From NCBI GenBank assembly GCA_017536545.1, contig JAFXHF010000020.1, positions 1-64,000 on the forward strand: a stretch of 64,000 nucleotides of DNA, read 5' to 3'. Positions 1 through 64,000 of this stretch are shown piece after piece. A program made the translations under genes and the position numbers. The DNA is from a bacterium (GTDB lineage: Bacteria > Cyanobacteriota > Vampirovibrionia > Gastranaerophilales > Gastranaerophilaceae). The notes beneath the pieces are model-generated. The model was not told the origin of the DNA, did no database searches, and worked only from the letters and a program-made list of their open reading frames with translations. The number at the start of each line of letters is the position of its first letter. Position 1 is the first letter of the stretch.

Positions 1-3000
1 CATTGTTTGGTTTTGAGCTACGTTTGCTCCAACTGATACGGTTGTTGCGTTGAAGAAGTTACCTTTATACATTGTAACTGTTCCACCGATTAAGCCACCG
101 TTTTGTGTTGAATCTACTCCAGAGTATCTTTGAGATGCACCATTGTATCCGATGTATCCTGTGATTACTCTATCCCAGCCGTGTTTTAGGGATTGCATTT
201 CTGTATCAAAACCAACTAATGTTCCATATGTGTTATTGTGTACTTTTGGACCATTTTTAAGGCCTACTGTTTCAAATGTTGCATATGGTTTTACCCAAAC
301 TGACGATTCTTCTTGAGATGGTTGGTAAAGTGGGGAGAATCTGCCCATGTCTGTTGCATCACCTGTGATAGATAGAGCGTATTTGTTTCTGTTTTTCATT
401 GATACACGTTCAAGATATGGGATATTCATGAATGTATCCGCATTACCAAATGCGTGGTTGAATGTTTGGTTTACAGTACCGATAGCACCAACAGTTGCGG
501 ATGTTGAACCACCTAAGACCGCAGGGTTGAAATCAATAGATGGATTTGACGGTGTTGGTGTAGGTGTTTCTGAACCAGTTGAGCCACCTGCACTTGGACG
601 AGCAAAGATAAAGTAGCCCGCATCAGCACGGTTATCGTATGATACGTTATATTTATAAATTGGTGTGTATGCTACTGTTTGATGAGTATTATTTACACCA
701 TTACCAACTTCAGCAAGTCCATTTGTTACATTATCTTTCAATCCTTGTTCTGCAAATAGAATTTGTGTGGTTGGGTCTACAGCATCAGATAGCAAATTCA
801 TGCCTGTAACATTCAAATTACCGCCGTGACTGCCGTATTCTGAAGCTGTGAACCTGTCCATTGTCTTGTTTGCCAAATCTACATCAACCAATACATTTGT
901 ATCACCTGTCACAGTTAAACTATTTAAAGCTGATACACCTACTTGGTTGTTTATCATTGATAACATTCCTGAATGTAGTTTTAAGTTGTTACCGTCTAAG
1001 TTTGAATCGTTTAATAAATACAAGTTAGTATCGATTAAATGTGTTGTTGAATTTTTGATTTTGTTGTTTAGAATAAATCTTGATGCACTATCACCGATAA
1101 TATATGTTTCGTAATTATTCTCACCATTGATATTGTCATCTAGTTGAATTGTTGAACTATTGGTAACATCAAAGATTAACTTACCGCCATTCATATAAAT
1201 TGCGTTATCGTCAATTTCTTCACCATTTTTTGTGTAGTTACCTGAAATTAGAGTTGTTTCACCATTATCTGCATTTACTTTAATTGTTGCATCTTTAACA
1301 TAAACAGCACCACCTTTTGCTCCATCACTAGATGATTCTGCAAAGTTATTCAATATATTAGCGTTTTTCAACGTAATAACAGCTTTATTTGCACGAACAT
1401 CATCTACAGCTAGTTGAGGTTCTGGAGGTAGAGGAGTATTTGGGTCAACTGGTTGTTGATTATTTGCAAATAATTCACTTGGATCGGTATAAATTACACC
1501 TAGATAATCTTCCAATAGTGTGAAATACTGATCCTCTGTCATTCCCATTCCTTCTAACTCAGTATCAAACTCAGATTTTGATATTGATTGTGACTCAGAA
1601 GCAAGATATTCAATATTGGTAACAGTACCATCGGCAATAAAGGTTTTTAGCTGATCTTCGGTTAATACATTACCTTCAGAGTCTTGAACAATAAAGAATT
1701 GTTTATATATGCTTCCATCAGAATTTAAGATTTCTAACTTAGCATATTGAACAGTATCCGTTGGAATTACACTAGGACCACCGATTGTTCCTAGTGTACC
1801 TTCAAGATAAATCGCTCCACCATATGCCAAAGATTCAGCTTGTACGTAGTTATTTACAAACTCTGCTGTAATATTTTCGATTGTACTAGGATAAACTGCA
1901 TTATTATTAATAACATAAACAGCACCACCATAAGCTGAAGAACCTTTTGCGTAGTTGGAAATAAAGCTACCTGAAATATTTTCAATTACAGTATATTCAC
2001 TCTGGTAATATGGTGACGACAAATGGACTGCACCACCTCTTACTGATTCCTCAGATTGAACATAATTACCATTAAACGTACCATTTATATTTTTAATAGA
2101 AGTTGCATAATCTCCAGAAATAGATATTGCACCACCGCTATCTTCAGCATAGTTTTGAATAAAATTAGCAGTAAGATTTTCTATAGTTCCATTGACACTC
2201 ATCGCACCGCCAAGACCTTGTTGTGAGTAATTTTGTATAAAATCTGCGGTAATATTTTTAATTGTACCTGAGTTTGAATTACTAATAGCACCACCAGAAC
2301 CTGTGGCATAGTTGCCAATAAAGTTACCAGTAATCAAATCGATTGTACCAGAGTTGCTAAGAGCTCCTCCTGAACCTTCTGAGTAGTTTTGTATAAAATC
2401 TGACGTAATATTTCTAATAGTACCAGAGTTATAAATCGCACCACCACTACTATAACTACCAGCTTCAGCATAATTTTTAATAAAATTACCTTTAATATCA
2501 CCGATAGTGCCACCGTTATAAACAGCTCCGCCATAACTCCTAGTAGTATATACAGGTGAGCTTAAATAGTTACCAATAAAATTACCTGTTATACTAGTTA
2601 TAGAACCATTTTTTTTATTATAAATCGCACCACCATATGGAGCGTAATATTTTTTATCACTATAGGCATAGTTACCAATAAAATCACCTTTTAAATCACC
2701 AATAGTACCACTGTTATAAATTGCACCGCCATAAGTATCATTACCTGTAGATACCGTATAATTTTGAATAAAATTACCAGTTATATCACCAATAGTACCA
2801 CCGTTATAAATAGCACCACCAGATGCCGACTTATCAGTAGAAGTGGATTGAATATAGTTACCTATATAATCACCTTTTAAATCACCAATAGTACCACCGT
2901 TATAAATAGCACCACCAGATGCCGCATGTCCTGATACGGCATAATTACCTATAAAATCACCAATTATATCACCGATAGAGCTCCAAGAGGAGTTATAAAT

Positions 3001-4671
3001 AACCCCACCATATATATACCCTGAACCATAATCAGGAGGCAACTTACCTGATTCTGAATGGTTACCAACGAAATTACCAGTAATATTACCAATAGAGGCA
3101 TCTTTCCCATAATTATAAATAACCCCACCTTCCAGAGATTTATCAGCATCAGAATAATTCCCGATAAAATCACCTGTAATATCGCCGATTGTTTTATTAT
3201 TAAAAATTATCCCGCCGTCAACATCATAGTTCCCTGTAGAATAATTACCAACAAAATCACCTGTAATAGAAGCTATTATTCCATTATTTTCAATAATTCC
3301 ACCCTCACCAATATATGGAGAATTCTCTGTAACCGTATAGTTTCCAATAATATCACCTACGATATTTCCAATAGAGCCACTATTGAAAATTACAGCACTA
3401 CCAGCTACTTTATCAGTAGATTTAACAAAGTTCCCGATAAAATCACCTGTAATATCACCAATAGTACCAGAGTTATAAATAGCACCACCACGAGCACTCT
3501 CCTCAACAGATTCTAGATAGTTACCAATAAAATCACCTTTTAAATCACCAATAGTACCACTGTTATAAATTGCACCACCATAAAGCTTTGCATCATAATT
3601 CGATTTTATATAATTTCCAATAAAGTTTCCGGTTATAGATTCAATTTTAGCATCTGCACCAGTGTTAGAAATAGCACCACCATATGCTTTTATATACTGA
3701 CCTGAATTCCATCCAGGTACATCCACATAGTTACCTATAAAATCACCTACAATATTACTTATTGAACCACCATTATGAATAGCACCACCATATGCATATG
3801 GATCATAAGTAGAATTATCTGAATGTGCCTTTACATAGTTCCCAATAAAATTACCTGTTATGTTACCAATTTCTCCGCTAGTACTATTAAAAATAGCACC
3901 ACCATATACCTTTACACCATTATCAGAGGTCGCTGAAACATAATTACCATTAAACGCACCTGTAATATCGCCCATAGCACCGGTGTTATAAATAGCTCCA
4001 CCATATGCCTTTACATCATTACCGGTTGCTAAAACACTACTACCATTAAACGCACCTGTAATACCGCCTATAGCACCACTGTTATAAATAGCTCCACCAA
4101 GTCCAGAATAAACATCACCATCACCTGACACAACAAGCGTTTGCTTAAAATCACCTTCTAGAATGGTTGATGAAATATCTGTTTTGTTTTCTATTCTACT
4201 ATCAGATGTAAGTATAGAATTATATTTATGTTTATATGTAAAAGTTACAGGTTGACCTAATACCGTAACAGATGTACCAACAGAGGTGTTCCCGTTTTCA
4301 ATATCACCATAGAGGTTATCAAATTTATATGTATAAGGTACTTCTTGGTTTAAAACTGTGAAATTAGTAGTTACAGAGGCATCCCCTTCACCATAAGTTA
4401 CACTTTTCAAATTGATTTGATAGTTGATGACTTCTGTAATACCTGTGTTGTCGTATTTGTATAGAGCAAAATTATCAGAGGTATGAATATTTGTATCTAG
4501 AGTATATGCACTATTTTCACCCAACGTTGGTTTGATAGGTGTTTCATTGGCTTGAGCACTATTTGTAGCACCCATTGAAGCTAAACCTACCAATGCAGCA
4601 GTAGATAAGCATTTAAGGGTTACCCCCCCCCCGAAAGCATTATTATTACTTAACTTAAGACTATTTCTCAT
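1..4671 (-). CDS. Giant Pmp-like autotransporter adhesin, C-terminus beyond the left edge
   Basis: I translated this frame by hand; the lines read from the start at 4671 to base 1 are open, giving 1557 codons, and the gene continues outside the window. The start ATG at 4671 follows a GAGGTG ribosome site. Residues 1-41 form a signal peptide ending in AQA before NETPIKP; codons 14-16 and part of 17 are a run of ten G. From about residue 190 to 960 come some 24 modules of the form GGAIYN-SGTIGDITG-DFIGNY, the GGA(I/V/L) and FxxN motifs of chlamydial polymorphic outer membrane proteins. A linker rich in Pro, Thr and Ser lies near residue 1370. The last 110 or so residues (VWVKPYATFE, GWDRVITGYIGYNG) look like an autotransporter beta-barrel. 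The protein should be exported by Sec, insert its barrel in the outer membrane and display a beta-helical passenger. Ligand unknown. Confidence 0.9.
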   Translation of the reverse strand, partial: MRNSLKLSNNNAFGGGVTLKCLSTAALVGLASMGATNSAQANETPIKPTLGENSAYTLDTNIHTSDNFALYKYDNTGITEVINYQINLKSVTYGEGDASVTTNFTVLNQEVPYTYKFDNLYGDIENGNTSVGTSVTVLGQPVTFTYKHKYNSILTSDSRIENKTDISSTILEGDFKQTLVVSGDGDVYSGLGGAIYNSGAIGGITGAFNGSSVLATGNDVKAYGGAIYNTGAMGDITGAFNGNYVSATSDNGVKVYGGAIFNSTSGEIGNITGNFIGNYVKAHSDNSTYDPYAYGGAIHNGGSISNIVGDFIGNYVDVPGWNSGQYIKAYGGAISNTGADAKIESITGNFIGNYIKSNYDAKLYGGAIYNSGTIGDLKGDFIGNYLESVEESARGGAIYNSGTIGDITGDFIGNFVKSTDKVAGSAVIFNSGSIGNIVGDIIGNYTVTENSPYIGEGGIIENNGIIASITGDFVGNYSTGNYDVDGGIIFNNKTIGDITGDFIGNYSDADKSLEGGVIYNYGKDASIGNITGNFVGNHSESGKLPPDYGSGYIYGGVIYNSSWSSIGDIIGDFIGNYAVSGHAASGGAIYNGGTIGDLKGDYIGNYIQSTSTDKSASGGAIYNGGTIGDITGNFIQNYTVSTGNDTYGGAIYNSGTIGDLKGDFIGNYAYSDKKYYAPYGGAIYNKKNGSITSITGNFIGNYLSSPVYTTRSYGGAVYNGGTIGDIKGNFIKNYAEAGSYSSGGAIYNSGTIRNITSDFIQNYSEGSGGALSNSGTIDLITGNFIGNYATGSGGAISNSNSGTIKNITADFIQNYSQQGLGGAMSVNGTIENLTANFIQNYAEDSGGAISISGDYATSIKNINGTFNGNYVQSEESVRGGAVHLSSPYYQSEYTVIENISGSFISNYAKGSSAYGGAVYVINNNAVYPSTIENITAEFVNNYVQAESLAYGGAIYLEGTLGTIGGPSVIPTDTVQYAKLEILNSDGSIYKQFFIVQDSEGNVLTEDQLKTFIADGTVTNIEYLASESQSISKSEFDTELEGMGMTEDQYFTLLEDYLGVIYTDPSELFANNQQPVDPNTPLPPEPQLAVDDVRANKAVITLKNANILNNFAESSSDGAKGGAVYVKDATIKVNADNGETTLISGNYTKNGEEIDDNAIYMNGGKLIFDVTNSSTIQLDDNINGENNYETYIIGDSASRFILNNKIKNSTTHLIDTNLYLLNDSNLDGNNLKLHSGMLSMINNQVGVSALNSLTVTGDTNVLVDVDLANKTMDRFTASEYGSHGGNLNVTGMNLLSDAVDPTTQILFAEQGLKDNVTNGLAEVGNGVNNTHQTVAYTPIYKYNVSYDNRADAGYFIFARPSAGGSTGSETPTPTPSNPSIDFNPAVLGGSTSATVGAIGTVNQTFNHAFGNADTFMNIPYLERVSMKNRNKYALSITGDATDMGRFSPLYQPSQEESSVWVKPYATFETVGLKNGPKVHNNTYGTLVGFDTEMQSLKHGWDRVITGYIGYNGASQRYSGVDSTQNGGLIGGTVTMYKGNFFNATTVSVGANVAQNQTM
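1790..4100 (-). repeat. Degenerate Pmp-like passenger repeats, about 24 modules
   Basis: About 24 tandem modules of roughly 28-40 codons, each with GGA(I/V/L) followed by FIGN, FNGN, FIQN or similar. At DNA level short words recur on the plus strand, such as ATAAATAGCACCACC and CCAATAAAATCACC, so unequal recombination between modules is plausible. Modules near the N-terminal end are longer and carry different inserts (PGWNSGQYIK, HSDNSTYDPYA), while the middle ones are nearly uniform. The count comes from reading the translation and may be off by one or two. Confidence 0.85.
4623..4632 (-). repeat. Poly-G tract (G10 on coding strand) in the signal peptide
   Basis: Ten consecutive C on the plus strand, ten G on the coding strand, 39 bases after the start codon. 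With ten G the frame is open and encodes Gly-Gly-Gly-Val in the n-region of the signal peptide. Losing or gaining one G would abolish the product. In a genome this AT-rich a G10 run is conspicuous; I saw no other G or C run longer than six. Confidence 0.9.
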
Positions 4672-4706
4672 ATCCAACACCTCATGTTTTAACACACACA
4701 TTGGTG

Positions 4707-4734
4707 TGTACGGCCAGCACGTGGGGAAACTTTA
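4707..4734 (-). promoter_or_regulatory. Sigma-28 (FliA)-type promoter of the autotransporter gene
   Basis: On the minus strand TAAAGTTT (4734-4727) is followed after 12 bases by GCCGTACA (4714-4707). The sigma-28 consensus is TAAAGTTT-N11-GCCGATAA, so the -35 half is perfect and the GCCG core is present with a spacer one base longer. The predicted start of transcription, near 4700, leaves a leader of about 30 bases carrying the ribosome site. Confidence 0.6.
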
Positions 4735-4835
4735 GTTTTTTATACTCATTTTTTACAAAACTAAATACTATATATCCTCTTAGATATATTATAACAATAT
4801 TTAATTAATATTTCAAGTGTTTAGAGAATTTTAAC

Positions 4836-4864
4836 AAAGAAAAAGACCCTCGAAAGGGTCTTTT
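4836..4864 (-). terminator. Rho-independent terminator of nrdJ
   Basis: Stem AAAAGACCCT / AGGGTCTTTT with a four-base loop, followed on the minus strand by TTTTTC. It sits 22 bases after the nrdJ stop and separates nrdJ from the autotransporter gene. Confidence 0.85.
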
Positions 4865-4885
4865 CATTATCTTTTTAATTTGAAT

Positions 4886-6901
4886 TTACGAACAACCAGA
4901 GTATCCGCAATTCAAACAGATGAAACAACCTTCTGCCATCTGAATTTCTGTACCACATTCAGGGCATTTTACAGTTTTTAATTCGCCTGTTGGGTTGTAT
5001 TCTTCCACAATCTCCTCTTTCTCAACGGTAGGCTCTGATTCAACAGCCTTCATCTCTACTGTTTTTTCTTTCTTCTTGTCATCCAAATTCATTGGTTGGA
5101 ATTGACGAGAATTGTTTCTATAAACAGTAATACCTTTTAAGTTATTCTTGTAAGCTAAAATGTAAGCTTCTTCAATATCTTCACGAGTTGCTTGTTCTAC
5201 AAAATTAACTGTTTTTGAAACTGCGTTATCTGTGTGAAGTTGGAATGCTGCTTGCATTTTTACGTGCCAGTATGGTGATACATCGTGAGCTGTCGCAAAA
5301 ATTTGTTTAACTTCATCTGATACGCCATCAACGTGAGCAATTGTACCTTCGGATGCAATTTGTGACATCAATGCTTCAGAGTACAATCCATTTTCAATCA
5401 TATAATCTTTGAAAATTGGGTTAACTTCAAGCATTTCAGTACCATCCATAATCAATCTAGAGAATACTAAACCGAATAAAGGTTCAACACCACCAGAAGC
5501 TGATGCAATCATTGAAATTGTACCAGTTGGAGCAATACAAGTTGTTGTTGCGTTTCTCAAACCATATTGTTTGATACCTGCATCAATTTCAGCCCATTTT
5601 TCATCAGAAATTTTACCTGCTGATTTTCCTCTGTATTTGTTGAACAAGTAATTATCAGAATCATAGATACTACCTTTGAAGTTGTTGAAGCTACCACGTT
5701 CTTTAGCAAGTTCAATAGATTCAGTTTTTGAAACATAGTCAATAAATTCCATTACTTGACCAGCTAATTTTGTACCTTCTTCTGAGTTGTAAGACAAGCC
5801 CATTTTCATAAGCATATCAGCCCAACCCATTACACCAAGACCAATTTTTCTGTTGTTTTGTACCATTTCAGAAATTTGAGGTAATGGATAGTTATTTACA
5901 GCAATAACGTTATCCAAGAATCTCATCGCAGTTCTTGTTGTTTCTTCTAGTAAATCCCAATCAACTTCCCAACCAGCTAAACCTTTTTTCATCATCAAAC
6001 CTAAGTTGATTGAACCTAAGTTACAAGCTTCGTAAGAAAGTAGAGGAACTTCACCACAAGGGTTAGTTGATTCGATTGGTCCAACATGTGGAGTTGGGTT
6101 ATCGTAGTTCATCTTATCAATAAACACGATACCTGGCTCACCGTTTCTCCAAGCACCATCAACAATTAAATCGAACACTTCTTTAGCATTCATTCTTCCA
6201 ACAACTTCGTTATTTTGCGGATTTACAAGATCATAATCAGTACCAGCAAGATATGCTTCCATAAACTTATCTGTGATAGCTACGGAAATATTAAAGTTGT
6301 TTAATTTAAAGTTATCAGATTTACAATTGATAAAGTCAATAATATCAGGGTGATCAACTCTTAAGATACCCATATTTGCACCACGACGAGTACCACCTTG
6401 TTTTACCGCTTCAGTTGCAGCATTGAAAACTTCCATAAATGAAACTGGACCAGATGAAACACCCATTGTTGAGCGAACAACACTGTTTTTAGGTCTTAAT
6501 CTTGAGAAAGAAAAACCTGTACCACCACCTGATTTGTGAATTAGAGCAGTATTTTTAACTGTTTCAAAAATACCTTCTAAACTATCTTCAACAGGTAGTA
6601 CAAAACAAGCTGCTAATTGACCTAATTCACGACCAGCATTCATCAATGTTGGTGAATTTGGCATAAAGTAGCGATTTGTGATAGCTTCGTAAAATCTATC
6701 TGAAAGTTCTTTAACTTCAGCCTCAGATTTACCAAATTGTAAATCACCTGATGCAATTGTATCTGCTACTCTACGAAACATATCTGCAGGAGTTTCAACA
6801 CAATTACCATCTTTATCTCTCTTCAAATATCTCTTTTCTAAAACCTTAACTGCGTTTTCTGACAAATTCAACGCTTTTTCTACACATGCGGTATCTGACA
6901 C
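4886..6901 (-). CDS. nrdJ: Adenosylcobalamin-dependent (class II) ribonucleoside-diphosphate reductase
   Basis: Reduces ribonucleotides to deoxyribonucleotides using a cobalamin-generated thiyl radical, so it needs no oxygen. Numbered from the longer ATG start, the NPCGE signature is at about residues 284-288 (thiyl Cys286 flanked by Asn284 and Glu288), with redox cysteines at about 103 (LAACFVLP) and 297 (EACNLGSINL). The C-terminal tail has CPECGTE and CFICLNCGYSGCS, a zinc-ribbon-like, Cys-rich region that re-reduces the active site. An ATG at 6913 opens the frame, but its GGAGG overlaps that codon and is ideally spaced for the GTG at 6901, so I place the start at 6901 (MSDTACVEK). No nrdA/B or nrdD is nearby and no B12 riboswitch was recognised upstream. 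Confidence 0.95.
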   Translation of the reverse strand: MSDTACVEKALNLSENAVKVLEKRYLKRDKDGNCVETPADMFRRVADTIASGDLQFGKSEAEVKELSDRFYEAITNRYFMPNSPTLMNAGRELGQLAACFVLPVEDSLEGIFETVKNTALIHKSGGGTGFSFSRLRPKNSVVRSTMGVSSGPVSFMEVFNAATEAVKQGGTRRGANMGILRVDHPDIIDFINCKSDNFKLNNFNISVAITDKFMEAYLAGTDYDLVNPQNNEVVGRMNAKEVFDLIVDGAWRNGEPGIVFIDKMNYDNPTPHVGPIESTNPCGEVPLLSYEACNLGSINLGLMMKKGLAGWEVDWDLLEETTRTAMRFLDNVIAVNNYPLPQISEMVQNNRKIGLGVMGWADMLMKMGLSYNSEEGTKLAGQVMEFIDYVSKTESIELAKERGSFNNFKGSIYDSDNYLFNKYRGKSAGKISDEKWAEIDAGIKQYGLRNATTTCIAPTGTISMIASASGGVEPLFGLVFSRLIMDGTEMLEVNPIFKDYMIENGLYSEALMSQIASEGTIAHVDGVSDEVKQIFATAHDVSPYWHVKMQAAFQLHTDNAVSKTVNFVEQATREDIEEAYILAYKNNLKGITVYRNNSRQFQPMNLDDKKKEKTVEMKAVESEPTVEKEEIVEEYNPTGELKTVKCPECGTEIQMAEGCFICLNCGYSGCS

Positions 6902-7145
6902 ATTAACCTCCATTATCTGATTAAAAATATATAATTAAACTTGCTAATAGTCTTTAAAACGACTTTTTACACATTTACCCCAAAGCATGCCCCAAACATA
7001 CTTTGATAAAATTGTACAACGCTGAGAAAGGTTTTTGCAATAGATTTATTAAGATATATCAACATAATTAACGAGATATTCACATAATTTTGAAAATTAT
7101 CCACAAAGCGAATACATTTAGTGCATTTTATGTTATATTTAAAGC

Positions 7146-8987
7146 ATGATTAGGAGAGTTTTTAGGGCTATATTTGTAATCTTGATTATTGGCGTGCTTT
7201 GTAAAGCTTGCCTAGTGAAAGATGTGCCAACATCATCTAAAAACACCACCTCTAGCACTGAAAATTCTCTTGCTCAAACTTATCCGACACCTAAAAATGT
7301 GACAATTGATGGGATAGATTACCTACAATCACAAGCTCCTATTGGAAAGTTTGGAGGAGAACTAATTTCTTCAACACTTGGCGAAGGCCCAAAAACCTTC
7401 AATCCATTTAACAGCAAAGATAACACATCTTCTACAATGTCCGCTGTGATGTATGATGGGTTACTTTCAACTAATCCAGTAACAGGTCAACCTAGCCCAA
7501 AACTCGCAAAATCATACTCAATTTCACCAGATGGAAAAACTTACACCTTTGAATTAAGAAAAGGTATTCACTGGTCTGACGGAAAGCCAATAACTGCAGA
7601 TGATATTGTGTTTACTTGGAACGATATAATCTTTGCTGGATATGGAGATACTTCATTAAGGGATTCAATTGTAATAGAAGGGAAACTTCCAACTGTTAGA
7701 AAAATCGACAATTATACAGTTGAATTCACAACTCCAAAACCTTACGCACCTTTTATAAGAGTATTATCAGCTTCAATTGCACCAAAGCATATTTTCATGC
7801 CAGCTATAAAAAAAGGTAAAAAATATTTTGATAGTTTCTTATCTACAAACACAAAACCTGAAGATTTTGTAGTTTCAGGAGCATTCAAATTAAAAGAATA
7901 CGTCCCAGCTCAACGTGTCGTTTTTGAAAAAAATCCAAATTATTACGAGATAAATACAAACGGAGATAAACTCCCTTATTTAGAAAGGTTAATATATTTA
8001 ATTGTCGGGGATCAAAATAACGAAGTATTAAAATTTGAAGCAAAAGAACTTGATGTAATTGGTTTACAAGGGGCTAAAGTTGCACGTTACAAATCATTAG
8101 AACCACATTCTGATTTTAAACTACATAACCTTGGACCAACAAACGGAACAATGTATTTGTCAGTCAACCTAAATAACAGAAAAGACAAGGATGGCAAATA
8201 CTACGTAAACCCAACGAAGCAAAAATGGTTCAATGATATAAACTTTAGAACAGCTATTGATTACACAATTGACAGACGTAATATGGTATTCAATATTGCA
8301 AATGGTATTGGAGCCCCACTTCACACTCCAGAAAGCCTTAACTCAATTTATCTAAATAAAGAACTAAAAGCGTTTGAAAAAGATACTCAAAAGGCTAAAG
8401 AGTATTTAGAAAAATCTGGGTTCTATACAGATAAAAAAGGTCATTTATACGACAAAGAAAACAACAGAGTTGAGTTTGACTTATACACTAATGCGGGGAA
8501 CACTGAACGTGAAGCTATTGGTGTTATGGTAAAACAAGACTTGGAAGAGCTTGGAATGAAAGTTAATTTCAAACCAATTGAATTTAATTCATTGGTTAAT
8601 AAACTTGTAAGTACATTTGATTGGGATATGGTGATAATGGGCTTAACAGGATCCCCACTTGAACCTAACGGTGGTAAAAACGTTTGGTTATCAAATGGTC
8701 GATTGCATATGTTTAATATGAGAACTCCAGAAGAGGGTAAAGCAAATATTCTACCTTGGGAAAAAGAACTCGATGAAATTTTTGATAAAGGTGCTTTAGC
8801 TACAAAATTCGAAGACAGAAAAAAATATTACGACAGATATCAAGAAATCATATACGAACAAAGACCTATGATTTACATATACTCACCAGTAGTAATTATG
8901 GCAATAAGGGATAAATTCAAAAATATCTATCCATCAAGCCTTGGTGGAATTACACACAACATCGAAGAAATCTACATTGGAGAATAA
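7146..8987 (+). CDS. Peptide-type ABC transporter substrate-binding protein (SBP_bac_5)
   Basis: Extracytoplasmic solute receptor of the OppA/DppA family, 613 residues. The N-terminus has a short basic stretch and a hydrophobic segment (FVILIIGVL) followed by two cysteines (CKAC) close to a lipobox, so it is probably a lipoprotein or membrane-anchored. The family signature SPDGKTYTFELRKGIHWSDG is at about residues 126-145. It is the first gene of a run with two permease genes 5 bases downstream. The start ATG lacks a clear ribosome site, and a possible -10 (TATATT, 7134-7139) ends six bases before it. The ligand is probably an oligopeptide or similar solute, but it cannot be fixed from sequence. 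Confidence 0.88.
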   Translation: MIRRVFRAIFVILIIGVLCKACLVKDVPTSSKNTTSSTENSLAQTYPTPKNVTIDGIDYLQSQAPIGKFGGELISSTLGEGPKTFNPFNSKDNTSSTMSAVMYDGLLSTNPVTGQPSPKLAKSYSISPDGKTYTFELRKGIHWSDGKPITADDIVFTWNDIIFAGYGDTSLRDSIVIEGKLPTVRKIDNYTVEFTTPKPYAPFIRVLSASIAPKHIFMPAIKKGKKYFDSFLSTNTKPEDFVVSGAFKLKEYVPAQRVVFEKNPNYYEINTNGDKLPYLERLIYLIVGDQNNEVLKFEAKELDVIGLQGAKVARYKSLEPHSDFKLHNLGPTNGTMYLSVNLNNRKDKDGKYYVNPTKQKWFNDINFRTAIDYTIDRRNMVFNIANGIGAPLHTPESLNSIYLNKELKAFEKDTQKAKEYLEKSGFYTDKKGHLYDKENNRVEFDLYTNAGNTEREAIGVMVKQDLEELGMKVNFKPIEFNSLVNKLVSTFDWDMVIMGLTGSPLEPNGGKNVWLSNGRLHMFNMRTPEEGKANILPWEKELDEIFDKGALATKFEDRKKYYDRYQEIIYEQRPMIYIYSPVVIMAIRDKFKNIYPSSLGGITHNIEEIYIGE

Positions 8988-8991
8988 TTAA

Positions 8992-9963
8992 GTGGAAACA
9001 TTCAAATACATACTAAAAAGAATAATCCAAACAATACCATTACTGATAATGGTATCAATAATTAGTTTCTTTATAATAAGACTTTCTCCAGTAGATCCTC
9101 TTGCGGAGTTAAAATTAAACCCATCTATTTCACCTGAAACAGTGGAAGCTGAACGCCAAAGACTTGGGCTTGATAAACCAATTATTGTTCAGTATGGCAA
9201 ATGGGCAATATCTTTCGTTCAGGGAGATCTAGGTGTAACCTCAAACGGTGAAAAAGTAAGCCAGAAACTAAAAGAAAGAATACCTAATACACTTCTTTTG
9301 ACTTCATTAGTTATTCTTTTAACTTGGCTTGTCGGAGTTCCTTTAGGGATTATCGCAGCCGTCAAATGGAAAACAAATTTTGACAGAATACTAACTGTTT
9401 TAACAAGTATTGGTATGGCAATCCCGTCATTCTTCTTTGCAGTTTTATTATTACTCTTTGCAGTGAAAACTGGATGGTTTCCAATCGGCGGTTTAACCAG
9501 TCCAAACTTTGCTGATATGACATTTGGTCAAAAATTCTTAGATATAACTCATCACTTAATCTTGCCTGTATTTGTATTATTTACAATCTCACTTGCAGGA
9601 TTACAAAGGCAAATGAGAGCAAATATGCTTGATGTTTTAGATAGTGATTATGTAAAATTTGCAAGAGCAAAAGGCTTACCAGAACATTTAGTAATCTATA
9701 AACACGCTCTAAGAAATGCAGTTAACCCTATGATTACTCTTTTAGGTTTTGAATTTGCAGGGTTACTATCAGGTGCAGCGTTAACAGAATATGTATTCCA
9801 ATACCCAGGGTTAGGCAGACTAATTCTAGAAGCTGTATTAAAATCAGATATAAATCTTGTAATGGCATCGTTGATGATGGGTGCTGTTATGCTTATTGTA
9901 GGTAATTTAATTGCGGATATTCTTCTTATCATCACCGATCCGAGAATAAGGGTGAAATCATGA
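8992..9963 (+). CDS. ABC transporter permease, OppB/DppB type
   Basis: Integral inner-membrane subunit of the peptide-type importer, 323 residues with six predicted helices starting at about residue 10. The EAA loop that contacts the ATPase is at about residues 213-243 (DYVKFARAKGLPEH). The start codon is GTG, four bases after the receptor stop, with GGAG upstream. It overlaps the next permease by four bases (ATGA), implying translational coupling. Confidence 0.92.
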   Translation: METFKYILKRIIQTIPLLIMVSIISFFIIRLSPVDPLAELKLNPSISPETVEAERQRLGLDKPIIVQYGKWAISFVQGDLGVTSNGEKVSQKLKERIPNTLLLTSLVILLTWLVGVPLGIIAAVKWKTNFDRILTVLTSIGMAIPSFFFAVLLLLFAVKTGWFPIGGLTSPNFADMTFGQKFLDITHHLILPVFVLFTISLAGLQRQMRANMLDVLDSDYVKFARAKGLPEHLVIYKHALRNAVNPMITLLGFEFAGLLSGAALTEYVFQYPGLGRLILEAVLKSDINLVMASLMMGAVMLIVGNLIADILLIITDPRIRVKS

Positions 9964-11027
9964 TAAAAGAAGTATTTCAACAATTATGGAAAGATAAATT
10001 TTCTAGAATTGCTCTTATTGTTTTAGGGCTAATTTATTTCTGCTTACTATTTGCAGATTTTATTGCACCTTATACAAAAGACTTTTCTGATAGAACAATG
10101 GCATATGTCCCACCATCAAAAGTGTTCACAATAGATGAAAACAGCAAATTATCAAAACCATATACATATAACTACATAAGAGAATTTGACCCAGTTAATC
10201 TTGAAATTAAATATAAATTGGACAGAACTCAAAAACACTATATTAAATTCTTCGCAAATGGACAACCTTATAAATTCTTAGGCATAATCCCTATGAAACG
10301 CCATTTGTTTACAACAGATGATAGTGGAAGAATTTACCTACTTGGAACAGATATCAACGGGAGAGATGTATTCTCAAGACTTCTATTTGGTGGAAGAATT
10401 TCTATGACAATAGGATTTTTGGCATTATTTGTACTATTTCCAATAGGACTACTATATGGTGGAATCTCGGGCTACTTTGGAGGGAAAGTCGATGCTATAA
10501 TGATGAGATTTGCCGAAGCCATTATGTCAATTCCTAGTTTTTATCTATTAATAATACTTGCTTCTATATTACCATCAGGGATGACAAGCACCCAAAGATT
10601 TATGCTCATAGTCTTAATCCTTGCACTTATTGGCTGGGCTGGGTTTGCCAGAGTTGTAAGAGGAATGGTTTTATCTATAAAAAGTCAGGAATATGTTCAA
10701 GCTGCTCAATCAATTGGAGCTTCGAAACTTAGAATAATTACAAAACACATATTGCCTCAGACTACAAGTTTTGTAATCGTTGCAATGACACTATCTGTAC
10801 CATCATATATCCTGTCTGAATCAGGATTAAGCTTTCTTGGTCTAGGTATTCAACAACCTGATGCAAGCTGGGGTAATATGTTAAAAGAAGCTCAAGAATT
10901 TACAAATATTTTGTATAGACCTTGGCTTTTAACTCCAGGATTTTTAATTTTTGTATCAGTTTTGGCATTCAACGTAATAGGTGATAATATAAGAGATATA
11001 TTAGATCCAAAAAGTAAAGTAAGATAA
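9960..11027 (+). CDS. ABC transporter permease, OppC/DppC type
   Basis: Second membrane subunit of the importer, 355 residues. It is longer than the usual 280-310 because the loop after the first helix (about residues 35-125) is extended. The EAA motif is at about residues 240-268 (QEYVQAAQSIGASKLR). The ATG overlaps the stop of the upstream permease. No ATPase gene (OppD/OppF) follows, so the ATPases must be encoded elsewhere or shared. Confidence 0.92.
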   Translation: MIKEVFQQLWKDKFSRIALIVLGLIYFCLLFADFIAPYTKDFSDRTMAYVPPSKVFTIDENSKLSKPYTYNYIREFDPVNLEIKYKLDRTQKHYIKFFANGQPYKFLGIIPMKRHLFTTDDSGRIYLLGTDINGRDVFSRLLFGGRISMTIGFLALFVLFPIGLLYGGISGYFGGKVDAIMMRFAEAIMSIPSFYLLIILASILPSGMTSTQRFMLIVLILALIGWAGFARVVRGMVLSIKSQEYVQAAQSIGASKLRIITKHILPQTTSFVIVAMTLSVPSYILSESGLSFLGLGIQQPDASWGNMLKEAQEFTNILYRPWLLTPGFLIFVSVLAFNVIGDNIRDILDPKSKVR

Positions 11028-11045
11028 ATATAGGGAACAGGGAGT

Positions 11046-11759
11046 ATGAAAACAGATAGTAAAATTGCGATAGGAATATCATCCGTACTTATTGCTATTG
11101 GAGTATTTCTTTTCGTTTGGATATTGCCATTTTTGTTTATTTGGCTATCATTTGGAATGAATCTTTCTAACGTGGAAAGTTTGCCATATCTAAAAAAAGC
11201 CGTGCAATACTCAATATTCAAGACACAAAAACTTTACACTCTAGAAACAATTATCCCAACATTACTTGTACTGAACAAAAACGAAGAAGCTATTTCTTAT
11301 TATGAAACTTACGAAAAATTAAATCCTAGCAATGAAGATATAGATACAAAAGCTACTAAAACACTTGTGACATACGCATACATAAGAACTAAAAATTATG
11401 ACAAAGCGTTAGAAATTGCTAAAGATACAAATAATTTATACCAACAGGCTAAAATTTATATTGAGATTGATGAGTTAGAGAAAGCAAAAGAAACTGTTGA
11501 AAAGATTTTTTCAACAAAAACACAATCTAAACTACCATATCTTTATGTTGCACAAATACAACTAAAAGAAGGTTATCCAAACTCAGCTCACAATTCAATT
11601 GATAAATTACTAAAAATAAACCCAAAACACGTTGATGCTCTTGAAACAAAAGCAAGAATTTTTGAAGTGCAAGGCAATAAAACACAAGCTGAGATACATT
11701 ATCTAAAAGCAAAACAAATAAAAGACGAAAGAAATAAAAAACTAGGAATAGAATATTAA
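11046..11759 (+). CDS. Membrane-anchored TPR protein
   Basis: 237 residues. One hydrophobic helix at about residues 10-38 is followed by helical repeats that fit tetratricopeptide units (EEAISYYETYEKLNP, YDKALEIAKDTNN, PKHVDALETKARIFEVQG). It probably anchors in the inner membrane with the repeats as a scaffold. It starts 18 bases after the permease and 10 bases before an MgtC-type gene, so it may be co-transcribed with both. Specific role unknown. Confidence 0.7.
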   Translation: MKTDSKIAIGISSVLIAIGVFLFVWILPFLFIWLSFGMNLSNVESLPYLKKAVQYSIFKTQKLYTLETIIPTLLVLNKNEEAISYYETYEKLNPSNEDIDTKATKTLVTYAYIRTKNYDKALEIAKDTNNLYQQAKIYIEIDELEKAKETVEKIFSTKTQSKLPYLYVAQIQLKEGYPNSAHNSIDKLLKINPKHVDALETKARIFEVQGNKTQAEIHYLKAKQIKDERNKKLGIEY

Positions 11760-11768
11760 GAGGGAAAT

Positions 11769-12512
11769 ATGGAAACATCAAGTATCGACAATTTAACACA
11801 CATATTCAATTTAGAATATTTTGTAAGATTATTATTTGCAGTCGTTTTTGGATTCTGCATAGGTTTAGAAAGAGAATTAACTAACAAATATGCAGGTTTA
11901 AGAACTCATATTTTAGTATGTTTGGGGGCTTGTGTATTTACTCTTATTTCAATTTACGGTTTCCCGACATTTGCTCCTGGTGATAACGTAATTGTTGATA
12001 ATTCTACTGGCATCAGAGATACATCACGTGTAGCGGCCCAAATTGTTACAGGTATCGGTTTTATCGGTGCTGGTACAGTATTAAGAAATGGCCCAATTGT
12101 ATTAGGTCTAACAACAGCTGCAACATTATGGATTGCCGCAAGTATTGGGATGGCATGTGGAGCTGGCATGTTTGATATCGCCTTTGCTGGTACTGTACTT
12201 GTTATTCTTACTCTTGTTTCAATTAGAGTTCTTGAAAGAAAAGTTCTACCAACAAGTACAAAGAAAACAAGACGTGTAAAAGTTGGGTTGGTTTGTGCTA
12301 ATGAAAACGCTCAAAAAATCCAAGAATACTTAATTGATAAATATCCAAGTATGTCAGAGCTTACAAAAAAATTACTAGTTGCGGACACAAATAGTACAAA
12401 AATCACTTGCGTAATAGATGTAGCAACTAAAAAACCTATCAAAGACTTATATAAAGTATTCCAAAAACAACAAGGTATCGAATCAATATCAATTCAAGAA
12501 ACTTTAGACTAA
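11769..12512 (+). CDS. MgtC/SapB family membrane protein
   Basis: 247 residues. The N-terminal two-thirds is a multi-helix membrane domain with the family motifs GFCIGLERELTNKYAGLRTH (about 22-41) and QIVTGIGFIGAGTVL (about 92-106). The C-terminal 80 residues are a small soluble domain. In pathogens the family is tied to survival at low magnesium and to ATP synthase control; here the role is open. GAGGG precedes the ATG by a few bases. Confidence 0.88.
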   Translation: METSSIDNLTHIFNLEYFVRLLFAVVFGFCIGLERELTNKYAGLRTHILVCLGACVFTLISIYGFPTFAPGDNVIVDNSTGIRDTSRVAAQIVTGIGFIGAGTVLRNGPIVLGLTTAATLWIAASIGMACGAGMFDIAFAGTVLVILTLVSIRVLERKVLPTSTKKTRRVKVGLVCANENAQKIQEYLIDKYPSMSELTKKLLVADTNSTKITCVIDVATKKPIKDLYKVFQKQQGIESISIQETLD

Positions 12513-12580
12513 TTAACAATTAGCTTTACATCAACGTACCTTTACGTTAGGATTAAGCAAAGAGTAAGGGAGAAATTATT

Positions 12581-13291
12581 TTGAAATATAAACGTATTTT
12601 ATTAAAGATTAGTGGAGAAGCACTTTTAGGAGAACAACAATTTGGTATTGACCAAAACCCTGTAAAAATGATTGCTAACGAAATTAAAAAAGTTAGAGAT
12701 ATGGGTGCAGAGGTTGCCGTTGTTGTTGGTGGCGGAAACATCTTCCGAGGAATGAAAAATAGTGCTAAATTAGGTATGGATCAAGCATCTGGGGATTATG
12801 TTGGTATGCTTGCAACTGTAATGAATGCTATTGCATTACAAAGTGCATTAAATCAAATCAACGTTGATTGTAGAGTTCAATCAGCTATTGCAATGAACCA
12901 AATAGCAGAGCCATACATCAGACACAGAGCAATTAGACACCTTGAAAAAGGTAGAGTTGTAATCTTCGCTGCTGGTACTGGCAACCCATTTTTTACAACA
13001 GATACAGCTTCAGCTCTTAGAGCATCTGAAATTAACGCAGAAGCAATGTTAATGGCAAAAAATGGTGTTGATGGAGTTTATACAGACGACCCTAACACTA
13101 ATCCAGAAGCTAAAAAGATTGATAAAATGACTTATGATGATATCATTAAAAACGAATTAAAAGTTATGGATACATCAGCTTGTGCATTATGTAAACAAAA
13201 CAAAATTCCAATAGTAGTATTTGATTTCAAAAAAGAAAATGGAATTAAAAACATCCTTAATGGTCAAGAAATAGGAACATACATTAGTTAA
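12581..13291 (+). CDS. pyrH: Uridylate kinase
   Basis: Phosphorylates UMP to UDP in pyrimidine nucleotide synthesis; amino acid kinase fold, hexamer in the family. 236 residues with [10 protein letters not shown] at the N-terminus and the GGGNIFRG nucleotide-binding loop at about residues 50-57. The start is TTG, supported by AAGGGAG eight bases upstream. First gene of the pyrH-frr-cdsA-rnc-rpe run, a classical bacterial order. Confidence 0.97.
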
Positions 13292-13310
13292 TATACGAAA
13301 GAGGTAAAAA

Positions 13311-13877
13311 ATGTCAGAAGCTTTAGAAGAATTATTCTTATTCGGCGAAGAAAAAATGGAAAAAGCGATTGCCCAACTTCAAAGAGAATTTGGTTCAATC
13401 AGAACAGGTCGTGCAAACCCTGGTATTTTAGATAAAGTTATCGTTGAATACTATGGAGCACTTACTCCATTAAGACAAATGTCACAAGTTACAGTACAAG
13501 ACGGTACTACACTTGTTATCACACCATATGATAAATCAATTATGAAAGAAATCGAAAAAGCTATCATCAAAGCTGAAATCGGCATCACTCCAAACTCTGA
13601 TGGTACTTGTATCAGAATGACTTTCCCTCCTCTAACAGAAGAAAGAAGAAGAGAAATCACTAAAGACGTTAGAAAAATCGGGGAAGATGCTAAAGTTGCT
13701 ATCAGAAATATCAGAAGAGATATGACTGACAACCTTAAAAAATTAGAAAAAAGTGAAAATCTTCCAGAAGATATGGTTAAAGATAACCAAGATAAAATCC
13801 AAAAATTAACAGACAAATACACAGCTAATATTGACGCTGCAGTTTCAGTAAAAGAAAAAGAGGTTATGACAGTATAA
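13311..13877 (+). CDS. frr: Ribosome recycling factor
   Basis: Splits post-termination ribosomes together with EF-G. 188 residues, close to the family norm of 185. The hallmark FGSIRTGRANPGILDKVIVE lies at about residues 27-46, with the charged helical C-terminal hairpin after it. AGAGGT precedes the ATG. The stop overlaps the start of cdsA by one base. Confidence 0.98.
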   Translation: MSEALEELFLFGEEKMEKAIAQLQREFGSIRTGRANPGILDKVIVEYYGALTPLRQMSQVTVQDGTTLVITPYDKSIMKEIEKAIIKAEIGITPNSDGTCIRMTFPPLTEERRREITKDVRKIGEDAKVAIRNIRRDMTDNLKKLEKSENLPEDMVKDNQDKIQKLTDKYTANIDAAVSVKEKEVMTV

Positions 13878-14746
13878 TGATAGACTTAGGCTTGAATAAA
13901 CACGCTACAAGAATGCTAACAGGTTTTATAATGGGTACAATCGTAATGGGTTGTATAATGTTGGGTGGATATGCCCTACTTGCCCTATTACTATTTATGC
14001 TTGCGGCAGGCTCAAAAGAATATGTTAAAATTCTAAATAATAAAGGGTTTTATCCAAGCCTTAAAGTTATCTACTTAACAGAATTAATTCTCGCAACTGT
14101 AGTATTTTTCAAAAGATTTGATTTAGTTGCAATTACATTAACTATTTGTGCAATGTGCTCGTTTATGTGGGTACTATTCAGAGGGCGTCAACCATACATC
14201 GCAAACGTAGCAACAACTTTGCTTGGTATGGTTTATTGTGGCTGGTTTCCACTACATTTAATCTTTTTAAGAGATTTATCTTGTGATAAATACGACAGTG
14301 GTCTAGGTTTTGTTGTTTTAATGTTTACAGCAATTCTTTTAACAGATATTGGTTGCTATTATGTGGGTTCAAAATTTGGAAAACATAAATTAGCTCCTGT
14401 AATCAGTCCAAATAAAACAATCGAAGGTTCTGTTGGTGGCGGAATTTGTGCAATTATTGGTGCACTAATTATCGGATATTTCATTGACCTATCTTGGTAT
14501 ATGTCAATATTTGCAGGTATAATTTGTACAATCTTTGCCCAAATCGGCGACCTTTGCGAATCTCTAATCAAACGCGATGCAGGTGTTAAAGATTCTGGAG
14601 ATAGTTTACCTGGACACGGCGGATTTTTAGACAGATCTGATAGCTTTGTTCTAACACTTCCAATCATGTATTACTTCTGCAAATGCTTTATTTTCAATAC
14701 AGAATGGATGACAACATTATCTAATTATGTGAAAGGGCTATTTTAA
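13877..14746 (+). CDS. cdsA: Phosphatidate cytidylyltransferase
   Basis: Makes CDP-diacylglycerol from phosphatidate and CTP, the branch point of phospholipid synthesis. 289 residues, multi-helix membrane protein. The C-terminal signature KRDAGVKDSGDSLPGHGGFL (about residues 232-251) carries the catalytic aspartates. Start and stop each overlap a neighbour by one base, so it is translationally coupled to frr and rnc. Confidence 0.96.
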   Translation: MIDLGLNKHATRMLTGFIMGTIVMGCIMLGGYALLALLLFMLAAGSKEYVKILNNKGFYPSLKVIYLTELILATVVFFKRFDLVAITLTICAMCSFMWVLFRGRQPYIANVATTLLGMVYCGWFPLHLIFLRDLSCDKYDSGLGFVVLMFTAILLTDIGCYYVGSKFGKHKLAPVISPNKTIEGSVGGGICAIIGALIIGYFIDLSWYMSIFAGIICTIFAQIGDLCESLIKRDAGVKDSGDSLPGHGGFLDRSDSFVLTLPIMYYFCKCFIFNTEWMTTLSNYVKGLF

Positions 14747-15429
14747 TGAAGTCTGTAGCTAAAATCTTTGGGATAGAAACTATTACAGAAGATTTTTATA
14801 AACACGCACTTACTCATTCCTCTTTCACAAAAGAACACGAACTTCCTGAAACTCAATGTTATGAAAGACTTGAGTTTTTAGGTGATGCTGTTTTAAAACT
14901 AACTATTTCTGATGTTTTATTCAAAAGATACCCAGACTCAAGAGAAGGTGAATTATCTAAGATAAGAAGCATTTTGGTATCAGATAATACTTTAGCTGAT
15001 ATTGCGAAAAACAATGGACTTCAACAACTCATCATAATGAGTAAGCACGAAGAAAAACAAGGATGTAGAAACCTTAATTCTATATGTGCTTGCGTTTTTG
15101 AAGCAGTTTTAGGGGCTTATTATCTTGATGGTAAATTTAGTGAAGTTGTTAATTATATTGAAAAAACTTTTGAACCTTATATTGAAGATGTAGCTCAACA
15201 CTTCGAGAAATTTAACGCTAAAGCTATTCTTCAAGAATATACGCAAGGTCTTAATAAAAAAACTCCAGTTTATAATGTAATTAACGAAACAGGCCCTCAA
15301 CATAAGAAAACCTTTGAGGTTGAAGTTCGTTATAACGATGAGGTTTTAGCCATTGAAACTGGATCAAGTAAAAAAGAAGCTGAACAGAAATGTGCATTAG
15401 CAGCTTGCAAAAAGTTAGGAATTGTATAA
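14746..15429 (+). CDS. rnc: Ribonuclease III
   Basis: Cleaves double-stranded RNA in rRNA maturation. 227 residues: catalytic domain with ERLEFLGDAVLKL at about 40-52, then a double-stranded RNA-binding domain from about 155 to the end (KAILQEYTQG, SSKKEAEQKCALAACKKLG). Fused by one-base overlap to cdsA and followed without gap by rpe. Confidence 0.97.
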   Translation: MKSVAKIFGIETITEDFYKHALTHSSFTKEHELPETQCYERLEFLGDAVLKLTISDVLFKRYPDSREGELSKIRSILVSDNTLADIAKNNGLQQLIIMSKHEEKQGCRNLNSICACVFEAVLGAYYLDGKFSEVVNYIEKTFEPYIEDVAQHFEKFNAKAILQEYTQGLNKKTPVYNVINETGPQHKKTFEVEVRYNDEVLAIETGSSKKEAEQKCALAACKKLGIV

Positions 15430-16074
15430 ATGTCAAAAATTATCGTTTCACCATCAATATTATCAGCAGATTTTGCAAACTTGGAACGTGATATTAAAGC
15501 GGTCGAAAAAGCTGGTGCTGATTGGATTCACGTAGACGTAATGGATGGACACTTTGTTCCAAATATTACAATCGGCGTTCCCGTTGTAAAATCACTTAGA
15601 AACGTTACAAAATTACCATTAGATGTTCATTTGATGATTGAAAATCCTGAAAAATACATTGAACCATTTGCAAACGCGGGCTCTGATATTATTACATTCC
15701 ACTATGAAGCAGTAAAACCTGAAAACATTGCAGAAGTGATCAATGCGATCAAATCATTCGGTGTTAAAGCTGGTATGTCTATAAAACCTAAAACTAACGC
15801 TCAAGATATTTTAGAGTACTTACCGCAACTTGATATGTTACTTGTAATGACAGTTGAGCCTGGTTTTGGTGGACAAAAATTCATGCAAGATTGTGCTGAA
15901 AAAATCCCAACAATAAAAGCTAACGCACCTAAAAATTTAATTATCCAAGTTGATGGTGGAATAAACGCAGATACAGCAAAAATTTGCACAGAATTTGGAG
16001 CAACATCATTAGTTGCAGGTAATTATATTTACAAAGCCGAAAATATAGAACAAGCTATTAAATCTTTACGCTAA
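15430..16074 (+). CDS. rpe: Ribulose-phosphate 3-epimerase
   Basis: Interconverts ribulose 5-phosphate and xylulose 5-phosphate in the pentose phosphate pathway. 214 residues, TIM barrel. SPSILSADFANLE at the N-terminus, metal-binding HVDVMDGHFVPN at about 34-45, and the phosphate-gripping VDGGIN near 175. It begins directly after the rnc stop. Its last nine bases overlap the convergent acidic gene. Confidence 0.97.
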   Translation: MSKIIVSPSILSADFANLERDIKAVEKAGADWIHVDVMDGHFVPNITIGVPVVKSLRNVTKLPLDVHLMIENPEKYIEPFANAGSDIITFHYEAVKPENIAEVINAIKSFGVKAGMSIKPKTNAQDILEYLPQLDMLLVMTVEPGFGGQKFMQDCAEKIPTIKANAPKNLIIQVDGGINADTAKICTEFGATSLVAGNYIYKAENIEQAIKSLR

Positions 16075-17190
16075 TTGGTCATTACCAACATTTTCGCCCT
16101 TACGAATTTTGGCTTTCAAAATCTGATCTAAGTCTGCACTTGCTGCCTTGTCAGTTTCTGCCGTAGGGTTTTTAGCTGGATCGTTTGAAGATTTATTTTC
16201 TTCAGATGACTGATTTTCAGCATCATTTTTCAGTGAAATACCTTTAACACCTGTTTTGTCTTGAACTTCACTTTTGTAATTCTGAACAGTTGATTGACCT
16301 TCTGAAATTTTTTCAGTTGCTGATTCTTGAACATTTTCAGCTTGTTTTGATGCAAATACAGCGTGAGCTCCAAAACGTTTTGACATTATACCATATATCA
16401 ATTCTTTCAAATCAAAGCCACCATTACCTCGAATAGAAGCTAATAAATCATCTCCAATTCCAATAGTTTCAGTACCAAAATCTTCTGCGTTAAAAATAAT
16501 TGATGATTGAGAATTTACAAATGATTCTTTTGAACCCAAATCCCCTTCAACACCTGCAAGATTAGATTGAGCCTGCATACCCATTTTTTGGAGTTGAGCA
16601 TTTAATTTATTAATCTTACCAATTGCGGTAGGGTCATTATCGCCGTCATTAACAGATTGTACCTCATTTTTAAGCTCTTTTTGAACAGCTTCAGCGTGTT
16701 TCAATAACGCTCTCATATGATTATCTAAAGCTTGAATTTCGCTTTCAGTTTGATGACCAGTAATAGCCATAGTAAGGGCAGAACGCAAAGCATCATTTCT
16801 AGAATCCCTACTATCGTGAATAAACACTTTCGCAATATCAACTAAAGAAGCATCATTCGCCTCCATTTCTTCACGTTTTGCTTCCGCTGGAGATTTAGGC
16901 TCTTCTTGAATTTCTGTACCTTCTTCTCCTTCAGTTGCAGTAGCATCAGTAGATTCTGTAGTAGTACCAGCTGATTCAGCTGATGGAGCGACTGTTTGCG
17001 AATTTGCAGCTTCATATGTTGTATCATCTGTATCTGCAGCGTTTACATCAGCAAGAAAGCCTTGAGCCCACTGCAAATATTGGCTCGGGACATCGATACC
17101 CTGTTCTTTGTATTCAATTATCTCTGGTGCGGTCAATTTACGCCAATCAATTTGCTTTGGTGAAATTGCCTCAATTCTTGATACGTCCAT
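16066..17190 (-). CDS. Acidic, low-complexity protein of unknown function
   Basis: 374 residues with no family I recognise. The N-terminal 55 residues are ordered-looking (DWRKLTAPEIIEYKEQGIDV). Then comes a Ser/Thr/Glu/Ala-rich linker at about 55-110, a helical core at about 110-290 with coiled-coil character, and a disordered Ser/Asn/Asp/Lys-rich tail. There is no signal peptide or membrane helix. The 3' end overlaps rpe by nine bases on the opposite strand. Its length and sustained frame argue for a real gene. Confidence 0.7.
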   Translation of the reverse strand: MDVSRIEAISPKQIDWRKLTAPEIIEYKEQGIDVPSQYLQWAQGFLADVNAADTDDTTYEAANSQTVAPSAESAGTTTESTDATATEGEEGTEIQEEPKSPAEAKREEMEANDASLVDIAKVFIHDSRDSRNDALRSALTMAITGHQTESEIQALDNHMRALLKHAEAVQKELKNEVQSVNDGDNDPTAIGKINKLNAQLQKMGMQAQSNLAGVEGDLGSKESFVNSQSSIIFNAEDFGTETIGIGDDLLASIRGNGGFDLKELIYGIMSKRFGAHAVFASKQAENVQESATEKISEGQSTVQNYKSEVQDKTGVKGISLKNDAENQSSEENKSSNDPAKNPTAETDKAASADLDQILKAKIRKGENVGNDQLA

Positions 17191-17338
17191 AGTACGCCCT
17201 TGTTATTATCTAAATATATTTACGGCATAAAATTTTAAAACTTTAATTTTCCGTAAAAAAAGTTTATAATGTATTCATCTGATTAAGGGATAACTTTTGA
17301 TAAAAATATGAATATAATGTAGAAAAAAGAGGTACCTT

Positions 17339-17746
17339 ATGACTAATGAAATAACTCAAAAACTCTATCAAGAAATGATGGATAAAGCCATTGAAGTTTC
17401 TAAAAACGCATACTGTCCATATTCAAAATTTGCAGTTGGAGCTTGCGTTTTAATGGATTCTGGCAATATTTACACTGGTTGCAATTACGAAAATGGAAGT
17501 TTTGGAATGACAATTTGTGCTGAAAGAAACGCCATCGGAACAGCTATAGCAAATGGAGATAAAAAAGTTAAAGCCGTTGCAATTTATTCACCAAACAAAG
17601 ATAACTGCACTCCATGCGGAGCTTGCAGAGAAGTTATTCATGAATTTAGCGATAACGATGAAAACGTTGACGTTATCGTAAAAATTGGTGAAGATATTAA
17701 AGTTCTAAAATTAGCATACCTACTCCCAGAAAGTTTTAACCTATAA
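17339..17746 (+). CDS. cdd: Cytidine deaminase
   Basis: Deaminates cytidine and deoxycytidine in pyrimidine salvage. 135 residues, the usual length of the homotetrameric class. The catalytic zinc site is complete: Cys60 with Glu62 in CAERNA, and Cys93 and Cys96 in PCGAC. GAGGT precedes the ATG. The next small gene starts two bases after the stop. Confidence 0.96.
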   Translation: MTNEITQKLYQEMMDKAIEVSKNAYCPYSKFAVGACVLMDSGNIYTGCNYENGSFGMTICAERNAIGTAIANGDKKVKAVAIYSPNKDNCTPCGACREVIHEFSDNDENVDVIVKIGEDIKVLKLAYLLPESFNL

Positions 17747-17747
17747 A

Positions 17748-17984
17748 ATGTACATATTTGAACTCATTACCCAATATATCAAAGGCAAAAAATACGCAGC
17801 AAAGCATTCTTTTGACCCGCTGGAAAACGAAATAGACGGGCTAGAAGAAAAATCTGAAAACTGCGATCATCTGTTTATGCCACTTGATAGTTCTAACGAG
17901 AATTTTGCCTGCAAATACTGTGGTCTTGTTGTTCCTAAAGAAAAATTGAAAAATAAAAACATTTTTGAAAATAAGTCTTTTTAA
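17748..17984 (+). CDS. Small protein with a zinc-ribbon-like Cys pair
   Basis: 78 residues. A helical N-terminus is followed by CDHLFMPLDSSNENFACKYC, a CxH...CxxC arrangement that could bind one zinc, and a Lys-rich end. It starts two bases after cdd, so it is probably co-transcribed and co-translated. Function unknown. Confidence 0.55.
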   Translation: MYIFELITQYIKGKKYAAKHSFDPLENEIDGLEEKSENCDHLFMPLDSSNENFACKYCGLVVPKEKLKNKNIFENKSF

Positions 17985-18011
17985 TAACTAAAAGAAGAAT
18001 ATAAAAATCTG

Positions 18012-18048
18012 ACCTCCAAGTTTAAAATACACAAACAAGGAGGTTTTT
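18012..18048 (+). promoter_or_regulatory. Hairpin pairing the ribosome site of the next gene, or terminator
   Basis: ACCTCC (18012-18017) is complementary to GGAGGT (18039-18044), the ribosome site of the gene at 18051, across a 21-base loop. A TTTTT run follows the right arm. The element could hide the ribosome site, end upstream transcription, or both. Confidence 0.4.
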
Positions 18049-18050
18049 AT

Positions 18051-18344
18051 ATGAGCAAAAACTTAGGCGAAATTATGAACAACATCATGAAAGAAAACGC
18101 CACAAAACAAGTACTGATACTTACTAACCATATGTATATTTTAGGTACAATACACGACTATTACGAAAACTGCAAAAATTGTCATGACTGCTTAATTGCA
18201 CTAAAAAACGTAAAAATTGCAAAGATAGATGACCTTTGTCACTGTAAAGTTGACGAATGTGAATGCAATTTTGAAGCTTTAGTAGAATACAAGTGGTTCA
18301 ACGTTTCAACCCACTCAATTGTAGGTTTTAGCATCTTGGGATAA
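18051..18344 (+). CDS. Small Cys-rich protein of unknown function
   Basis: 97 residues. The N-terminal part looks like a small beta-rich fold (KQVLILTNHMYILGTIHDYY). Eight or so cysteines follow in CKNCHDC and CHCKVDECEC, spaced like metal ligands. GGAGGT is seven bases before the ATG, within a hairpin. Followed by a terminator shared with rpsU. No family recognised. Confidence 0.6.
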   Translation: MSKNLGEIMNNIMKENATKQVLILTNHMYILGTIHDYYENCKNCHDCLIALKNVKIAKIDDLCHCKVDECECNFEALVEYKWFNVSTHSIVGFSILG

Positions 18345-18350
18345 ACGTAA

Positions 18351-18384
18351 AAAAGGGAAGTCCATTTGAACTTCCCTTTTGAAT
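18351..18384. terminator. Bidirectional terminator between a small gene and rpsU
   Basis: Perfect ten-base stem AAAAGGGAAG / CTTCCCTTTT with a ten-base loop. The A and T runs at both feet let it work for the plus-strand gene ending at 18344 and for rpsU on the minus strand. Confidence 0.85.
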
Positions 18385-18398
18385 TTATTAACTAAATC

Positions 18399-18572
18399 CT
18401 ACACTTTTCTTTTGCGAGCAGCTTCAGATTTGTGTTTTCTTTTTACGCTTGGCTTTTCATATCTTTCACGTTTTTTAACTTCAGAAAGAATACCAGCTTT
18501 TTGGATTTTCTTTTTGAAACGTCTTAAAGCGCTTTCGATGCTTTCGTTTTCGCCAACTTTAACTTCTGCCAT
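18399..18572 (-). CDS. rpsU: 30S ribosomal protein S21
   Basis: 57 residues, [10 protein letters not shown] at the start and a strongly basic end ([13 protein letters not shown]). The core [19 protein letters not shown] is the S21 signature. S21 sits on the 30S platform near the 3' end of 16S rRNA. AAGGTGG precedes the ATG. A strong promoter lies about 50-75 bases upstream. Confidence 0.95.
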
Positions 18573-18619
18573 TTATATTTTCACCACCTTTATAGCTTGT
18601 TTTATTTGAGTTACACCCA

Positions 18620-18648
18620 ATTATAAAACAAACCTATTCAAAAAACAA
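18620..18648 (-). promoter_or_regulatory. Sigma-70-type promoter of rpsU
   Basis: On the minus strand TTGTTT (18648-18643), a 17-base spacer and a perfect TATAAT (18625-18620). The predicted transcript starts near 18613, about 40 bases before rpsU. Confidence 0.6.
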
Positions 18649-18663
18649 GGGGTTAGACCAATT

Positions 18664-18894
18664 CTATCTACGAAAATAATCGCAGATTAGTTTTTCTTGG
18701 CGTGGAAGCAGATGTTTAATTCTGTTTACTAGTGATTTATTTTGTAAATCATCTAGCTGTTGTTTAAGTATCGCTTTTTCAATTAAAATCTTATTGTATA
18801 AATCTGAACAAACTTCACTTTTATCAATATGTTCTCTTAATTTCGACAGCTGAACTTCTTTTTCACGTATAGAAGAAAGTATTTCTCGTTTCAC
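18664..18894 (-). CDS. Small helical (coiled-coil) protein
   Basis: 76 residues, almost entirely charged heptad-like helix (REKEVQLSKLREHIDKSE, ILIEKAILKQQLDDLQNK) with a basic end. The start is GTG with GAGGT nine bases upstream, which supports expression. It lies between the oxidoreductase operon and rpsU on the same strand. No family recognised. Confidence 0.55.
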   Translation of the reverse strand: MKREILSSIREKEVQLSKLREHIDKSEVCSDLYNKILIEKAILKQQLDDLQNKSLVNRIKHLLPRQEKLICDYFRR

Positions 18895-18976
18895 TTTAAT
18901 TAAACCTCTTATATATCACATATAAAGAATAAACTGTCTTGTCAAATTTTAAATCAACTTTTTAGGTGATTTAAAA

Positions 18977-19525
18977 CTAAACATTTAATAAATCATACTC
19001 ATAGCCTAGTTTTAATGCTTCAATATTTTTAGGAATCAAATTCTTACGATGCGGTGGAATAACGTTTTCCAAGGCTTTAGCTAAATTTTCAACAAAAATC
19101 AACCCACTAACTTTTGCTAAAATTCCTAATGCAAGAATATTAGACATTCTAGTATTTTCCAATTTTTCCTGCGCCATTTGGGTGATAGGAACAAAAACAT
19201 AATTTATATCATTTCTTGTTTTTTTAACTTCTGCTAGAGATGAATTTACAATAATTGTTCCCCCTGGTTTAACCCAAGAAGTAAATTTATCAAATGAAGC
19301 TTGATTTAACACAATAATAAATTCTGCTTTAGATTTTTGTACAGCACTAACATCTTCATCAGACATTACTACAGTGCAATTAACTGTACCACCACGCATC
19401 TCAGCACCATATGATGGGTACCAAGTAACATTTTTATCATCGATCATAAAAGTATTTGCTAAAACTTCACCTGCTAGCAACACACCTTGACCACCAAATC
19501 CTGCAATTATAAAATCTTTTTCCAT
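18977..19525 (-). CDS. 2-oxoacid:ferredoxin oxidoreductase, gamma subunit
   Basis: Last gene of a four-gene operon for an anaerobic 2-oxoacid:ferredoxin oxidoreductase (Vor/Kor type), which decarboxylates 2-oxoacids to acyl-CoA and passes electrons to ferredoxin. 182 residues with IAGFGGQGVLLAGEVLA at the N-terminus and YGAEMRGGTVNCTVV at about 39-53, both typical of the gamma subunit. Nine bases separate it from the beta gene. Confidence 0.93.
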   Translation of the reverse strand: MEKDFIIAGFGGQGVLLAGEVLANTFMIDDKNVTWYPSYGAEMRGGTVNCTVVMSDEDVSAVQKSKAEFIIVLNQASFDKFTSWVKPGGTIIVNSSLAEVKKTRNDINYVFVPITQMAQEKLENTRMSNILALGILAKVSGLIFVENLAKALENVIPPHRKNLIPKNIEALKLGYEYDLLNV

Positions 19526-19534
19526 AATTAGTAC

Positions 19535-20287
19535 CTACTGTTGTGCTGTAATATCTTTATAGATGCCTAATTTAAAAGTCTGCATCATTTCGTTTTTAAC
19601 TCTATCGTGAGCTTGTTCTGGTGACATTCTCCAGTTAGTTGGGCATCCTGCTAAAATTTCTACAAAACCTAATCCCAAGCCTTGAAGCTGAACTTCAAAA
19701 GCTTTTTTAATAGCTTGTTTTGCTTTTCTAATATTCGCAACAGAATCTAATGAAACCCTTGCACTGAAAGCAACACCATCACACAATGCCATATGTTCTG
19801 CCATTTTAATTGGATAACCATAATATTCTTCATTACGACCTGTTGGAGATGTTGTTGTAACTTGTCCCATCATAGTTGTTGGCCCAAGTTGTCCTCCTGT
19901 CATACCAAAAGTTGTATTATTTATACAAATAGACGAAATTTTTTCACCTCTTAAAGCTGCATGCATACTTTCAGCCCAACCAATTGAAGCAAAATCACCA
20001 TCACCTTGATATGTGAATACAAATTTATCAGGCTTTGCTCTTTTAATACCTGTTGCAACTGCCATTGCTCTACCGTGAGGAGATTCTAAGGCATCAATGT
20101 TTATAAAATCATAGATTGTTACAGAACAACCAATCGCTGCTGCAACAATTGCATCTTCTCTGATGCCTAATTCATCAATAACTTCTGCAACAAGTCTCAC
20201 GGCAACCCCGTGATCACAACCTGGGCAGAAGGTATATTTTGCATCTTTCTTCAAAGATTCTGGTAATTTAAAAACTTGAGTTGTCAT
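19535..20287 (-). CDS. 2-oxoacid:ferredoxin oxidoreductase, thiamine-diphosphate beta subunit
   Basis: 250 residues. FCPGCDHG at about 21-28 and the thiamine-diphosphate motif GDGDFASIGWAESMHAALRG at about 95-114 with CINNTTFGMTGGQ are the beta-subunit hallmarks. It overlaps the alpha gene by one base. The substrate could be branched-chain 2-oxoacids or 2-oxoglutarate; the alpha subunit favours the former. Confidence 0.94.
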   Translation of the reverse strand: MTTQVFKLPESLKKDAKYTFCPGCDHGVAVRLVAEVIDELGIREDAIVAAAIGCSVTIYDFINIDALESPHGRAMAVATGIKRAKPDKFVFTYQGDGDFASIGWAESMHAALRGEKISSICINNTTFGMTGGQLGPTTMMGQVTTTSPTGRNEEYYGYPIKMAEHMALCDGVAFSARVSLDSVANIRKAKQAIKKAFEVQLQGLGLGFVEILAGCPTNWRMSPEQAHDRVKNEMMQTFKLGIYKDITAQQ

Positions 20288-21354
20288 TATATTAAACCCT
20301 CCACTTGAGCTGCAATATATTCAGGATCAGGAGGTGCTCCAACTCCTTTATGCACCAATTCAACTGGTACTTTACCATTTACGGCAAGTCGAACATCGTC
20401 AACCATTTGTCCCATATTAACCTCAACAGTAACAAACATTTTAACTTTTTGGGCAAGTTCTGCTAATCGTTTATTAGGGAATGGGAACAATGTTATTGGC
20501 CTAAAAGTACCAACTTTATAACCTTTTTCTCTTAAAATTTTGGCTGCAGTATTAACATTACGAGAAGTTGAACCGAAACTTACTAAAACGATATCCGCTT
20601 CTTCAGTATTGTTTTCTTCCCACATTGTTTCATTTTCTTCAATTGTCTTATACTTAGCAAATAATTTTTCTAAGAATTCACATCTATCATCAGCCAAAGG
20701 ACCGTAAGAACGGATGATTCTAGGTTCTCTACCTTTTGCTCCAGATAAAGCCCAATCAGAGTTATCAATATCTTCATATGGGTAAGGCTTAAATTCAACA
20801 GGTTCCATCATTTGACCTAACAAACCATCAGCTAAAAGAATTGTTGGGGTTTTATATTTGTGAGCAAGATAGAAAGCTTTGTATGTTAAATCAGCACATT
20901 CTTGAACAGTTGATGGCGCAAGAACAATTGTTCTATAATCTCCATTTCCACCACCTTTTACTGATTGGTAATAATCACCTTGAGATGGGTAAATATTCCC
21001 CAACCCAGGACCACCTCTCATAACACTAACCAATACAACTGGTAATTCGTCAGTACAAGCATATGACAAACCTTCTTGCATCAAAGACACTGCACAAGAA
21101 GATGATGAAGTCATTGCTCTAGCACCAGTCGCACAAGCTCCAATTACCATATTGATTGATGCAATCTCACTTTCCGCAGAAACATACCCTCTGCCTAATT
21201 CTTGCATTTTTCCACTTAAATATTCCCCAATTTCAGATTGAGGAGTAATCGGATAACCAAAATAACAATCACAACCAGCTAAAACAGCAGCCTGAGCAAT
21301 TGCATAATTCCCTTTTATTAAAACTTTTTTACCAGTTAAACATTCAACTGTCAT
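20287..21354 (-). CDS. vorB: 2-oxoacid:ferredoxin oxidoreductase, alpha subunit (VorB-like)
   Basis: 355 residues. GCDCYFGYPITPQSEIGEYL at about 28-47, RAMTSSSSCAVSLMQEGLSY and VMRGGPGLGNIYPSQGDYYQ at about 131-150 resemble 3-methyl-2-oxobutanoate dehydrogenase subunit VorB. It supplies the pyrimidine domain and part of the CoA site. It lies two bases after the ferredoxin gene. A 2-oxoglutarate role (KorA) is not excluded. Confidence 0.92.
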   Translation of the reverse strand: MTVECLTGKKVLIKGNYAIAQAAVLAGCDCYFGYPITPQSEIGEYLSGKMQELGRGYVSAESEIASINMVIGACATGARAMTSSSSCAVSLMQEGLSYACTDELPVVLVSVMRGGPGLGNIYPSQGDYYQSVKGGGNGDYRTIVLAPSTVQECADLTYKAFYLAHKYKTPTILLADGLLGQMMEPVEFKPYPYEDIDNSDWALSGAKGREPRIIRSYGPLADDRCEFLEKLFAKYKTIEENETMWEENNTEEADIVLVSFGSTSRNVNTAAKILREKGYKVGTFRPITLFPFPNKRLAELAQKVKMFVTVEVNMGQMVDDVRLAVNGKVPVELVHKGVGAPPDPEYIAAQVEGLI

Positions 21355-21356
21355 AA

Positions 21357-21569
21357 TTAACCTCTATATACTTCTGTAATCGCCAAATCAGGACATCTTG
21401 TTGCACACATAGCACAACCAAGACATTCATTATTTGGGTCATAAAACTCTGCAACATTATTACCAAGAGCATTAGTTTTTTCACTAACTCTGATTAACTT
21501 TTTAGGACATTCTTTAATGCACAAATAACAAGCCTTGCATCTGCTCTCTTCAATAACAATATGACTCAT
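21357..21569 (-). CDS. 4Fe-4S ferredoxin subunit of the oxidoreductase
   Basis: 70 residues with two four-cysteine clusters: CKACYLCIKECP and CLGCAMCATRCP, so two [4Fe-4S] centres that carry electrons from the thiamine-diphosphate site. A longer frame opens at 21644, but the ATG at 21569 (MSHIVIEES) has GAGGGA eight bases upstream and matches the family length, so I chose it. First gene of the operon. Confidence 0.93.
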   Translation of the reverse strand: MSHIVIEESRCKACYLCIKECPKKLIRVSEKTNALGNNVAEFYDPNNECLGCAMCATRCPDLAITEVYRG

Positions 21570-21737
21570 AAATATCCCTCGTCTAAATTTAACTAATTGA
21601 CATAATAACCCAAATAAAGTTTTTAAAGTACAAAATCTTAACATTTGTAATAAATATAAGAAATAAAATTTACCAAAAGCTATATGTTTGCTAAAATCAA
21701 AATGTAGGGATATATATTTTTAAGGATAGAAGAAAGA

Positions 21738-24700
21738 ATGGCTCAAGAATTAGAACAAATCGTTGCAACATTAAGGGAGATGAATCGAGCTAATAACAGC
21801 AATAATGACAATTTTGAAGCGTTATTGGCAAATATAAATAGTAAGTTGAATATGGTCGATAACAATTCTAAAACTGTTGATTTGCTAAATGCTTATATTA
21901 GCGAATTAACAAGGGAAACTGTTGAAAAATCCTCAGTAACGGCAACTCACCTTACTGAGATAGATAAAGCTATTCAAATAATTAGCAACGATTTAGATGA
22001 GCATGTTAATAAAAATTTCAAAAAAGCCTACAATTCTTTTGTTGCAAATTTAGAAAAATTTCAAAACGAAACTAAAAAACAAAAAGAGTTTATCGAAACA
22101 ATTAATGAACGTATTGCTGAGATTACAGCTAATCAATCTAATAAGAAACATATCCAACGCTTATTCAATCAGATTAAAGCAGATTTAAAAAAGCTTAACC
22201 ATGCCTATAAAAACACTCTAGATAGTGTTAGCTCAGACTTAAAATCAATCCTTACAAACATAACTAAGCTTGAGCAATCTCTCATTACAGATAGAACGAA
22301 AGACCAAATCTCAGTACTAAGTAAAGAAATTGAAGAAATTTCAAGCTGCTTAACATCTGTAGAAAAAAGAGACATAAGTCTTGAGCAACTTTTATCAAAT
22401 GTGGCAACAAGTGAAAGCCTAAAAGTTACACAAAGCATTATTACTGTAATCATTGACAAATCTGAAAAACTTTCAGCTACTGTAAATGAATTATCAAATA
22501 ATGCCGAAATTGAACCTGAAAACAGTACAAAAGAGTTAATCTCAAAAATTACTAAAAAAGCAGATTCTTTAGCAAATCTAACCGATAATATCAACCAAAC
22601 TCTTGCAAAAGTTTCAAAAGATATTGACGCATTACCTAATACTGCTGATTTAGAAAACAATCTTAAAAATTTATTCAAAAAAATTGATGAACTTGCAAGT
22701 GATATCAATAGCATTGACGTACAAGTGGATTTATTAAATGTAGATCACAAACTTTCAGAACTCAATGAAGAATTAACTACAATTAAAAATATTATCGGAG
22801 ATTTGAACGAAGTTGTAACACTTAAAGTGCTTACATCAATTAACGATTTATCGTTCGAAAATGAATGTTCTGAAATAAAAGACCAAGTATCAAATATCTT
22901 AACAACTCTTCCTCAACCTGAAGATATTGAGAAAATTTTAGAATACAAAAAAAGTACAAAACAAGTAGTTGAAGCCTTTATAAACCAAGCTGAAATCAAC
23001 ACTGAAGAAGATTGCTCAACTGTTGATAATACTGAGGATGAAATTGAAAGTATGATTGATAATCTTAATTTTAACGATGAATTTGCCAACATATATGACA
23101 AAACGGCTTCTATCGAAAATTGGCTTATCACATCTAACCTTAAAGAAAACACTGAAGCAATAGCTTCAAAAATGGACAGCAAAGCAGAACAAAAAGATAT
23201 GCTTACTGTTCTAAATACTGTTGAAAATATCGTTGATGGAATCGACAAACTTTCAAAAAGTTTTGGTTCTGCAAATTCATCAAAAACAAATTCAACTGAA
23301 ATAAAAAATGCTATTTCTGAGGTTAAGGAAATCTTAGAAAACAATAGATCTAAATTTAGCGAAGTAGAACAAGAAAACCTTGAAACATTCCAAGCTATTG
23401 AAAGCTATTTAAAAGAGATTAAAGTTATTCTTGATACTTCAGACAAAGACCTAAGTGAAGATGTAAAAACTAGACTTGAAAATATTGAAAATTGTATAAA
23501 TAACTACAAATTAGCAAACAACAATACAATAACAGCTCTTATCGCTAAACTAGATGAATACCAAGAAAAACTTGAAGATGAATCATCTACAGGAGATTTA
23601 ACACCTTCTCTTGCAGAAATTTCTGAAATTAAAGCCCAAATCGATACACTATCTAAATCATTTGCAACTTTAGATTTAGGAAACCCTGAACAAGCTAATT
23701 CATCAGCCTTTGTGTCTGAAATACTAAATGAATTAGGCTCAAATCTAGAAGAGTTATCATGCAATATTGATGATAAACTTCAACACGGATTTGTATACAA
23801 TGCTGAGCTTATAGAAGAAAAAACTGCAACAATTATCAACTTTATAAGAGAGTTAAAAAATTCTAATGAACAAGGTACACCATTATACAATCAACTTGAT
23901 GAAGCTGACAATAAACTTAACGACTATAAACAAGAGTTGGAATTCATTAATACTGATGTAATTAGTACTTTAAATTCACAATCAGAACAACTTTTACGAG
24001 AATTAGAACCAATTAAAGAAATGTTGGCTAATCTTGCAAACGTTCCAGTTGCAAAAGCTGAAGTTAAAGAAAGCTTAACAGGATTACACGAATCTGTATT
24101 TGAAGATTTGGTTGAATGCACAAAATACTCAAAAAGCACATACGACAAATTAGAAGATTCATACGAAAAAATTTCAAGAGAATTAACAGATACTGAAAAC
24201 AACCTAAAAGATTTTATTTTAGGAGATATAGACTCTGTTATTATTAAAATCGATTCTCTAAGAAGTGATCTTGAAGATAGTTTAAATAGAATATCTCCAC
24301 CTGATGCTGAACAAATGGCAGAATTCAAAAAATTCGTAGAACAAATTGCTCAATTTAAAGGAGATCCAACTTTACTTGTAGCAGAAGCTACTCAAGAAAT
24401 TACTCAAACCTTAAACGAATCACTTGCTCAGCAACACGAAGAAATAAAATCTATGCTTGCTGTATCTATCAATAATGAAGAAATTATTGCTGCAATTGAA
24501 GATTTAAAGAATTGTTTCTATAGTAAAGTTGAACTTTTAAGCGAAATTAAACAGAACCAAATAAATCAAGACGATGAATTATTAGCTGATTTTGAAGCTA
24601 ATCAATTTGAACAAGCTTTTGAAGTAAACAAAAACGAAGAGGTAATTTCTGAATTAAGAGCAGATTTTGATAAATTTTCAGATTTAGTTAAAGATTTAGC

Positions 24701-26753
24701 TGATGAAAACTCAGAGATTTGTGAAGTTTTAAATGTTATTAAAAACAAAATGGAAACTATTTCAGTTGTAAAAGCTGAAGAAGTTATACCTAACTCTGAT
24801 GATAATGTAGAAAATAATGAAATCATTGTGGGTACAGGTAATTTCGATTTTGTCAAAGCCTTAGATTTACTAAAACTTGATATCCAAAATCTCCACGAAG
24901 ATATTGCTAAAATTCTTCCAAAAGAAGAACAGAAAAAAGCATCAGCAGCTATAAACTCATTCCCTTCAATAAGCTTTGGCGGTGCTGATAATAAATTATT
25001 AACTGCACTAAGTGAAAAAATAGACCTTATGTGCGAAACAATAAAACCAAAAGAATGGTTAGAAGATATCCAAACTTATATTGGTGGCGATATTATTCAG
25101 GCTTTATTGGATGAAATCAATGGTAAAGTTGATATCTTAACATTGGCAGATAATTCTGAGGTTCTTAATGAAATAAAAGAAGCAATTTCTCAAATTCCAG
25201 TTGGAGAAACTTCTGTAACCTCTGACCCTGAAATCCAAAAAATGCTTTCCTTAATCAATGAAAAAGTTGATATTCTAGCTTCAAATAACGATTATGAATT
25301 ACTTGAAGATGTTAGGGATGCTATTGATAGACTTGACTTTGCTTCAACTGATAATTCAGGAACAGAAAAACTCCTAAACACTATTAGTAGTAAAATCGAT
25401 GTTATTGCTGCAACTGATAATTCTGAAACAGAAGAACTTTTGAACACTATCAGTAGCAAAATAGATGTCATTGCGGCAACTGATAACCTCGGTGAATTCG
25501 AAGAAATTAAAGATACATTAAGTGAATCAGATGCAAAAATCACTTCAATGTTAGAAGAGTTGGGAGATAAAATTGAATCATTATCAAACCAAGATAATGC
25601 AGCAACCCAACAAGAACTTGAAGAAGTAAAATCACTAATTCAAGCTCAAACTGAATATTTAGAAAAACTTGAACAAAACGAAAAAACAGAAGCAGTAAAA
25701 GATTGCTTAGACAAACTTATTGAAGAAGTTAATAATATTAACTCTACAGAAGGTTCTGTTCTTGTTCAAGCTACTCTTCGTGAAATGAAAGAGTCAATTA
25801 TGGCCGCTATTGTAACCGTATTTGAACAAATTTCATTCATTGAAGAATCTGAAGATATTAAAGATTTCGTTGAAGAAAAAACAGATGAAATCAATCAAAA
25901 TCTTGCAAATGTAACAAACCAATTAAAACAAATAACAAGCTCAGAAGAAGCTTCTGACTATGTTTATTCTATGCAAGACATTGAATCAGATTTGGCAAAA
26001 CTAAGACTTGCATTAAGCAACCTACAAGAAAGTGAAGAAGAAACTCAAACTCAACGCTTATCTTCTATCCTTGAAAATATTAATACAATTAGTTTATCTG
26101 TCGATGAGCTACAAAATTCAATAACAAAAGATGATGAACTTAGAGATAAATTCGAAAGAGTAACTACAGATATCAATAGTTTAAGTGTCCTTACAAACCA
26201 ATTGATTATATCTTCTGGGGAATCTTATAATGCACTAAGTTCAAGCTTTGAAGGTTTTGGAAAACTTATCACTGATAAATTAACAACAAAAGTTGATAAT
26301 GTAACTAAACTTCTTGAAACTTCTCATGCATCAGATAAAGTGATGCGTCAGGCACTTATCTATATGGGTGAATGGATTGATTCTGCTAGCGAAAGTATGA
26401 ACAAAATATCAACAAATTCAGAAGAAATCGTTGATATCAAATCAGCACTTGATAGTTTGAAAAAATCAGTACCTGAACAAACTGATATTCTTAATTCAAT
26501 CGAAGAAAAATTTGATGAGCAACAAGAACGCCTAGCTTATTTTGAAAAACAAATTTCAAAACTTGGTGGACTTGAAGATAAATTTGAAGCTCAACAAGAA
26601 AGAATTGATAGACTTGAGATGTCATTAGAAAGAATTTTAACGGCTGTTGAAGATATTGACGATTCTAAAGTTAATAGAAAAATCGACAAAATCGATAAAC
26701 AACTTGCAAAATTAAGTACAAATATCGAAAAATTAGCATCATATGTTGACTAA
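21738..26753 (+). CDS. 1671-residue coiled-coil repeat protein of unknown function
   Basis: Almost entirely predicted helix: Glu, Asn, Ser, Leu, Ile and Lys heptads with DELANKIDSLS-like phrases throughout, acidic overall, with no signal peptide or membrane segment. The N-terminal 60 residues and the C-terminal 120 (EKFDEQQERLAYFEKQISKL, KIDKIDKQLAKLSTN) are the most regular coiled coils. At about residues 1090-1310 a unit of the form LLNTISSKIDVIAATDNSE recurs in at least four increasingly diverged copies; the best two are an exact 66-base step at 25380/25446. It may be a cytoskeletal, polarity or scaffold element, but nothing in the sequence names it. The 3' end overlaps a flavoenzyme gene by 11 bases. 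Confidence 0.85.
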   Translation: MAQELEQIVATLREMNRANNSNNDNFEALLANINSKLNMVDNNSKTVDLLNAYISELTRETVEKSSVTATHLTEIDKAIQIISNDLDEHVNKNFKKAYNSFVANLEKFQNETKKQKEFIETINERIAEITANQSNKKHIQRLFNQIKADLKKLNHAYKNTLDSVSSDLKSILTNITKLEQSLITDRTKDQISVLSKEIEEISSCLTSVEKRDISLEQLLSNVATSESLKVTQSIITVIIDKSEKLSATVNELSNNAEIEPENSTKELISKITKKADSLANLTDNINQTLAKVSKDIDALPNTADLENNLKNLFKKIDELASDINSIDVQVDLLNVDHKLSELNEELTTIKNIIGDLNEVVTLKVLTSINDLSFENECSEIKDQVSNILTTLPQPEDIEKILEYKKSTKQVVEAFINQAEINTEEDCSTVDNTEDEIESMIDNLNFNDEFANIYDKTASIENWLITSNLKENTEAIASKMDSKAEQKDMLTVLNTVENIVDGIDKLSKSFGSANSSKTNSTEIKNAISEVKEILENNRSKFSEVEQENLETFQAIESYLKEIKVILDTSDKDLSEDVKTRLENIENCINNYKLANNNTITALIAKLDEYQEKLEDESSTGDLTPSLAEISEIKAQIDTLSKSFATLDLGNPEQANSSAFVSEILNELGSNLEELSCNIDDKLQHGFVYNAELIEEKTATIINFIRELKNSNEQGTPLYNQLDEADNKLNDYKQELEFINTDVISTLNSQSEQLLRELEPIKEMLANLANVPVAKAEVKESLTGLHESVFEDLVECTKYSKSTYDKLEDSYEKISRELTDTENNLKDFILGDIDSVIIKIDSLRSDLEDSLNRISPPDAEQMAEFKKFVEQIAQFKGDPTLLVAEATQEITQTLNESLAQQHEEIKSMLAVSINNEEIIAAIEDLKNCFYSKVELLSEIKQNQINQDDELLADFEANQFEQAFEVNKNEEVISELRADFDKFSDLVKDLADENSEICEVLNVIKNKMETISVVKAEEVIPNSDDNVENNEIIVGTGNFDFVKALDLLKLDIQNLHEDIAKILPKEEQKKASAAINSFPSISFGGADNKLLTALSEKIDLMCETIKPKEWLEDIQTYIGGDIIQALLDEINGKVDILTLADNSEVLNEIKEAISQIPVGETSVTSDPEIQKMLSLINEKVDILASNNDYELLEDVRDAIDRLDFASTDNSGTEKLLNTISSKIDVIAATDNSETEELLNTISSKIDVIAATDNLGEFEEIKDTLSESDAKITSMLEELGDKIESLSNQDNAATQQELEEVKSLIQAQTEYLEKLEQNEKTEAVKDCLDKLIEEVNNINSTEGSVLVQATLREMKESIMAAIVTVFEQISFIEESEDIKDFVEEKTDEINQNLANVTNQLKQITSSEEASDYVYSMQDIESDLAKLRLALSNLQESEEETQTQRLSSILENINTISLSVDELQNSITKDDELRDKFERVTTDINSLSVLTNQLIISSGESYNALSSSFEGFGKLITDKLTTKVDNVTKLLETSHASDKVMRQALIYMGEWIDSASESMNKISTNSEEIVDIKSALDSLKKSVPEQTDILNSIEEKFDEQQERLAYFEKQISKLGGLEDKFEAQQERIDRLEMSLERILTAVEDIDDSKVNRKIDKIDKQLAKLSTNIEKLASYVD
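25368..25499 (+). repeat. 66-base tandem duplication inside the coiled-coil gene
   Basis: Two adjacent 22-codon units reading TEKLLNTISSKIDVIAATDN and TEELLNTISSKIDVIAATDN. The DNA copies differ mainly at synonymous positions, so the duplication is not very recent and the protein sequence has been kept. Looser copies precede it near 25100 and 25240. Confidence 0.8.
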
Positions 26754-28128
26754 GACACTAATAAAAGAATTAAATAGTAGCTTAAAAAAAGAAAACGTAC
26801 TCTCTGAACTTGAAGAAAGATACGTATATTCTGTTGATGCTTCTAACGACCCTAACATAGAAACAAAACTAGCAGATGCTGTGGTATTTGTTGAAAGTAT
26901 CGAACAAGTGCAAGAAATTGTTAGAATCGCAAACAAATATATGACACCAATTATTTGCAGAGGTGCTGGAACAAATACAGTTGGAGCTTGCATTCCAACT
27001 CACGGTGGAATTATTTTAAACTTTTCTAAGATGAACAAAATTTTAGAAATCAATCCAGAAAATATGACTGCACGGGTTCAACCTGGAGTTATTGTAGGAG
27101 AACTACAAAGAGCTGTTGAAAAGCTTGGGCTATATTATCCACCTGACCCTTCAAACTTAAATGTATCAACAGTTGGGGGAAGTATTGCTCAAAATTCAGC
27201 TGGTGCAAGATGTTTTAAATACGGTTCAACAAAGGATTACGTAATTGATATGCTTGTTGTTATGGCTGATGGCAAACTCATCAGAACAGGTTCAAACACT
27301 ATCAAAAACGCAACTGGTTACAACTTAGGCAGTTTATTTATTGGTTCTGAAGGAACTTTAGGAATTGTTGTTGAAGCCACAGTAAAACTTATTACAAAGC
27401 CTCAAGCTACACAAGTAATTATGGCTTATTTTGATAGGGTTGAAAATGCAGTAACCACAGTTAATAAGATTATAGAACGTCAAATTTGCCCAACAACTAT
27501 TGATTTTATGGATAAAAATGCAATTCAAACAGTAGAAAGATTTTATCCAACTGGTTTGTTATGTAACAAAGAATGTGCATTAATTATTGAAATTGACGGC
27601 TATACTTCAACAATAGAAGAACAACGCCAAACAATTTGTTCAGTATTAAGAGAAAATTCAGCATCAAGCATTCAATATTCAAGAAACAAAGAAGAATCTG
27701 ATAATATTTGGTCTGCAAGACGCTCTTCTATGGCAGCTTGTACTAAATTAAAACCAAACGTAACAACAGATGATGTTATTGTACCTAGAGAAAACTTAGC
27801 AAAACTAGTTTTAGGAATTCAAGAAATATGTTCCAGATACAACCTTGATATGTGTATGGTAGGACACGTTGGAGATGGTAGCGTTCATCCTCAGATTCCT
27901 ATCGATTACAACGACAAAGATGAATACCGCAGGTATAAACTTGCAAAATCTGAAATTTACCAATTAACCATTAAACTTGGAGGAACAATTTCAGGAGAAC
28001 ACGGAATTGGATTAGAGAAAAAAGCCCACATTTCAAAAGTTGTAGAAGCGGGAGCTCTCGATTATATGCGTCAAATTAAAAAGATTTTTGACCCTAAGAA
28101 TATCTTAAATCCTTACAAGATTTTTTAA
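26743..28128 (+). CDS. FAD-linked 2-hydroxyacid dehydrogenase, GlcD family
   Basis: 461 residues. FAD-binding type 4 domain at about 40-215 (PIICRGAGTNTVGACIPTHG, VGGSIAQNSAGARCFKYGST) and a C-terminal FAD-oxidase domain with MCMVGHVGDGSVHPQIP and SGEHGIGLEKK. Family members oxidise D-lactate or glycolate, and some work with EtfAB. The start overlaps the giant coiled-coil gene by 11 bases. The physiological acceptor may be the EtfAB encoded about 33 kb away. Confidence 0.9.
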   Translation: MLTKTLIKELNSSLKKENVLSELEERYVYSVDASNDPNIETKLADAVVFVESIEQVQEIVRIANKYMTPIICRGAGTNTVGACIPTHGGIILNFSKMNKILEINPENMTARVQPGVIVGELQRAVEKLGLYYPPDPSNLNVSTVGGSIAQNSAGARCFKYGSTKDYVIDMLVVMADGKLIRTGSNTIKNATGYNLGSLFIGSEGTLGIVVEATVKLITKPQATQVIMAYFDRVENAVTTVNKIIERQICPTTIDFMDKNAIQTVERFYPTGLLCNKECALIIEIDGYTSTIEEQRQTICSVLRENSASSIQYSRNKEESDNIWSARRSSMAACTKLKPNVTTDDVIVPRENLAKLVLGIQEICSRYNLDMCMVGHVGDGSVHPQIPIDYNDKDEYRRYKLAKSEIYQLTIKLGGTISGEHGIGLEKKAHISKVVEAGALDYMRQIKKIFDPKNILNPYKIF

Positions 28129-28240
28129 CACACGAACCAAAAGAATACATTATATTTAATCTTACTATAATCAATGCTTGAAAACACATTACCCTTGTGA
28201 TATCCTAAACTTGCAAAAGATAAAGAAAGAAGGCGAAAAT

Positions 28241-29713
28241 ATGTCAGAAGTTAGAGTAAGAATTGCACCATCTCCAAGTGGCAACCTTCACGTTGGAACT
28301 GCGAGAACTGCATTATTCAATTATTTATTTGCTAAAAAAAATAACGGTAAATTCGTTTTAAGAATTGAAGATACTGATGCTGAAAGAACATCGCAAGAAT
28401 ATGTTGATAATATTTTTGATTCACTTAAAGCATTAGGCTTAAACTGGGATGAAGGTCCAGATGTAGGTGGGAATTATGGCCCATATACTCAATCTGAAAG
28501 ATTTGATATTTACCCTAAATATATTCAAGAATTATTAGACAAAGGTTTTGCATACGAATGCTTCTGTACTCCAGAAGAACTTGAAGCAGAAAAAGAAGAA
28601 GCAACAGCTAATAAAAAAGCTTATGTTTATTCTAAAAAATGTGAAAACCTAACTGAAGAAGAAAAAGCAAAATTAAGAGCTGAAGGTAGAAAACCTGCAA
28701 TCAGATTTAACATTGCAAAAGCTCAAAAAGCTTTCCACGAATCTTCAATCCTAAAATTTGATGACCTTGTAAAAGGTGAATTACAAATGGATACAAACCT
28801 AATCGGTGATTTTGTAATTATGAAGTCAAACGGAGCACCAACATACAACTACGCAGTTGTTATCGACGATGCTCTTATGAAAATTACTCACGTAATCCGT
28901 GGTGAAGACCATATTTCTAATACTTACAAACAAATTCTTATCTTTGAAGCTCTAGGCTTTGATGTTCCAAGATTTGGTCACTTAGGTATGATTTTGGCAC
29001 CTGATAGAAGTAAACTTTCTAAACGTCACGGAGCTACTGCAGTTTCAGACTTTGTTGAACAAGGTTACTTAACAGAAGCTCTAGTAAACTTCGTTGCATT
29101 ATTAGGTTGGGCTCCATCTGATGGTGAAGAAGTTAAACCAGTTGATGCTATCGCTGCAGACTTCAGAATTGGCGAAATATCATCTTCTAACTCAATTTTT
29201 GAATACGATAAATTAAGATGGATGAACAGCCACTATATTAAAATGTTGCCTATCGAAACATTAAAAGAAATGCTAAAACCATATTTAACACAATATGATT
29301 TAACAGAATTATCTGATGCACAATACACAAGAATGGTAGAAATCACAAGAGAACCATTAACATTGTTATCAGATATTACTGAAGCAGTTCCTTATTTCTT
29401 CGGTCAAGATGTTGCAATTGATCCTGAAGTTCAAACTGAAGTTTTAGATCTTGAAGAATCTCAAAAAGTATTGAATGACTTTGTTGAAAAAGCTCAAACT
29501 TGGGAATGGACAGAAGAAAATCTTCACAACAAACTTGAAGAATTCCGTGGAACTTGGAAGGAACAAGGTATTAAACCAAAAGCTACAATGTGGGCTATTA
29601 GAGCCGCAATTTCAGGTAGAACACGTGGTGCTGATATGATTGGTTTACTTGAAGTTCTAGGTAAAGAAAGAACACTTTACAGAGCTCAGAAAAGTTGTAA
29701 AGTAGCAAAATAA
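28241..29713 (+). CDS. gltX: Glutamyl-tRNA synthetase
   Basis: Charges tRNA-Glu, and possibly tRNA-Gln if the organism uses the amidotransferase route. 490 residues from the ATG at 28241, which has AAGAAGGCG just upstream; a longer frame from 28178 lacks one. APSPSGNLHVGTARTALFNY holds the HIGH-equivalent HVGT and SKLSKRHG at about 257 is the KMSKS loop. Single gene followed by a strong terminator. Confidence 0.97.
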   Translation: MSEVRVRIAPSPSGNLHVGTARTALFNYLFAKKNNGKFVLRIEDTDAERTSQEYVDNIFDSLKALGLNWDEGPDVGGNYGPYTQSERFDIYPKYIQELLDKGFAYECFCTPEELEAEKEEATANKKAYVYSKKCENLTEEEKAKLRAEGRKPAIRFNIAKAQKAFHESSILKFDDLVKGELQMDTNLIGDFVIMKSNGAPTYNYAVVIDDALMKITHVIRGEDHISNTYKQILIFEALGFDVPRFGHLGMILAPDRSKLSKRHGATAVSDFVEQGYLTEALVNFVALLGWAPSDGEEVKPVDAIAADFRIGEISSSNSIFEYDKLRWMNSHYIKMLPIETLKEMLKPYLTQYDLTELSDAQYTRMVEITREPLTLLSDITEAVPYFFGQDVAIDPEVQTEVLDLEESQKVLNDFVEKAQTWEWTEENLHNKLEEFRGTWKEQGIKPKATMWAIRAAISGRTRGADMIGLLEVLGKERTLYRAQKSCKVAK

Positions 29714-29732
29714 CAATATTCAAAAAACACTT

Positions 29733-29762
29733 AAAGACCTCTCAATAGAGAGGTCTTTTTTA
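29733..29762 (+). terminator. Terminator of gltX
   Basis: Eleven-base stem AAAGACCTCTC / GAGAGGTCTTT with the loop AATA and a T run. Confidence 0.92.
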
Positions 29763-29780
29763 ATTGTAAACAAATGTAAA
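29763..29780 (-). promoter_or_regulatory. HLR1-like direct repeat (RpaB-type site)
   Basis: Read on the minus strand: TTTACATT, two bases, TTTACAAT. This fits exactly the cyanobacterial HLR1 consensus of two (G/T)TTACA(T/A)(T/A) units separated by two bases. It sits between the gltX terminator and the predicted sigma-28 promoter of the 73-residue gene. Confidence 0.45.
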
Positions 29781-29797
29781 TTTATTCTTCAAAATTC

Positions 29798-29827
29798 TAA
29801 AGTTTTAATATAAATATGCCGACTAAT
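29798..29827 (+). promoter_or_regulatory. Sigma-28-type promoter of the 73-residue gene
   Basis: TAAAGTTT (29798-29805), 12 bases, then GCCGACTAAT (GCCG at 29818-29821). The spacer and core match the autotransporter promoter. The start codon lies 46 bases downstream. Confidence 0.55.
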
Positions 29828-29867
29828 AAAATAACAGTTACGAATACTCAACGAAAGAGGTCTAGAT

Positions 29868-30089
29868 ATGGAATTTAAATTTGAAGAAACAACATTATTT
29901 GAACACAAAGAGAACGAGTTAAACGAAATCAATTCCTACTTAATTTTATCAACTAATGAAGCTGTAAAGAAAGCTGATATGGAAAATGTAATCCAGATTA
30001 TTGATGAAACTGGTATGGAAGTTAATTGCACATACGACAAATTTGTCGAAATTTTTGATCAGGAGGGCTTAGCAGGCTTTATTATCTAA
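29868..30089 (+). CDS. Small acidic protein of unknown function, possibly sigma-28 controlled
   Basis: 73 residues, acidic, no signal peptide or membrane helix (MEFKFEETTLFEHKEN, ENVIQIIDETGMEVNC). GAAAGAGGT precedes the ATG. It is a single-gene unit with its own promoter and terminator. It does not look like the anti-sigma factor FlgM, although size and promoter would suit one. No family recognised. Confidence 0.65.
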   Translation: MEFKFEETTLFEHKENELNEINSYLILSTNEAVKKADMENVIQIIDETGMEVNCTYDKFVEIFDQEGLAGFII

Positions 30090-30112
30090 AAACTAAATAG
30101 CTTAAAAGATTT

Positions 30113-30141
30113 AAAAGACGAGTTTATAACTCGTCTTTTTT
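30113..30141 (+). terminator. Terminator of the 73-residue gene
   Basis: Twelve-base stem AAAAGACGAGTT / AACTCGTCTTTT with a three-base loop and a following T run. Confidence 0.92.
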
Positions 30142-30161
30142 GTTTATGTTAGTATAAACCT

Positions 30162-31097
30162 ATGGCAGATTTTAAACATTACACAGTTATGAAAAACGAA
30201 GCCGTTGACGCCCTTGAATGCAAAGACGGACTAATTTACGTTGATTGTACGCTAGGCGGTGGCGGACATAGTGAATTGATTCTTAAAAGAATTTCACCTA
30301 ATGGACGTTTAATTTCTTTTGACATCGATCAAGATGCTATTGATGCTGCAACTGAAAGACTAAAAGAATACAAAAATCTAACAATAGTAAAGAGTTCTTA
30401 TACAAACATTAAACAAGTTTTAAAAGAACTGGGTATAGAAAAAATTACAGGCGGAATCTTATTTGACTTAGGTGCATCTTACCACCAACTTACAAAACAA
30501 GAACGAGGTTTTTCTTTCTCTAAAGAAGCTCCGCTTGATATGAGATTTAATATGGATTCGGATTTTTCAGCTTATGATGTAGTAAATACATATTCAGAAA
30601 ATGATTTAGTAAAAATATTTTCCGAATATGGAGAAGAGAGATTTTCTAAAAGAATTGCAAAAGCAATCGTTGAAAAAAGGAAACAAAAACCAATCAAAAC
30701 AACCACAGAATTAGCAGATATAATTGTAGACTCAACACCAAAGATAAAATCATCTATACACCCCGCAACTCGTGTATTTCAGGCCATTAGAATTGAAGTT
30801 AATTCTGAGTTACAAAATGTTAAAAACACGTTGAACGATGTATTGGAATTATTAGACTTTGGTGCTATAATTAGTGTAATAAGTTTTCATTCTCTCGAGG
30901 ACAGAGTTGTCAAACAAGTTTTTAAATATCACGCTACCCGTTGCCATTGCGACAGAACACAAATGATTTGTAATTGTCCACCGCCGGCTCTGGAACTAGT
31001 TAACAAAAAACCGATAATGGCAACAGATGCAGAAGTTAATGAAAACCCACCTTCAAGAAGTGCTAAGCTTCGAATTGCAAAATTCATAAGAAGGTAA
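30162..31097 (+). CDS. rsmH: 16S rRNA (cytosine(1402)-N(4))-methyltransferase
   Basis: Methylates C1402 in the ribosomal P site (formerly MraW). 311 residues. SAM-binding DCTLGGGGHSELIL at about 28-41, GGILFDLGASYHQL at about 101-114 and SFHSLEDRVVKQ near 245 are family marks. No ribosome site is visible, and a TATAAA (30153-30158) ends just before the ATG, so the message may be leaderless or nearly so. Followed by an FtsL-like gene, as in classical dcw clusters. Confidence 0.96.
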   Translation: MADFKHYTVMKNEAVDALECKDGLIYVDCTLGGGGHSELILKRISPNGRLISFDIDQDAIDAATERLKEYKNLTIVKSSYTNIKQVLKELGIEKITGGILFDLGASYHQLTKQERGFSFSKEAPLDMRFNMDSDFSAYDVVNTYSENDLVKIFSEYGEERFSKRIAKAIVEKRKQKPIKTTTELADIIVDSTPKIKSSIHPATRVFQAIRIEVNSELQNVKNTLNDVLELLDFGAIISVISFHSLEDRVVKQVFKYHATRCHCDRTQMICNCPPPALELVNKKPIMATDAEVNENPPSRSAKLRIAKFIRR

Positions 31098-31136
31098 ACG
31101 TAAGTAGTAGAGTTTATTGGCAGGTAGTTTAAGGGA

Positions 31137-31616
31137 ATGAATTTAAATTCATCAAGAGTAAGAATAGAAGAGCGTGAACTACTTTACAGACAAAGCAGTT
31201 ATGCAACAACCCCGAGAAAAGAATCTAACTTAGTTATCGAAGGTTCATTCTACCAAGAAAAACCTATGACTATTAGAGAAATGGTAACAAGAAGAATAAA
31301 TAAATCTCTTTGTTTCTGTCTTGTCATCGCTATTGCTATCACTTTTGTTAGCTACTACGTTGCAATGAATTACGAAGCTAAATTAAACAGCTTAGACAAC
31401 GAAATTGTTAGACTTAACGCCGAAAATCAAGATTTACAGACAGAATTAGATAGATATCGCTCATTTAATAATGTTGATAATAAAATTGGCGAATTTAATC
31501 TATTACAAAAAGCAGACAAAGTTATTGAAGTTACAGCTTTAAATGCTGCTCAAAAAGAAGTTGAAGATACTGCAAGAACTGCAGCAAATAACTTCGATTG
31601 GGCTATTGGCTATTAA
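31137..31616 (+). CDS. FtsL-like single-pass membrane protein
   Basis: 159 residues: a cytoplasmic N-terminus of about 55, one helix (CFCLVIAIAITFVSYYVAM) at about 60-78, then a periplasmic leucine-zipper-like coiled coil (NSLDNEIVRLNAENQDLQTE). This layout and its place after rsmH fit the divisome protein FtsL, whose sequence is poorly conserved. I infer the role from layout and position. Confidence 0.6.
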   Translation: MNLNSSRVRIEERELLYRQSSYATTPRKESNLVIEGSFYQEKPMTIREMVTRRINKSLCFCLVIAIAITFVSYYVAMNYEAKLNSLDNEIVRLNAENQDLQTELDRYRSFNNVDNKIGEFNLLQKADKVIEVTALNAAQKEVEDTARTAANNFDWAIGY

Positions 31617-31668
31617 GCATTTATATTAAATTTAAGTAATCTTCAGAATAAAACATTAAGAAATATCT

Positions 31669-31682
31669 CATACTTTAGTATG
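31669..31682. promoter_or_regulatory. Palindrome upstream of a sigma-28-type promoter
   Basis: CATACT-TT-AGTATG, six-base arms around TT, ending 16 bases before the -35 box at 31699. Suitable size and place for an operator, but only one copy was seen. Confidence 0.3.
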
Positions 31683-31698
31683 AATTTATCCAAATTAT

Positions 31699-31725
31699 TA
31701 AAGTTTTAAAAATTTGTGCCGTTAT
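31699..31725 (+). promoter_or_regulatory. Sigma-28 (FliA)-type promoter of the HD-GYP-like gene
   Basis: TAAAGTTT (31699-31706), exactly 11 bases, then GCCGTTAT (31718-31725). Perfect -35, perfect spacing, and six of eight matches in the -10 (GCCGATAA). The start codon is 36 bases further on. Confidence 0.65.
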
Positions 31726-31760
31726 ATAGAAGGAAGGCATGTTTTTTTAAAGGAAAAATT

Positions 31761-32999
31761 ATGGATAAAGAAGAGAAAAAGCAAGTAGGTGTCTCACTTT
31801 TCGGACAATCAGAATTCTTAGTAGGTGATGATCCGTTAGAAGAAATGTTTGCCCTAAACTTAGGCGATTTTATCTCTGAAACATTAATTTCAGAAGATTT
31901 GGCTAAGAAAATAAGCGTAAGTGCAAACAAAAAAGAACGACTTCAAAACCAACTGTCTGAATTGACAGACATTTATTCTTCAAAAAATACATTGTGCGTA
32001 TTGAACTTCACTTCAGGCGAAGAACAAGCAATTTACACATCAATAGCTAAATCTATTGTTCAAATGATTGAAGTAGAAGAATGTAAAATTCACCTTGTTA
32101 AGGATGGTGAAATTGTTCCTGTGGGCTTATCTTCAGACAATGAAACAGTTAACGAAATAAGCATCAACGAATTGCTTTATCAAGATGTTATTGAAAAAGA
32201 TGGATTTTCATACATTCCAATGCGTGGTTCTACAATGCCTGTAGGTATGATTGAAATAAAAAGCGAAGAAAAACTTGAAGAAGATTTTTCTGAACTTGTT
32301 ATGAATATTGCAAACTTACTTGGCACAACAATCACTCTTCAAAATGAAGTTGAACACACAAATCTACTAATCCAAACTCCTGAAACTTCTGAAATAGAAC
32401 TAAAACAGGCTAGAGCAGAATTAACAGCTCTAATTGGTGATTTGTGCGACTACCAACAAAACTTTGTAGAAGCTTTAGCTAATGCTGTTGATAGAAAAGG
32501 CCAATACACAGTTTCTCATTCAAGAAATACCGCAAAACTTGCAAGAAGTATTTGTAAACAGTTAGGCTTAAACGAAAAAACTACTGATTTAATTTACTAT
32601 GCAGGCTTACTACAAAACATTGGTAAAATCACTCTTCCAGAAAAGATTTTCGCTAACAATGGAAAACTTTCACCTGAAGAATTACAAAAAATTAAAAACC
32701 ATACAAACGTTGGTGTAAACTTATTGATGAACATTAACTTCTTATCTGAAGTTGTTCCATATATTACATATCAAACTGAAAGAGTTGACGGCTCTGGTGG
32801 CCCAGAAGGATTGAAAGGTCAATCAATTCCGTTTGGTTCAAGAATTATCGCTGTTGCTGATGCATTCTGTGCTATGACATCAGACAGACCATACAGAAAA
32901 GCTATGGAAAACGAAAAAGCTCTTGAAATCATTTCTTCAGAAATTGATACAAAATGGGACAAAGATGTAGTAAATGCACTTCATCAAGTAGTTAAATAA
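31761..32999 (+). CDS. Degenerate HD-GYP domain protein with a GAF-like N-terminus
   Basis: 412 residues from the ATG at 31761 (AAAGGAAA upstream; a longer frame opens at 31716). The N-terminal half has a GAF-like sensory stretch (about 60-200, YTSIAKSIVQMIEVEECKIHL). The C-terminal half aligns with HD-GYP c-di-GMP phosphodiesterases: SHSRNTAKLARSI, then LLQNIGKITLPEK where active enzymes have LLHDIGK, KNHTNVG, TYQTERVDGSGGPEGLKG where they have HHE and DGxGYP, and VADAFCAMTSDRPYRKA. The HD dyad and the HH pair are missing, so catalysis is unlikely; a binding or partner-recognition role is more probable. Confidence 0.8.
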   Translation: MDKEEKKQVGVSLFGQSEFLVGDDPLEEMFALNLGDFISETLISEDLAKKISVSANKKERLQNQLSELTDIYSSKNTLCVLNFTSGEEQAIYTSIAKSIVQMIEVEECKIHLVKDGEIVPVGLSSDNETVNEISINELLYQDVIEKDGFSYIPMRGSTMPVGMIEIKSEEKLEEDFSELVMNIANLLGTTITLQNEVEHTNLLIQTPETSEIELKQARAELTALIGDLCDYQQNFVEALANAVDRKGQYTVSHSRNTAKLARSICKQLGLNEKTTDLIYYAGLLQNIGKITLPEKIFANNGKLSPEELQKIKNHTNVGVNLLMNINFLSEVVPYITYQTERVDGSGGPEGLKGQSIPFGSRIIAVADAFCAMTSDRPYRKAMENEKALEIISSEIDTKWDKDVVNALHQVVK

Positions 33000-33027
33000 G
33001 ACAAATTAAAATTCCATATATAAATAT

Positions 33028-33062
33028 CAGGCTGAGCTAACGCTCAGCCTGTTTAGATTTTT
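33028..33062 (+). terminator. Terminator of the HD-GYP-like gene
   Basis: Ten-base GC-rich stem CAGGCTGAGC / GCTCAGCCTG with the loop TAAC, followed by TTTAGATTTTTA. Confidence 0.8.
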
Positions 33063-33075
33063 ATAGCAATTTTAA

Positions 33076-34152
33076 CTATTTAGTTTCAATATATTCAACA
33101 TTTGGCGAATATTCTTTTTGTCCATCTTGCAGATTTAATTTATTTACAATACTTGCACGTTTTTTACGGAACAACATATCAACAAACGCCTCAATACGAG
33201 TAACAAAACCTGCTTCACCAGTTTGTTCATCAATAGTTAAATTCAACAACGGTTTGTTAAACTGCTTAGCACGACGAGTAATTCTTTCTACCATTAATGA
33301 ATCAGGACCACAACCAAATGCCGTAATTGTAATTACACCGTCAACCTTTGTATCTTTTAGATAATGTCCAGCAGTACCAGTCATTTCATCTTCATTTGCC
33401 CAATACTTTTCATTACCCAAACTTGCAATACCTTCATCCAGTTGTTCATCAGACAATTGCAAAGATGTATAAACTTGAACATCCATTTTTTCAAGTTTAT
33501 CAATAACTTTCATACATACTCTTTCATCATAAATATTGTAACCGTGACCAACTAAAGCAATAGAAATAGGATATTCTTTAGATTTATGGCCAATTACAAC
33601 TTTACCTTGAAGAGCATAGCTTAAAGCTTTTGAATACGGCATACCAGATTTAGACATAACATGGAAATTGTTATAACATCTCCAACCCGCCTTTGATGCT
33701 TTTTTAATAACATTCATATCGGTAATACCATATGGTTTTACACATTCTGCCAAAAATTCATACAAACCTTGATTTTTTTCAGATTTATCCAAAGTTGCTT
33801 CAATCATTGTAAAAGGTTGTTTGATTACATTTCTAACTAAATCTGGCAACCCTCTGATTTTTGAACAGTTATAAATTTTATGATCAATTGACTGCAATGA
33901 CGGAACAAGAATCTTATCAACACCTTTTGATAAAAGATTTAAAATATGCCCAATATAAACTTTAATAGGCAAACAAGTTTCAGTAACAACCAAACCTGCA
34001 CCTTCAGACATTGTTTGTTTCGTTGTTACATCTGAGAGAATAATCTTAATACCAAGATCGGTAAAAAAGCCATAATAAAATGGGTAATTATTGTAAAAAG
34101 ACATAGCTCTTGGTATTCCAATAACTTTTTCTTCAGATTTATTTTGTGTCAT
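33076..34152 (-). CDS. DUF2229 / acyl-CoA dehydratase activase-like protein
   Basis: 358 residues from the ATG at 34152, chosen because AGGGA lies eight bases upstream of it; the ATG at 34161 overlaps that site. VIGIPRAMSFYNNYPFYYGF at the N-terminus, ETCLPIKVYIGH with Cys60, and ITAFGCGPDSLMVERITRRA near 280 fit the CoA-activase DUF2229 family, related to components that reduce 2-hydroxyacyl-CoA dehydratases. The conserved cysteines may hold an Fe-S cluster. No BcrAD-type ATPase domain or dehydratase gene is adjacent, so the partner is unknown. Confidence 0.75.
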   Translation of the reverse strand: MTQNKSEEKVIGIPRAMSFYNNYPFYYGFFTDLGIKIILSDVTTKQTMSEGAGLVVTETCLPIKVYIGHILNLLSKGVDKILVPSLQSIDHKIYNCSKIRGLPDLVRNVIKQPFTMIEATLDKSEKNQGLYEFLAECVKPYGITDMNVIKKASKAGWRCYNNFHVMSKSGMPYSKALSYALQGKVVIGHKSKEYPISIALVGHGYNIYDERVCMKVIDKLEKMDVQVYTSLQLSDEQLDEGIASLGNEKYWANEDEMTGTAGHYLKDTKVDGVITITAFGCGPDSLMVERITRRAKQFNKPLLNLTIDEQTGEAGFVTRIEAFVDMLFRKKRASIVNKLNLQDGQKEYSPNVEYIETK

Positions 34153-34225
34153 GACAATCATCCCTAATATTTGTTACTATTGATATAATAGCTCAAAAAA
34201 ATATTTTTTGATAGTAAACAGTAGA

Positions 34226-35884
34226 TTATTTTACATTTTGAATGAATTGGAAAAATTTATTAAGCAAAATAGGAATATATTTTGCATCTAATGAACTAAA
34301 ATCAAATACAAATTCGTTAATTCCTGCCTCATAAAGTTCTTCTATATTTGAAAAATCCTCCATAATAGAATCTTCAAATAAATGCATTCTACAAAAACCA
34401 TCGCAAACAAATGGCAACATTTTCTTCAATGATGGATCTTTTAATGCATACTGACCATTATAACAAGGTGCGGCACAAGATAACCTAGAAACAATCGCAC
34501 TATCATTATTTAATGGACATAACCCCATAGAAGAAACCCTGATATTTCCAGCAACTGTATATTTTTTATTAGGAATATCATTTTTAATTTTTTTCAAAGT
34601 CTTTAACGATGATGCATAATCCTTAAATGAGGTAAAATCAATAGTATCAATGTTAGCCAAACCATTCAAGCATTTTATAGACATACTATTTAAAAGATTT
34701 ATCCCTTGCCCAATTTCAAATGGTATATGATTTATCTCAGAATCATTAATAAACGCCCAGAAAAACCCAATATTATTGATAATCAAAGAATCGGGCATAG
34801 GATTTGATAACAAAAGATTTTTTTCATACTCATAAACTCTGTCAAAATCTCTTTCAATCAAAATACTTGGAGTTGATAGTTGGAATTTAATACCATATTT
34901 ATGACAGAATTTCTTTGCCTTTGTAATAACTTCTGAAAAACTACTAGTAGCTAAGTCACAAGTAGAAACAATCTCGCCATATTCAATAGAATAAACAGGA
35001 CAAAAACCAAGTTTTTTAATATATTTTTCTAGTTCCTTAATTTGAGCTAAAGAGGTTAAACGCAAATTTATTCTATATTTAAAGTCAGGATTTCCAGCTT
35101 CAGGAGCTACTTTTTGAATATCATTTACCCCCCAATCAAAACGAGAAATATTACGACTAAATTTAAAATCTTTACCTTCAGCACTAACCATTTCCCCTGA
35201 GAAGTGATTAGTCATATAGAAACTTTTTCTTACATGTTTAAACGGTAATTTTTGCTTTTTAAATAATTTAGGCTTATCCAAAATATTTTCAATAAGTTCA
35301 ATGCCTTCCCAAATATCATCAGAAGTCTGGAATTTACCTTTGATAACAACACTATCTATTGCTTTTAATTTAATAATATCTTCTGCACACCAAGGCAAGT
35401 TATCTGAATCTATCGCTAAAGGAAGTTTAGTAAACTTCTTAATTTTAGCAATATTTTTCAAATAGATTTCTTCAGTAATAATAATTCCATTTACCTTGTG
35501 GAAGCTATTAATAAAATCAATACCTGACAAATTATGAATATCAAAATATGAATCTGCAATAACTTGAAACGGCAATTTGAAAACCTTAATAGCTTCTAAA
35601 ATAGCAAAGCTATTAATAAAAATACCATCAATTTCAGAAGTCTTTAAATGCTTTAAAAACCTTTTTATCTCAGGTAAATCTTCTTCTACAATATCATGTT
35701 TAAAATTCACAAAAATCCTAGAATCTGATTTTTTTGCAGCCTCTACAAATTCAGAGATATAATCAAAATTTCCATCCAAAAATTTCGTGTAGTAAACATA
35801 ATAATCCCTACAACGAGTACACTTTGCAAACCTTAGGATGTCTTCCGGTTTTTTGACCGGTGAAATGATTCTAATCTCTTTCAT
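34226..35884 (-). CDS. Putative U32-peptidase-like TIM-barrel protein
   Basis: 552 residues. The N-terminal half alternates strands and helices as in U32 proteins (IFVNFKHDIVEEDLPEIKRF, IDGIFINSFAILEAI, LPFQVIADSYFDIHN). The C-terminal half has the cysteine-rich CAAPCYNGQYALKDPSLKKM and CDGFCRMHLFEDSI, which recall the U32 cysteine cluster, and ends EAGINEFVFDFSSLDAKYI. Members act in RNA hydroxylation or peptide metabolism. It lies about 70 bases upstream of the DUF2229 gene on the same strand. Family placement is tentative. Confidence 0.5.
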   Translation of the reverse strand: MKEIRIISPVKKPEDILRFAKCTRCRDYYVYYTKFLDGNFDYISEFVEAAKKSDSRIFVNFKHDIVEEDLPEIKRFLKHLKTSEIDGIFINSFAILEAIKVFKLPFQVIADSYFDIHNLSGIDFINSFHKVNGIIITEEIYLKNIAKIKKFTKLPLAIDSDNLPWCAEDIIKLKAIDSVVIKGKFQTSDDIWEGIELIENILDKPKLFKKQKLPFKHVRKSFYMTNHFSGEMVSAEGKDFKFSRNISRFDWGVNDIQKVAPEAGNPDFKYRINLRLTSLAQIKELEKYIKKLGFCPVYSIEYGEIVSTCDLATSSFSEVITKAKKFCHKYGIKFQLSTPSILIERDFDRVYEYEKNLLLSNPMPDSLIINNIGFFWAFINDSEINHIPFEIGQGINLLNSMSIKCLNGLANIDTIDFTSFKDYASSLKTLKKIKNDIPNKKYTVAGNIRVSSMGLCPLNNDSAIVSRLSCAAPCYNGQYALKDPSLKKMLPFVCDGFCRMHLFEDSIMEDFSNIEELYEAGINEFVFDFSSLDAKYIPILLNKFFQFIQNVK

Positions 35885-35906
35885 AAAAAAATTATATCAT
35901 AACAAA

Positions 35907-37643
35907 CTAAGCCTGAAAACGTTTTATTAAATTTGTTTCATTATTTTCTACTTTAGGCAATTCAAATTTTTTAGTTTCAACTTTTTGAGAATAATCTGCA
36001 TAGTGTCTATAATCCTCTAACTCTTTTAAAGCTAACATATCAGCTACTCGAGAAGCCTTTTTCTGAGCTTTTGTTGTATAAATATCAATTAAAACAAGTG
36101 GTAACATACAGAATACAAATGGGGTCATTGTTTTTGTTACAATCTTCATTAAAGAAGTGTTTCCAAAATTAGGATTTGAAAACATTTTCGCTAACATTGC
36201 GTAAGAAACTCCCATTGCTCCCAAAGAGCCCACTGTTGAAACACCTTGCATTACAAGTTGCCCCATAGCTTCAACACTTTCAGAATAACTTTGAGATTTT
36301 TCATCTACTTTGTTAAATGTTTTAAATACGTTTTTCTGCAATGTTTTTGCTTGCTGTAATTGTTCCTCAGTTAATTCTATTTGATCTAACACTTTATGAC
36401 GTTTTAACTGTTCAACACCTTCAGTTTTAACATAATTTTGGTATTCTTTATTATCTTTCATTAGTTGAATAAAGAACTTGAATATATTAGGTTTTTTAGC
36501 TTTTTCTGGAGCCTTAACATCTGTCATTTTTTCAGTTTCTTTATCATCAACATAAACCAGCTCAGTTGGATTGTTCAACATTTCTTGTTTTGTTTTATAT
36601 CTAGCAATTCTAGAAGCTTGTTTTTGAACTTTTGCAGCATAAACACCCATCACAAGAGGTATAACTAAACCAATTGCCCAAGGTATAAATTTACCAAACA
36701 TACCACCTGTAACTTTGCATGCTTTCATTACTTTGTTAGAAACCCAACCAACAAGTCCACCTGTACCTAGAGCTAACGTAGTAACAGTATTGGTAGCTAA
36801 TTCTGCATTTTCAGCATAATCTTGAGATGCTATATCAATTCTTCTAACCATATTAGCCAAAATTTGTTGATCACGTTTTGCATCTTTTATTTGTTTTTCA
36901 GTTAATTGATTATCAAATTTTGCTTCATCAGCTCTTAATTTCGCATCAAAATCCGCTTTTGCATTTTTATAATCATCATTTCCAGTATATAAATTCTTTA
37001 AAGTTTTAAAAGATTCGACAGGATTAAAATTCATCCCTTTTTTCTTTTCCAAACGTTTTTTCTCTTTATCTTCAATTTGAACATCTTTTGCTAACTGGTC
37101 AACTTTCTTTTGTTGTTCAGGTGTAAGAACCGCAAACATAGCAGGATTACTCAAATCCTTGCTCATTGCCTCAAATCTACCACGACGTGAAGCACTTACT
37201 TTTGCTTTTGTTGATAGAACGATAGCAGGAAAACTAGCAATAGTTCCTAAAATTAAACCCGCAACAGTTGGAGTCGCACCTAAGAACATACTTAGGCCTC
37301 TGTTTTTTAAAGCAACTCTATCAAGTAACTTTTGGAAAGATTTCATAAACATAAGTGGACTTACAAGAGCCATACCTGCCATAGTAGCTAACCCTACAAC
37401 TTGACCAGTCGCCATTTGAGTTGCAACTTCTGTATCTTCAGCATTTGACTGAGAATATTCATCCATTACATCAATCGCATGTAATAATTTTTTCCCTCTT
37501 TGAATATCATCTTCATTCATTTTGTCAGGATTTCGTTTTAAATATTCAATACGTTTAGCACTCTCTAAATCTTGCTGTTCAGCCCAAGATGAGTATTCAG
37601 GAAGATATTGTTTATAGTTTTTGTAATTACTTAAAATTTCCAT
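35907..37643 (-). CDS. Membrane protein built from three copies of one module
   Basis: About 578 residues from the ATG at 37643; an in-frame TTG at 37724 would add 27 hydrophobic residues. Neither start has a good ribosome site, so the start is uncertain. Three modules of about 150-200 residues each have a helical run ending in (I/M)D.....Y.E..E.AT, two membrane helices, and then the motif STKAKVSASRRGR, AAKVQKQASRIAR or TTKAQKKASRVAD. Charged cytoplasmic-looking linkers separate them. No family recognised. Confidence 0.75.
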   Translation of the reverse strand: MEILSNYKNYKQYLPEYSSWAEQQDLESAKRIEYLKRNPDKMNEDDIQRGKKLLHAIDVMDEYSQSNAEDTEVATQMATGQVVGLATMAGMALVSPLMFMKSFQKLLDRVALKNRGLSMFLGATPTVAGLILGTIASFPAIVLSTKAKVSASRRGRFEAMSKDLSNPAMFAVLTPEQQKKVDQLAKDVQIEDKEKKRLEKKKGMNFNPVESFKTLKNLYTGNDDYKNAKADFDAKLRADEAKFDNQLTEKQIKDAKRDQQILANMVRRIDIASQDYAENAELATNTVTTLALGTGGLVGWVSNKVMKACKVTGGMFGKFIPWAIGLVIPLVMGVYAAKVQKQASRIARYKTKQEMLNNPTELVYVDDKETEKMTDVKAPEKAKKPNIFKFFIQLMKDNKEYQNYVKTEGVEQLKRHKVLDQIELTEEQLQQAKTLQKNVFKTFNKVDEKSQSYSESVEAMGQLVMQGVSTVGSLGAMGVSYAMLAKMFSNPNFGNTSLMKIVTKTMTPFVFCMLPLVLIDIYTTKAQKKASRVADMLALKELEDYRHYADYSQKVETKKFELPKVENNETNLIKRFQA

Positions 37644-37825
37644 GGTTATAGTTGTAATGAATATGAATATCAAAAATTGCCTAATTATTAAGATTTGTAA
37701 ATATAAACTTACCAAAAAAGGCAATTCTCAAGAATAAAAAAACTTTATTATTATATAAGGAATATCTAGGATTTCAATTTTACAGGAACAGGATGATTAC
37801 TACAAATCAATAGGGAGGACTTCGC

Positions 37826-38062
37826 ATGGGCGTTGGTGCAGAAGATTACATCGATAAGATGTTAGTACAAAAGTATCAAGAAGAAAAAGTGGATAACCAC
37901 GACAATATGGAATCAATGGTTGATCCTAACAAGATGTTAGAAGCTATGAATGATTATGCTTCAACATTACGAAACATGATGGAACTTAGACAAAGATTAA
38001 ACATTGCTTGTTATGCAATTAATGCGAGAACAGCAAGATATCAAAAATCTATGGGTAAGTAA
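37826..38062 (+). CDS. Small helical protein of unknown function
   Basis: 78 residues, GAEDYIDKMLVQKYQEEK then a Met-rich amphipathic helix (MLEAMNDYASTLRNMMELRQ) and a basic end. GGGAGGAC precedes the ATG. Probably a single gene or co-transcribed with maf 63 bases downstream. Confidence 0.6.
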   Translation: MGVGAEDYIDKMLVQKYQEEKVDNHDNMESMVDPNKMLEAMNDYASTLRNMMELRQRLNIACYAINARTARYQKSMGK

Positions 38063-38125
38063 AAAAAGTTTTGTGTTGAATTGTGCCCATTTTAGAGTAA
38101 AATAGGGTAAACAAGGAGACACGCA

Positions 38126-38695
38126 ATGGGAAAAATCATCCTAGGCTCTTCATCTCCCAGAAGAGCAGATATTCTAGAAAAGCAAAAATTGGATTTTAAA
38201 ATCATTCCGTCTTCTTATGTGGAACCACATGACCAGACGGATTTCTCTTATGCATACGTAGAAGATTTAGCTTACAACAAGGCTCTTGATGTAGCTAAAA
38301 AAATATCAGAAGAAGCTCTTGTTATTGGAGCTGATACTATTGTTGTTTTAGATAACAAGATATTAGGAAAACCGAAAGATAAAAATGACGCATACAAAAT
38401 GTGGCAAGACTTATCTGGCAAAACCCATTTTGTTGTAACTAGTATTGCGGTTATAAATTCTAAAAACCTAAAATCAAAAGTTAAATCTACAACAACTTAT
38501 GTTACATTTGAAAATCTTACAAACGAACAAATCGAGTATTATATTGAAAATTACAAACCTTTTGACAAAGCTGGAGCTTATGGCATTCAAGAACTCCCAC
38601 AAGGTTATGTAAAAAGTTTTGAGGGAAGCTTTGATAATGTTATAGGTTTACCAGTTGAAACGTTGTTAGAACTTCTAAATGAAGATTACCTGTAA
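38126..38695 (+). CDS. maf: Maf-family nucleotide pyrophosphatase
   Basis: Hydrolyses non-canonical or pyrimidine nucleoside triphosphates; linked to septum control in Bacillus. 189 residues. LGSSSPRRADIL at about 5-16 is the signature, followed by VIGADTIVVLDNKILGKP at about 72-89 with the catalytic Asp. AAGGAG precedes the ATG. A sigma-70-like TTGAAT-N16-TAAAAT lies just upstream. Confidence 0.94.
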   Translation: MGKIILGSSSPRRADILEKQKLDFKIIPSSYVEPHDQTDFSYAYVEDLAYNKALDVAKKISEEALVIGADTIVVLDNKILGKPKDKNDAYKMWQDLSGKTHFVVTSIAVINSKNLKSKVKSTTTYVTFENLTNEQIEYYIENYKPFDKAGAYGIQELPQGYVKSFEGSFDNVIGLPVETLLELLNEDYL

Positions 38696-38766
38696 TATTA
38701 ATAAAATTGACAAAAACTAAAAAAAATAATAAAAATATAATATGAGATAAAATTAAACGAGGTATT

Positions 38767-39519
38767 ATGATTAAGAAGAGCGGATTTTCACTAGCAGAAG
38801 TAATGATTACAATAGGTATCATCGGTGTTGTTGCAGGTATGACAGTACCTGTACTTATTTCAAATACTAACGGTGCAAAATTTAGAAACCAATTTAAGAA
38901 GACAGTTTCAACTCTTAATCAAGCAGGCTTAATGGCACAAGCTCAATACGAATATAACTTTGCAGGAGCTGAAGATAAATGTCCATCTTCAGTTGAACAA
39001 GCCGCAGCCCAACATCCAGAAGATGTAATGACATTTTGTTCAATTCTAAACGGAACTCTTCAAAGTAAAACTTATCACGGCAAAATTACAAATTTAAAAA
39101 GAAACGCAAAAAATGAAGAAGTTCCATACAAACTTGAAACTAGGGATACAATCCCAGACAATTACACTGAATATTTAGCATACACATTAGCAGACGGTGT
39201 AATTGTTGCTTTTCACCCAGATGCACACAGCTGTGAATTACCAATCGGTAGAAGACTAGTTCAAGATGTATTTAAAGGCCCAGTTGACAATGCTGATCTT
39301 TCTCATTGCGTAGGTTTTGTTGATGTAAACGGGGTTTCCTTGCCAAACAGAGAAGTAAACTGCGTAAGAGGAGAAAATAAAGTTGACGCCGGCTCTAATT
39401 GTATTGTAGACAACAATGCTAATAGATTACTAGATGTTTATCCGATTGTTTTCCACGACGCAACTGTTGAACCGGCATCTGGTGCTGCACAATTTGTACT
39501 TGATACAGAAAAAATTTAA
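38767..39519 (+). CDS. Prepilin-like protein, paralogue 1
   Basis: 250 residues. Short basic leader MIKKSG then FSLAEVMITIGIIGVVAGMT, a type IV prepilin/pseudopilin start cleaved after Gly6 with Glu5 of the mature form. Four or so cysteines sit in the globular part. The C-terminal half shares DVNGVSLPNREV and VFHDATVEPASGAAQFVL with the gene at 44162, so the two are paralogues. It should be exported and assembled into, or onto, a type IV pilus or type II-like machine. Converges with the regulator gene by a four-base overlap. Confidence 0.85.
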   Translation: MIKKSGFSLAEVMITIGIIGVVAGMTVPVLISNTNGAKFRNQFKKTVSTLNQAGLMAQAQYEYNFAGAEDKCPSSVEQAAAQHPEDVMTFCSILNGTLQSKTYHGKITNLKRNAKNEEVPYKLETRDTIPDNYTEYLAYTLADGVIVAFHPDAHSCELPIGRRLVQDVFKGPVDNADLSHCVGFVDVNGVSLPNREVNCVRGENKVDAGSNCIVDNNANRLLDVYPIVFHDATVEPASGAAQFVLDTEKI

Positions 39520-40190
39520 ACCATACCCTCTTTTACAGCTTTAACCGCAGCTTGCACTCTATCATTTACGCACATCTTTTGTAAAATAGAACAAACATGT
39601 GCTTTAGCAGTATGAACACTTACAATTAACTCTTTTGCAATTTCTGTATTACTTTTACCTGCAACAAGATGTTTCAAAACCTCAAATTCTCTTTCTGTAA
39701 GTGGAATTCTTGCTTGGTCTGATAATTGATTAGTCAACAGACCTGCACTTTCAACTTTTGGAATTGATTTTAAAACTAAATTTGCTACAACAGAATCAAT
39801 CCAACACACTCCTTGATACACATCCCTAATCACATCAGCCAATTTTGTCGGATCAATATCTTTTAAACAATAAGCATTAGCCCCAGAACTCAATGCTGCA
39901 ACAACTTCTTCTTCTCTGTCGTGAGAAGTTAACGCAATAATTTTAACTTCAGAAGAAAATTCACGAATTTTAATCATTGCTTCAATACCATTCATAGTAG
40001 GTAAACCTAGATCCATTAAAACAACATCTGGTTTTAGTCTTTCAATTTGCTTAAGCCCATCAATAGCATCCTCGCATTCAGCAATCACATTCAAATCATT
40101 ATTCGCGTTCAAAGCACATCTAAGCCCAACTCTTGTCAACTTAAAATCTTCTACAATAACAATAGAAATTTGTTTTTCTTCAGTAATCAT
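39516..40190 (-). CDS. NarL/LuxR-type response regulator
   Basis: 224 residues from the ATG at 40190. GGAGAG is seven bases upstream of it and overlaps the longer ATG at 40205, so I take 40190. Receiver domain at about 8-125 with phospho-acceptor Asp60 (VVLMDLGLP), and a LuxR-type helix-turn-helix at about 155-215 (LTEREFEVLKHLVAGKSNTE). No histidine kinase is adjacent. It is not an OmpR-type protein like RpaB. Confidence 0.92.
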   Translation of the reverse strand: MITEEKQISIVIVEDFKLTRVGLRCALNANNDLNVIAECEDAIDGLKQIERLKPDVVLMDLGLPTMNGIEAMIKIREFSSEVKIIALTSHDREEEVVAALSSGANAYCLKDIDPTKLADVIRDVYQGVCWIDSVVANLVLKSIPKVESAGLLTNQLSDQARIPLTEREFEVLKHLVAGKSNTEIAKELIVSVHTAKAHVCSILQKMCVNDRVQAAVKAVKEGMV

Positions 40191-40359
40191 TTTAAAACTC
40201 TCCATATAAATTCATAAATCGGGCTAAGCCTCACTATTTACCTACAAATTTATATCTAAAAACCGATAATACCATTACCCTATCAGGTAATATTAAATTA
40301 TTGCAAAATAAAATTTTTCTTATGATATAATTTTTATACATAGGGAGATATTTATATAT

Positions 40360-42651
40360 ATGTTGAATTTATTATTTAAGAAAAGAGAGCAGGAAACTGC
40401 AAAAGACGTAGAACTAAACAGAGTTTTCGAAGCATTAAAAGAGGAATATCCATACGATAACATTCCTGAATTAAGAAAAAAATATTTATCTATGCATATT
40501 CAAAAATATGGATATCTTACATATTCATACCAAAAAGCTCTGGAAGAATTAACAAACGAAGAAACGTTATATGCTCTAGAAGAAAAATGGAAACAAAACG
40601 GCGTTTTCAAAAACAATAAATTTACATTTAAAAATAATCAAATAAGTCCACTTGCTAGAAATCAAGAAAAACACTCATCTTGGTTCCAAAAAGAAGGACA
40701 CAATATTAAATTGATAAACCTAGCTGCACTTGGAAACGGTAACGAATCAAAAGAACCTGGGAAATTCTTTGACTGGTTAAAACAACTTCTTATCTTGCCA
40801 AGTGGAAATTTATCAAATGGAATTTATAACACTACAATTTATTTAATTCCATTCCACCCAAGAGAATTTGGTTGTGCATATCTTCCAAAAAGTAGCGAAG
40901 TTAGTAGCAAATTAAAAGACGAACATATTGAAAATGTTACAGGATTAAATGCAAAACAACAGGTTCAAACATTTATTCAAATGGCACAACTTGCTGGCCA
41001 CCCTGTAATTTATGATATTCTTCCTCAAACTGGTAGATTTTCTAAATTTGTACTAGCAAATCCTCAAGTTGCTCGCTGGTACGATATCACAGAACTTCAA
41101 AAACAATTACTTGCAAAAGTTGATGAAGTTGCAGAATTTTTATCAAAAGATCACGATCAGGATGATATTCAAATCGTAAAAGATATTTATATTCAAAGAT
41201 TACAAGGAAGCTCTGGGGATTTAAGTCCAGTATTCCAAGAACTTTATAACAATTTTGAAGGCATTATGATTGAACACAAGAAAAAATATTCAAACACAAT
41301 GCTTGAAAGAGCTTATCAAACAAAAATCCATAAAAGAGTAAAAGACTTAGTCGCAAAAGTTCACGAATTTAAAAACGACAAGAAAAAACTTGAAGAAAGT
41401 GATATAACAAAACACGTTGAAACAATTCAATTACTAATGAATGATGGTTTATGGCCTGCACCAGGCGGAGCTTGGTGTTCTGCAGGTGTTCCTGTTTATG
41501 ATGGTATGAGTGATTGTGGTGGCTACCCAATGTTCAAACACTTTGACTACAAAGGGGATGACGTTACACCATTTGCAAACCTTGATTGCCAAACTCCATA
41601 CTATTTTGTAAACCTAGAAAACGGTAAGTTTAATGAAGATGTTATCAATTTATTTATTGATAGTATGAAACAACTTCAAAAAGATTACAATTTTGACGGT
41701 TTTAGAATTGACCACATTGACCACGTAGTTGACGAAGTTTCAGAACGCAATGGAGTTCCTATTAGTTACCGTGCACCAAGATATGTTCTTAACAAACTAA
41801 ATTCAACAATGAAGAAAAAGCTTCCATATTTTGCAACACTTGCAGAATATATGTTATGGGACAACTTCTTAAAAGAATATCATCAGGATATGAAATTCGA
41901 CCTTCTTTGGGGTAACGATATCATTTCTCAATTTGATAAAACTCCAGAAAGAATTTCTGAAGATAACCAAAATCTTGCAGTATACAACAGCAAATTCAAA
42001 AAAGGCAGTATGTTATCAATTCTAAAAACATACAACAACCAAGATGGTGAATTTCACTGTATCGACCAATACCCAGCACAATTAGGCGAACAAGGAGCTT
42101 TATACAAATGGTTCAAATACAAGTTCTTACCTGGCGGTCGATATGCTCAAAGACCTATGATGTATGTTGATGGAGATGAAAGCTTCACTCAAGGTGGAAT
42201 CGAATATACAATTGGCGAAGAAGTAGCTATGAAACGTTCAGATAACGAAGATTTCTTCCTAAAATTTGATGCCATTGATAGATTTGTAAAAAACAACAAT
42301 ATTATCAACCAAGGGGAAGCCCAAATTATTATCGACGATGAAGATGGTTTTAGTGCTTGGTTAATCACAAGGGAACCAATGAAAACTGCATACTTGATTG
42401 TATCAAACCACAAATATCCAACTGAAAAAGTTACAAAAACAGCTGCTACTGGCGAAAATTACAGAGAAATAGTTGAAGGTTATGCAGTATTTGATAAGGA
42501 AATTTACATTCCAAGCGATTACAACCTTAAAAATGAATACGTGATGAAAGAAAAAGACTTTGGTGCTCAGCCAATCGAAGATATGGATCATATCCACTTT
42601 GATAAATTAGAACCAAGTGAATTCAGAATTTACGAATTAGTAAGAAAATAA
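40360..42651 (+). CDS. GH13-like (alpha-amylase fold) carbohydrate enzyme
   Basis: 763 residues, no signal peptide, so probably cytoplasmic. FDGFRIDHIDHV at about 445-456 matches the beta4 strand of GH13 enzymes with the catalytic Asp. ATLAEYMLWDN at about 493-503 carries the likely acid/base Glu. The N-terminal 200 residues are helical and not recognised. A two-domain C-terminus follows the barrel. Substrate is probably an alpha-glucan or related sugar; subfamily not determined. A TATAAT near 40325 and AGGGAG support the start. Confidence 0.75.
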   Translation: MLNLLFKKREQETAKDVELNRVFEALKEEYPYDNIPELRKKYLSMHIQKYGYLTYSYQKALEELTNEETLYALEEKWKQNGVFKNNKFTFKNNQISPLARNQEKHSSWFQKEGHNIKLINLAALGNGNESKEPGKFFDWLKQLLILPSGNLSNGIYNTTIYLIPFHPREFGCAYLPKSSEVSSKLKDEHIENVTGLNAKQQVQTFIQMAQLAGHPVIYDILPQTGRFSKFVLANPQVARWYDITELQKQLLAKVDEVAEFLSKDHDQDDIQIVKDIYIQRLQGSSGDLSPVFQELYNNFEGIMIEHKKKYSNTMLERAYQTKIHKRVKDLVAKVHEFKNDKKKLEESDITKHVETIQLLMNDGLWPAPGGAWCSAGVPVYDGMSDCGGYPMFKHFDYKGDDVTPFANLDCQTPYYFVNLENGKFNEDVINLFIDSMKQLQKDYNFDGFRIDHIDHVVDEVSERNGVPISYRAPRYVLNKLNSTMKKKLPYFATLAEYMLWDNFLKEYHQDMKFDLLWGNDIISQFDKTPERISEDNQNLAVYNSKFKKGSMLSILKTYNNQDGEFHCIDQYPAQLGEQGALYKWFKYKFLPGGRYAQRPMMYVDGDESFTQGGIEYTIGEEVAMKRSDNEDFFLKFDAIDRFVKNNNIINQGEAQIIIDDEDGFSAWLITREPMKTAYLIVSNHKYPTEKVTKTAATGENYREIVEGYAVFDKEIYIPSDYNLKNEYVMKEKDFGAQPIEDMDHIHFDKLEPSEFRIYELVRK

Positions 42652-42657
42652 ACATAA

Positions 42658-42684
42658 AAAACCCTCTGAAATAGAGGGTTTTTT
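42658..42684 (+). terminator. Terminator of the GH13-like gene
   Basis: Ten-base stem AAAACCCTCT / AGAGGGTTTT with a five-base loop and further T. Confidence 0.9.
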
Positions 42685-42698
42685 ATTACTGCAAAAAC

Positions 42699-42727
42699 TT
42701 GCAAGAAGAAAACAAAAAGCCTATAAT
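42699..42727 (+). promoter_or_regulatory. Sigma-70-type promoter giving a leaderless transcript
   Basis: TTGCAA (42699-42704), a 17-base spacer, TATAAT (42722-42727). The ATG of the next gene begins seven bases after the -10, where transcription should start. No ribosome site is present. Confidence 0.65.
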
Positions 42728-42733
42728 ATTACT

Positions 42734-43726
42734 ATGCAAATAAGAAGATTAACATACTTAGATTATCAAAAATTAAAGCGATTGGTTTCTTACCTTTGTA
42801 CGGATGAAAATGATAGACTTGCAAAATCAATAATGGAAGAACCAGTAGGTATTATCAATGCAGTATTACCTTTATCCTTAAAGTTCAAATCAGAATCTTT
42901 TATTTTGGTTGAAGATGATGAGATTTTAGGATTAATAACTACTGCAAAAACTCCAGGAAACCCTCAAAAAATCAACATTACAAGATTAATCTTCAAAGAA
43001 AATCTATACGACGTTGGTAAGCAGCTTGTAGAGTTTGTTGTACAAAAATTCGGTGCAATCGGTGCAACTTCATTTATGGTAACCATCGATGAGTGCCACG
43101 ATGAATTATCCAACTTATTTTTAAACGGATGTGGATTTAGACAATGTGCATCTGAAACTCTATGGAAAATAGACAAACCAATCCCTGAAAAATCTAATTT
43201 TCAATGGCGTTATGCACAAAACAATGATGCTGGCAAAATTGCAGAATTATATAATTCAGAAGTTATAAACATTTATAAGCCCTCTTTAATCAGACACGAA
43301 AAAGAATTTAAAGAGCCTTTCTTTTCTGGCTTTAATGATTTTTACAAAACTCGTTTTGTGATTGAAGATGCAAAAAAAATTCTCGGTTATTTTTCAATAA
43401 CTACCAGCGATAACCTAAACTACATACTAGATTTAACTGTAAATAGTGGCTATGATTTTGACTATGAAAAAATCATTAACGTAATGTTATGCGAAATCGC
43501 TAGAAAAAAACGTGCATTCTACCCTATCATCAAGCAAAAAAAATATATTAAAGATTCTGAAAGACTTGAAAACTATTTGAAAGCAAAGGGATACAACCAA
43601 ATCCAAACAAAACAAATCCTTGTAAAAGACTTTTATAAGCCTATAAAACAAGAATCAACAGCATGGAATGTATTTTTATTAGGTGAAGACCAAGGCATCA
43701 GAGCCAATAATTTTTCAACTAAATAA
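42734..43726 (+). CDS. Tandem GNAT-like acetyltransferase
   Basis: 330 residues that look like two GNAT-type halves: one at about 1-155 (ILGLITTAKTPGNPQ, LIFKENLYDVGKQLVEFVVQ, LFLNGCGFRQ) and a second at about 160-310 beginning WRYAQNNDAGKIAELYN. The acetyl-CoA loop is not clear in the second half. Substrate unknown. Expressed from a sharp promoter with the ATG at the expected transcription start. Confidence 0.55.
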   Translation: MQIRRLTYLDYQKLKRLVSYLCTDENDRLAKSIMEEPVGIINAVLPLSLKFKSESFILVEDDEILGLITTAKTPGNPQKINITRLIFKENLYDVGKQLVEFVVQKFGAIGATSFMVTIDECHDELSNLFLNGCGFRQCASETLWKIDKPIPEKSNFQWRYAQNNDAGKIAELYNSEVINIYKPSLIRHEKEFKEPFFSGFNDFYKTRFVIEDAKKILGYFSITTSDNLNYILDLTVNSGYDFDYEKIINVMLCEIARKKRAFYPIIKQKKYIKDSERLENYLKAKGYNQIQTKQILVKDFYKPIKQESTAWNVFLLGEDQGIRANNFSTK

Positions 43727-43784
43727 TACTTTAGTATTATACATTAAGAAATATAACAAAAAATTTTGACCAAAAAGCAAACTC

Positions 43785-43802
43785 TTTACATTAGTTTACA
43801 AA
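43785..43802 (+). promoter_or_regulatory. HLR1-like direct repeat (RpaB-type site), second copy
   Basis: TTTACATT, AG, TTTACAAA: an exact match to two (G/T)TTACA(T/A)(T/A) units spaced by two bases, here on the plus strand. It lies about 50 bases before the same AATTCTAAAGT element that follows the first copy. Confidence 0.45.
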
Positions 43803-43948
43803 GCTAGAACTCAAGCCCCACAATGATTTACAGATGCACTTTTTATTTATCTAATTCTAAAGTATTAATTTTAAAAGATTAATGTTACATGGTTATAAAA
43901 AATGGGTTTATAAAAAATAGAGCTAAAACATTTGAGGATATATTTTTA

Positions 43949-44014
43949 ATGAAATCAAGTAAAACAACACTAAATAAAGTTTTGGTCGCAACCTCGACCA
44001 ACCCTCTCCACTAA
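43949..44014 (+). pseudogene. Possible remnant: start of a lost gene cut by hairpins
   Basis: ATG with GAGGA about nine bases upstream, then 21 codons reading MKSSKTTLNKVLVATSTNPL and His, then stop. The beginning resembles a signal peptide (basic start, hydrophobic VLVAT). The last nine codons are hairpin sequence. It could also be a leader peptide. Confidence 0.3.
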
Positions 44015-44025
44015 GGAGAGGGTTT
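43982..44025. repeat. Two tandem hairpins, REP-like
   Basis: TTGGTCG / CGACCAA (7-base stem, 43982-44001) directly abuts AACCCTCTCC / GGAGAGGGTT (10-base stem, 44000-44024). The second has no T run, so it is not a typical terminator. The CCCTCTCC...GGAGAGGG form is seen as a dispersed palindrome in other genomes. Confidence 0.5.
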
Positions 44026-44161
44026 GAATATTAGGCTAAAAATAGCGTCACCACACGAAAAATCATCCAAACGGTTGACAGATTTCAGAAAAAATAGTAA
44101 TATAATCGTAATGTAAAGCGTATGTTATAGTTTATTTATTTAAAAGAAAGGTGAAAAGATT

Positions 44162-44899
44162 ATGACAAGAAGATCCGGTTTTACTTTAGCAGAAGTATTG
44201 ATTACTTTAGGTATTATTGGCGTAGTTGCTGCTATGACTATTCCAAACTTGATTGCAAACACTAATGGTGCTAAATTTAGATCACAATTTAAAAAATCTA
44301 TTTCTACATTGAACCAAGCTGGTTTAATGTCACAAGCACAATACGACTTTGACTATGCTGGTACATCAGCAGTATGTAATGCTACAACAGCTACAGCAGC
44401 TGCTGAACACCCAGAAGTTGTAATGACATTCTGTGCTATCTTAAACGGTACATTAACTGGTCAAACTTATGTTGGTGCAGCTAATACATTGAAACGTAAC
44501 GCTAACGGTTCTGAAGTAGCTTACTCATTTGTTAAAAAATACACATTAAAAGACCCATCAAACTACTATGCTTACACATTAGCTGATGGTTCTATCGTAG
44601 CATTTGACAAATTAGCTCAAGGTTGTGAATTACCTATCGGTACTCAAATGACTAACACAGTTATTTCTACTGGTGTATTGAAAAACTGTACTGGTTTCAT
44701 CGACGTTAACGGTGTAACTCTTCCTAACAAAGAAGTTTCTTGTACTGCAACAAACTCAGCTACACAAGAAGTTCAAACACCATGTGCTGTTAAAAACGAT
44801 GCTAACCACATGACAGACGTATTCCCAGTAGTATTCCACGATGCAACTGTTGAACCTGCATCAAATGCTGCTAAATATGTATTAACTTCTTCTAAATAG
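44162..44899 (+). CDS. Prepilin-like protein, paralogue 2
   Basis: 245 residues. MTRRSG then FTLAEVLITLGIIGVVAAMT: cleavage after Gly6, mature Phe1 and Glu5. The globular part has paired cysteines and shares long blocks with the gene at 38767 (NTNGAKFRSQFKKSISTLNQ, AEHPEVVMTFCAILNGTL, VFHDATVEPASNAAKYVL). Single-gene unit with GAAAGGTG before the ATG and a strong terminator after. Probably a surface pilin or pilin-like protein of a type IV pilus or type II-like system. Confidence 0.87.
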   Translation: MTRRSGFTLAEVLITLGIIGVVAAMTIPNLIANTNGAKFRSQFKKSISTLNQAGLMSQAQYDFDYAGTSAVCNATTATAAAEHPEVVMTFCAILNGTLTGQTYVGAANTLKRNANGSEVAYSFVKKYTLKDPSNYYAYTLADGSIVAFDKLAQGCELPIGTQMTNTVISTGVLKNCTGFIDVNGVTLPNKEVSCTATNSATQEVQTPCAVKNDANHMTDVFPVVFHDATVEPASNAAKYVLTSSK

Positions 44900-44903
44900 T
44901 AAT

Positions 44904-44932
44904 GTCATTGCGAGCATAGCTTCGCAATCTCA
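44904..44932. repeat. REP-like palindrome (GTCATTGCGAG...CGCAATCTC)
   Basis: ATTGCG and AGC pair with GCT and CGCAAT around ATA with one bulged T, between the prepilin stop and its terminator. The flanks GTCATTGCGAG and CGCAATCTCATC match a palindrome family found dispersed in many unrelated bacteria. Confidence 0.55.
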
Positions 44933-44970
44933 TCAAAGAGAGTTAATAATTTAAAGTTTAAATACTTTAG

Positions 44971-45006
44971 AACAGAGAAGACCAAAAGTCTTCTCTGTTT
45001 TTTTAT
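44971..45006 (+). terminator. Terminator of prepilin paralogue 2
   Basis: Twelve-base stem AACAGAGAAGAC / GTCTTCTCTGTT, loop CAAAA, then seven T. Confidence 0.93.
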
Positions 45007-45069
45007 TTATCATTGCATTTACGCCCTATTCGTGCTAAACTTTGGACACAGAAGGGAAATGAGGTGGAT

Positions 45070-46092
45070 ATGGTAGATCTTAAAATCTATCTTGATAAGG
45101 ATATTAATCAAGATTTAATTAAGTCAAAAAAAATTGCCGTTATTGGATTTGGTTCTCAAGGTTATGGACAATCAATGAACCTTAAAGATTCTGGTTGCGA
45201 CGTTGTTTTGGGTTTAAGACAAGGCGGAAAATCTGATATAAAAGCTAGAGATTACGGATTAAAAACAATGTCTATTGAAGAGGCTGTAAAATGGGCTGAC
45301 ATCGTTCAAATTCTTATCCCAGATGAAATCCAAGCAAAAGTTTATGAAGAACAAATAAAACCGAATATGAGAGCTGGACAATACTTAATGTTCTCTCACG
45401 GTTTTAATATTCACTACAAAAAAATCGTACCACCAGCAGATATCAATGTAATTATGGTAGCTCCAAAAGGTCCTGGACATACTGTTAGAAGTCAATACCA
45501 AGAAGGCAAAGGGGTTCCTTCTTTGATTGCAATTTATCAAGATGCAACAGGCGATTCAAAAGAAGTTTCTCTATCTTACGCTTCAGCAATTGGTGCAGGC
45601 CGAGCTGGAATAATTGAAACAACATTTAAAGAAGAAACAGAAACAGACCTTTTTGGGGAACAAGCAGTAATTTGTGGTGGCGTTTCAGCTTTAATGAAAG
45701 CAGGATTTGAAGTTCTAACAGAAGCTGGATATTCTCCGCATATGGCATATTTTGAAGTTCTACACGAAATGAAATTAATTATAGACCTTGTTAACCAAGG
45801 CGGTTTAGCTGATATGCGTTACTCAATTTCTAATACCGCAGAATATGGAGATATGACCCGTGGGCCAAAAGTGATTGGCGAAGAAGCTAAAAACGCTATG
45901 CGTAAAATATTGAAAGATATTCAATCTGGAGCATTTGCTGAAGAATTCACCTCAGAAATGGCTTCAGGTTGTGCTAATTTCAATAAATTAAGACAAGAAA
46001 ATGCAAACCACCCAATAGAAAGAACTGGGGAAGAAATTCGCTCATCTTTTGCTTGGGGTCGAGATAAAATTATTAACAAAGACAAGAATTAA
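45070..46092 (+). CDS. ilvC: Ketol-acid reductoisomerase
   Basis: Second step of valine, isoleucine and leucine synthesis; NADPH- and magnesium-dependent. 340 residues from the ATG at 45070, which has GAGGTGG just upstream; a longer frame from 45013 has no support. [17 protein letters not shown] at about 26-42 is the nucleotide-binding loop. [10 protein letters not shown] and the acidic metal ligands ([13 protein letters not shown]) follow. Class I length. No ilvBN or ilvD is adjacent. Confidence 0.96.
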
Positions 46093-46106
46093 AAAAGGAT
46101 AAAATT

Positions 46107-46943
46107 ATGTTCAACACAGAAGATTTATACGAAGTTGTGATATTCTCAATCGGCGATACAAAAGCTGGGACAAAAATGGGTAAATTACAGTTGAGAAACA
46201 CTGAAGATGATACCATTTTGAACTGCATTCTTTGGGAAGAAACCCTAAATCGTTTCGATAGCAAAATTTTCAGAACTGGCAATTTAGTTCGTATAGTTTC
46301 AGCTAGCTTCAATGAAAAATTCAACAATTGTCTTGTTTCAGCTCTTGAACTAGTTAAAGAAGCTAAACTAGGCTTAGATGAAGCTCAAATCGAACAATAC
46401 TGGGCAAAATTACAAAGCTATATTAACAAAATCCAAGACGAAAAACTTAGAAATTTTGTAGCTGAACAATTTGCAAAATACGAAAAAGAATTTAAAATTA
46501 TGCCAGCCGCAAAACTTATGCACCACAACTATATTGGCGGTCTTTTGGTTCATACAGTTGAATGTGCAGAATTTGCAGAACTAAACTTGGCAAAATTCAC
46601 ATATAAAACAAACGAAGATGAAATATACGCTGCGTGTATTTTACACGATTTTGGTAAAATCTTTGAATATACAATCGATACTGAAACTGGTCTTATTGAT
46701 TATGCTCCAAACTTCAGAGAAGAATGGATTTCTCACTCTCAGTATGGTTTTACAACTTGTATGAGTGCAGGTTTTAAATCTGTAGCTAAAATGATTGCAG
46801 CTCACCACGGTAGAGCTGATTGGGGTGCTATTATCGATTTAGACCAAAAAGATTTGGAACCAGAATTATATTTAATCCACTTCATCGATAATTTATCTGC
46901 AAAATTTGGCAAAATAAGTACTAGATTACTTGAAAAAGCATAA
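46107..46943 (+). CDS. YhaM-type 3'-5' exoribonuclease (OB fold plus HD domain)
   Basis: 278 residues. The N-terminal 90 residues look like an OB fold (GTKMGKLQLRNTEDDTILNC). The C-terminal part is an HD hydrolase with HHNYIGGLLVHTVECAEFAE, ILHDFGKIFEY at about 178-188, and AAHHGRADWG. This order matches the YhaM family. It starts 14 bases after ilvC and is likely co-transcribed with it. Confidence 0.85.
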   Translation: MFNTEDLYEVVIFSIGDTKAGTKMGKLQLRNTEDDTILNCILWEETLNRFDSKIFRTGNLVRIVSASFNEKFNNCLVSALELVKEAKLGLDEAQIEQYWAKLQSYINKIQDEKLRNFVAEQFAKYEKEFKIMPAAKLMHHNYIGGLLVHTVECAEFAELNLAKFTYKTNEDEIYAACILHDFGKIFEYTIDTETGLIDYAPNFREEWISHSQYGFTTCMSAGFKSVAKMIAAHHGRADWGAIIDLDQKDLEPELYLIHFIDNLSAKFGKISTRLLEKA

Positions 46944-47082
46944 AATCAATGCCATATGACGAAATGTAAATTATTTGAAAAAAGTTTTACGTTGTGAAAC
47001 ATTTTGAGTCATGGAGCATGTTTTTATGCTAAATTAAAGACATAGGATATATTTAAGAATAGTTTTAGTAAGGAGATAATGA

Positions 47083-47751
47083 ATGTCTGAATACTTGAGC
47101 AAGGAAGAGATTAAACAATGGAGAAGCTCATTAGAAAAGATTACGTTAGAGGAATTTGCTGCTAGATTAGGGAAAAAAGTAGAAGAAAAAAAAGAAACTA
47201 ACGATCTTATCGACATAGTTCTTCACGGAAAACCAGTTATTTCTGAAGAATTGAGCTGGTCTTCTTCTAAAGTTGAAAGATTAAGTTCAATCGCTGACAG
47301 AGCGTACGAAAAAGAAAAAGAATTGTACGTTTCACCATTCTCAGCACAAAACCTTAAAATAGATGAAGAAAAACCTGCAAAAGAAACTAAAGTTTCTGAA
47401 CCAGTTGCTAAAAAAGAAGTTGCTAAAAAAGCTCCAAAAGCAAAAGCTCCTTCTAAAAAATCAGAAAAAACAGTTGCTGCAGCTAAAGAAATTATTTCAG
47501 AAGTTCAAACAGGCGATTCTCTAAGAGATGAAGTTAGAGTAGTATTCAAAAAAGCTCTTACAGACAGAGAACAAAAAGTATTTGATTACTTTGCAGCTAA
47601 CAAAAATAAAATTGTTTACGCTAAAGATTTGGCAACATTATTAGACTTGCCACGTGATTATGTATACAAATATATCAAAAATCTTAGAGCTAAAATTGAT
47701 GGAGAAGCACTTAAAAACGCAGATAAAGGCGGATTTGTACTTACTCTGTAA
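47083..47751 (+). CDS. Basic, possibly DNA-binding protein with a Lys/Ala linker
   Basis: 222 residues. A helical N-terminus (SLEKITLEEFAARLGKK) is followed by a histone-H1-like linker at about 105-150 made of Lys, Ala and Pro (KKEVAKKAPKAKAPSKKSEK). The C-terminal 70 residues look like a winged helix (TDREQKVFDYFAANKNKI, DLPRDYVYKYIKNLRAKI). I infer a nucleoid-associated or regulatory DNA-binding role. AAGGAG precedes the ATG; promoter TTGAGT near 47009 with a TATGCTAAAT-type -10. Confidence 0.55.
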   Translation: MSEYLSKEEIKQWRSSLEKITLEEFAARLGKKVEEKKETNDLIDIVLHGKPVISEELSWSSSKVERLSSIADRAYEKEKELYVSPFSAQNLKIDEEKPAKETKVSEPVAKKEVAKKAPKAKAPSKKSEKTVAAAKEIISEVQTGDSLRDEVRVVFKKALTDREQKVFDYFAANKNKIVYAKDLATLLDLPRDYVYKYIKNLRAKIDGEALKNADKGGFVLTL

Positions 47752-47773
47752 GATATTTAAGTCACAAAATACT

Positions 47774-47808
47774 AAAAGACCGACAATTAAATGTCGGTCT
47801 TTTTATTT
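47774..47808. terminator. Bidirectional terminator
   Basis: Twelve-base stem AAAAGACCGACA / TGTCGGTCTTTT with a six-base loop. It serves the gene ending at 47751 and touches the stop of the minus-strand prepilin gene. Confidence 0.88.
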
Positions 47809-48492
47809 TCTACGTACGTGATCAATATTTTGGTTTTGTAAAACTACATAAGCACAACCCCAACCCGATTTTGGCAAACCACACTTTTTATATAAAGAAT
47901 CAGGTGCTCCACCAGGGTAAAAACCACCGTCCCTATACTCAAACATATACAAATCTCTGCCAATGACGTTTGGCATAGCTTTTCCATTTACATCTACATA
48001 AAACCAAGCAATCGTTTGGTAATAATTATCTGCGGTAATAGGTGTTGCAAACCAAACAGAACTACCGTTTAACAAAACAAATTTATAGGTTCTTTTATCT
48101 GTTCTGTAGCTCTTACTATTGGCATCAATTGAGCCATCCAAATGTTTATATTGACTAACTGGAACACATAATCCCTTTGTGTCAGAAGTTCCACAATCAA
48201 CTGCTACTTTTAAAAAAGGTTTCAATCGACTAGCCATTAACTTTACAGAAGCTTCATTCCAGCCTAAATCCCAGCTTCCAATTTCTCCATATTCATCTTC
48301 AGACATTCTGATAGCTTGAGACATAATTGATTGAAATGCTCTAAGTTTAGTAGCTGTACGTTTACCTTCTATTTTTAGCATCAGATTAGGTACTGTCATA
48401 GCAGCCACAACCCCAATAATTCCAAGCGTAATTAACACTTCCGCAAGTGTAAAACCAAAATTAGAATTATTGAGCCAACTCTTTTTAAACAC
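47803..48492 (-). CDS. Prepilin-like protein, divergent member
   Basis: 229 residues from a GTG at 48492, which has GGAGG nine bases upstream; the frame also opens at 48567 but that stretch contains the promoter-like sequence. The leader MFKKSWLNNSNFG is followed by FTLAEVLITLGIIGVVAAMT. The globular part differs from the other two but keeps FYVDVNGKAMPNVIGRD, the DVNG-x-x-PN-x-x-G-x-D pattern common in this lineage's pseudopilins. Ends with a basic tail. Confidence 0.83.
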   Translation of the reverse strand: MFKKSWLNNSNFGFTLAEVLITLGIIGVVAAMTVPNLMLKIEGKRTATKLRAFQSIMSQAIRMSEDEYGEIGSWDLGWNEASVKLMASRLKPFLKVAVDCGTSDTKGLCVPVSQYKHLDGSIDANSKSYRTDKRTYKFVLLNGSSVWFATPITADNYYQTIAWFYVDVNGKAMPNVIGRDLYMFEYRDGGFYPGGAPDSLYKKCGLPKSGWGCAYVVLQNQNIDHVRRK

Positions 48493-48629
48493 AACAAATA
48501 ACCTCCAAACTTCTATATACAGTAAACCACAAATATAGTTTAAGAAATGTAACAAAAGAATTAACACCTGAAATAATGACTTTTCAAAATACTTTATTAA
48601 ATTATAGAGAGTAATATGGAGAGCAGATT

Positions 48630-48914
48630 ATGGTACACGGCGTAAACGGACCAAACGGTATTAACAATGATGTAAAAATCAAATTAAATAATGTTGAAAC
48701 AACTACAACAAGCGTCAATAGTGCTTGGGGTGATGGTTTTGCTTCTACAAATGGCGTTTCAGTTGAAAGAAACATCCCAGGTTTAGATGCACTACTTAAT
48801 AAATTCGGGTTTGAGACTCCAGCGTACGAAAAAAACATTGCACAACTAACAATTGACGACAGATATTACATTCCAGATCAACCATTTGTTGATAACGAAT
48901 TATGCGAAGTTTAA
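48630..48914 (+). CDS. Small protein of unknown function
   Basis: 94 residues. Polar, Asn/Gly-rich N-terminus (VHGVNGPNGINNDVKIKL) and a more compact second half (PGLDALLNKFGFETPAYEKN). GGAGAG precedes the ATG and a terminator follows. No signal peptide and no family recognised. Confidence 0.6.
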   Translation: MVHGVNGPNGINNDVKIKLNNVETTTTSVNSAWGDGFASTNGVSVERNIPGLDALLNKFGFETPAYEKNIAQLTIDDRYYIPDQPFVDNELCEV

Positions 48915-48936
48915 AGAAAAGGAAGAAAATAACAAC

Positions 48937-48969
48937 AAAAAGAGCCAGTGGAAACACTGACTCTTTTTT
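48937..48969. terminator. Bidirectional terminator between a small gene and rpmA
   Basis: AAAAAGAG-C-CAGTG / CACTG-A-CTCTTTTT with one C-A mismatch and the loop GAAA; A and T runs on both sides. Confidence 0.85.
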
Positions 48970-48987
48970 AATTCTATTATTTACAGA

Positions 48988-49242
48988 CTACTGAGCGTAA
49001 ACACTAACTTGTTTTCTGTCACGTCTGTGAGGTTCGAATTTAACTACACCGTCAACTAATGCAAATAATGTATCATCTGAACCAATACCTACATTGTTAC
49101 CAGGGTGAATTTTTGTTCCTCTTTGTCTTACTAGGATATTACCAGCTTTAACAACTTCGCCACCGAATTTTTTAACGCCTAAACGCTTAGCTTCGGAGTC
49201 ACGGCCGTTACGGGTAGATCCCATCCCTTTCTTATGTGCCAT
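48988..49242 (-). CDS. rpmA: 50S ribosomal protein L27
   Basis: 84 residues, [20 protein letters not shown] at the N-terminus, which reaches the peptidyl-transferase centre. There is no cleavable N-terminal extension of the kind found in Firmicutes. Directly downstream of rplU, as usual. Confidence 0.98.
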
Positions 49243-49287
49243 TTTTCATTTTCTCCTTTTTACTTGTGTACCTTAACGATTTTAGAC

Positions 49288-49638
49288 TTATTCAGCTGCT
49301 GTTTCTTCTGAAGCTGATTTTTTAGCAGAAGTTCTGATTTTAGAAATCATAACTCTTGTAAAGCCTTGTCTGTGGCCTTGTTTTTTTCTGTAACCTTTTT
49401 TAGGTCTTTGTTTGTAAACGATAATCTTTTTAGCTCTGTCATGTAACATGATTTTACCTTCAACTGAAGCACCAGCTACATATGGTTGACCAACTTTAGA
49501 TTTTTTACCGTTTACTATCATAACGATATTATCAAAAACTACTTTTGAATCTTTTTCGCCATCTAGTAATTCAATATCAACGTAACGACCTTCTTCTACT
49601 TGATATTGTTTTCCGCCAGTTTCGACTATTGCGTACAT
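49288..49638 (-). CDS. rplU: 50S ribosomal protein L21
   Basis: 116 residues with YAIVETGGKQYQVEEGRY at the start and KRPKKGYRKKQGHRQGF near 78-94, both L21 signatures. The C-terminal Ala/Ser/Lys/Glu tail is about 12 residues longer than the shortest family members. First gene of the rplU-rpmA unit. Confidence 0.97.
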   Translation of the reverse strand: MYAIVETGGKQYQVEEGRYVDIELLDGEKDSKVVFDNIVMIVNGKKSKVGQPYVAGASVEGKIMLHDRAKKIIVYKQRPKKGYRKKQGHRQGFTRVMISKIRTSAKKSASEETAAE

Positions 49639-49718
49639 ATCTATTTCCTTTCATTTGGGGTTTCGTACCCTGTTAATGGGGTTTTAAAAACGATTGACCC
49701 GAGTAATCACGTAAAAGT

Positions 49719-49747
49719 ATTATCACCCACTCAAAACCTGATGTCAA
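49719..49747 (-). promoter_or_regulatory. Strong sigma-70-type promoter of rplU-rpmA
   Basis: On the minus strand a perfect TTGACA (49747-49742), a 17-base spacer and GATAAT (49724-49719) preceded by TG. It predicts a leader of about 75 bases before rplU that contains small GGGGTTT-type pairings, possibly a site for autogenous control. Confidence 0.75.
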
Positions 49748-49807
49748 GTAGTTTTAATATTTATTAACTTTGTTGTTATAGCCTATTGTTTGGAGTATGA
49801 TAGATTT

Positions 49808-51142
49808 ATGATGTTTAGTAGGGATGAGTTAATAGAAATTACGGGAGCAATTGTACTAAAGGACGAAATTTCGTCTCTGAAAACTCTTGCAATTTCGACA
49901 GATACACGAACAATCAAAGAGACAGATATCTATTTACCCTTAAAAGGAGCTTCATTTGATGGTGAAAGTTTTATAGATAAAGCCCTTGAAGCTGGAGCTT
50001 TGGCTTATTTTACAACCAATGAATGTATCTTTGAAGATGCAAAACTTGTGCTAAAAGTCGAAAACACTTTGAGTGCATATTTAAAATTAGCTCAGTACCA
50101 TAAAAGCAAATTGAATCCTATCACTATTGGTATCACAGGAAGTTCAGGAAAAACCACAACAAAAGAAATTGTTTATTCCGTATTGAACGAAAAATTTAAA
50201 ACACATAAAACTTTTTCAAACCACAACAATGAAATTGGATTTTGTCAAACTATTTTATCAATGCCAACTGATACCGAAGCTCTAATTGTTGAAATGGGTA
50301 TGAGAGGATTAGGTGAAATTGAACTTATCTCGACTCATCTTAACCCAGATTATGCTATAATTACAAATTCTGGAACAGCACACGTTGGCAGACTTGGAAG
50401 CCTTGATAATATTGCAATTGCTAAGTGTGAAATAACTAAAGGCTTAAAACAAAACGGAACATTTATCGCATTAGATCAAGAAATTATAAAAAAACATGTT
50501 CAATTCAATGGTGAAAAAATCTATTACACACTAAAAGATGTTGAAATAATAGAAAAATCTCAATCGTATTCAAAATTCAAATATAAAAATGAGATTTATG
50601 AATTGAACGTTGATGGGGATTACAACATAGAAAATTCGCTTTCAGCTATTGAATTAGGCCTAAAACTAGGGATGACGCCTGATGAAATTCGCCAAGGCTT
50701 AGCATCATATCACCCAATAGAAAAACGTTGGGAAGTTGAAGAAATTAAAGGTATTAAATTTATCAACGATAGCTACAATGCAAATCCTGATTCTATGAAA
50801 GCTTCAGTAAAAGCATTTATTGAAAATTATCCAAACCCTCTGGTTATCCTAGGAAATATGGGTGAACTTGGAGAAAACGAAGTTCAATATCATAAAGAAG
50901 TTGGGGAATATTTAGCAAAATTAAATTACAAAGTTAAATATTTAACTGTAGGAAATTTGGCCAAAGAAATTGGAAAAATATTAACATCAAAAAATATTGA
51001 TGTATCAAGCTTTGACTCAAATTCTCAAGCTGCTTGTTACATTCTTGAAAATTTGAATAACAGTTATACAATATTTTTAAAAGCGTCACGTTCAATGAAA
51101 TTTGAACAAATTTTAGAAGAGATAAAAAAGAGGGATATATAA
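49808..51142 (+). CDS. murF: UDP-N-acetylmuramoyl-tripeptide--D-Ala-D-Ala ligase
   Basis: Adds D-Ala-D-Ala to the peptidoglycan precursor. About 444 residues from the ATG at 49808; a TTG at 49790 would add six residues but GGAG lies inside them. ATP loop GITGSSGKTTTKEIV at about 110-124, and INDSYNANPDSMKAS near 318-332 is the Mur-ligase C-terminal signature. First gene of murF-mraY-murD-ftsW-murG. Confidence 0.94.
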   Translation: MMFSRDELIEITGAIVLKDEISSLKTLAISTDTRTIKETDIYLPLKGASFDGESFIDKALEAGALAYFTTNECIFEDAKLVLKVENTLSAYLKLAQYHKSKLNPITIGITGSSGKTTTKEIVYSVLNEKFKTHKTFSNHNNEIGFCQTILSMPTDTEALIVEMGMRGLGEIELISTHLNPDYAIITNSGTAHVGRLGSLDNIAIAKCEITKGLKQNGTFIALDQEIIKKHVQFNGEKIYYTLKDVEIIEKSQSYSKFKYKNEIYELNVDGDYNIENSLSAIELGLKLGMTPDEIRQGLASYHPIEKRWEVEEIKGIKFINDSYNANPDSMKASVKAFIENYPNPLVILGNMGELGENEVQYHKEVGEYLAKLNYKVKYLTVGNLAKEIGKILTSKNIDVSSFDSNSQAACYILENLNNSYTIFLKASRSMKFEQILEEIKKRDI

Positions 51143-51145
51143 ACT

Positions 51146-52126
51146 ATGATAATGGTTACAATTGCATTCTTGCTAGGGATGATTTTATGTATGCTTTTTG
51201 GCGTACCATACATTGATATGCTTAGAAAAAGGATGATTGGACAATACGTTAAAGATGTTGCTCCTGAAAGCCACGCAAAAAAACAAGGAACCCCGACAAC
51301 AGGTGGTGTATTTATCATTGTTGCTGTAGTTTTGGCGTCAATAACAACATTACTTTTAGCACAAAAAATGACCACTATTGCATTAATTACAATTATGACT
51401 CTTATATTCTACACATTTGCAGGATTTCAAGATGATTACATAAAAATAAAAAACAAAGGCAACGACGGTTTAACCGCTAGAGGTAAGCTGTTCAGACAAA
51501 TTGCTATTGCTTTATTGCCAACATTATTTTTGATTATTACAAATCCAAATGCTTGTACTTTCTCTGTAGGGAGTCTTGTGCTTGATTTGAAATGGTTTTA
51601 TCCGTTCTTTGCAGTATTTATCATCACTGGAGCTTCTAACGCTTATAACTTAACTGACGGTTTAGATGGTTTAGCAGCAGGATGTGGTATCCCTGCATTT
51701 ATTGCCTGTGCATTGATATCACTTTCTCTAGGTGAAGTAGAATTAGCAATTATTTCAGCGGCAGTTGCTGGTGGCTTATTAGGATTCTTAAAATTCAACA
51801 AACCAAAAGCTGAAGTATTTATGGGTGATACTGGTTCGCTCGCAATCGGAGGACTTTTAGGAACGCTTGCAATTCTTGGCAAGTTCGAATTTTTACTAAT
51901 ATTTATTGGTGGAGTTTTTGTAATCGAAACACTATCTGTAATAATACAAGTTATTAGTTTTAAAACCACAGGAAAAAGAGTTTTTAAAATGGCTCCTATC
52001 CACCATCACTTTGAAAAATTGGGATGGGATGAAAAGAAAGTTGTTTTAGTATTTTCATTGATTTCACTAATTTTATCTGTAATTGCAGTAGGATTATTTG
52101 CAGCATTCGGTAGAGGGTTATTATAA
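51146..52126 (+). CDS. mraY: Phospho-N-acetylmuramoyl-pentapeptide-transferase
   Basis: Transfers the pentapeptide sugar to undecaprenyl phosphate, making lipid I at the inner membrane. 326 residues, about ten helices. KKQGTPTTGGVFII near 49-62, NAYNLTDGLDGLAAG near 171-185 with catalytic Asp, and PIHHHFEKLGWDE near 286-298. AGAGGG upstream, four bases after murF; overlaps murD by one base. Confidence 0.97.
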   Translation: MIMVTIAFLLGMILCMLFGVPYIDMLRKRMIGQYVKDVAPESHAKKQGTPTTGGVFIIVAVVLASITTLLLAQKMTTIALITIMTLIFYTFAGFQDDYIKIKNKGNDGLTARGKLFRQIAIALLPTLFLIITNPNACTFSVGSLVLDLKWFYPFFAVFIITGASNAYNLTDGLDGLAAGCGIPAFIACALISLSLGEVELAIISAAVAGGLLGFLKFNKPKAEVFMGDTGSLAIGGLLGTLAILGKFEFLLIFIGGVFVIETLSVIIQVISFKTTGKRVFKMAPIHHHFEKLGWDEKKVVLVFSLISLILSVIAVGLFAAFGRGLL

Positions 52127-53469
52127 TGGGAATTTTAGGAAAAAAAGTTTTAGTTCTAGGTTTATCTAAAAGCGGTATAGCCGCAGCTAAATTTGCTAAA
52201 AAACACGGTGCAATCGTTTACCTTTCTGAAGGTAAGTACGTAGAAGAAGAAAATAAAGGTAAAGTTGCCGAGTTAGAAAGCTTAGGAATTAAAGTTGAAT
52301 ACGGTGGTCACTCTGATGAGTTCATTGTTAATGCTGAAGTTGTTATTACAAGCCCTGGAATTCCACCTCATAGCGAAATTATCCAAAGGATTAGAAAACA
52401 CAACATTCCTGTAATCTCAGAATTAGAACTTGCTTACAGAGAATGTGATATTCCATTTATAATAATCACTGGAACAAATGGTAAAACGACGACAACTGCC
52501 CTTACTGAACACATATTAGCAAAAACTCTACACGCTAAAGCTTGCGGTAATATTGGTCAACCACCTTGCAACATCGCAGATGAAAACTTAGACTATTTTG
52601 TATGCGAAGCAAGTTCATACCAGCTAGAAATGAGCCCATCATTAAAACCATTTATCTCAGTCTGGACAAATTTCACACCTGATCATATAGACTGGCACCA
52701 AGGTTTAGAAAATTATTTCAGTGCTAAAGCAAAAGTATTTAAAGAACCTCAAGCACCTAAATACAGTGTGCTTAATGCTAAAGATGAAAAACTAATGGAA
52801 TTCTCACAACAAGCAGATGGCGAAATTTTCTACTTTGCAGGAAATATAGGTAACAACTGTTGTTATGTTGAAAATAACGAAATAATTTATAAAAAAGATG
52901 GCAATAGCGAAGCAATAATTAGCCTATCTGATTGTCCATTAATTGGTGAGCATAATTACCAAAATATTATGTGTGCAATTATTTGTGCAAAATTAACTGG
53001 AGTTGCCAACGAAACAATTAAAAATGCAATAATGGAATTTAAAGCTCCAGCTCATCGCCTTGAAAAAATCACACAAAAAAACGGAATTACATTCTACAAC
53101 GATTCAAAGGCTACAAATCCAGAAGCTGCAATAGTTGCAATAGATTCATTTAACGATACAGATGTTGTTTTAATCGCTGGTGGTAGAGACAAAAACACAG
53201 ACCTTACAGAGTTCTGCCAATCTGTAAAAAAACATATCAAAACAGTAATTTTAATTGGAGAAGCAACTAACAGATTTGAGGAAAATTTAAAAGCAAATGG
53301 ATTTTCAAACATCATAAAAGAAGAAACTATGCAAAGTGCAATTGATAAAGGAATAGAACTACACCCTGACGTAGTATTACTATCACCTGCTTGTGCAAGT
53401 TTCGATATGTTTACAAGTTATGAAAATAGAGGAGAAGTATTCAGAGATTATGTCTTATCGAGAGTATAG
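52126..53469 (+). CDS. murD: UDP-N-acetylmuramoylalanine--D-glutamate ligase
   Basis: Adds D-glutamate to UDP-MurNAc-Ala. 447 residues, the normal length. Rossmann-like N-terminus (VLVLGLSKSGIAAAKFA), ATP loop ITGTNGKTTTTALTEHIL near 117-134, and FYNDSKATNPEAAIVAI near 321-337. The start overlaps mraY; the end overlaps ftsW by 20 bases. Confidence 0.97.
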   Translation: MGILGKKVLVLGLSKSGIAAAKFAKKHGAIVYLSEGKYVEEENKGKVAELESLGIKVEYGGHSDEFIVNAEVVITSPGIPPHSEIIQRIRKHNIPVISELELAYRECDIPFIIITGTNGKTTTTALTEHILAKTLHAKACGNIGQPPCNIADENLDYFVCEASSYQLEMSPSLKPFISVWTNFTPDHIDWHQGLENYFSAKAKVFKEPQAPKYSVLNAKDEKLMEFSQQADGEIFYFAGNIGNNCCYVENNEIIYKKDGNSEAIISLSDCPLIGEHNYQNIMCAIICAKLTGVANETIKNAIMEFKAPAHRLEKITQKNGITFYNDSKATNPEAAIVAIDSFNDTDVVLIAGGRDKNTDLTEFCQSVKKHIKTVILIGEATNRFEENLKANGFSNIIKEETMQSAIDKGIELHPDVVLLSPACASFDMFTSYENRGEVFRDYVLSRV

Positions 53470-54655
53470 ATCCCCAAAAAGACAAGCAAGAGAACGAAAA
53501 GAACGCAGAAAAAGAAAAATTAACAATTCTGACGTTATATTGTCGTCTGCTGACCACTCGTTGATTGTTATAGTTATTTTCCTTGTTGTTATAGGATTAT
53601 TAGCAATCTTTTCAGCAACCGCTCCAAAATGCCTAAGAGAAGGCGTTAATCTTGCAACATTCTTAGTTAAACAATTATTATATGTTGGAGTTGGATCATT
53701 TGCTCTAATATTTTTTGCACACTTTTTTGATTACAAAAAGCTTGAAAAATATAACAAGCCATTCTTGTGGTTTGTTATTGCACTCCTCATAATCCTACAA
53801 TTTACACCACTTGGAGTTACTATAAATGGTGCAAAACGATGGATTAACCTAGGTATAATACAATTACAACCTTCCGAATTTGCAAAGCCATTATTTTGTA
53901 TGCTTTTAGCAACACTATTTAAAGATAAAATCAACTTAAACACAATGCTAAAAAACCTTGGTATAGTTATACCTATGCTTGTAATTATATTACTGGTATT
54001 AAAACAGCCTAACCTTAGTATGGCCGTCATACTTTCTATGACAACTTTAGCTCTATACATAGCAGGGCGAGGGTCGTGGATACCGATTTGGATAGGAAGT
54101 GGAGTTCTTGGAGCTGGGATACTTACAATGCTACCAAAACTTTTACACGGATACCAGATGGACAGAATTACAGTTTGGTTAAATCCAGGTAGTGATGCTT
54201 TAGGTAAAGGTTATAATATTATCCAATCACTAATTGCATTTGCAACAGGAGGTTTTAGCGGTACTGGATATGGAAGCTCTATTCAAAAATTAGCCTATCT
54301 TCCTGAATGCCACACAGACTTTATTTTTGCAATTATAGCAGAAGAATTCGGATTTCTTGGTTGCGTTTTTGTGGTAGGTTTGTTTGTAGCACTAGTACAT
54401 AGAGGTATGAGAATTGCCAAACGTTGTCCAGACATGTACGGAAAACTTTTAGCAATCGGTATAACCTTTGTATTTGGATTCCAAGGATTTTTGAACATGT
54501 CTGTAGCTAGTTCACTCTTACCAGTTACTGGGGTCACTTTACCATTCATAAGCTACGGTGGGACATCAATAATCGTATCATTAGCTATGATTGGTATATT
54601 ACTAAATATTTCTAAGCAAAGAATAAAAAGAATAAGGACTGAAAATGAACAATAA
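53450..54655 (+). CDS. ftsW: FtsW, SEDS-family septal peptidoglycan polymerase
   Basis: 401 residues from the ATG at 53450; longer frames reach into murD. A basic cytoplasmic N-terminus (YREYRSPKRQARERKERRKR) precedes about ten helices. LQPSEFAKPLFCML near 139 and ECHTDFIFAIIAEEFGFLG near 285-303 are SEDS hallmarks, as is VTGVTLPFISYGGTS near 360. Placement between murD and murG argues for FtsW rather than RodA. Confidence 0.93.
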   Translation: MSYREYRSPKRQARERKERRKRKINNSDVILSSADHSLIVIVIFLVVIGLLAIFSATAPKCLREGVNLATFLVKQLLYVGVGSFALIFFAHFFDYKKLEKYNKPFLWFVIALLIILQFTPLGVTINGAKRWINLGIIQLQPSEFAKPLFCMLLATLFKDKINLNTMLKNLGIVIPMLVIILLVLKQPNLSMAVILSMTTLALYIAGRGSWIPIWIGSGVLGAGILTMLPKLLHGYQMDRITVWLNPGSDALGKGYNIIQSLIAFATGGFSGTGYGSSIQKLAYLPECHTDFIFAIIAEEFGFLGCVFVVGLFVALVHRGMRIAKRCPDMYGKLLAIGITFVFGFQGFLNMSVASSLLPVTGVTLPFISYGGTSIIVSLAMIGILLNISKQRIKRIRTENEQ

Positions 54656-55754
54656 AAAAACTTACTTTATTACAGGTGGAGGTACTGGAGGACACATTTA
54701 TCCCGCAGTAGCAGTTGCTGACGAGCTTTTTAGACTTTCTACTACTGAAAAGATTTTTTATGTTGGCAATCCAAATAATTTAGAAGCAAGTATCGTTAGA
54801 GACAAAAACTTTGAGTTTTTACCAGTAATTTCTTCTGGTATGCCTAGAAAAGTAAGTTTTGAATTTATTATTTGGGTTTTCAAAATGATTCATGCATGGT
54901 TTGTTTGCTGCAAATACATTTATAAATTCAAACCTAATGCAATCTTTGGTACTGGAGGATATGTATCAGCACCTGTATTATTCGCAGGTATAACAATGAG
55001 AGTACCATTTGTTATGCACGATTGTGATGCGAACCCTGGACTTGTAACAAGAAAACTAGCACCATTTGCTAAAAGTATTTCAGTTGCATTTGATGTTGCG
55101 AAAACAAAATTAAATAACCCTCGTTGTTTTACAAATGGAAACCCTATCCGCACAGAATTCCGAACGCTCACAAAAGAAAAAGCTAGAGCAAACCTTGGTT
55201 TGGAAGATAAACTTACTATATGTATTATGGGAGGTTCCCAAGGGGCAAAAGCTATTAACGATGCAACTTTACCAATTCTAAAAACATTATCACAAACTTA
55301 TAAATTACAAATAATCTTACAAACAGGTAAGAGAAATTACGATGAAGTTATTGAAAATTTAAAACAACTTTACCCAGAATTTGAACGGGATAAAAATTTA
55401 ATCATTAAACCTTATTTTGAGGATATGGTAACTGCACTAAAAGCTTGTGATATTGCAGTTTCAAGAGCGGGTTCTCTAAGCATATCTGAACTTTGTGCTT
55501 GCAATATCGCCCCAATTTTCGTACCTTATCCATATGCTGCTGCCGACCACCAAAGAATAAATGCTAAATTTATGGTACAACAAGGTGCGGGATTATATTT
55601 AGAAAATGAGGATACAAACCCTGTAACATTATTAGAAAAGATTCTTGAATTAGTTAATAATTCAAATCGACTTCGCTCAGTACAAATATCATCTGCAAGA
55701 CAAGCTGTTTATAATGCAGTGGATAAAATTGTAAGCCAAATTACAAGTATCTAA
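54645..55754 (+). CDS. murG: UDP-GlcNAc:undecaprenyl-PP-MurNAc-pentapeptide GlcNAc transferase
   Basis: Makes lipid II at the inner membrane. 369 residues. FITGGGTGGHIYPAVAVADE at about 8-27 is the family signature, MGGSQGAKAINDA near 196-208 binds the nucleotide sugar, and SRAGSLSISELCACNIAPIF near 275-294 closes the site. It overlaps ftsW by 11 bases. The usual murC, murB and ftsQ do not follow; a convergent peptidase gene does. Confidence 0.97.
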   Translation: MNNKKTYFITGGGTGGHIYPAVAVADELFRLSTTEKIFYVGNPNNLEASIVRDKNFEFLPVISSGMPRKVSFEFIIWVFKMIHAWFVCCKYIYKFKPNAIFGTGGYVSAPVLFAGITMRVPFVMHDCDANPGLVTRKLAPFAKSISVAFDVAKTKLNNPRCFTNGNPIRTEFRTLTKEKARANLGLEDKLTICIMGGSQGAKAINDATLPILKTLSQTYKLQIILQTGKRNYDEVIENLKQLYPEFERDKNLIIKPYFEDMVTALKACDIAVSRAGSLSISELCACNIAPIFVPYPYAAADHQRINAKFMVQQGAGLYLENEDTNPVTLLEKILELVNNSNRLRSVQISSARQAVYNAVDKIVSQITSI

Positions 55755-58582
55755 GCCAATTCACCCAATGATGCCAAATATTCTTTATTCGCATCTAAAG
55801 TTGCTTGAGTCGCAGTTAATGAGTATACAGGTTTGCCATCAAATATGTATTTTGCAGCAGCTTGAATATCTTCTGGCGTAATCGAATCTAAGATATTATA
55901 ATATTGATTTAAATAATCAAAGCCATATGGATTATATCTTGAATTAAATATATCCATAGCTTTACCCGCATTTGATGATACACTATTCAAGATAGAGTTT
56001 TTGATAGCCTTTTTAGCAGTTTCTAACTCTTCGGCAGTAACTTTTTCATCAACCATTTTTTGAATATTTTCATGGAAACCATCAATTGATTTTTTTACAT
56101 TATCAAAAGTTTTTTCACCTGTTTCTTGATTCTCTGTTGTTGTACCAATGTGTAATGTCAAAAATCCTAAATCACCAAAATCAAAACAATCAGAATAAAC
56201 TGAGTAAGCTAAGTTTCTTGATTCACGCAAGTCCATAAATAATCTAGAAGATGGGGAGCCTCCAAGAATTTCTTGCATCAATGCAATTGCAGCCTTATCC
56301 TTGATATTCTCACTATCTTTAAATTTATAACCTAGAATAATATTTGCTTGGTTTTTCTTATTTACATCAGTAAGAACAAGTGTTTTTTCAACTGGCTTAT
56401 ACAATTTTTCTTCTTCAATATCAAGTGGTTGGACATTAGAATAAGTTGCTAGATTATTAAATACAACATCTTTAAGCTCTGGATGCTTCGATACAGGACC
56501 TGCAACAACAACGTGTCCCTGTCCATTGATAAATGTCTCATTATAAAGAGCTTTCACATCTTCTAAAGTAATTGTATTCAAACTTTCTAATTTATCTTTC
56601 GCACTGAATTTATATGGAGTATTATCCAACATAACTTTGTTAAATTTAGTAGTTGGAGAAACTTCAACGCTATTATAAGCATCTTTTAATCTTTCAATAG
56701 CCTCTTCAAACTCTTTTTGTGAGAAGTTTGGTTCTTGAATTCTTTCTTTTAATTGTGAAAGAGATTGTTCAGCATTATCTACAGTAAACTTTGCACTAGC
56801 TGAAATACCGTATTGAGAAGCCATAATAGACTCATCCAATGCTAACATATCTGATTTTTTTAATAATTGCTCATGAGATTTTGTAGTAGTACCAGCATAA
56901 TTAAACATACTACTCAAGATGTCAGCAACGGCAGCTTTTCTTGGTGTCCAATCTTTAGTTTGAATAGTCATTTTTACAAACACATTATCGGTCGGAGTGT
57001 CGTTAAAAATAACTTCCAAATTATTATTCATCTTATAATGAGAAATATTCTGAATCTCAATCGGAGTCTTTTTGTTAGCTCCAGTAAACGATACGGAAGA
57101 TACTAACTTATGGTTACTTTCGATTGATTCCTTAGTTGCAGAATTTGGGTGAACAACCGTCAATGCAACCTTATTCAAATCCAAATATTTTTTTGCAACA
57201 TTTGAAATATCTTCAGCAGTCATTTCATCAACTATTTTATTATACTCTTTGATATGATCTAAAGTTCCATTCAAGAATTGTTGCCCTAGGTAGTGGTTTA
57301 TACCACCATTAGATTCAAGCAATTGGTTGTGAGCTTTTTTCATTCTGTTTTTAATTGCAGTCATCTCATCTTCTGTTGGAGGATTTTGAGATAAATTATG
57401 AATTACAGAATAAATATCCTTCAACATAGGTTCAACTTTTGCATCTGGAACAGAAGTTTGCACAACCATAATATTTCTATCTTCAGGTCGAGAGCTTAAT
57501 TTTTCAGGAGAAATTCCAACTCCAGTACCATATTCCTTTTCAAGATTTGATACTCTAGAATTTCCTAACCCTGCGAACAAATACGATAAAGCTTTCATGT
57601 GAATTCTATCTTTTGTATTATTGTTCTCTGGGCCTGCAAAACCTAAAAATAAAGTTGCATTATCAGCTTGAGTTTTTTGTGAAATAATATCTTGTCGAAC
57701 AGGCTTATCAATCGGAGTCATTTTTTCAAAATGACGTTGATAAACAGGATTATTAGATGCAGTAAAATACTTAGAAACTAATTTCATAGTCTCATCAGGA
57801 TTAACTTCTCCTGTAATAACAGTTACCATATTCGCTGGATAATAATTACTTTTAAAATAATTTACAACATCATCTCGGGTAAGTGCTGTAATATTATCAG
57901 TTGTACCTGCAATCAAATCTAGAGAGGTAGATTTGATATTATATAAATTTTTCACAGTTTGTGAAAAACCAATATTTTCATCTTCTGAAACACACATATT
58001 GATTTCAGAATTTACAATATTCTTTTCTTTTTCCAATTTTTCAAGCAAGAATTTTGGAGATTGTAACATACCTGCATGCAATTGAATTTTTGTTTCTAAG
58101 TCTGTGTCTTCTAACAAATTAGATTGAATATAATAATCTGTTGTTGAAAAAGATGTTGAAGCATTTGTATCAGCACCCATTTTATTAACTTCATCAAAGA
58201 AAACTTTATCGCCTAAATCTTCTGAACCATTAAATAAATTATGTTCAATATAATGGCTAATTCCACGAAGATGATCAGGCTCATTAAAAGAACCTGTATT
58301 CACATAGGACTTAACAAAGGTTGGCCCATCTTTTGGAACAATTACTACTTTTTGACCATTAGCTAATTTATAGCATTTTGCAGTTAAACTATCCGTTAAT
58401 TTAATATCTTCAACATGACTATACGCAATTGGAGTTCTAACTGCATAATCTTGAGTTACATTTGATAAAGATGTAACTTGTTGTTCCGCATTTACTGGAC
58501 TTTCAGGGTTTGATGTAAAACTCTGATTTCTTTGAATATACCCTATTTTATTTGTTGTTATATAATTTGGTGTTAATTTCAT
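55751..58582 (-). CDS. M16-family zinc metallopeptidase, two-half form
   Basis: 943 residues with two M16 halves in tandem. The N-terminal half has the inverted zinc motif HYIEH (His110, Glu113, His114) and the distal ligand Glu193 in NIVNSEIN. The second half lacks HxxEH, as expected for the non-catalytic lobe, but keeps LREsRNLAYSVYSD. No ordinary signal peptide; the first 35 residues are polar with a FTSNPESP motif. Family members degrade small peptides and signal-peptide fragments. Overlaps the murG end by four bases. Confidence 0.9.
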   Translation of the reverse strand: MKLTPNYITTNKIGYIQRNQSFTSNPESPVNAEQQVTSLSNVTQDYAVRTPIAYSHVEDIKLTDSLTAKCYKLANGQKVVIVPKDGPTFVKSYVNTGSFNEPDHLRGISHYIEHNLFNGSEDLGDKVFFDEVNKMGADTNASTSFSTTDYYIQSNLLEDTDLETKIQLHAGMLQSPKFLLEKLEKEKNIVNSEINMCVSEDENIGFSQTVKNLYNIKSTSLDLIAGTTDNITALTRDDVVNYFKSNYYPANMVTVITGEVNPDETMKLVSKYFTASNNPVYQRHFEKMTPIDKPVRQDIISQKTQADNATLFLGFAGPENNNTKDRIHMKALSYLFAGLGNSRVSNLEKEYGTGVGISPEKLSSRPEDRNIMVVQTSVPDAKVEPMLKDIYSVIHNLSQNPPTEDEMTAIKNRMKKAHNQLLESNGGINHYLGQQFLNGTLDHIKEYNKIVDEMTAEDISNVAKKYLDLNKVALTVVHPNSATKESIESNHKLVSSVSFTGANKKTPIEIQNISHYKMNNNLEVIFNDTPTDNVFVKMTIQTKDWTPRKAAVADILSSMFNYAGTTTKSHEQLLKKSDMLALDESIMASQYGISASAKFTVDNAEQSLSQLKERIQEPNFSQKEFEEAIERLKDAYNSVEVSPTTKFNKVMLDNTPYKFSAKDKLESLNTITLEDVKALYNETFINGQGHVVVAGPVSKHPELKDVVFNNLATYSNVQPLDIEEEKLYKPVEKTLVLTDVNKKNQANIILGYKFKDSENIKDKAAIALMQEILGGSPSSRLFMDLRESRNLAYSVYSDCFDFGDLGFLTLHIGTTTENQETGEKTFDNVKKSIDGFHENIQKMVDEKVTAEELETAKKAIKNSILNSVSSNAGKAMDIFNSRYNPYGFDYLNQYYNILDSITPEDIQAAAKYIFDGKPVYSLTATQATLDANKEYLASLGELA

Positions 58583-58646
58583 AATAAGCTACCTGTAATT
58601 ATAAAAACACAGGAGTCAGAAAATTTGCCCTTTTGTAAAGTATTAT

Positions 58647-59930
58647 TTACCCTCTAAAAATTGTCTGTTCTCTATCTGGACCAACAGAAACAATTGAAAT
58701 TGGAGTTTCAAGGATTTCTTCTAGTCTTTCTAGGTATTTACGGCAATTTTCTGGAAGATCTTCGTACTTCCTAATTCCTGTAATATCTTGTCCCCAACCT
58801 TTATGAGTTTCATAAACAGGTTCAAGGTATTTGTGAATATACACATCTTCTGGGTAAGATGTATAAATTTTGCCATCACGAGTATCTTTGTATGCTGTAC
58901 AAATTTTGATTTCTTCAAAGGTATCAAACACATCGATTTTAGTAAGAGCAACAGATGTTAAACCACCTACTAAACAAGCATATTTCATAGTTACAGCATC
59001 AAACCAACCACAACGTCTAGGACGACCTGTTGTTACCCCAAACTCGTGACCAATTTTTTGGATAGATTCACCAATTTCATCTGTTAATTCTGATACGAAT
59101 GGACCTTCACCAACACGAGTTACATAAGCTTTAGCAACACCAATAACTTCATCAATTGTTGTTGGCCCATAGCCAGAACCAGTACCAGCACCACCACCAA
59201 CAGGGTTTGAGCTTGTTACAAATGGATATGTACCAAAATCTACGTCTAACATTACACCTTGAGCACCTTCAAATAGGATTGTTTTACCTGCTCTTTTTGC
59301 ATCTCTAAGCATTTCTTGCCAATCAAAGCAAACAAATGGTCTAAAGATTTCAGCATATTTTTCACAAAGTGCCAAAACTTCTTCTTTTGTGTATGTTTTC
59401 AAGTTGTATAATTCTTTTAATTGTTTATTTTTAATAGGTAAAATCACGTCTAATTTTTCAGACAACGCTTCTGGCGAATATAAATCCATAATTTTCAAGC
59501 CAATACGTTGCATTTTGTCTGTATAAGTAGGTCCGATACCTTTTTTAGTTGTACCGATTTTGCCTTTTGTTGCAGTTGATTCTGAATAACCGTCAACTTC
59601 TGTATGCCAAGGCATTGTAATTGACGCAAGCGGACTAACTTTTAATCCTGATAAATCGATATTTTCAGCTTTCAAACCATCAATTTCAGCTTGAAAAGAT
59701 TCAGGTAAAATAACTGTACCATTACCAATTAAACAAGTTTTACCTTTATACAAAATACCAGATGGAATTAGGTGGAACTTGAAAGTTTTTCCATGAGCAA
59801 CAACAGTGTGGCCTGCGTTACATCCGCCTTGGTATCTGATAATTAAATCAGCATTTTCTGCCAATAAATCAGTAAGTTTTGCTTTACCTTCATCGCCCCA
59901 TTGAGCACCAACTACAACTCTATTTGTCAT
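58647..59930 (-). CDS. purA: Adenylosuccinate synthetase
   Basis: Commits IMP to AMP using GTP and aspartate. 427 residues. VVGAQWGDEGKAKLTDLLAE at the N-terminus (the usual GKGK is GKAK here), GCNAGHTVV near 36-44, IGTTKKGIGPTY near 125-136 and TGRPRRCGWFD near 298-308. AAAGGATTG lies upstream of the ATG. Confidence 0.97.
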   Translation of the reverse strand: MTNRVVVGAQWGDEGKAKLTDLLAENADLIIRYQGGCNAGHTVVAHGKTFKFHLIPSGILYKGKTCLIGNGTVILPESFQAEIDGLKAENIDLSGLKVSPLASITMPWHTEVDGYSESTATKGKIGTTKKGIGPTYTDKMQRIGLKIMDLYSPEALSEKLDVILPIKNKQLKELYNLKTYTKEEVLALCEKYAEIFRPFVCFDWQEMLRDAKRAGKTILFEGAQGVMLDVDFGTYPFVTSSNPVGGGAGTGSGYGPTTIDEVIGVAKAYVTRVGEGPFVSELTDEIGESIQKIGHEFGVTTGRPRRCGWFDAVTMKYACLVGGLTSVALTKIDVFDTFEEIKICTAYKDTRDGKIYTSYPEDVYIHKYLEPVYETHKGWGQDITGIRKYEDLPENCRKYLERLEEILETPISIVSVGPDREQTIFRG

Positions 59931-59950
59931 ATCTACAATCCTTTCATCAC

Positions 59951-59985
59951 AAAAAAATAATAAGGTCTTTCGACCTTATTATTTT
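59951..59985 (-). terminator. Terminator upstream of purA, ending the 183-residue gene
   Basis: Stem of at least twelve bases AATAATAAGGTC / GACCTTATTATT, loop TTTC, with T-rich flanks in both directions. Confidence 0.85.
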
Positions 59986-60007
59986 ATCATAAAAAAATTA
60001 AAATTAA

Positions 60008-60559
60008 TTAAACTTCAAAAATACTATTAACGATAGCTTTAGCAACTTTATCACCATCTTTTTTATCAATTAAAGCTTTTTCATCAGTTTTAATTCTAAT
60101 TTTATCATCAATTTCATCACGTAATTTTACCAAATCATCAATTTCTTCTGCCAATTCATAAGATTCAGGAGATAAATTTTTACGATATTCTGCTACAGCC
60201 TCTTTTGCTTGAAGCATATATTTATTATTACTTGAATACCAAGGCTCGTCGCAATGCTTCTCATAGTGACAACTTAATGCTCTAAAAATATCTTGATAAC
60301 ATTCTGGTTCCAAAGGAAACAGCAACATACCCTTTCTACTTGAATGTAGAGAATAACGAGGAGTACCTAAAGGTGTCAATTTAGAATCCAACTTATAAAC
60401 AGCATCATCTGGCATATCTTCTAATAGTAAATTTGCAGCCAAAACTTTTTCTGGATCTTTCTCTGCCAACTCTCTAAGTATTATTCTTGACCAAGCATCG
60501 TTATTAAAACGAGCCTGAAAATTTGGACGATAATTCGCAGGGGTAAAACTAATATTCAT
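60008..60559 (-). CDS. Protein of unknown function with an NFQARF-type N-terminus
   Basis: 183 residues. The first 17 residues (NISFTPANYRPNFQAR) are polar and end in an aromatic/basic motif. A mixed middle follows (PLGTPRYSLHSSRKGMLLFP), then a charged helical C-terminus with EEIDDLVKLRDEIDDKIRIK. AAGGAGAT precedes the ATG. No family recognised. Confidence 0.65.
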   Translation of the reverse strand: MNISFTPANYRPNFQARFNNDAWSRIILRELAEKDPEKVLAANLLLEDMPDDAVYKLDSKLTPLGTPRYSLHSSRKGMLLFPLEPECYQDIFRALSCHYEKHCDEPWYSSNNKYMLQAKEAVAEYRKNLSPESYELAEEIDDLVKLRDEIDDKIRIKTDEKALIDKKDGDKVAKAIVNSIFEV

Positions 60560-60638
60560 AAAATCTCCTTAGGGTAAATAAACACATGGAGATAAAGTTA
60601 CCTAAAAATAAAACTTGCTATAATTATAAAAACAATAT

Positions 60639-61634
60639 TTACAATTCTAAATATTTTGGTACAATTTCAAAGAAATCACCAACAATACCAGTGTCTGCAA
60701 TTTCAAATATCGGAGCTTCTGGGTCATTATTTATCGCAATAATATGCTTGGAATCAGTTATACCAATAGTGTGTTGAATTGCACCTGAAATACCACAAGC
60801 AATATAAACCTTAGGGCTTACAGTTTTACCAGTTTGACCAACTTGTATTGATACAGGAGCTAAACCCATTTCAACCGCAACACGAGATGCTGCAACAGTT
60901 CCACCAATCTTATCAGCGAACTTTTGCAACAGCTCAAAACCTTCTTTATTTTTTAAACCTCGACCGCCTGCCACAATAATTTCAGCAGAATCAAGCTCAT
61001 TTATTACATTTTCAACAGTTTTTTTGAACTCTAATAATTCAACTTTTTTCTTTAAATAAGAAATATTTACGGGGCAAGAAACAAATTCTGTATCAACATA
61101 TGAATCATCTCTTGTAACTTTAAATACATTTGGTCTAACAGTTGCCATTTGAGGATTTGCTTTAGATAAAATTGTTGCCATCAACTGACCACCAAACGTC
61201 GGACGAGTCGCAGCTAACAAACCTTTCTCATTAATATCTAAACCTGTACAATCTGCAGTCAAACCAGCATGCAAAGCAGATGCTACACGAGGAGCTAAAT
61301 CTCTTCCTTGGTTTGTTGCACCAATAAGTAAAATTTCAGGCTTAATCACACCAACTAAATCAACAATAGATTTAGCATAAAAATCAGTTGAATAAGTTTT
61401 AAATTCTTCATCTTCAAAATAGAAAACTTTATTCACTCCACGATTTCTAAATGCTTCTTTGTAATTATCAATTAAATTTGGGGTTGTAAATATAACCGCA
61501 TTAACTTCAACGCCACCAAGTTTTTCTGATAGTTCTTTTGCTTTATCAACAAGTTCAAAAAACACTGTGTGAATATAATTTTCACGAGTGATTTGAGCGT
61601 AAATTAAAATTCCTGAATTTTCACCATTAGTCAT
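60639..61634 (-). CDS. etfA: Electron transfer flavoprotein, alpha subunit
   Basis: 331 residues. N-terminal nucleotide-binding-like domain (about 5-195) and C-terminal FAD domain with AGGRGLKNKEGFELLQKFAD near 219-238 and GQTGKTVSPKVYIACGISGA near 268-287. There is no N-terminal ferredoxin domain of the kind found in LctC. It overlaps etfB by eight bases. Partner flavoenzyme not adjacent. Confidence 0.94.
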   Translation of the reverse strand: MTNGENSGILIYAQITRENYIHTVFFELVDKAKELSEKLGGVEVNAVIFTTPNLIDNYKEAFRNRGVNKVFYFEDEEFKTYSTDFYAKSIVDLVGVIKPEILLIGATNQGRDLAPRVASALHAGLTADCTGLDINEKGLLAATRPTFGGQLMATILSKANPQMATVRPNVFKVTRDDSYVDTEFVSCPVNISYLKKKVELLEFKKTVENVINELDSAEIIVAGGRGLKNKEGFELLQKFADKIGGTVAASRVAVEMGLAPVSIQVGQTGKTVSPKVYIACGISGAIQHTIGITDSKHIIAINNDPEAPIFEIADTGIVGDFFEIVPKYLEL

Positions 61635-62424
61635 TTTTCAAAACTCCTAAAGATGTAAGTCTATCTTTTAACAAATTTACAGAATCATCAACTGACAATT
61701 CAAACTTTTCAGCATTATGCGTCGAAAGATTACGAAAAGCTTTAGATACATAAGTTGGAGAACCTTTTAAACCAACTTGTTCTGGAGCTAAACCAATATC
61801 TTCCATCGATAAAACTTTAATCTCTTTTTTAGATGCAGCTATAACTCCACCAATTTTAACCCTTGATGGTTCAAAATTTTGAGTCATAACACAAATCAAA
61901 CCTGGAAGTTCAAGTGATACAGTTTCTATACCATCTTCCATAATTCGATTTAAAACAAGTTTTCCATCCTCAAATTTTACAAATTCATCAACATATGTAA
62001 CTTGTGGAATTTCTAAGAAATTAGCAATATTTGGACCTGTTTGAGCAGTATCACCATCAACTGCAAACTGTCCGCAAATAATTAAATCAAAATCTGGTAA
62101 AGACGTTCTAATTGCTCTTGATATAGTTAAACCAGTAGCGTAAGTATCCGCACCAGCAAACTTTCTATCAGAAATCAATACCGCCTCATCACAACCCAAA
62201 GCCAATGTCTTGCGAAGCATAGACTCTGCTTGATTTGGCCCCATTGTGAATACAGTAATTTGAGTATTTTCTATTTGAGATTTTAATTTAAGAGCAAGTT
62301 CCAACGCATAAACATCATAAGGATTGATTACACTTTCAACACCTTCACGCTGAATAGTGTTTTGTTCAGTCCATCTGATATCCGTTGTATCCGGAACTTG
62401 CTTTATACATAATGCTATTTTCAT
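61627..62424 (-). CDS. etfB: Electron transfer flavoprotein, beta subunit (bifurcating type)
   Basis: 265 residues. IALCIKQVPDTTDIRW at the start, GCDEAVLISDRKFAGADTYA near 78-97, and VDGDTAQTGPNIANFLEIPQ near 122-141. The DGDTAQxGP motif (123-131) is the NADH-binding signature of electron-bifurcating Etf; simple respiratory Etf have a different sequence there. Together with etfA it can split electron pairs between NADH, ferredoxin and a flavoenzyme. Confidence 0.94.
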   Translation of the reverse strand: MKIALCIKQVPDTTDIRWTEQNTIQREGVESVINPYDVYALELALKLKSQIENTQITVFTMGPNQAESMLRKTLALGCDEAVLISDRKFAGADTYATGLTISRAIRTSLPDFDLIICGQFAVDGDTAQTGPNIANFLEIPQVTYVDEFVKFEDGKLVLNRIMEDGIETVSLELPGLICVMTQNFEPSRVKIGGVIAASKKEIKVLSMEDIGLAPEQVGLKGSPTYVSKAFRNLSTHNAEKFELSVDDSVNLLKDRLTSLGVLKND

Positions 62425-62432
62425 AGTTTAAA

Positions 62433-62615
62433 TTATTGTTGTTTTGGTGCTCTTTGTTTTTGGTTTGCTTCTAATAATGCATTGTATGCTAACAAATACA
62501 TTGAACATTTTTGAACACTTGGAACATACCAAGCACATTTACCTTGACTACATACCATATCAATACCTGAATTGATACTGATTAGAGGACATACTGGAAT
62601 ATCATTTTTTCCCAT
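62433..62615 (-). CDS. Small Cys-containing protein in the Etf operon
   Basis: 60 residues with four cysteines (Cys9, 22, 27 and 37) and a helical C-terminus (YLLAYNALLEANQKQ). It lies eight bases upstream of etfB and 19 bases downstream of the NfnA-like gene, so it belongs to the operon. The cysteine spacing could hold zinc or an Fe-S centre. No family recognised. Confidence 0.65.
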   Translation of the reverse strand: MGKNDIPVCPLISINSGIDMVCSQGKCAWYVPSVQKCSMYLLAYNALLEANQKQRAPKQQ

Positions 62616-62634
62616 ACTTCTTAACTCTCCTTAT

Positions 62635-63477
62635 TTATACAATTTCTGCTTGTTTAAGCAAGTTACAATTTTCGCCGCGTTTACGTTCTTGATCTTTATA
62701 AATTCTTGTTCTGTTGATAACTTCATCAAAATCAATTTTGTGAGCGTCAAAATCTGGACCATCTACACAAGCAAATTTTGTTTCTCCACCAACAGTAACA
62801 CGACAAGCACCACACATACCAGTACCATCAACCATAATAGGGTTCATACTAGCTTCTGTGTATATACCTTTATCTCTTGTTAATTCTGCAACTGCTCTCA
62901 TCATTGGCATTGGACCAACAGCAATTACATAATCAATTTTTTCTTTAGCCATAAGTTCTTGTAAAACAGTTGTACCATAACCTTTGATACCATAAGAACC
63001 ATCATCAGTAGTCAAGAACAATTCTGTACAAGCATCTTTCATTTTGTCTTCCCAGAATAACAATTCTTTTGTTCTAGCACCAGCAATCATATAAACTTTG
63101 TTGCCAGCATCTTTTAAAGCTTTTGAAATCAAATAGCATGGAGCTGCTCCATAACCACCAGCAACACAAACTGCTGTACCATAATTTTTAATATGAGTAG
63201 GTTTGCCTAGAGGGCCAACTAAGTCAACTAACTCATCACCAACTTCAAGTTGAGCAAGTTTTTTAGTTGAATAACCAACTGCCATAAATACAAGTGTTAA
63301 TTCACCTTTAACCTTGTCAGCATCAGCAATAGTTAGAGGAACTCTTTCGCCATCTTCTTCTACTCTAAATATAATAAATTGCCCAGCTTGAGCATTTCTT
63401 ACAACATATGGTGCATCAATAGTAATTTCATATTGATTAGGGCAAATTTCTTTTTTTGATAATATTCTATATCCCAT
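62635..63477 (-). CDS. NfnA-like FAD/NAD-binding flavoprotein with [2Fe-2S] site
   Basis: 280 residues from the ATG at 63477 (AAGGAGAG upstream). FAD domain at about 1-98 (AQAGQFIIFRVEEDGERVPL), NAD domain with CVAGGYGAAPCYLISKAL near 106-123, and a C-terminal cluster motif VDGTGMCGACRVTVGG plus a third Cys in KFACVDG. One Asp and three Cys fits what is described for NfnA, the small subunit of NADH-dependent ferredoxin:NADP oxidoreductase; PyrK is the alternative. The large partner (NfnB/GltA-like) is not in the window next to it. Confidence 0.85.
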   Translation of the reverse strand: MGYRILSKKEICPNQYEITIDAPYVVRNAQAGQFIIFRVEEDGERVPLTIADADKVKGELTLVFMAVGYSTKKLAQLEVGDELVDLVGPLGKPTHIKNYGTAVCVAGGYGAAPCYLISKALKDAGNKVYMIAGARTKELLFWEDKMKDACTELFLTTDDGSYGIKGYGTTVLQELMAKEKIDYVIAVGPMPMMRAVAELTRDKGIYTEASMNPIMVDGTGMCGACRVTVGGETKFACVDGPDFDAHKIDFDEVINRTRIYKDQERKRGENCNLLKQAEIV

Positions 63478-63553
63478 TTTTCTCTCCTTTAAAAAAATCT
63501 TATTAGCATTATACAACAAAACAATTAGTTTGAAAATAGTATAATTTTCTACC

Positions 63554-64000
63554 TTAAATTTGGGATTTATTTATAGAATTTCTAAAGTTAGATGTAATCT
63601 TAAACAATTCTATAGAGTGTGAAGCCTTAACAAAGACACAGTCCCCATCTTTAATCCAGGTATTTAATTCTGGCATTAAATCATTAACAGATTTATAATA
63701 AGCTCCACAATACTCACGCTTTAATTCATCCCATACAACCTTTATTTGCTCTCCGCAACATAAAACAATATTTGGGTTTACTTTTCTAATAACTTCAACG
63801 AGTTGTAAATGCTGAGCAACAGTATTAACTCCACCTTCAGCCATATCACCAATAATTAAAACTTTATTTTTATCTTGATATGTCATGCCAAACCCCTCAA
63901 GACAACTTGTCATAGATAAAGGATTCGCATTAAAAGATTCGTCAACCATTGTTATATTGCAACCTTCATAAAATTCACCAGTCAAAACTTGCCCTCGACC
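63554..64000 (-). CDS. Second MurF-like Mur ligase, C-terminal part only
   Basis: 149 codons, open to the right edge; the N-terminus lies outside. VDESFNANPLSMTSCLEG is the Mur ligase C-terminal signature (compare NDSYNANPDSMKAS in the complete murF), followed by VLIIGDMAEGG and VFVKASHSIELFKI. It clearly belongs to the MurF group yet differs much from the gene at 49808, so it is a paralogue. Catalytic domain not visible. Confidence 0.85.
   Translation of the reverse strand, partial: GRGQVLTGEFYEGCNITMVDESFNANPLSMTSCLEGFGMTYQDKNKVLIIGDMAEGGVNTVAQHLQLVEVIRKVNPNIVLCCGEQIKVVWDELKREYCGAYYKSVNDLMPELNTWIKDGDCVFVKASHSIELFKITSNFRNSINKSQI

Follow-up and report, generated by a model that had tools for sequence, protein, structure and literature searches.

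The window analysed here is a stretch of 64,000 nucleotides whose base 1 is the first base of contig C21 (G000:C21:1-64000) in the genome G000, a 99% complete assembly of 1.90 Mb in 29 contigs. A gene coding for a surface protein is read from the minus strand at this contig start (Table 1). Inspection of the window located a run of ten C on the plus strand at 4623-4632, which is G10 on the minus strand and follows the ATG of this gene after 39 nt (13 codons). Both the coordinates and the open reading frame agree here with the original prediction. When the length of the tract is changed in silico, the frame of the gene is open with G7, G10 and G13 and meets a stop at 16-19 codons with G8, G9, G11 or G12. 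A slip of one base, to G9 or G11, thus breaks the frame before the hydrophobic core, as had been proposed. The gene is in frame, i.e. ON, in the assembly. It had also been described as giant: 1557 codons are open, a figure that is a lower limit since the contig start truncates the gene.

Table 1. Features of the window and tract-bearing genes of the genome G000.
Feature	Position	Strand	Description
Surface-protein (autotransporter-like) gene	1..4671	-	ATG at 4671-4669; 1557 open codons to the contig start (minimum)
Shine-Dalgarno-like GAGGTG	4678..4683	-	Upstream of the ATG; from inspection and SD score
Conserved 5' block of three paralogues	4590..4690	-	About 100 bp; tract length (9, 10, 12 G) is nearly the sole difference
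13-codon leader MRNSLKLSNNNAF	4633..4671	-	Same in three paralogues except for one base
G10 tract	4623..4632	-	Codons GGG GGG GGG G(TA), Gly-Gly-Gly-Val; ON length
Signal-peptide core and AxA-type end TLKCLSTAALVGLASMGATNSAQA	4549..4620	-	3' of the tract; judged by inspection
GGA(I/V)-type repeats	1821..4098	-	24 motif matches, mostly 28-40 residues apart
Start of the C-terminal barrel-like region (SVWVKPYATF...)	1..303	-	Sequence as in the complete C21 paralogue
Tract-less prepilin-like gene	44162..44899	+	Short in-frame leader, in contrast to the tract-bearing prepilins
Tracts of three autotransporter-like genes (G000)			G10 in frame; G12 and G9 out of frame
Tracts of three prepilin-like genes (G000)			G9, G10 and G11, all out of frame
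Tract of a hexapeptide-transferase-like gene (G000)			G12, in frame

The window protein had no Pfam match above cut-off. The structure modelled from positions 2872-4551 (minus strand) is a beta solenoid with a mean pLDDT of 75, mostly 80-98 over the repeats. A Foldseek search with this passenger model returned beta-helix proteins including autotransporter passengers, all at non-significant E-values. On inspection, the complete C21 paralogue has a barrel-like C-terminal sequence, the window copy being truncated; this region had no Pfam match and a PDB sequence search gave no relative. Of the traits of type V autotransporters, a signal peptide (by inspection) and a predicted beta-helical passenger are present, and the model makes it likely that the window protein is autotransporter-like. 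The protein had been labeled Pmp-like and the chlamydial pmp genes named as the closest repeat type. The label goes back to the short GGAI repeats and nothing else. Membership in Chlam_PMP (PF02415) was rejected, as the profile reached 11.5 bits (E 0.42), below its cut-off of 20.6. A relationship to Pmp is not supported. The nearest conserved element is rather the organism's own 5' cassette, common to prepilin genes. Only two named relatives of the protein were found, both tract-less and from a single roe-deer rectum MAG; the tract-less homologues L174 and L175 imply that the switch would be an optional add-on.

The G10 tract is the sole G/C run of at least 8 in the window, where the next longest is 6 and about 0.002 runs of at least 10 are expected from composition. 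The genome G000 contains 50 runs of G6 or more, among which eight are of at least 8 (about 1-2 expected) and five of at least 10. Eight such long runs in 1.90 Mb bear out the earlier remark that G runs are rare in this genome. All eight are directly preceded by C, mostly in a TTTC-Gn-TAACC-like context; seven are located 30-65 nt 3' of a start codon and the eighth within a decayed short ORF. Among the three autotransporter-like paralogues that share the 5' block, the G10 copy of the window is ON and the G9 and G12 copies are OFF. Outside the block their downstream sequences are unrelated, as is the upstream sequence of one copy. The C-terminal part is common to them where comparable and the passengers in between differ, as in cassette-like shuffling. 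Two contigs, C4 at its end and C21 at its start, break off inside paralogues of the window gene, which indicates that assembly fails in the parts they share.

Runs of G8 or more were detected in 43 of the 46 genomes of the genus, with a maximum of 63 in G001, although these counts mix two classes. The second class (G8-G10), of the form Gn-TAAAT(G), has no preceding C and no clear gene start (L060, L061, L066, L078, L079), and the genome G004 is rich in it. The number of tracts per genome reaches about 75, mostly before prepilin-like genes. In G001, about 50 such genes follow the pattern ATG-30 nt-G8..12-PLKLS..GFTLAEVLITLG, and the in-frame reading of one tract gene of this genome contains the N-terminal methylation motif PF07963 (24.4 bits, cut-off 21.2). 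The leaders of tract-less prepilins from these genomes are short and in frame. Across the order, 49 of 286 genomes show the tract-to-prepilin pattern, spread over 11 of the 50 genera; across the phylum, 52 of 386 do, every one in the window's own family. In other genera, tracts are also located before acyltransferase, rhamnan-synthesis and glycosyltransferase genes. At L130 (G001:C63, 38644), a G10 follows AAGCTTTAAAAGAC with no start codon found and a long open frame downstream; within the genus of the window, this may be a cassette that has been inverted or has decayed.

The cassette around the tract spans about 80 nt and consists of a Shine-Dalgarno sequence, the ATG, 9 or 10 codons (9-13 in the fuller span), a C, the G run and a spacer. 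In an alignment anchored on the tract (G001, G038, G043), information is near zero 5' of the Shine-Dalgarno sequence, high through the ATG, leader, tract and spacer, and drops about 30 nt past the tract. For 82 of 110 tract-bearing prepilins the nearest neighbor of the gene body was in another genome, and for 83 of 110 the nearest neighbor of the cassette was in the same genome, the partial sampling of some genomes lowering same-genome matches for cassette and body alike. The discordance between cassette and body is 55:0, all in one direction, which argues for spread or homogenization of the cassette within genomes. The window gene belongs to a system that extends across the family. Dispersed repeats, GTCATCCTGAACT.GTTTCAGGATCTCA / CHPELDSGSHNI, adjoin tract cassettes upstream at L025, downstream at L008 and near 3670-4000 at L174; at L008 the repeat seems to have disrupted the tract gene. 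Contigs often begin or end near a tract (G043:C72:1 and contig ends of G013, G012 and G122), as expected of a repeated cassette that breaks short-read assemblies. The poly-G tract at L127 (G001:C62, near 333145) is interrupted by a scaffold gap (NN) that has 12 G to either side, as if the assembler had failed through length variation.

Most tract-bearing prepilin genes are out of frame in the sampled assemblies. Of 173 such loci in seven genomes, 14 are in frame and 159 are not, as a rule because of a single base; with homogenized cassettes these loci are not independent and the independent observations are nearer the number of genomes. In G038, G043, G045, G046 and G076 the tracts mostly lack one base and need +1; in G001 and G000 they mostly have one base in excess. 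In a search blind to stops, the stretch from the tract to FTLAEV was open in the pilin frame at 105 of 106 loci. Read-through of the tract must therefore matter at times. Rescue of most out-of-frame genes by other starts was rejected: among the 159 loci, another start is available upstream in only 4 and, with a Shine-Dalgarno sequence, inside the gene in 19. Differing tract lengths in related genomes, proposed earlier as a check of switching, were observed: the fragmented assembly G043 has tracts of G8, G9, G10 and G11 in a single geometry, of which G10 is the in-frame length, and of two orthologues 96% identical the one with G8 is in frame and the one with G11 is not. Tract-less relatives also occur (L174 and L175), and length is varied in some genomes and uniform in others (G10 in 46 of 49 in G076, G9 in 10 of 10 in G045). 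Such uniformity of length and offset is not predicted by free slippage alone; like the tract-less relatives, it counts against the switch reading. For the uniform offset, the likeliest origin is the shared geometry of the cassette, through homogenization. A constant cost of the ON state was rejected as the cause of the pile-up one base below ON, the tracts collapsing to short lengths in a simple Markov model.

The orientation of the tract obeys a strand rule. In the genus g2, the core is found both ways relative to the gene, as TTTC-G10-CAnTTTAAAGCTT or as its reverse complement, read as ATG..GAAGCTTTAA..TG-C10-GAAAA; the inverted copies specify proline in place of glycine. All 50 tracts of G076 (49 of 49 without duplicates) have their G run on the strand of positive GC skew. 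Poly-G is found there in 29 of 29 co-directional genes and poly-C in 15 of 15 head-on genes (Fisher p about 4e-12). The skew-positive strand was taken as the leading strand, in line with established knowledge. On this basis the G-rich strand is the leading strand at 126 of 129 tracts in five genomes, including 8 of 8 in the window's genome; two of the three exceptions have weak local skew and their contig neighbors agree with them. Placement of the G run on the leading strand, i.e. on the lagging-strand template, probably tunes slippage. Loss of mismatch repair was rejected as a factor, mutS1 being present in all 12 genomes tested. With mutS intact, slippage rates may be low.

The full proteins could alternatively be produced by programmed recoding, that is RNA polymerase slippage or -1 ribosomal frameshifting at a tract of fixed length, with no switching. 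The 159 of 173 prepilin loci off by one, the offset uniform in most genomes, the uniform tract length in g2 and the pilin frame that stays open would all fit such a mechanism. An RNA-level mechanism would, however, fix the slippery site to the mRNA, whereas the core is inverted in the head-on genes of G076; this genome reads it as poly-G in some genes and as poly-C in others, both needing +1 (39 of 44). Orientation follows replication and not the mRNA, which favors DNA replication slippage. Moreover, G001 and G000 mostly show an offset of -1 and the other genomes one of +1, near-identical paralogues differ in tract length, and the window gene is in frame. Recoding is in our view improbable.

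Miscalled tract lengths, all genes being truly in frame, would be a source of error in sequencing or assembly rather than biology. Long reads with undercalled homopolymers could underlie G076, G046 and G038, whose contigs are the longest. One annotated G11 was mostly G12 according to Penno et al., and the Bifidobacterium breve study (PMC9187656) warns that annotated tract lengths can be wrong. The same pattern is nevertheless present in G043 (110 contigs, some starting in or near a tract) and G293 (150 contigs), both apparently assembled from short reads, and Illumina sequences such poly-G lengths accurately according to PMC6321876. Offsets in both directions within G001 also argue against miscalling, to which we give slightly less credence than to recoding. 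Least credible of all is that glycine codons and composition passively generate functionless G runs, even though glycine is tolerated in signal-peptide n-regions and L174 and L175 work with other sequence. Eight runs against 1-2 expected in an AT-rich genome, the long ones all at gene starts and in one conserved context, are difficult to reconcile with it, as are the out-of-frame state of most tracts and the proline encoded by inverted copies.

It is thus highly probable, from the sequence evidence, that the G10 is the slip-prone switch of a translational poly-G contingency locus. The tract of the window gene has the at least 8-9 bases and the location in the 5' coding region that characterize such loci, the frame is lost with one base and rescued with three, and tract length differs between near-identical copies (9/10/12 in paralogues, G8/G11 in orthologues). 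The earlier switch reading is sustained by this frame logic, the paralogue tracts, the chance statistics and the family-wide cassette, but its Pmp-like label is not. Replication slippage at the run would add or remove a base in living cells. With G10, G7 or G13, ribosomes that begin at the ATG would read on through the signal peptide and into the passenger (ON); with other lengths, they would stop within 16-19 codons and expression would be OFF. The portable cassette of about 80 nt, homogenized per genome, precedes many surface genes, prepilin-like ones and others. By default most of these would be OFF by one base, slippage turning single genes on, so that each cell would show a sparse and random subset. 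The selective reason and the route of cassette spread are presumed parts of this model. More tentatively, with somewhat more against it than for it, the cassette may be a dispersed DNA element that gene conversion or a mobile process has spread and homogenized within genomes before unrelated surface genes, its orientation set by the replication fork and inverted to poly-C at head-on genes.

Several known systems resemble this one in part. The vlhA genes of Mycoplasma gallisepticum likewise form a large paralogous surface repertoire with most copies OFF under repeat-length control, but their GAA repeats are upstream of the gene and act on transcription, not on the reading frame. In Neisseria pilC, the tract sits in the signal peptide. 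As here, the pilC homopolymer is within the frame of a pilus-related surface gene, but the system comprises two genes and no cassette family, and phase-variable alleles are confined to pathogenic species (PMC5953494). The closest precedent is found in the sortase-dependent pilus G-tracts of B. breve, also a gut commensal: the tract lies in the first gene of the pilus cluster, its usual length is OFF by one, it changes by replication slippage, and the in-frame length is enriched in the mouse gut. That system concerns two loci of sortase pili, whereas dozens of prepilin-like or autotransporter-like genes are involved here, and the part of the study cited reports no shared portable cassette or strand rule (PMC9187656). 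The Campylobacter genome is likewise AT-rich, and its phasome comprises many poly-G tracts, which in surface genes mostly occupy the coding strand; the commonest lengths are 9G and 10G. Its tracts are mainly in surface-modification genes, the cited parts describe no conserved surrounding cassette, and poly-C is coding in 5% of cases versus about a third in G076 (PMC6321876, PMC4965091). Campylobacter jejuni lacks mismatch repair (PMC4235727), whereas mutS is present here. The poly-G pmp genes of Chlamydia pneumoniae, mentioned as hypothesized in the cited part of PMC4514472, share surface location, short GGAI-like repeats and homopolymer tracts; they differ in that the window protein is under the Chlam_PMP cut-off and the 5' context is unrelated. 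A literature search for phase variation in Melainabacteria or Gastranaerophilales found nothing relevant.

Poly-G contingency loci are known mainly from pathogens, and the present family is probably one of gut Cyanobacteriota, an attribution that draws on the homologues in the roe-deer MAG and on the earlier judgement. It appears to combine up to about 75 tracts per genome with a conserved cassette, a strict strand rule and a default-OFF setting. Such a system would offer a natural test of how strand polarity affects the rate and direction of slippage and of how contingency tracts spread to new genes. If the cassette is a dispersed element, contingency elements would gain a new, portable class, and what replication-strand polarity contributes to phase variation could be tested directly. 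These observations also imply that many surface genes of this lineage are missed or truncated by gene callers and MAG annotation.
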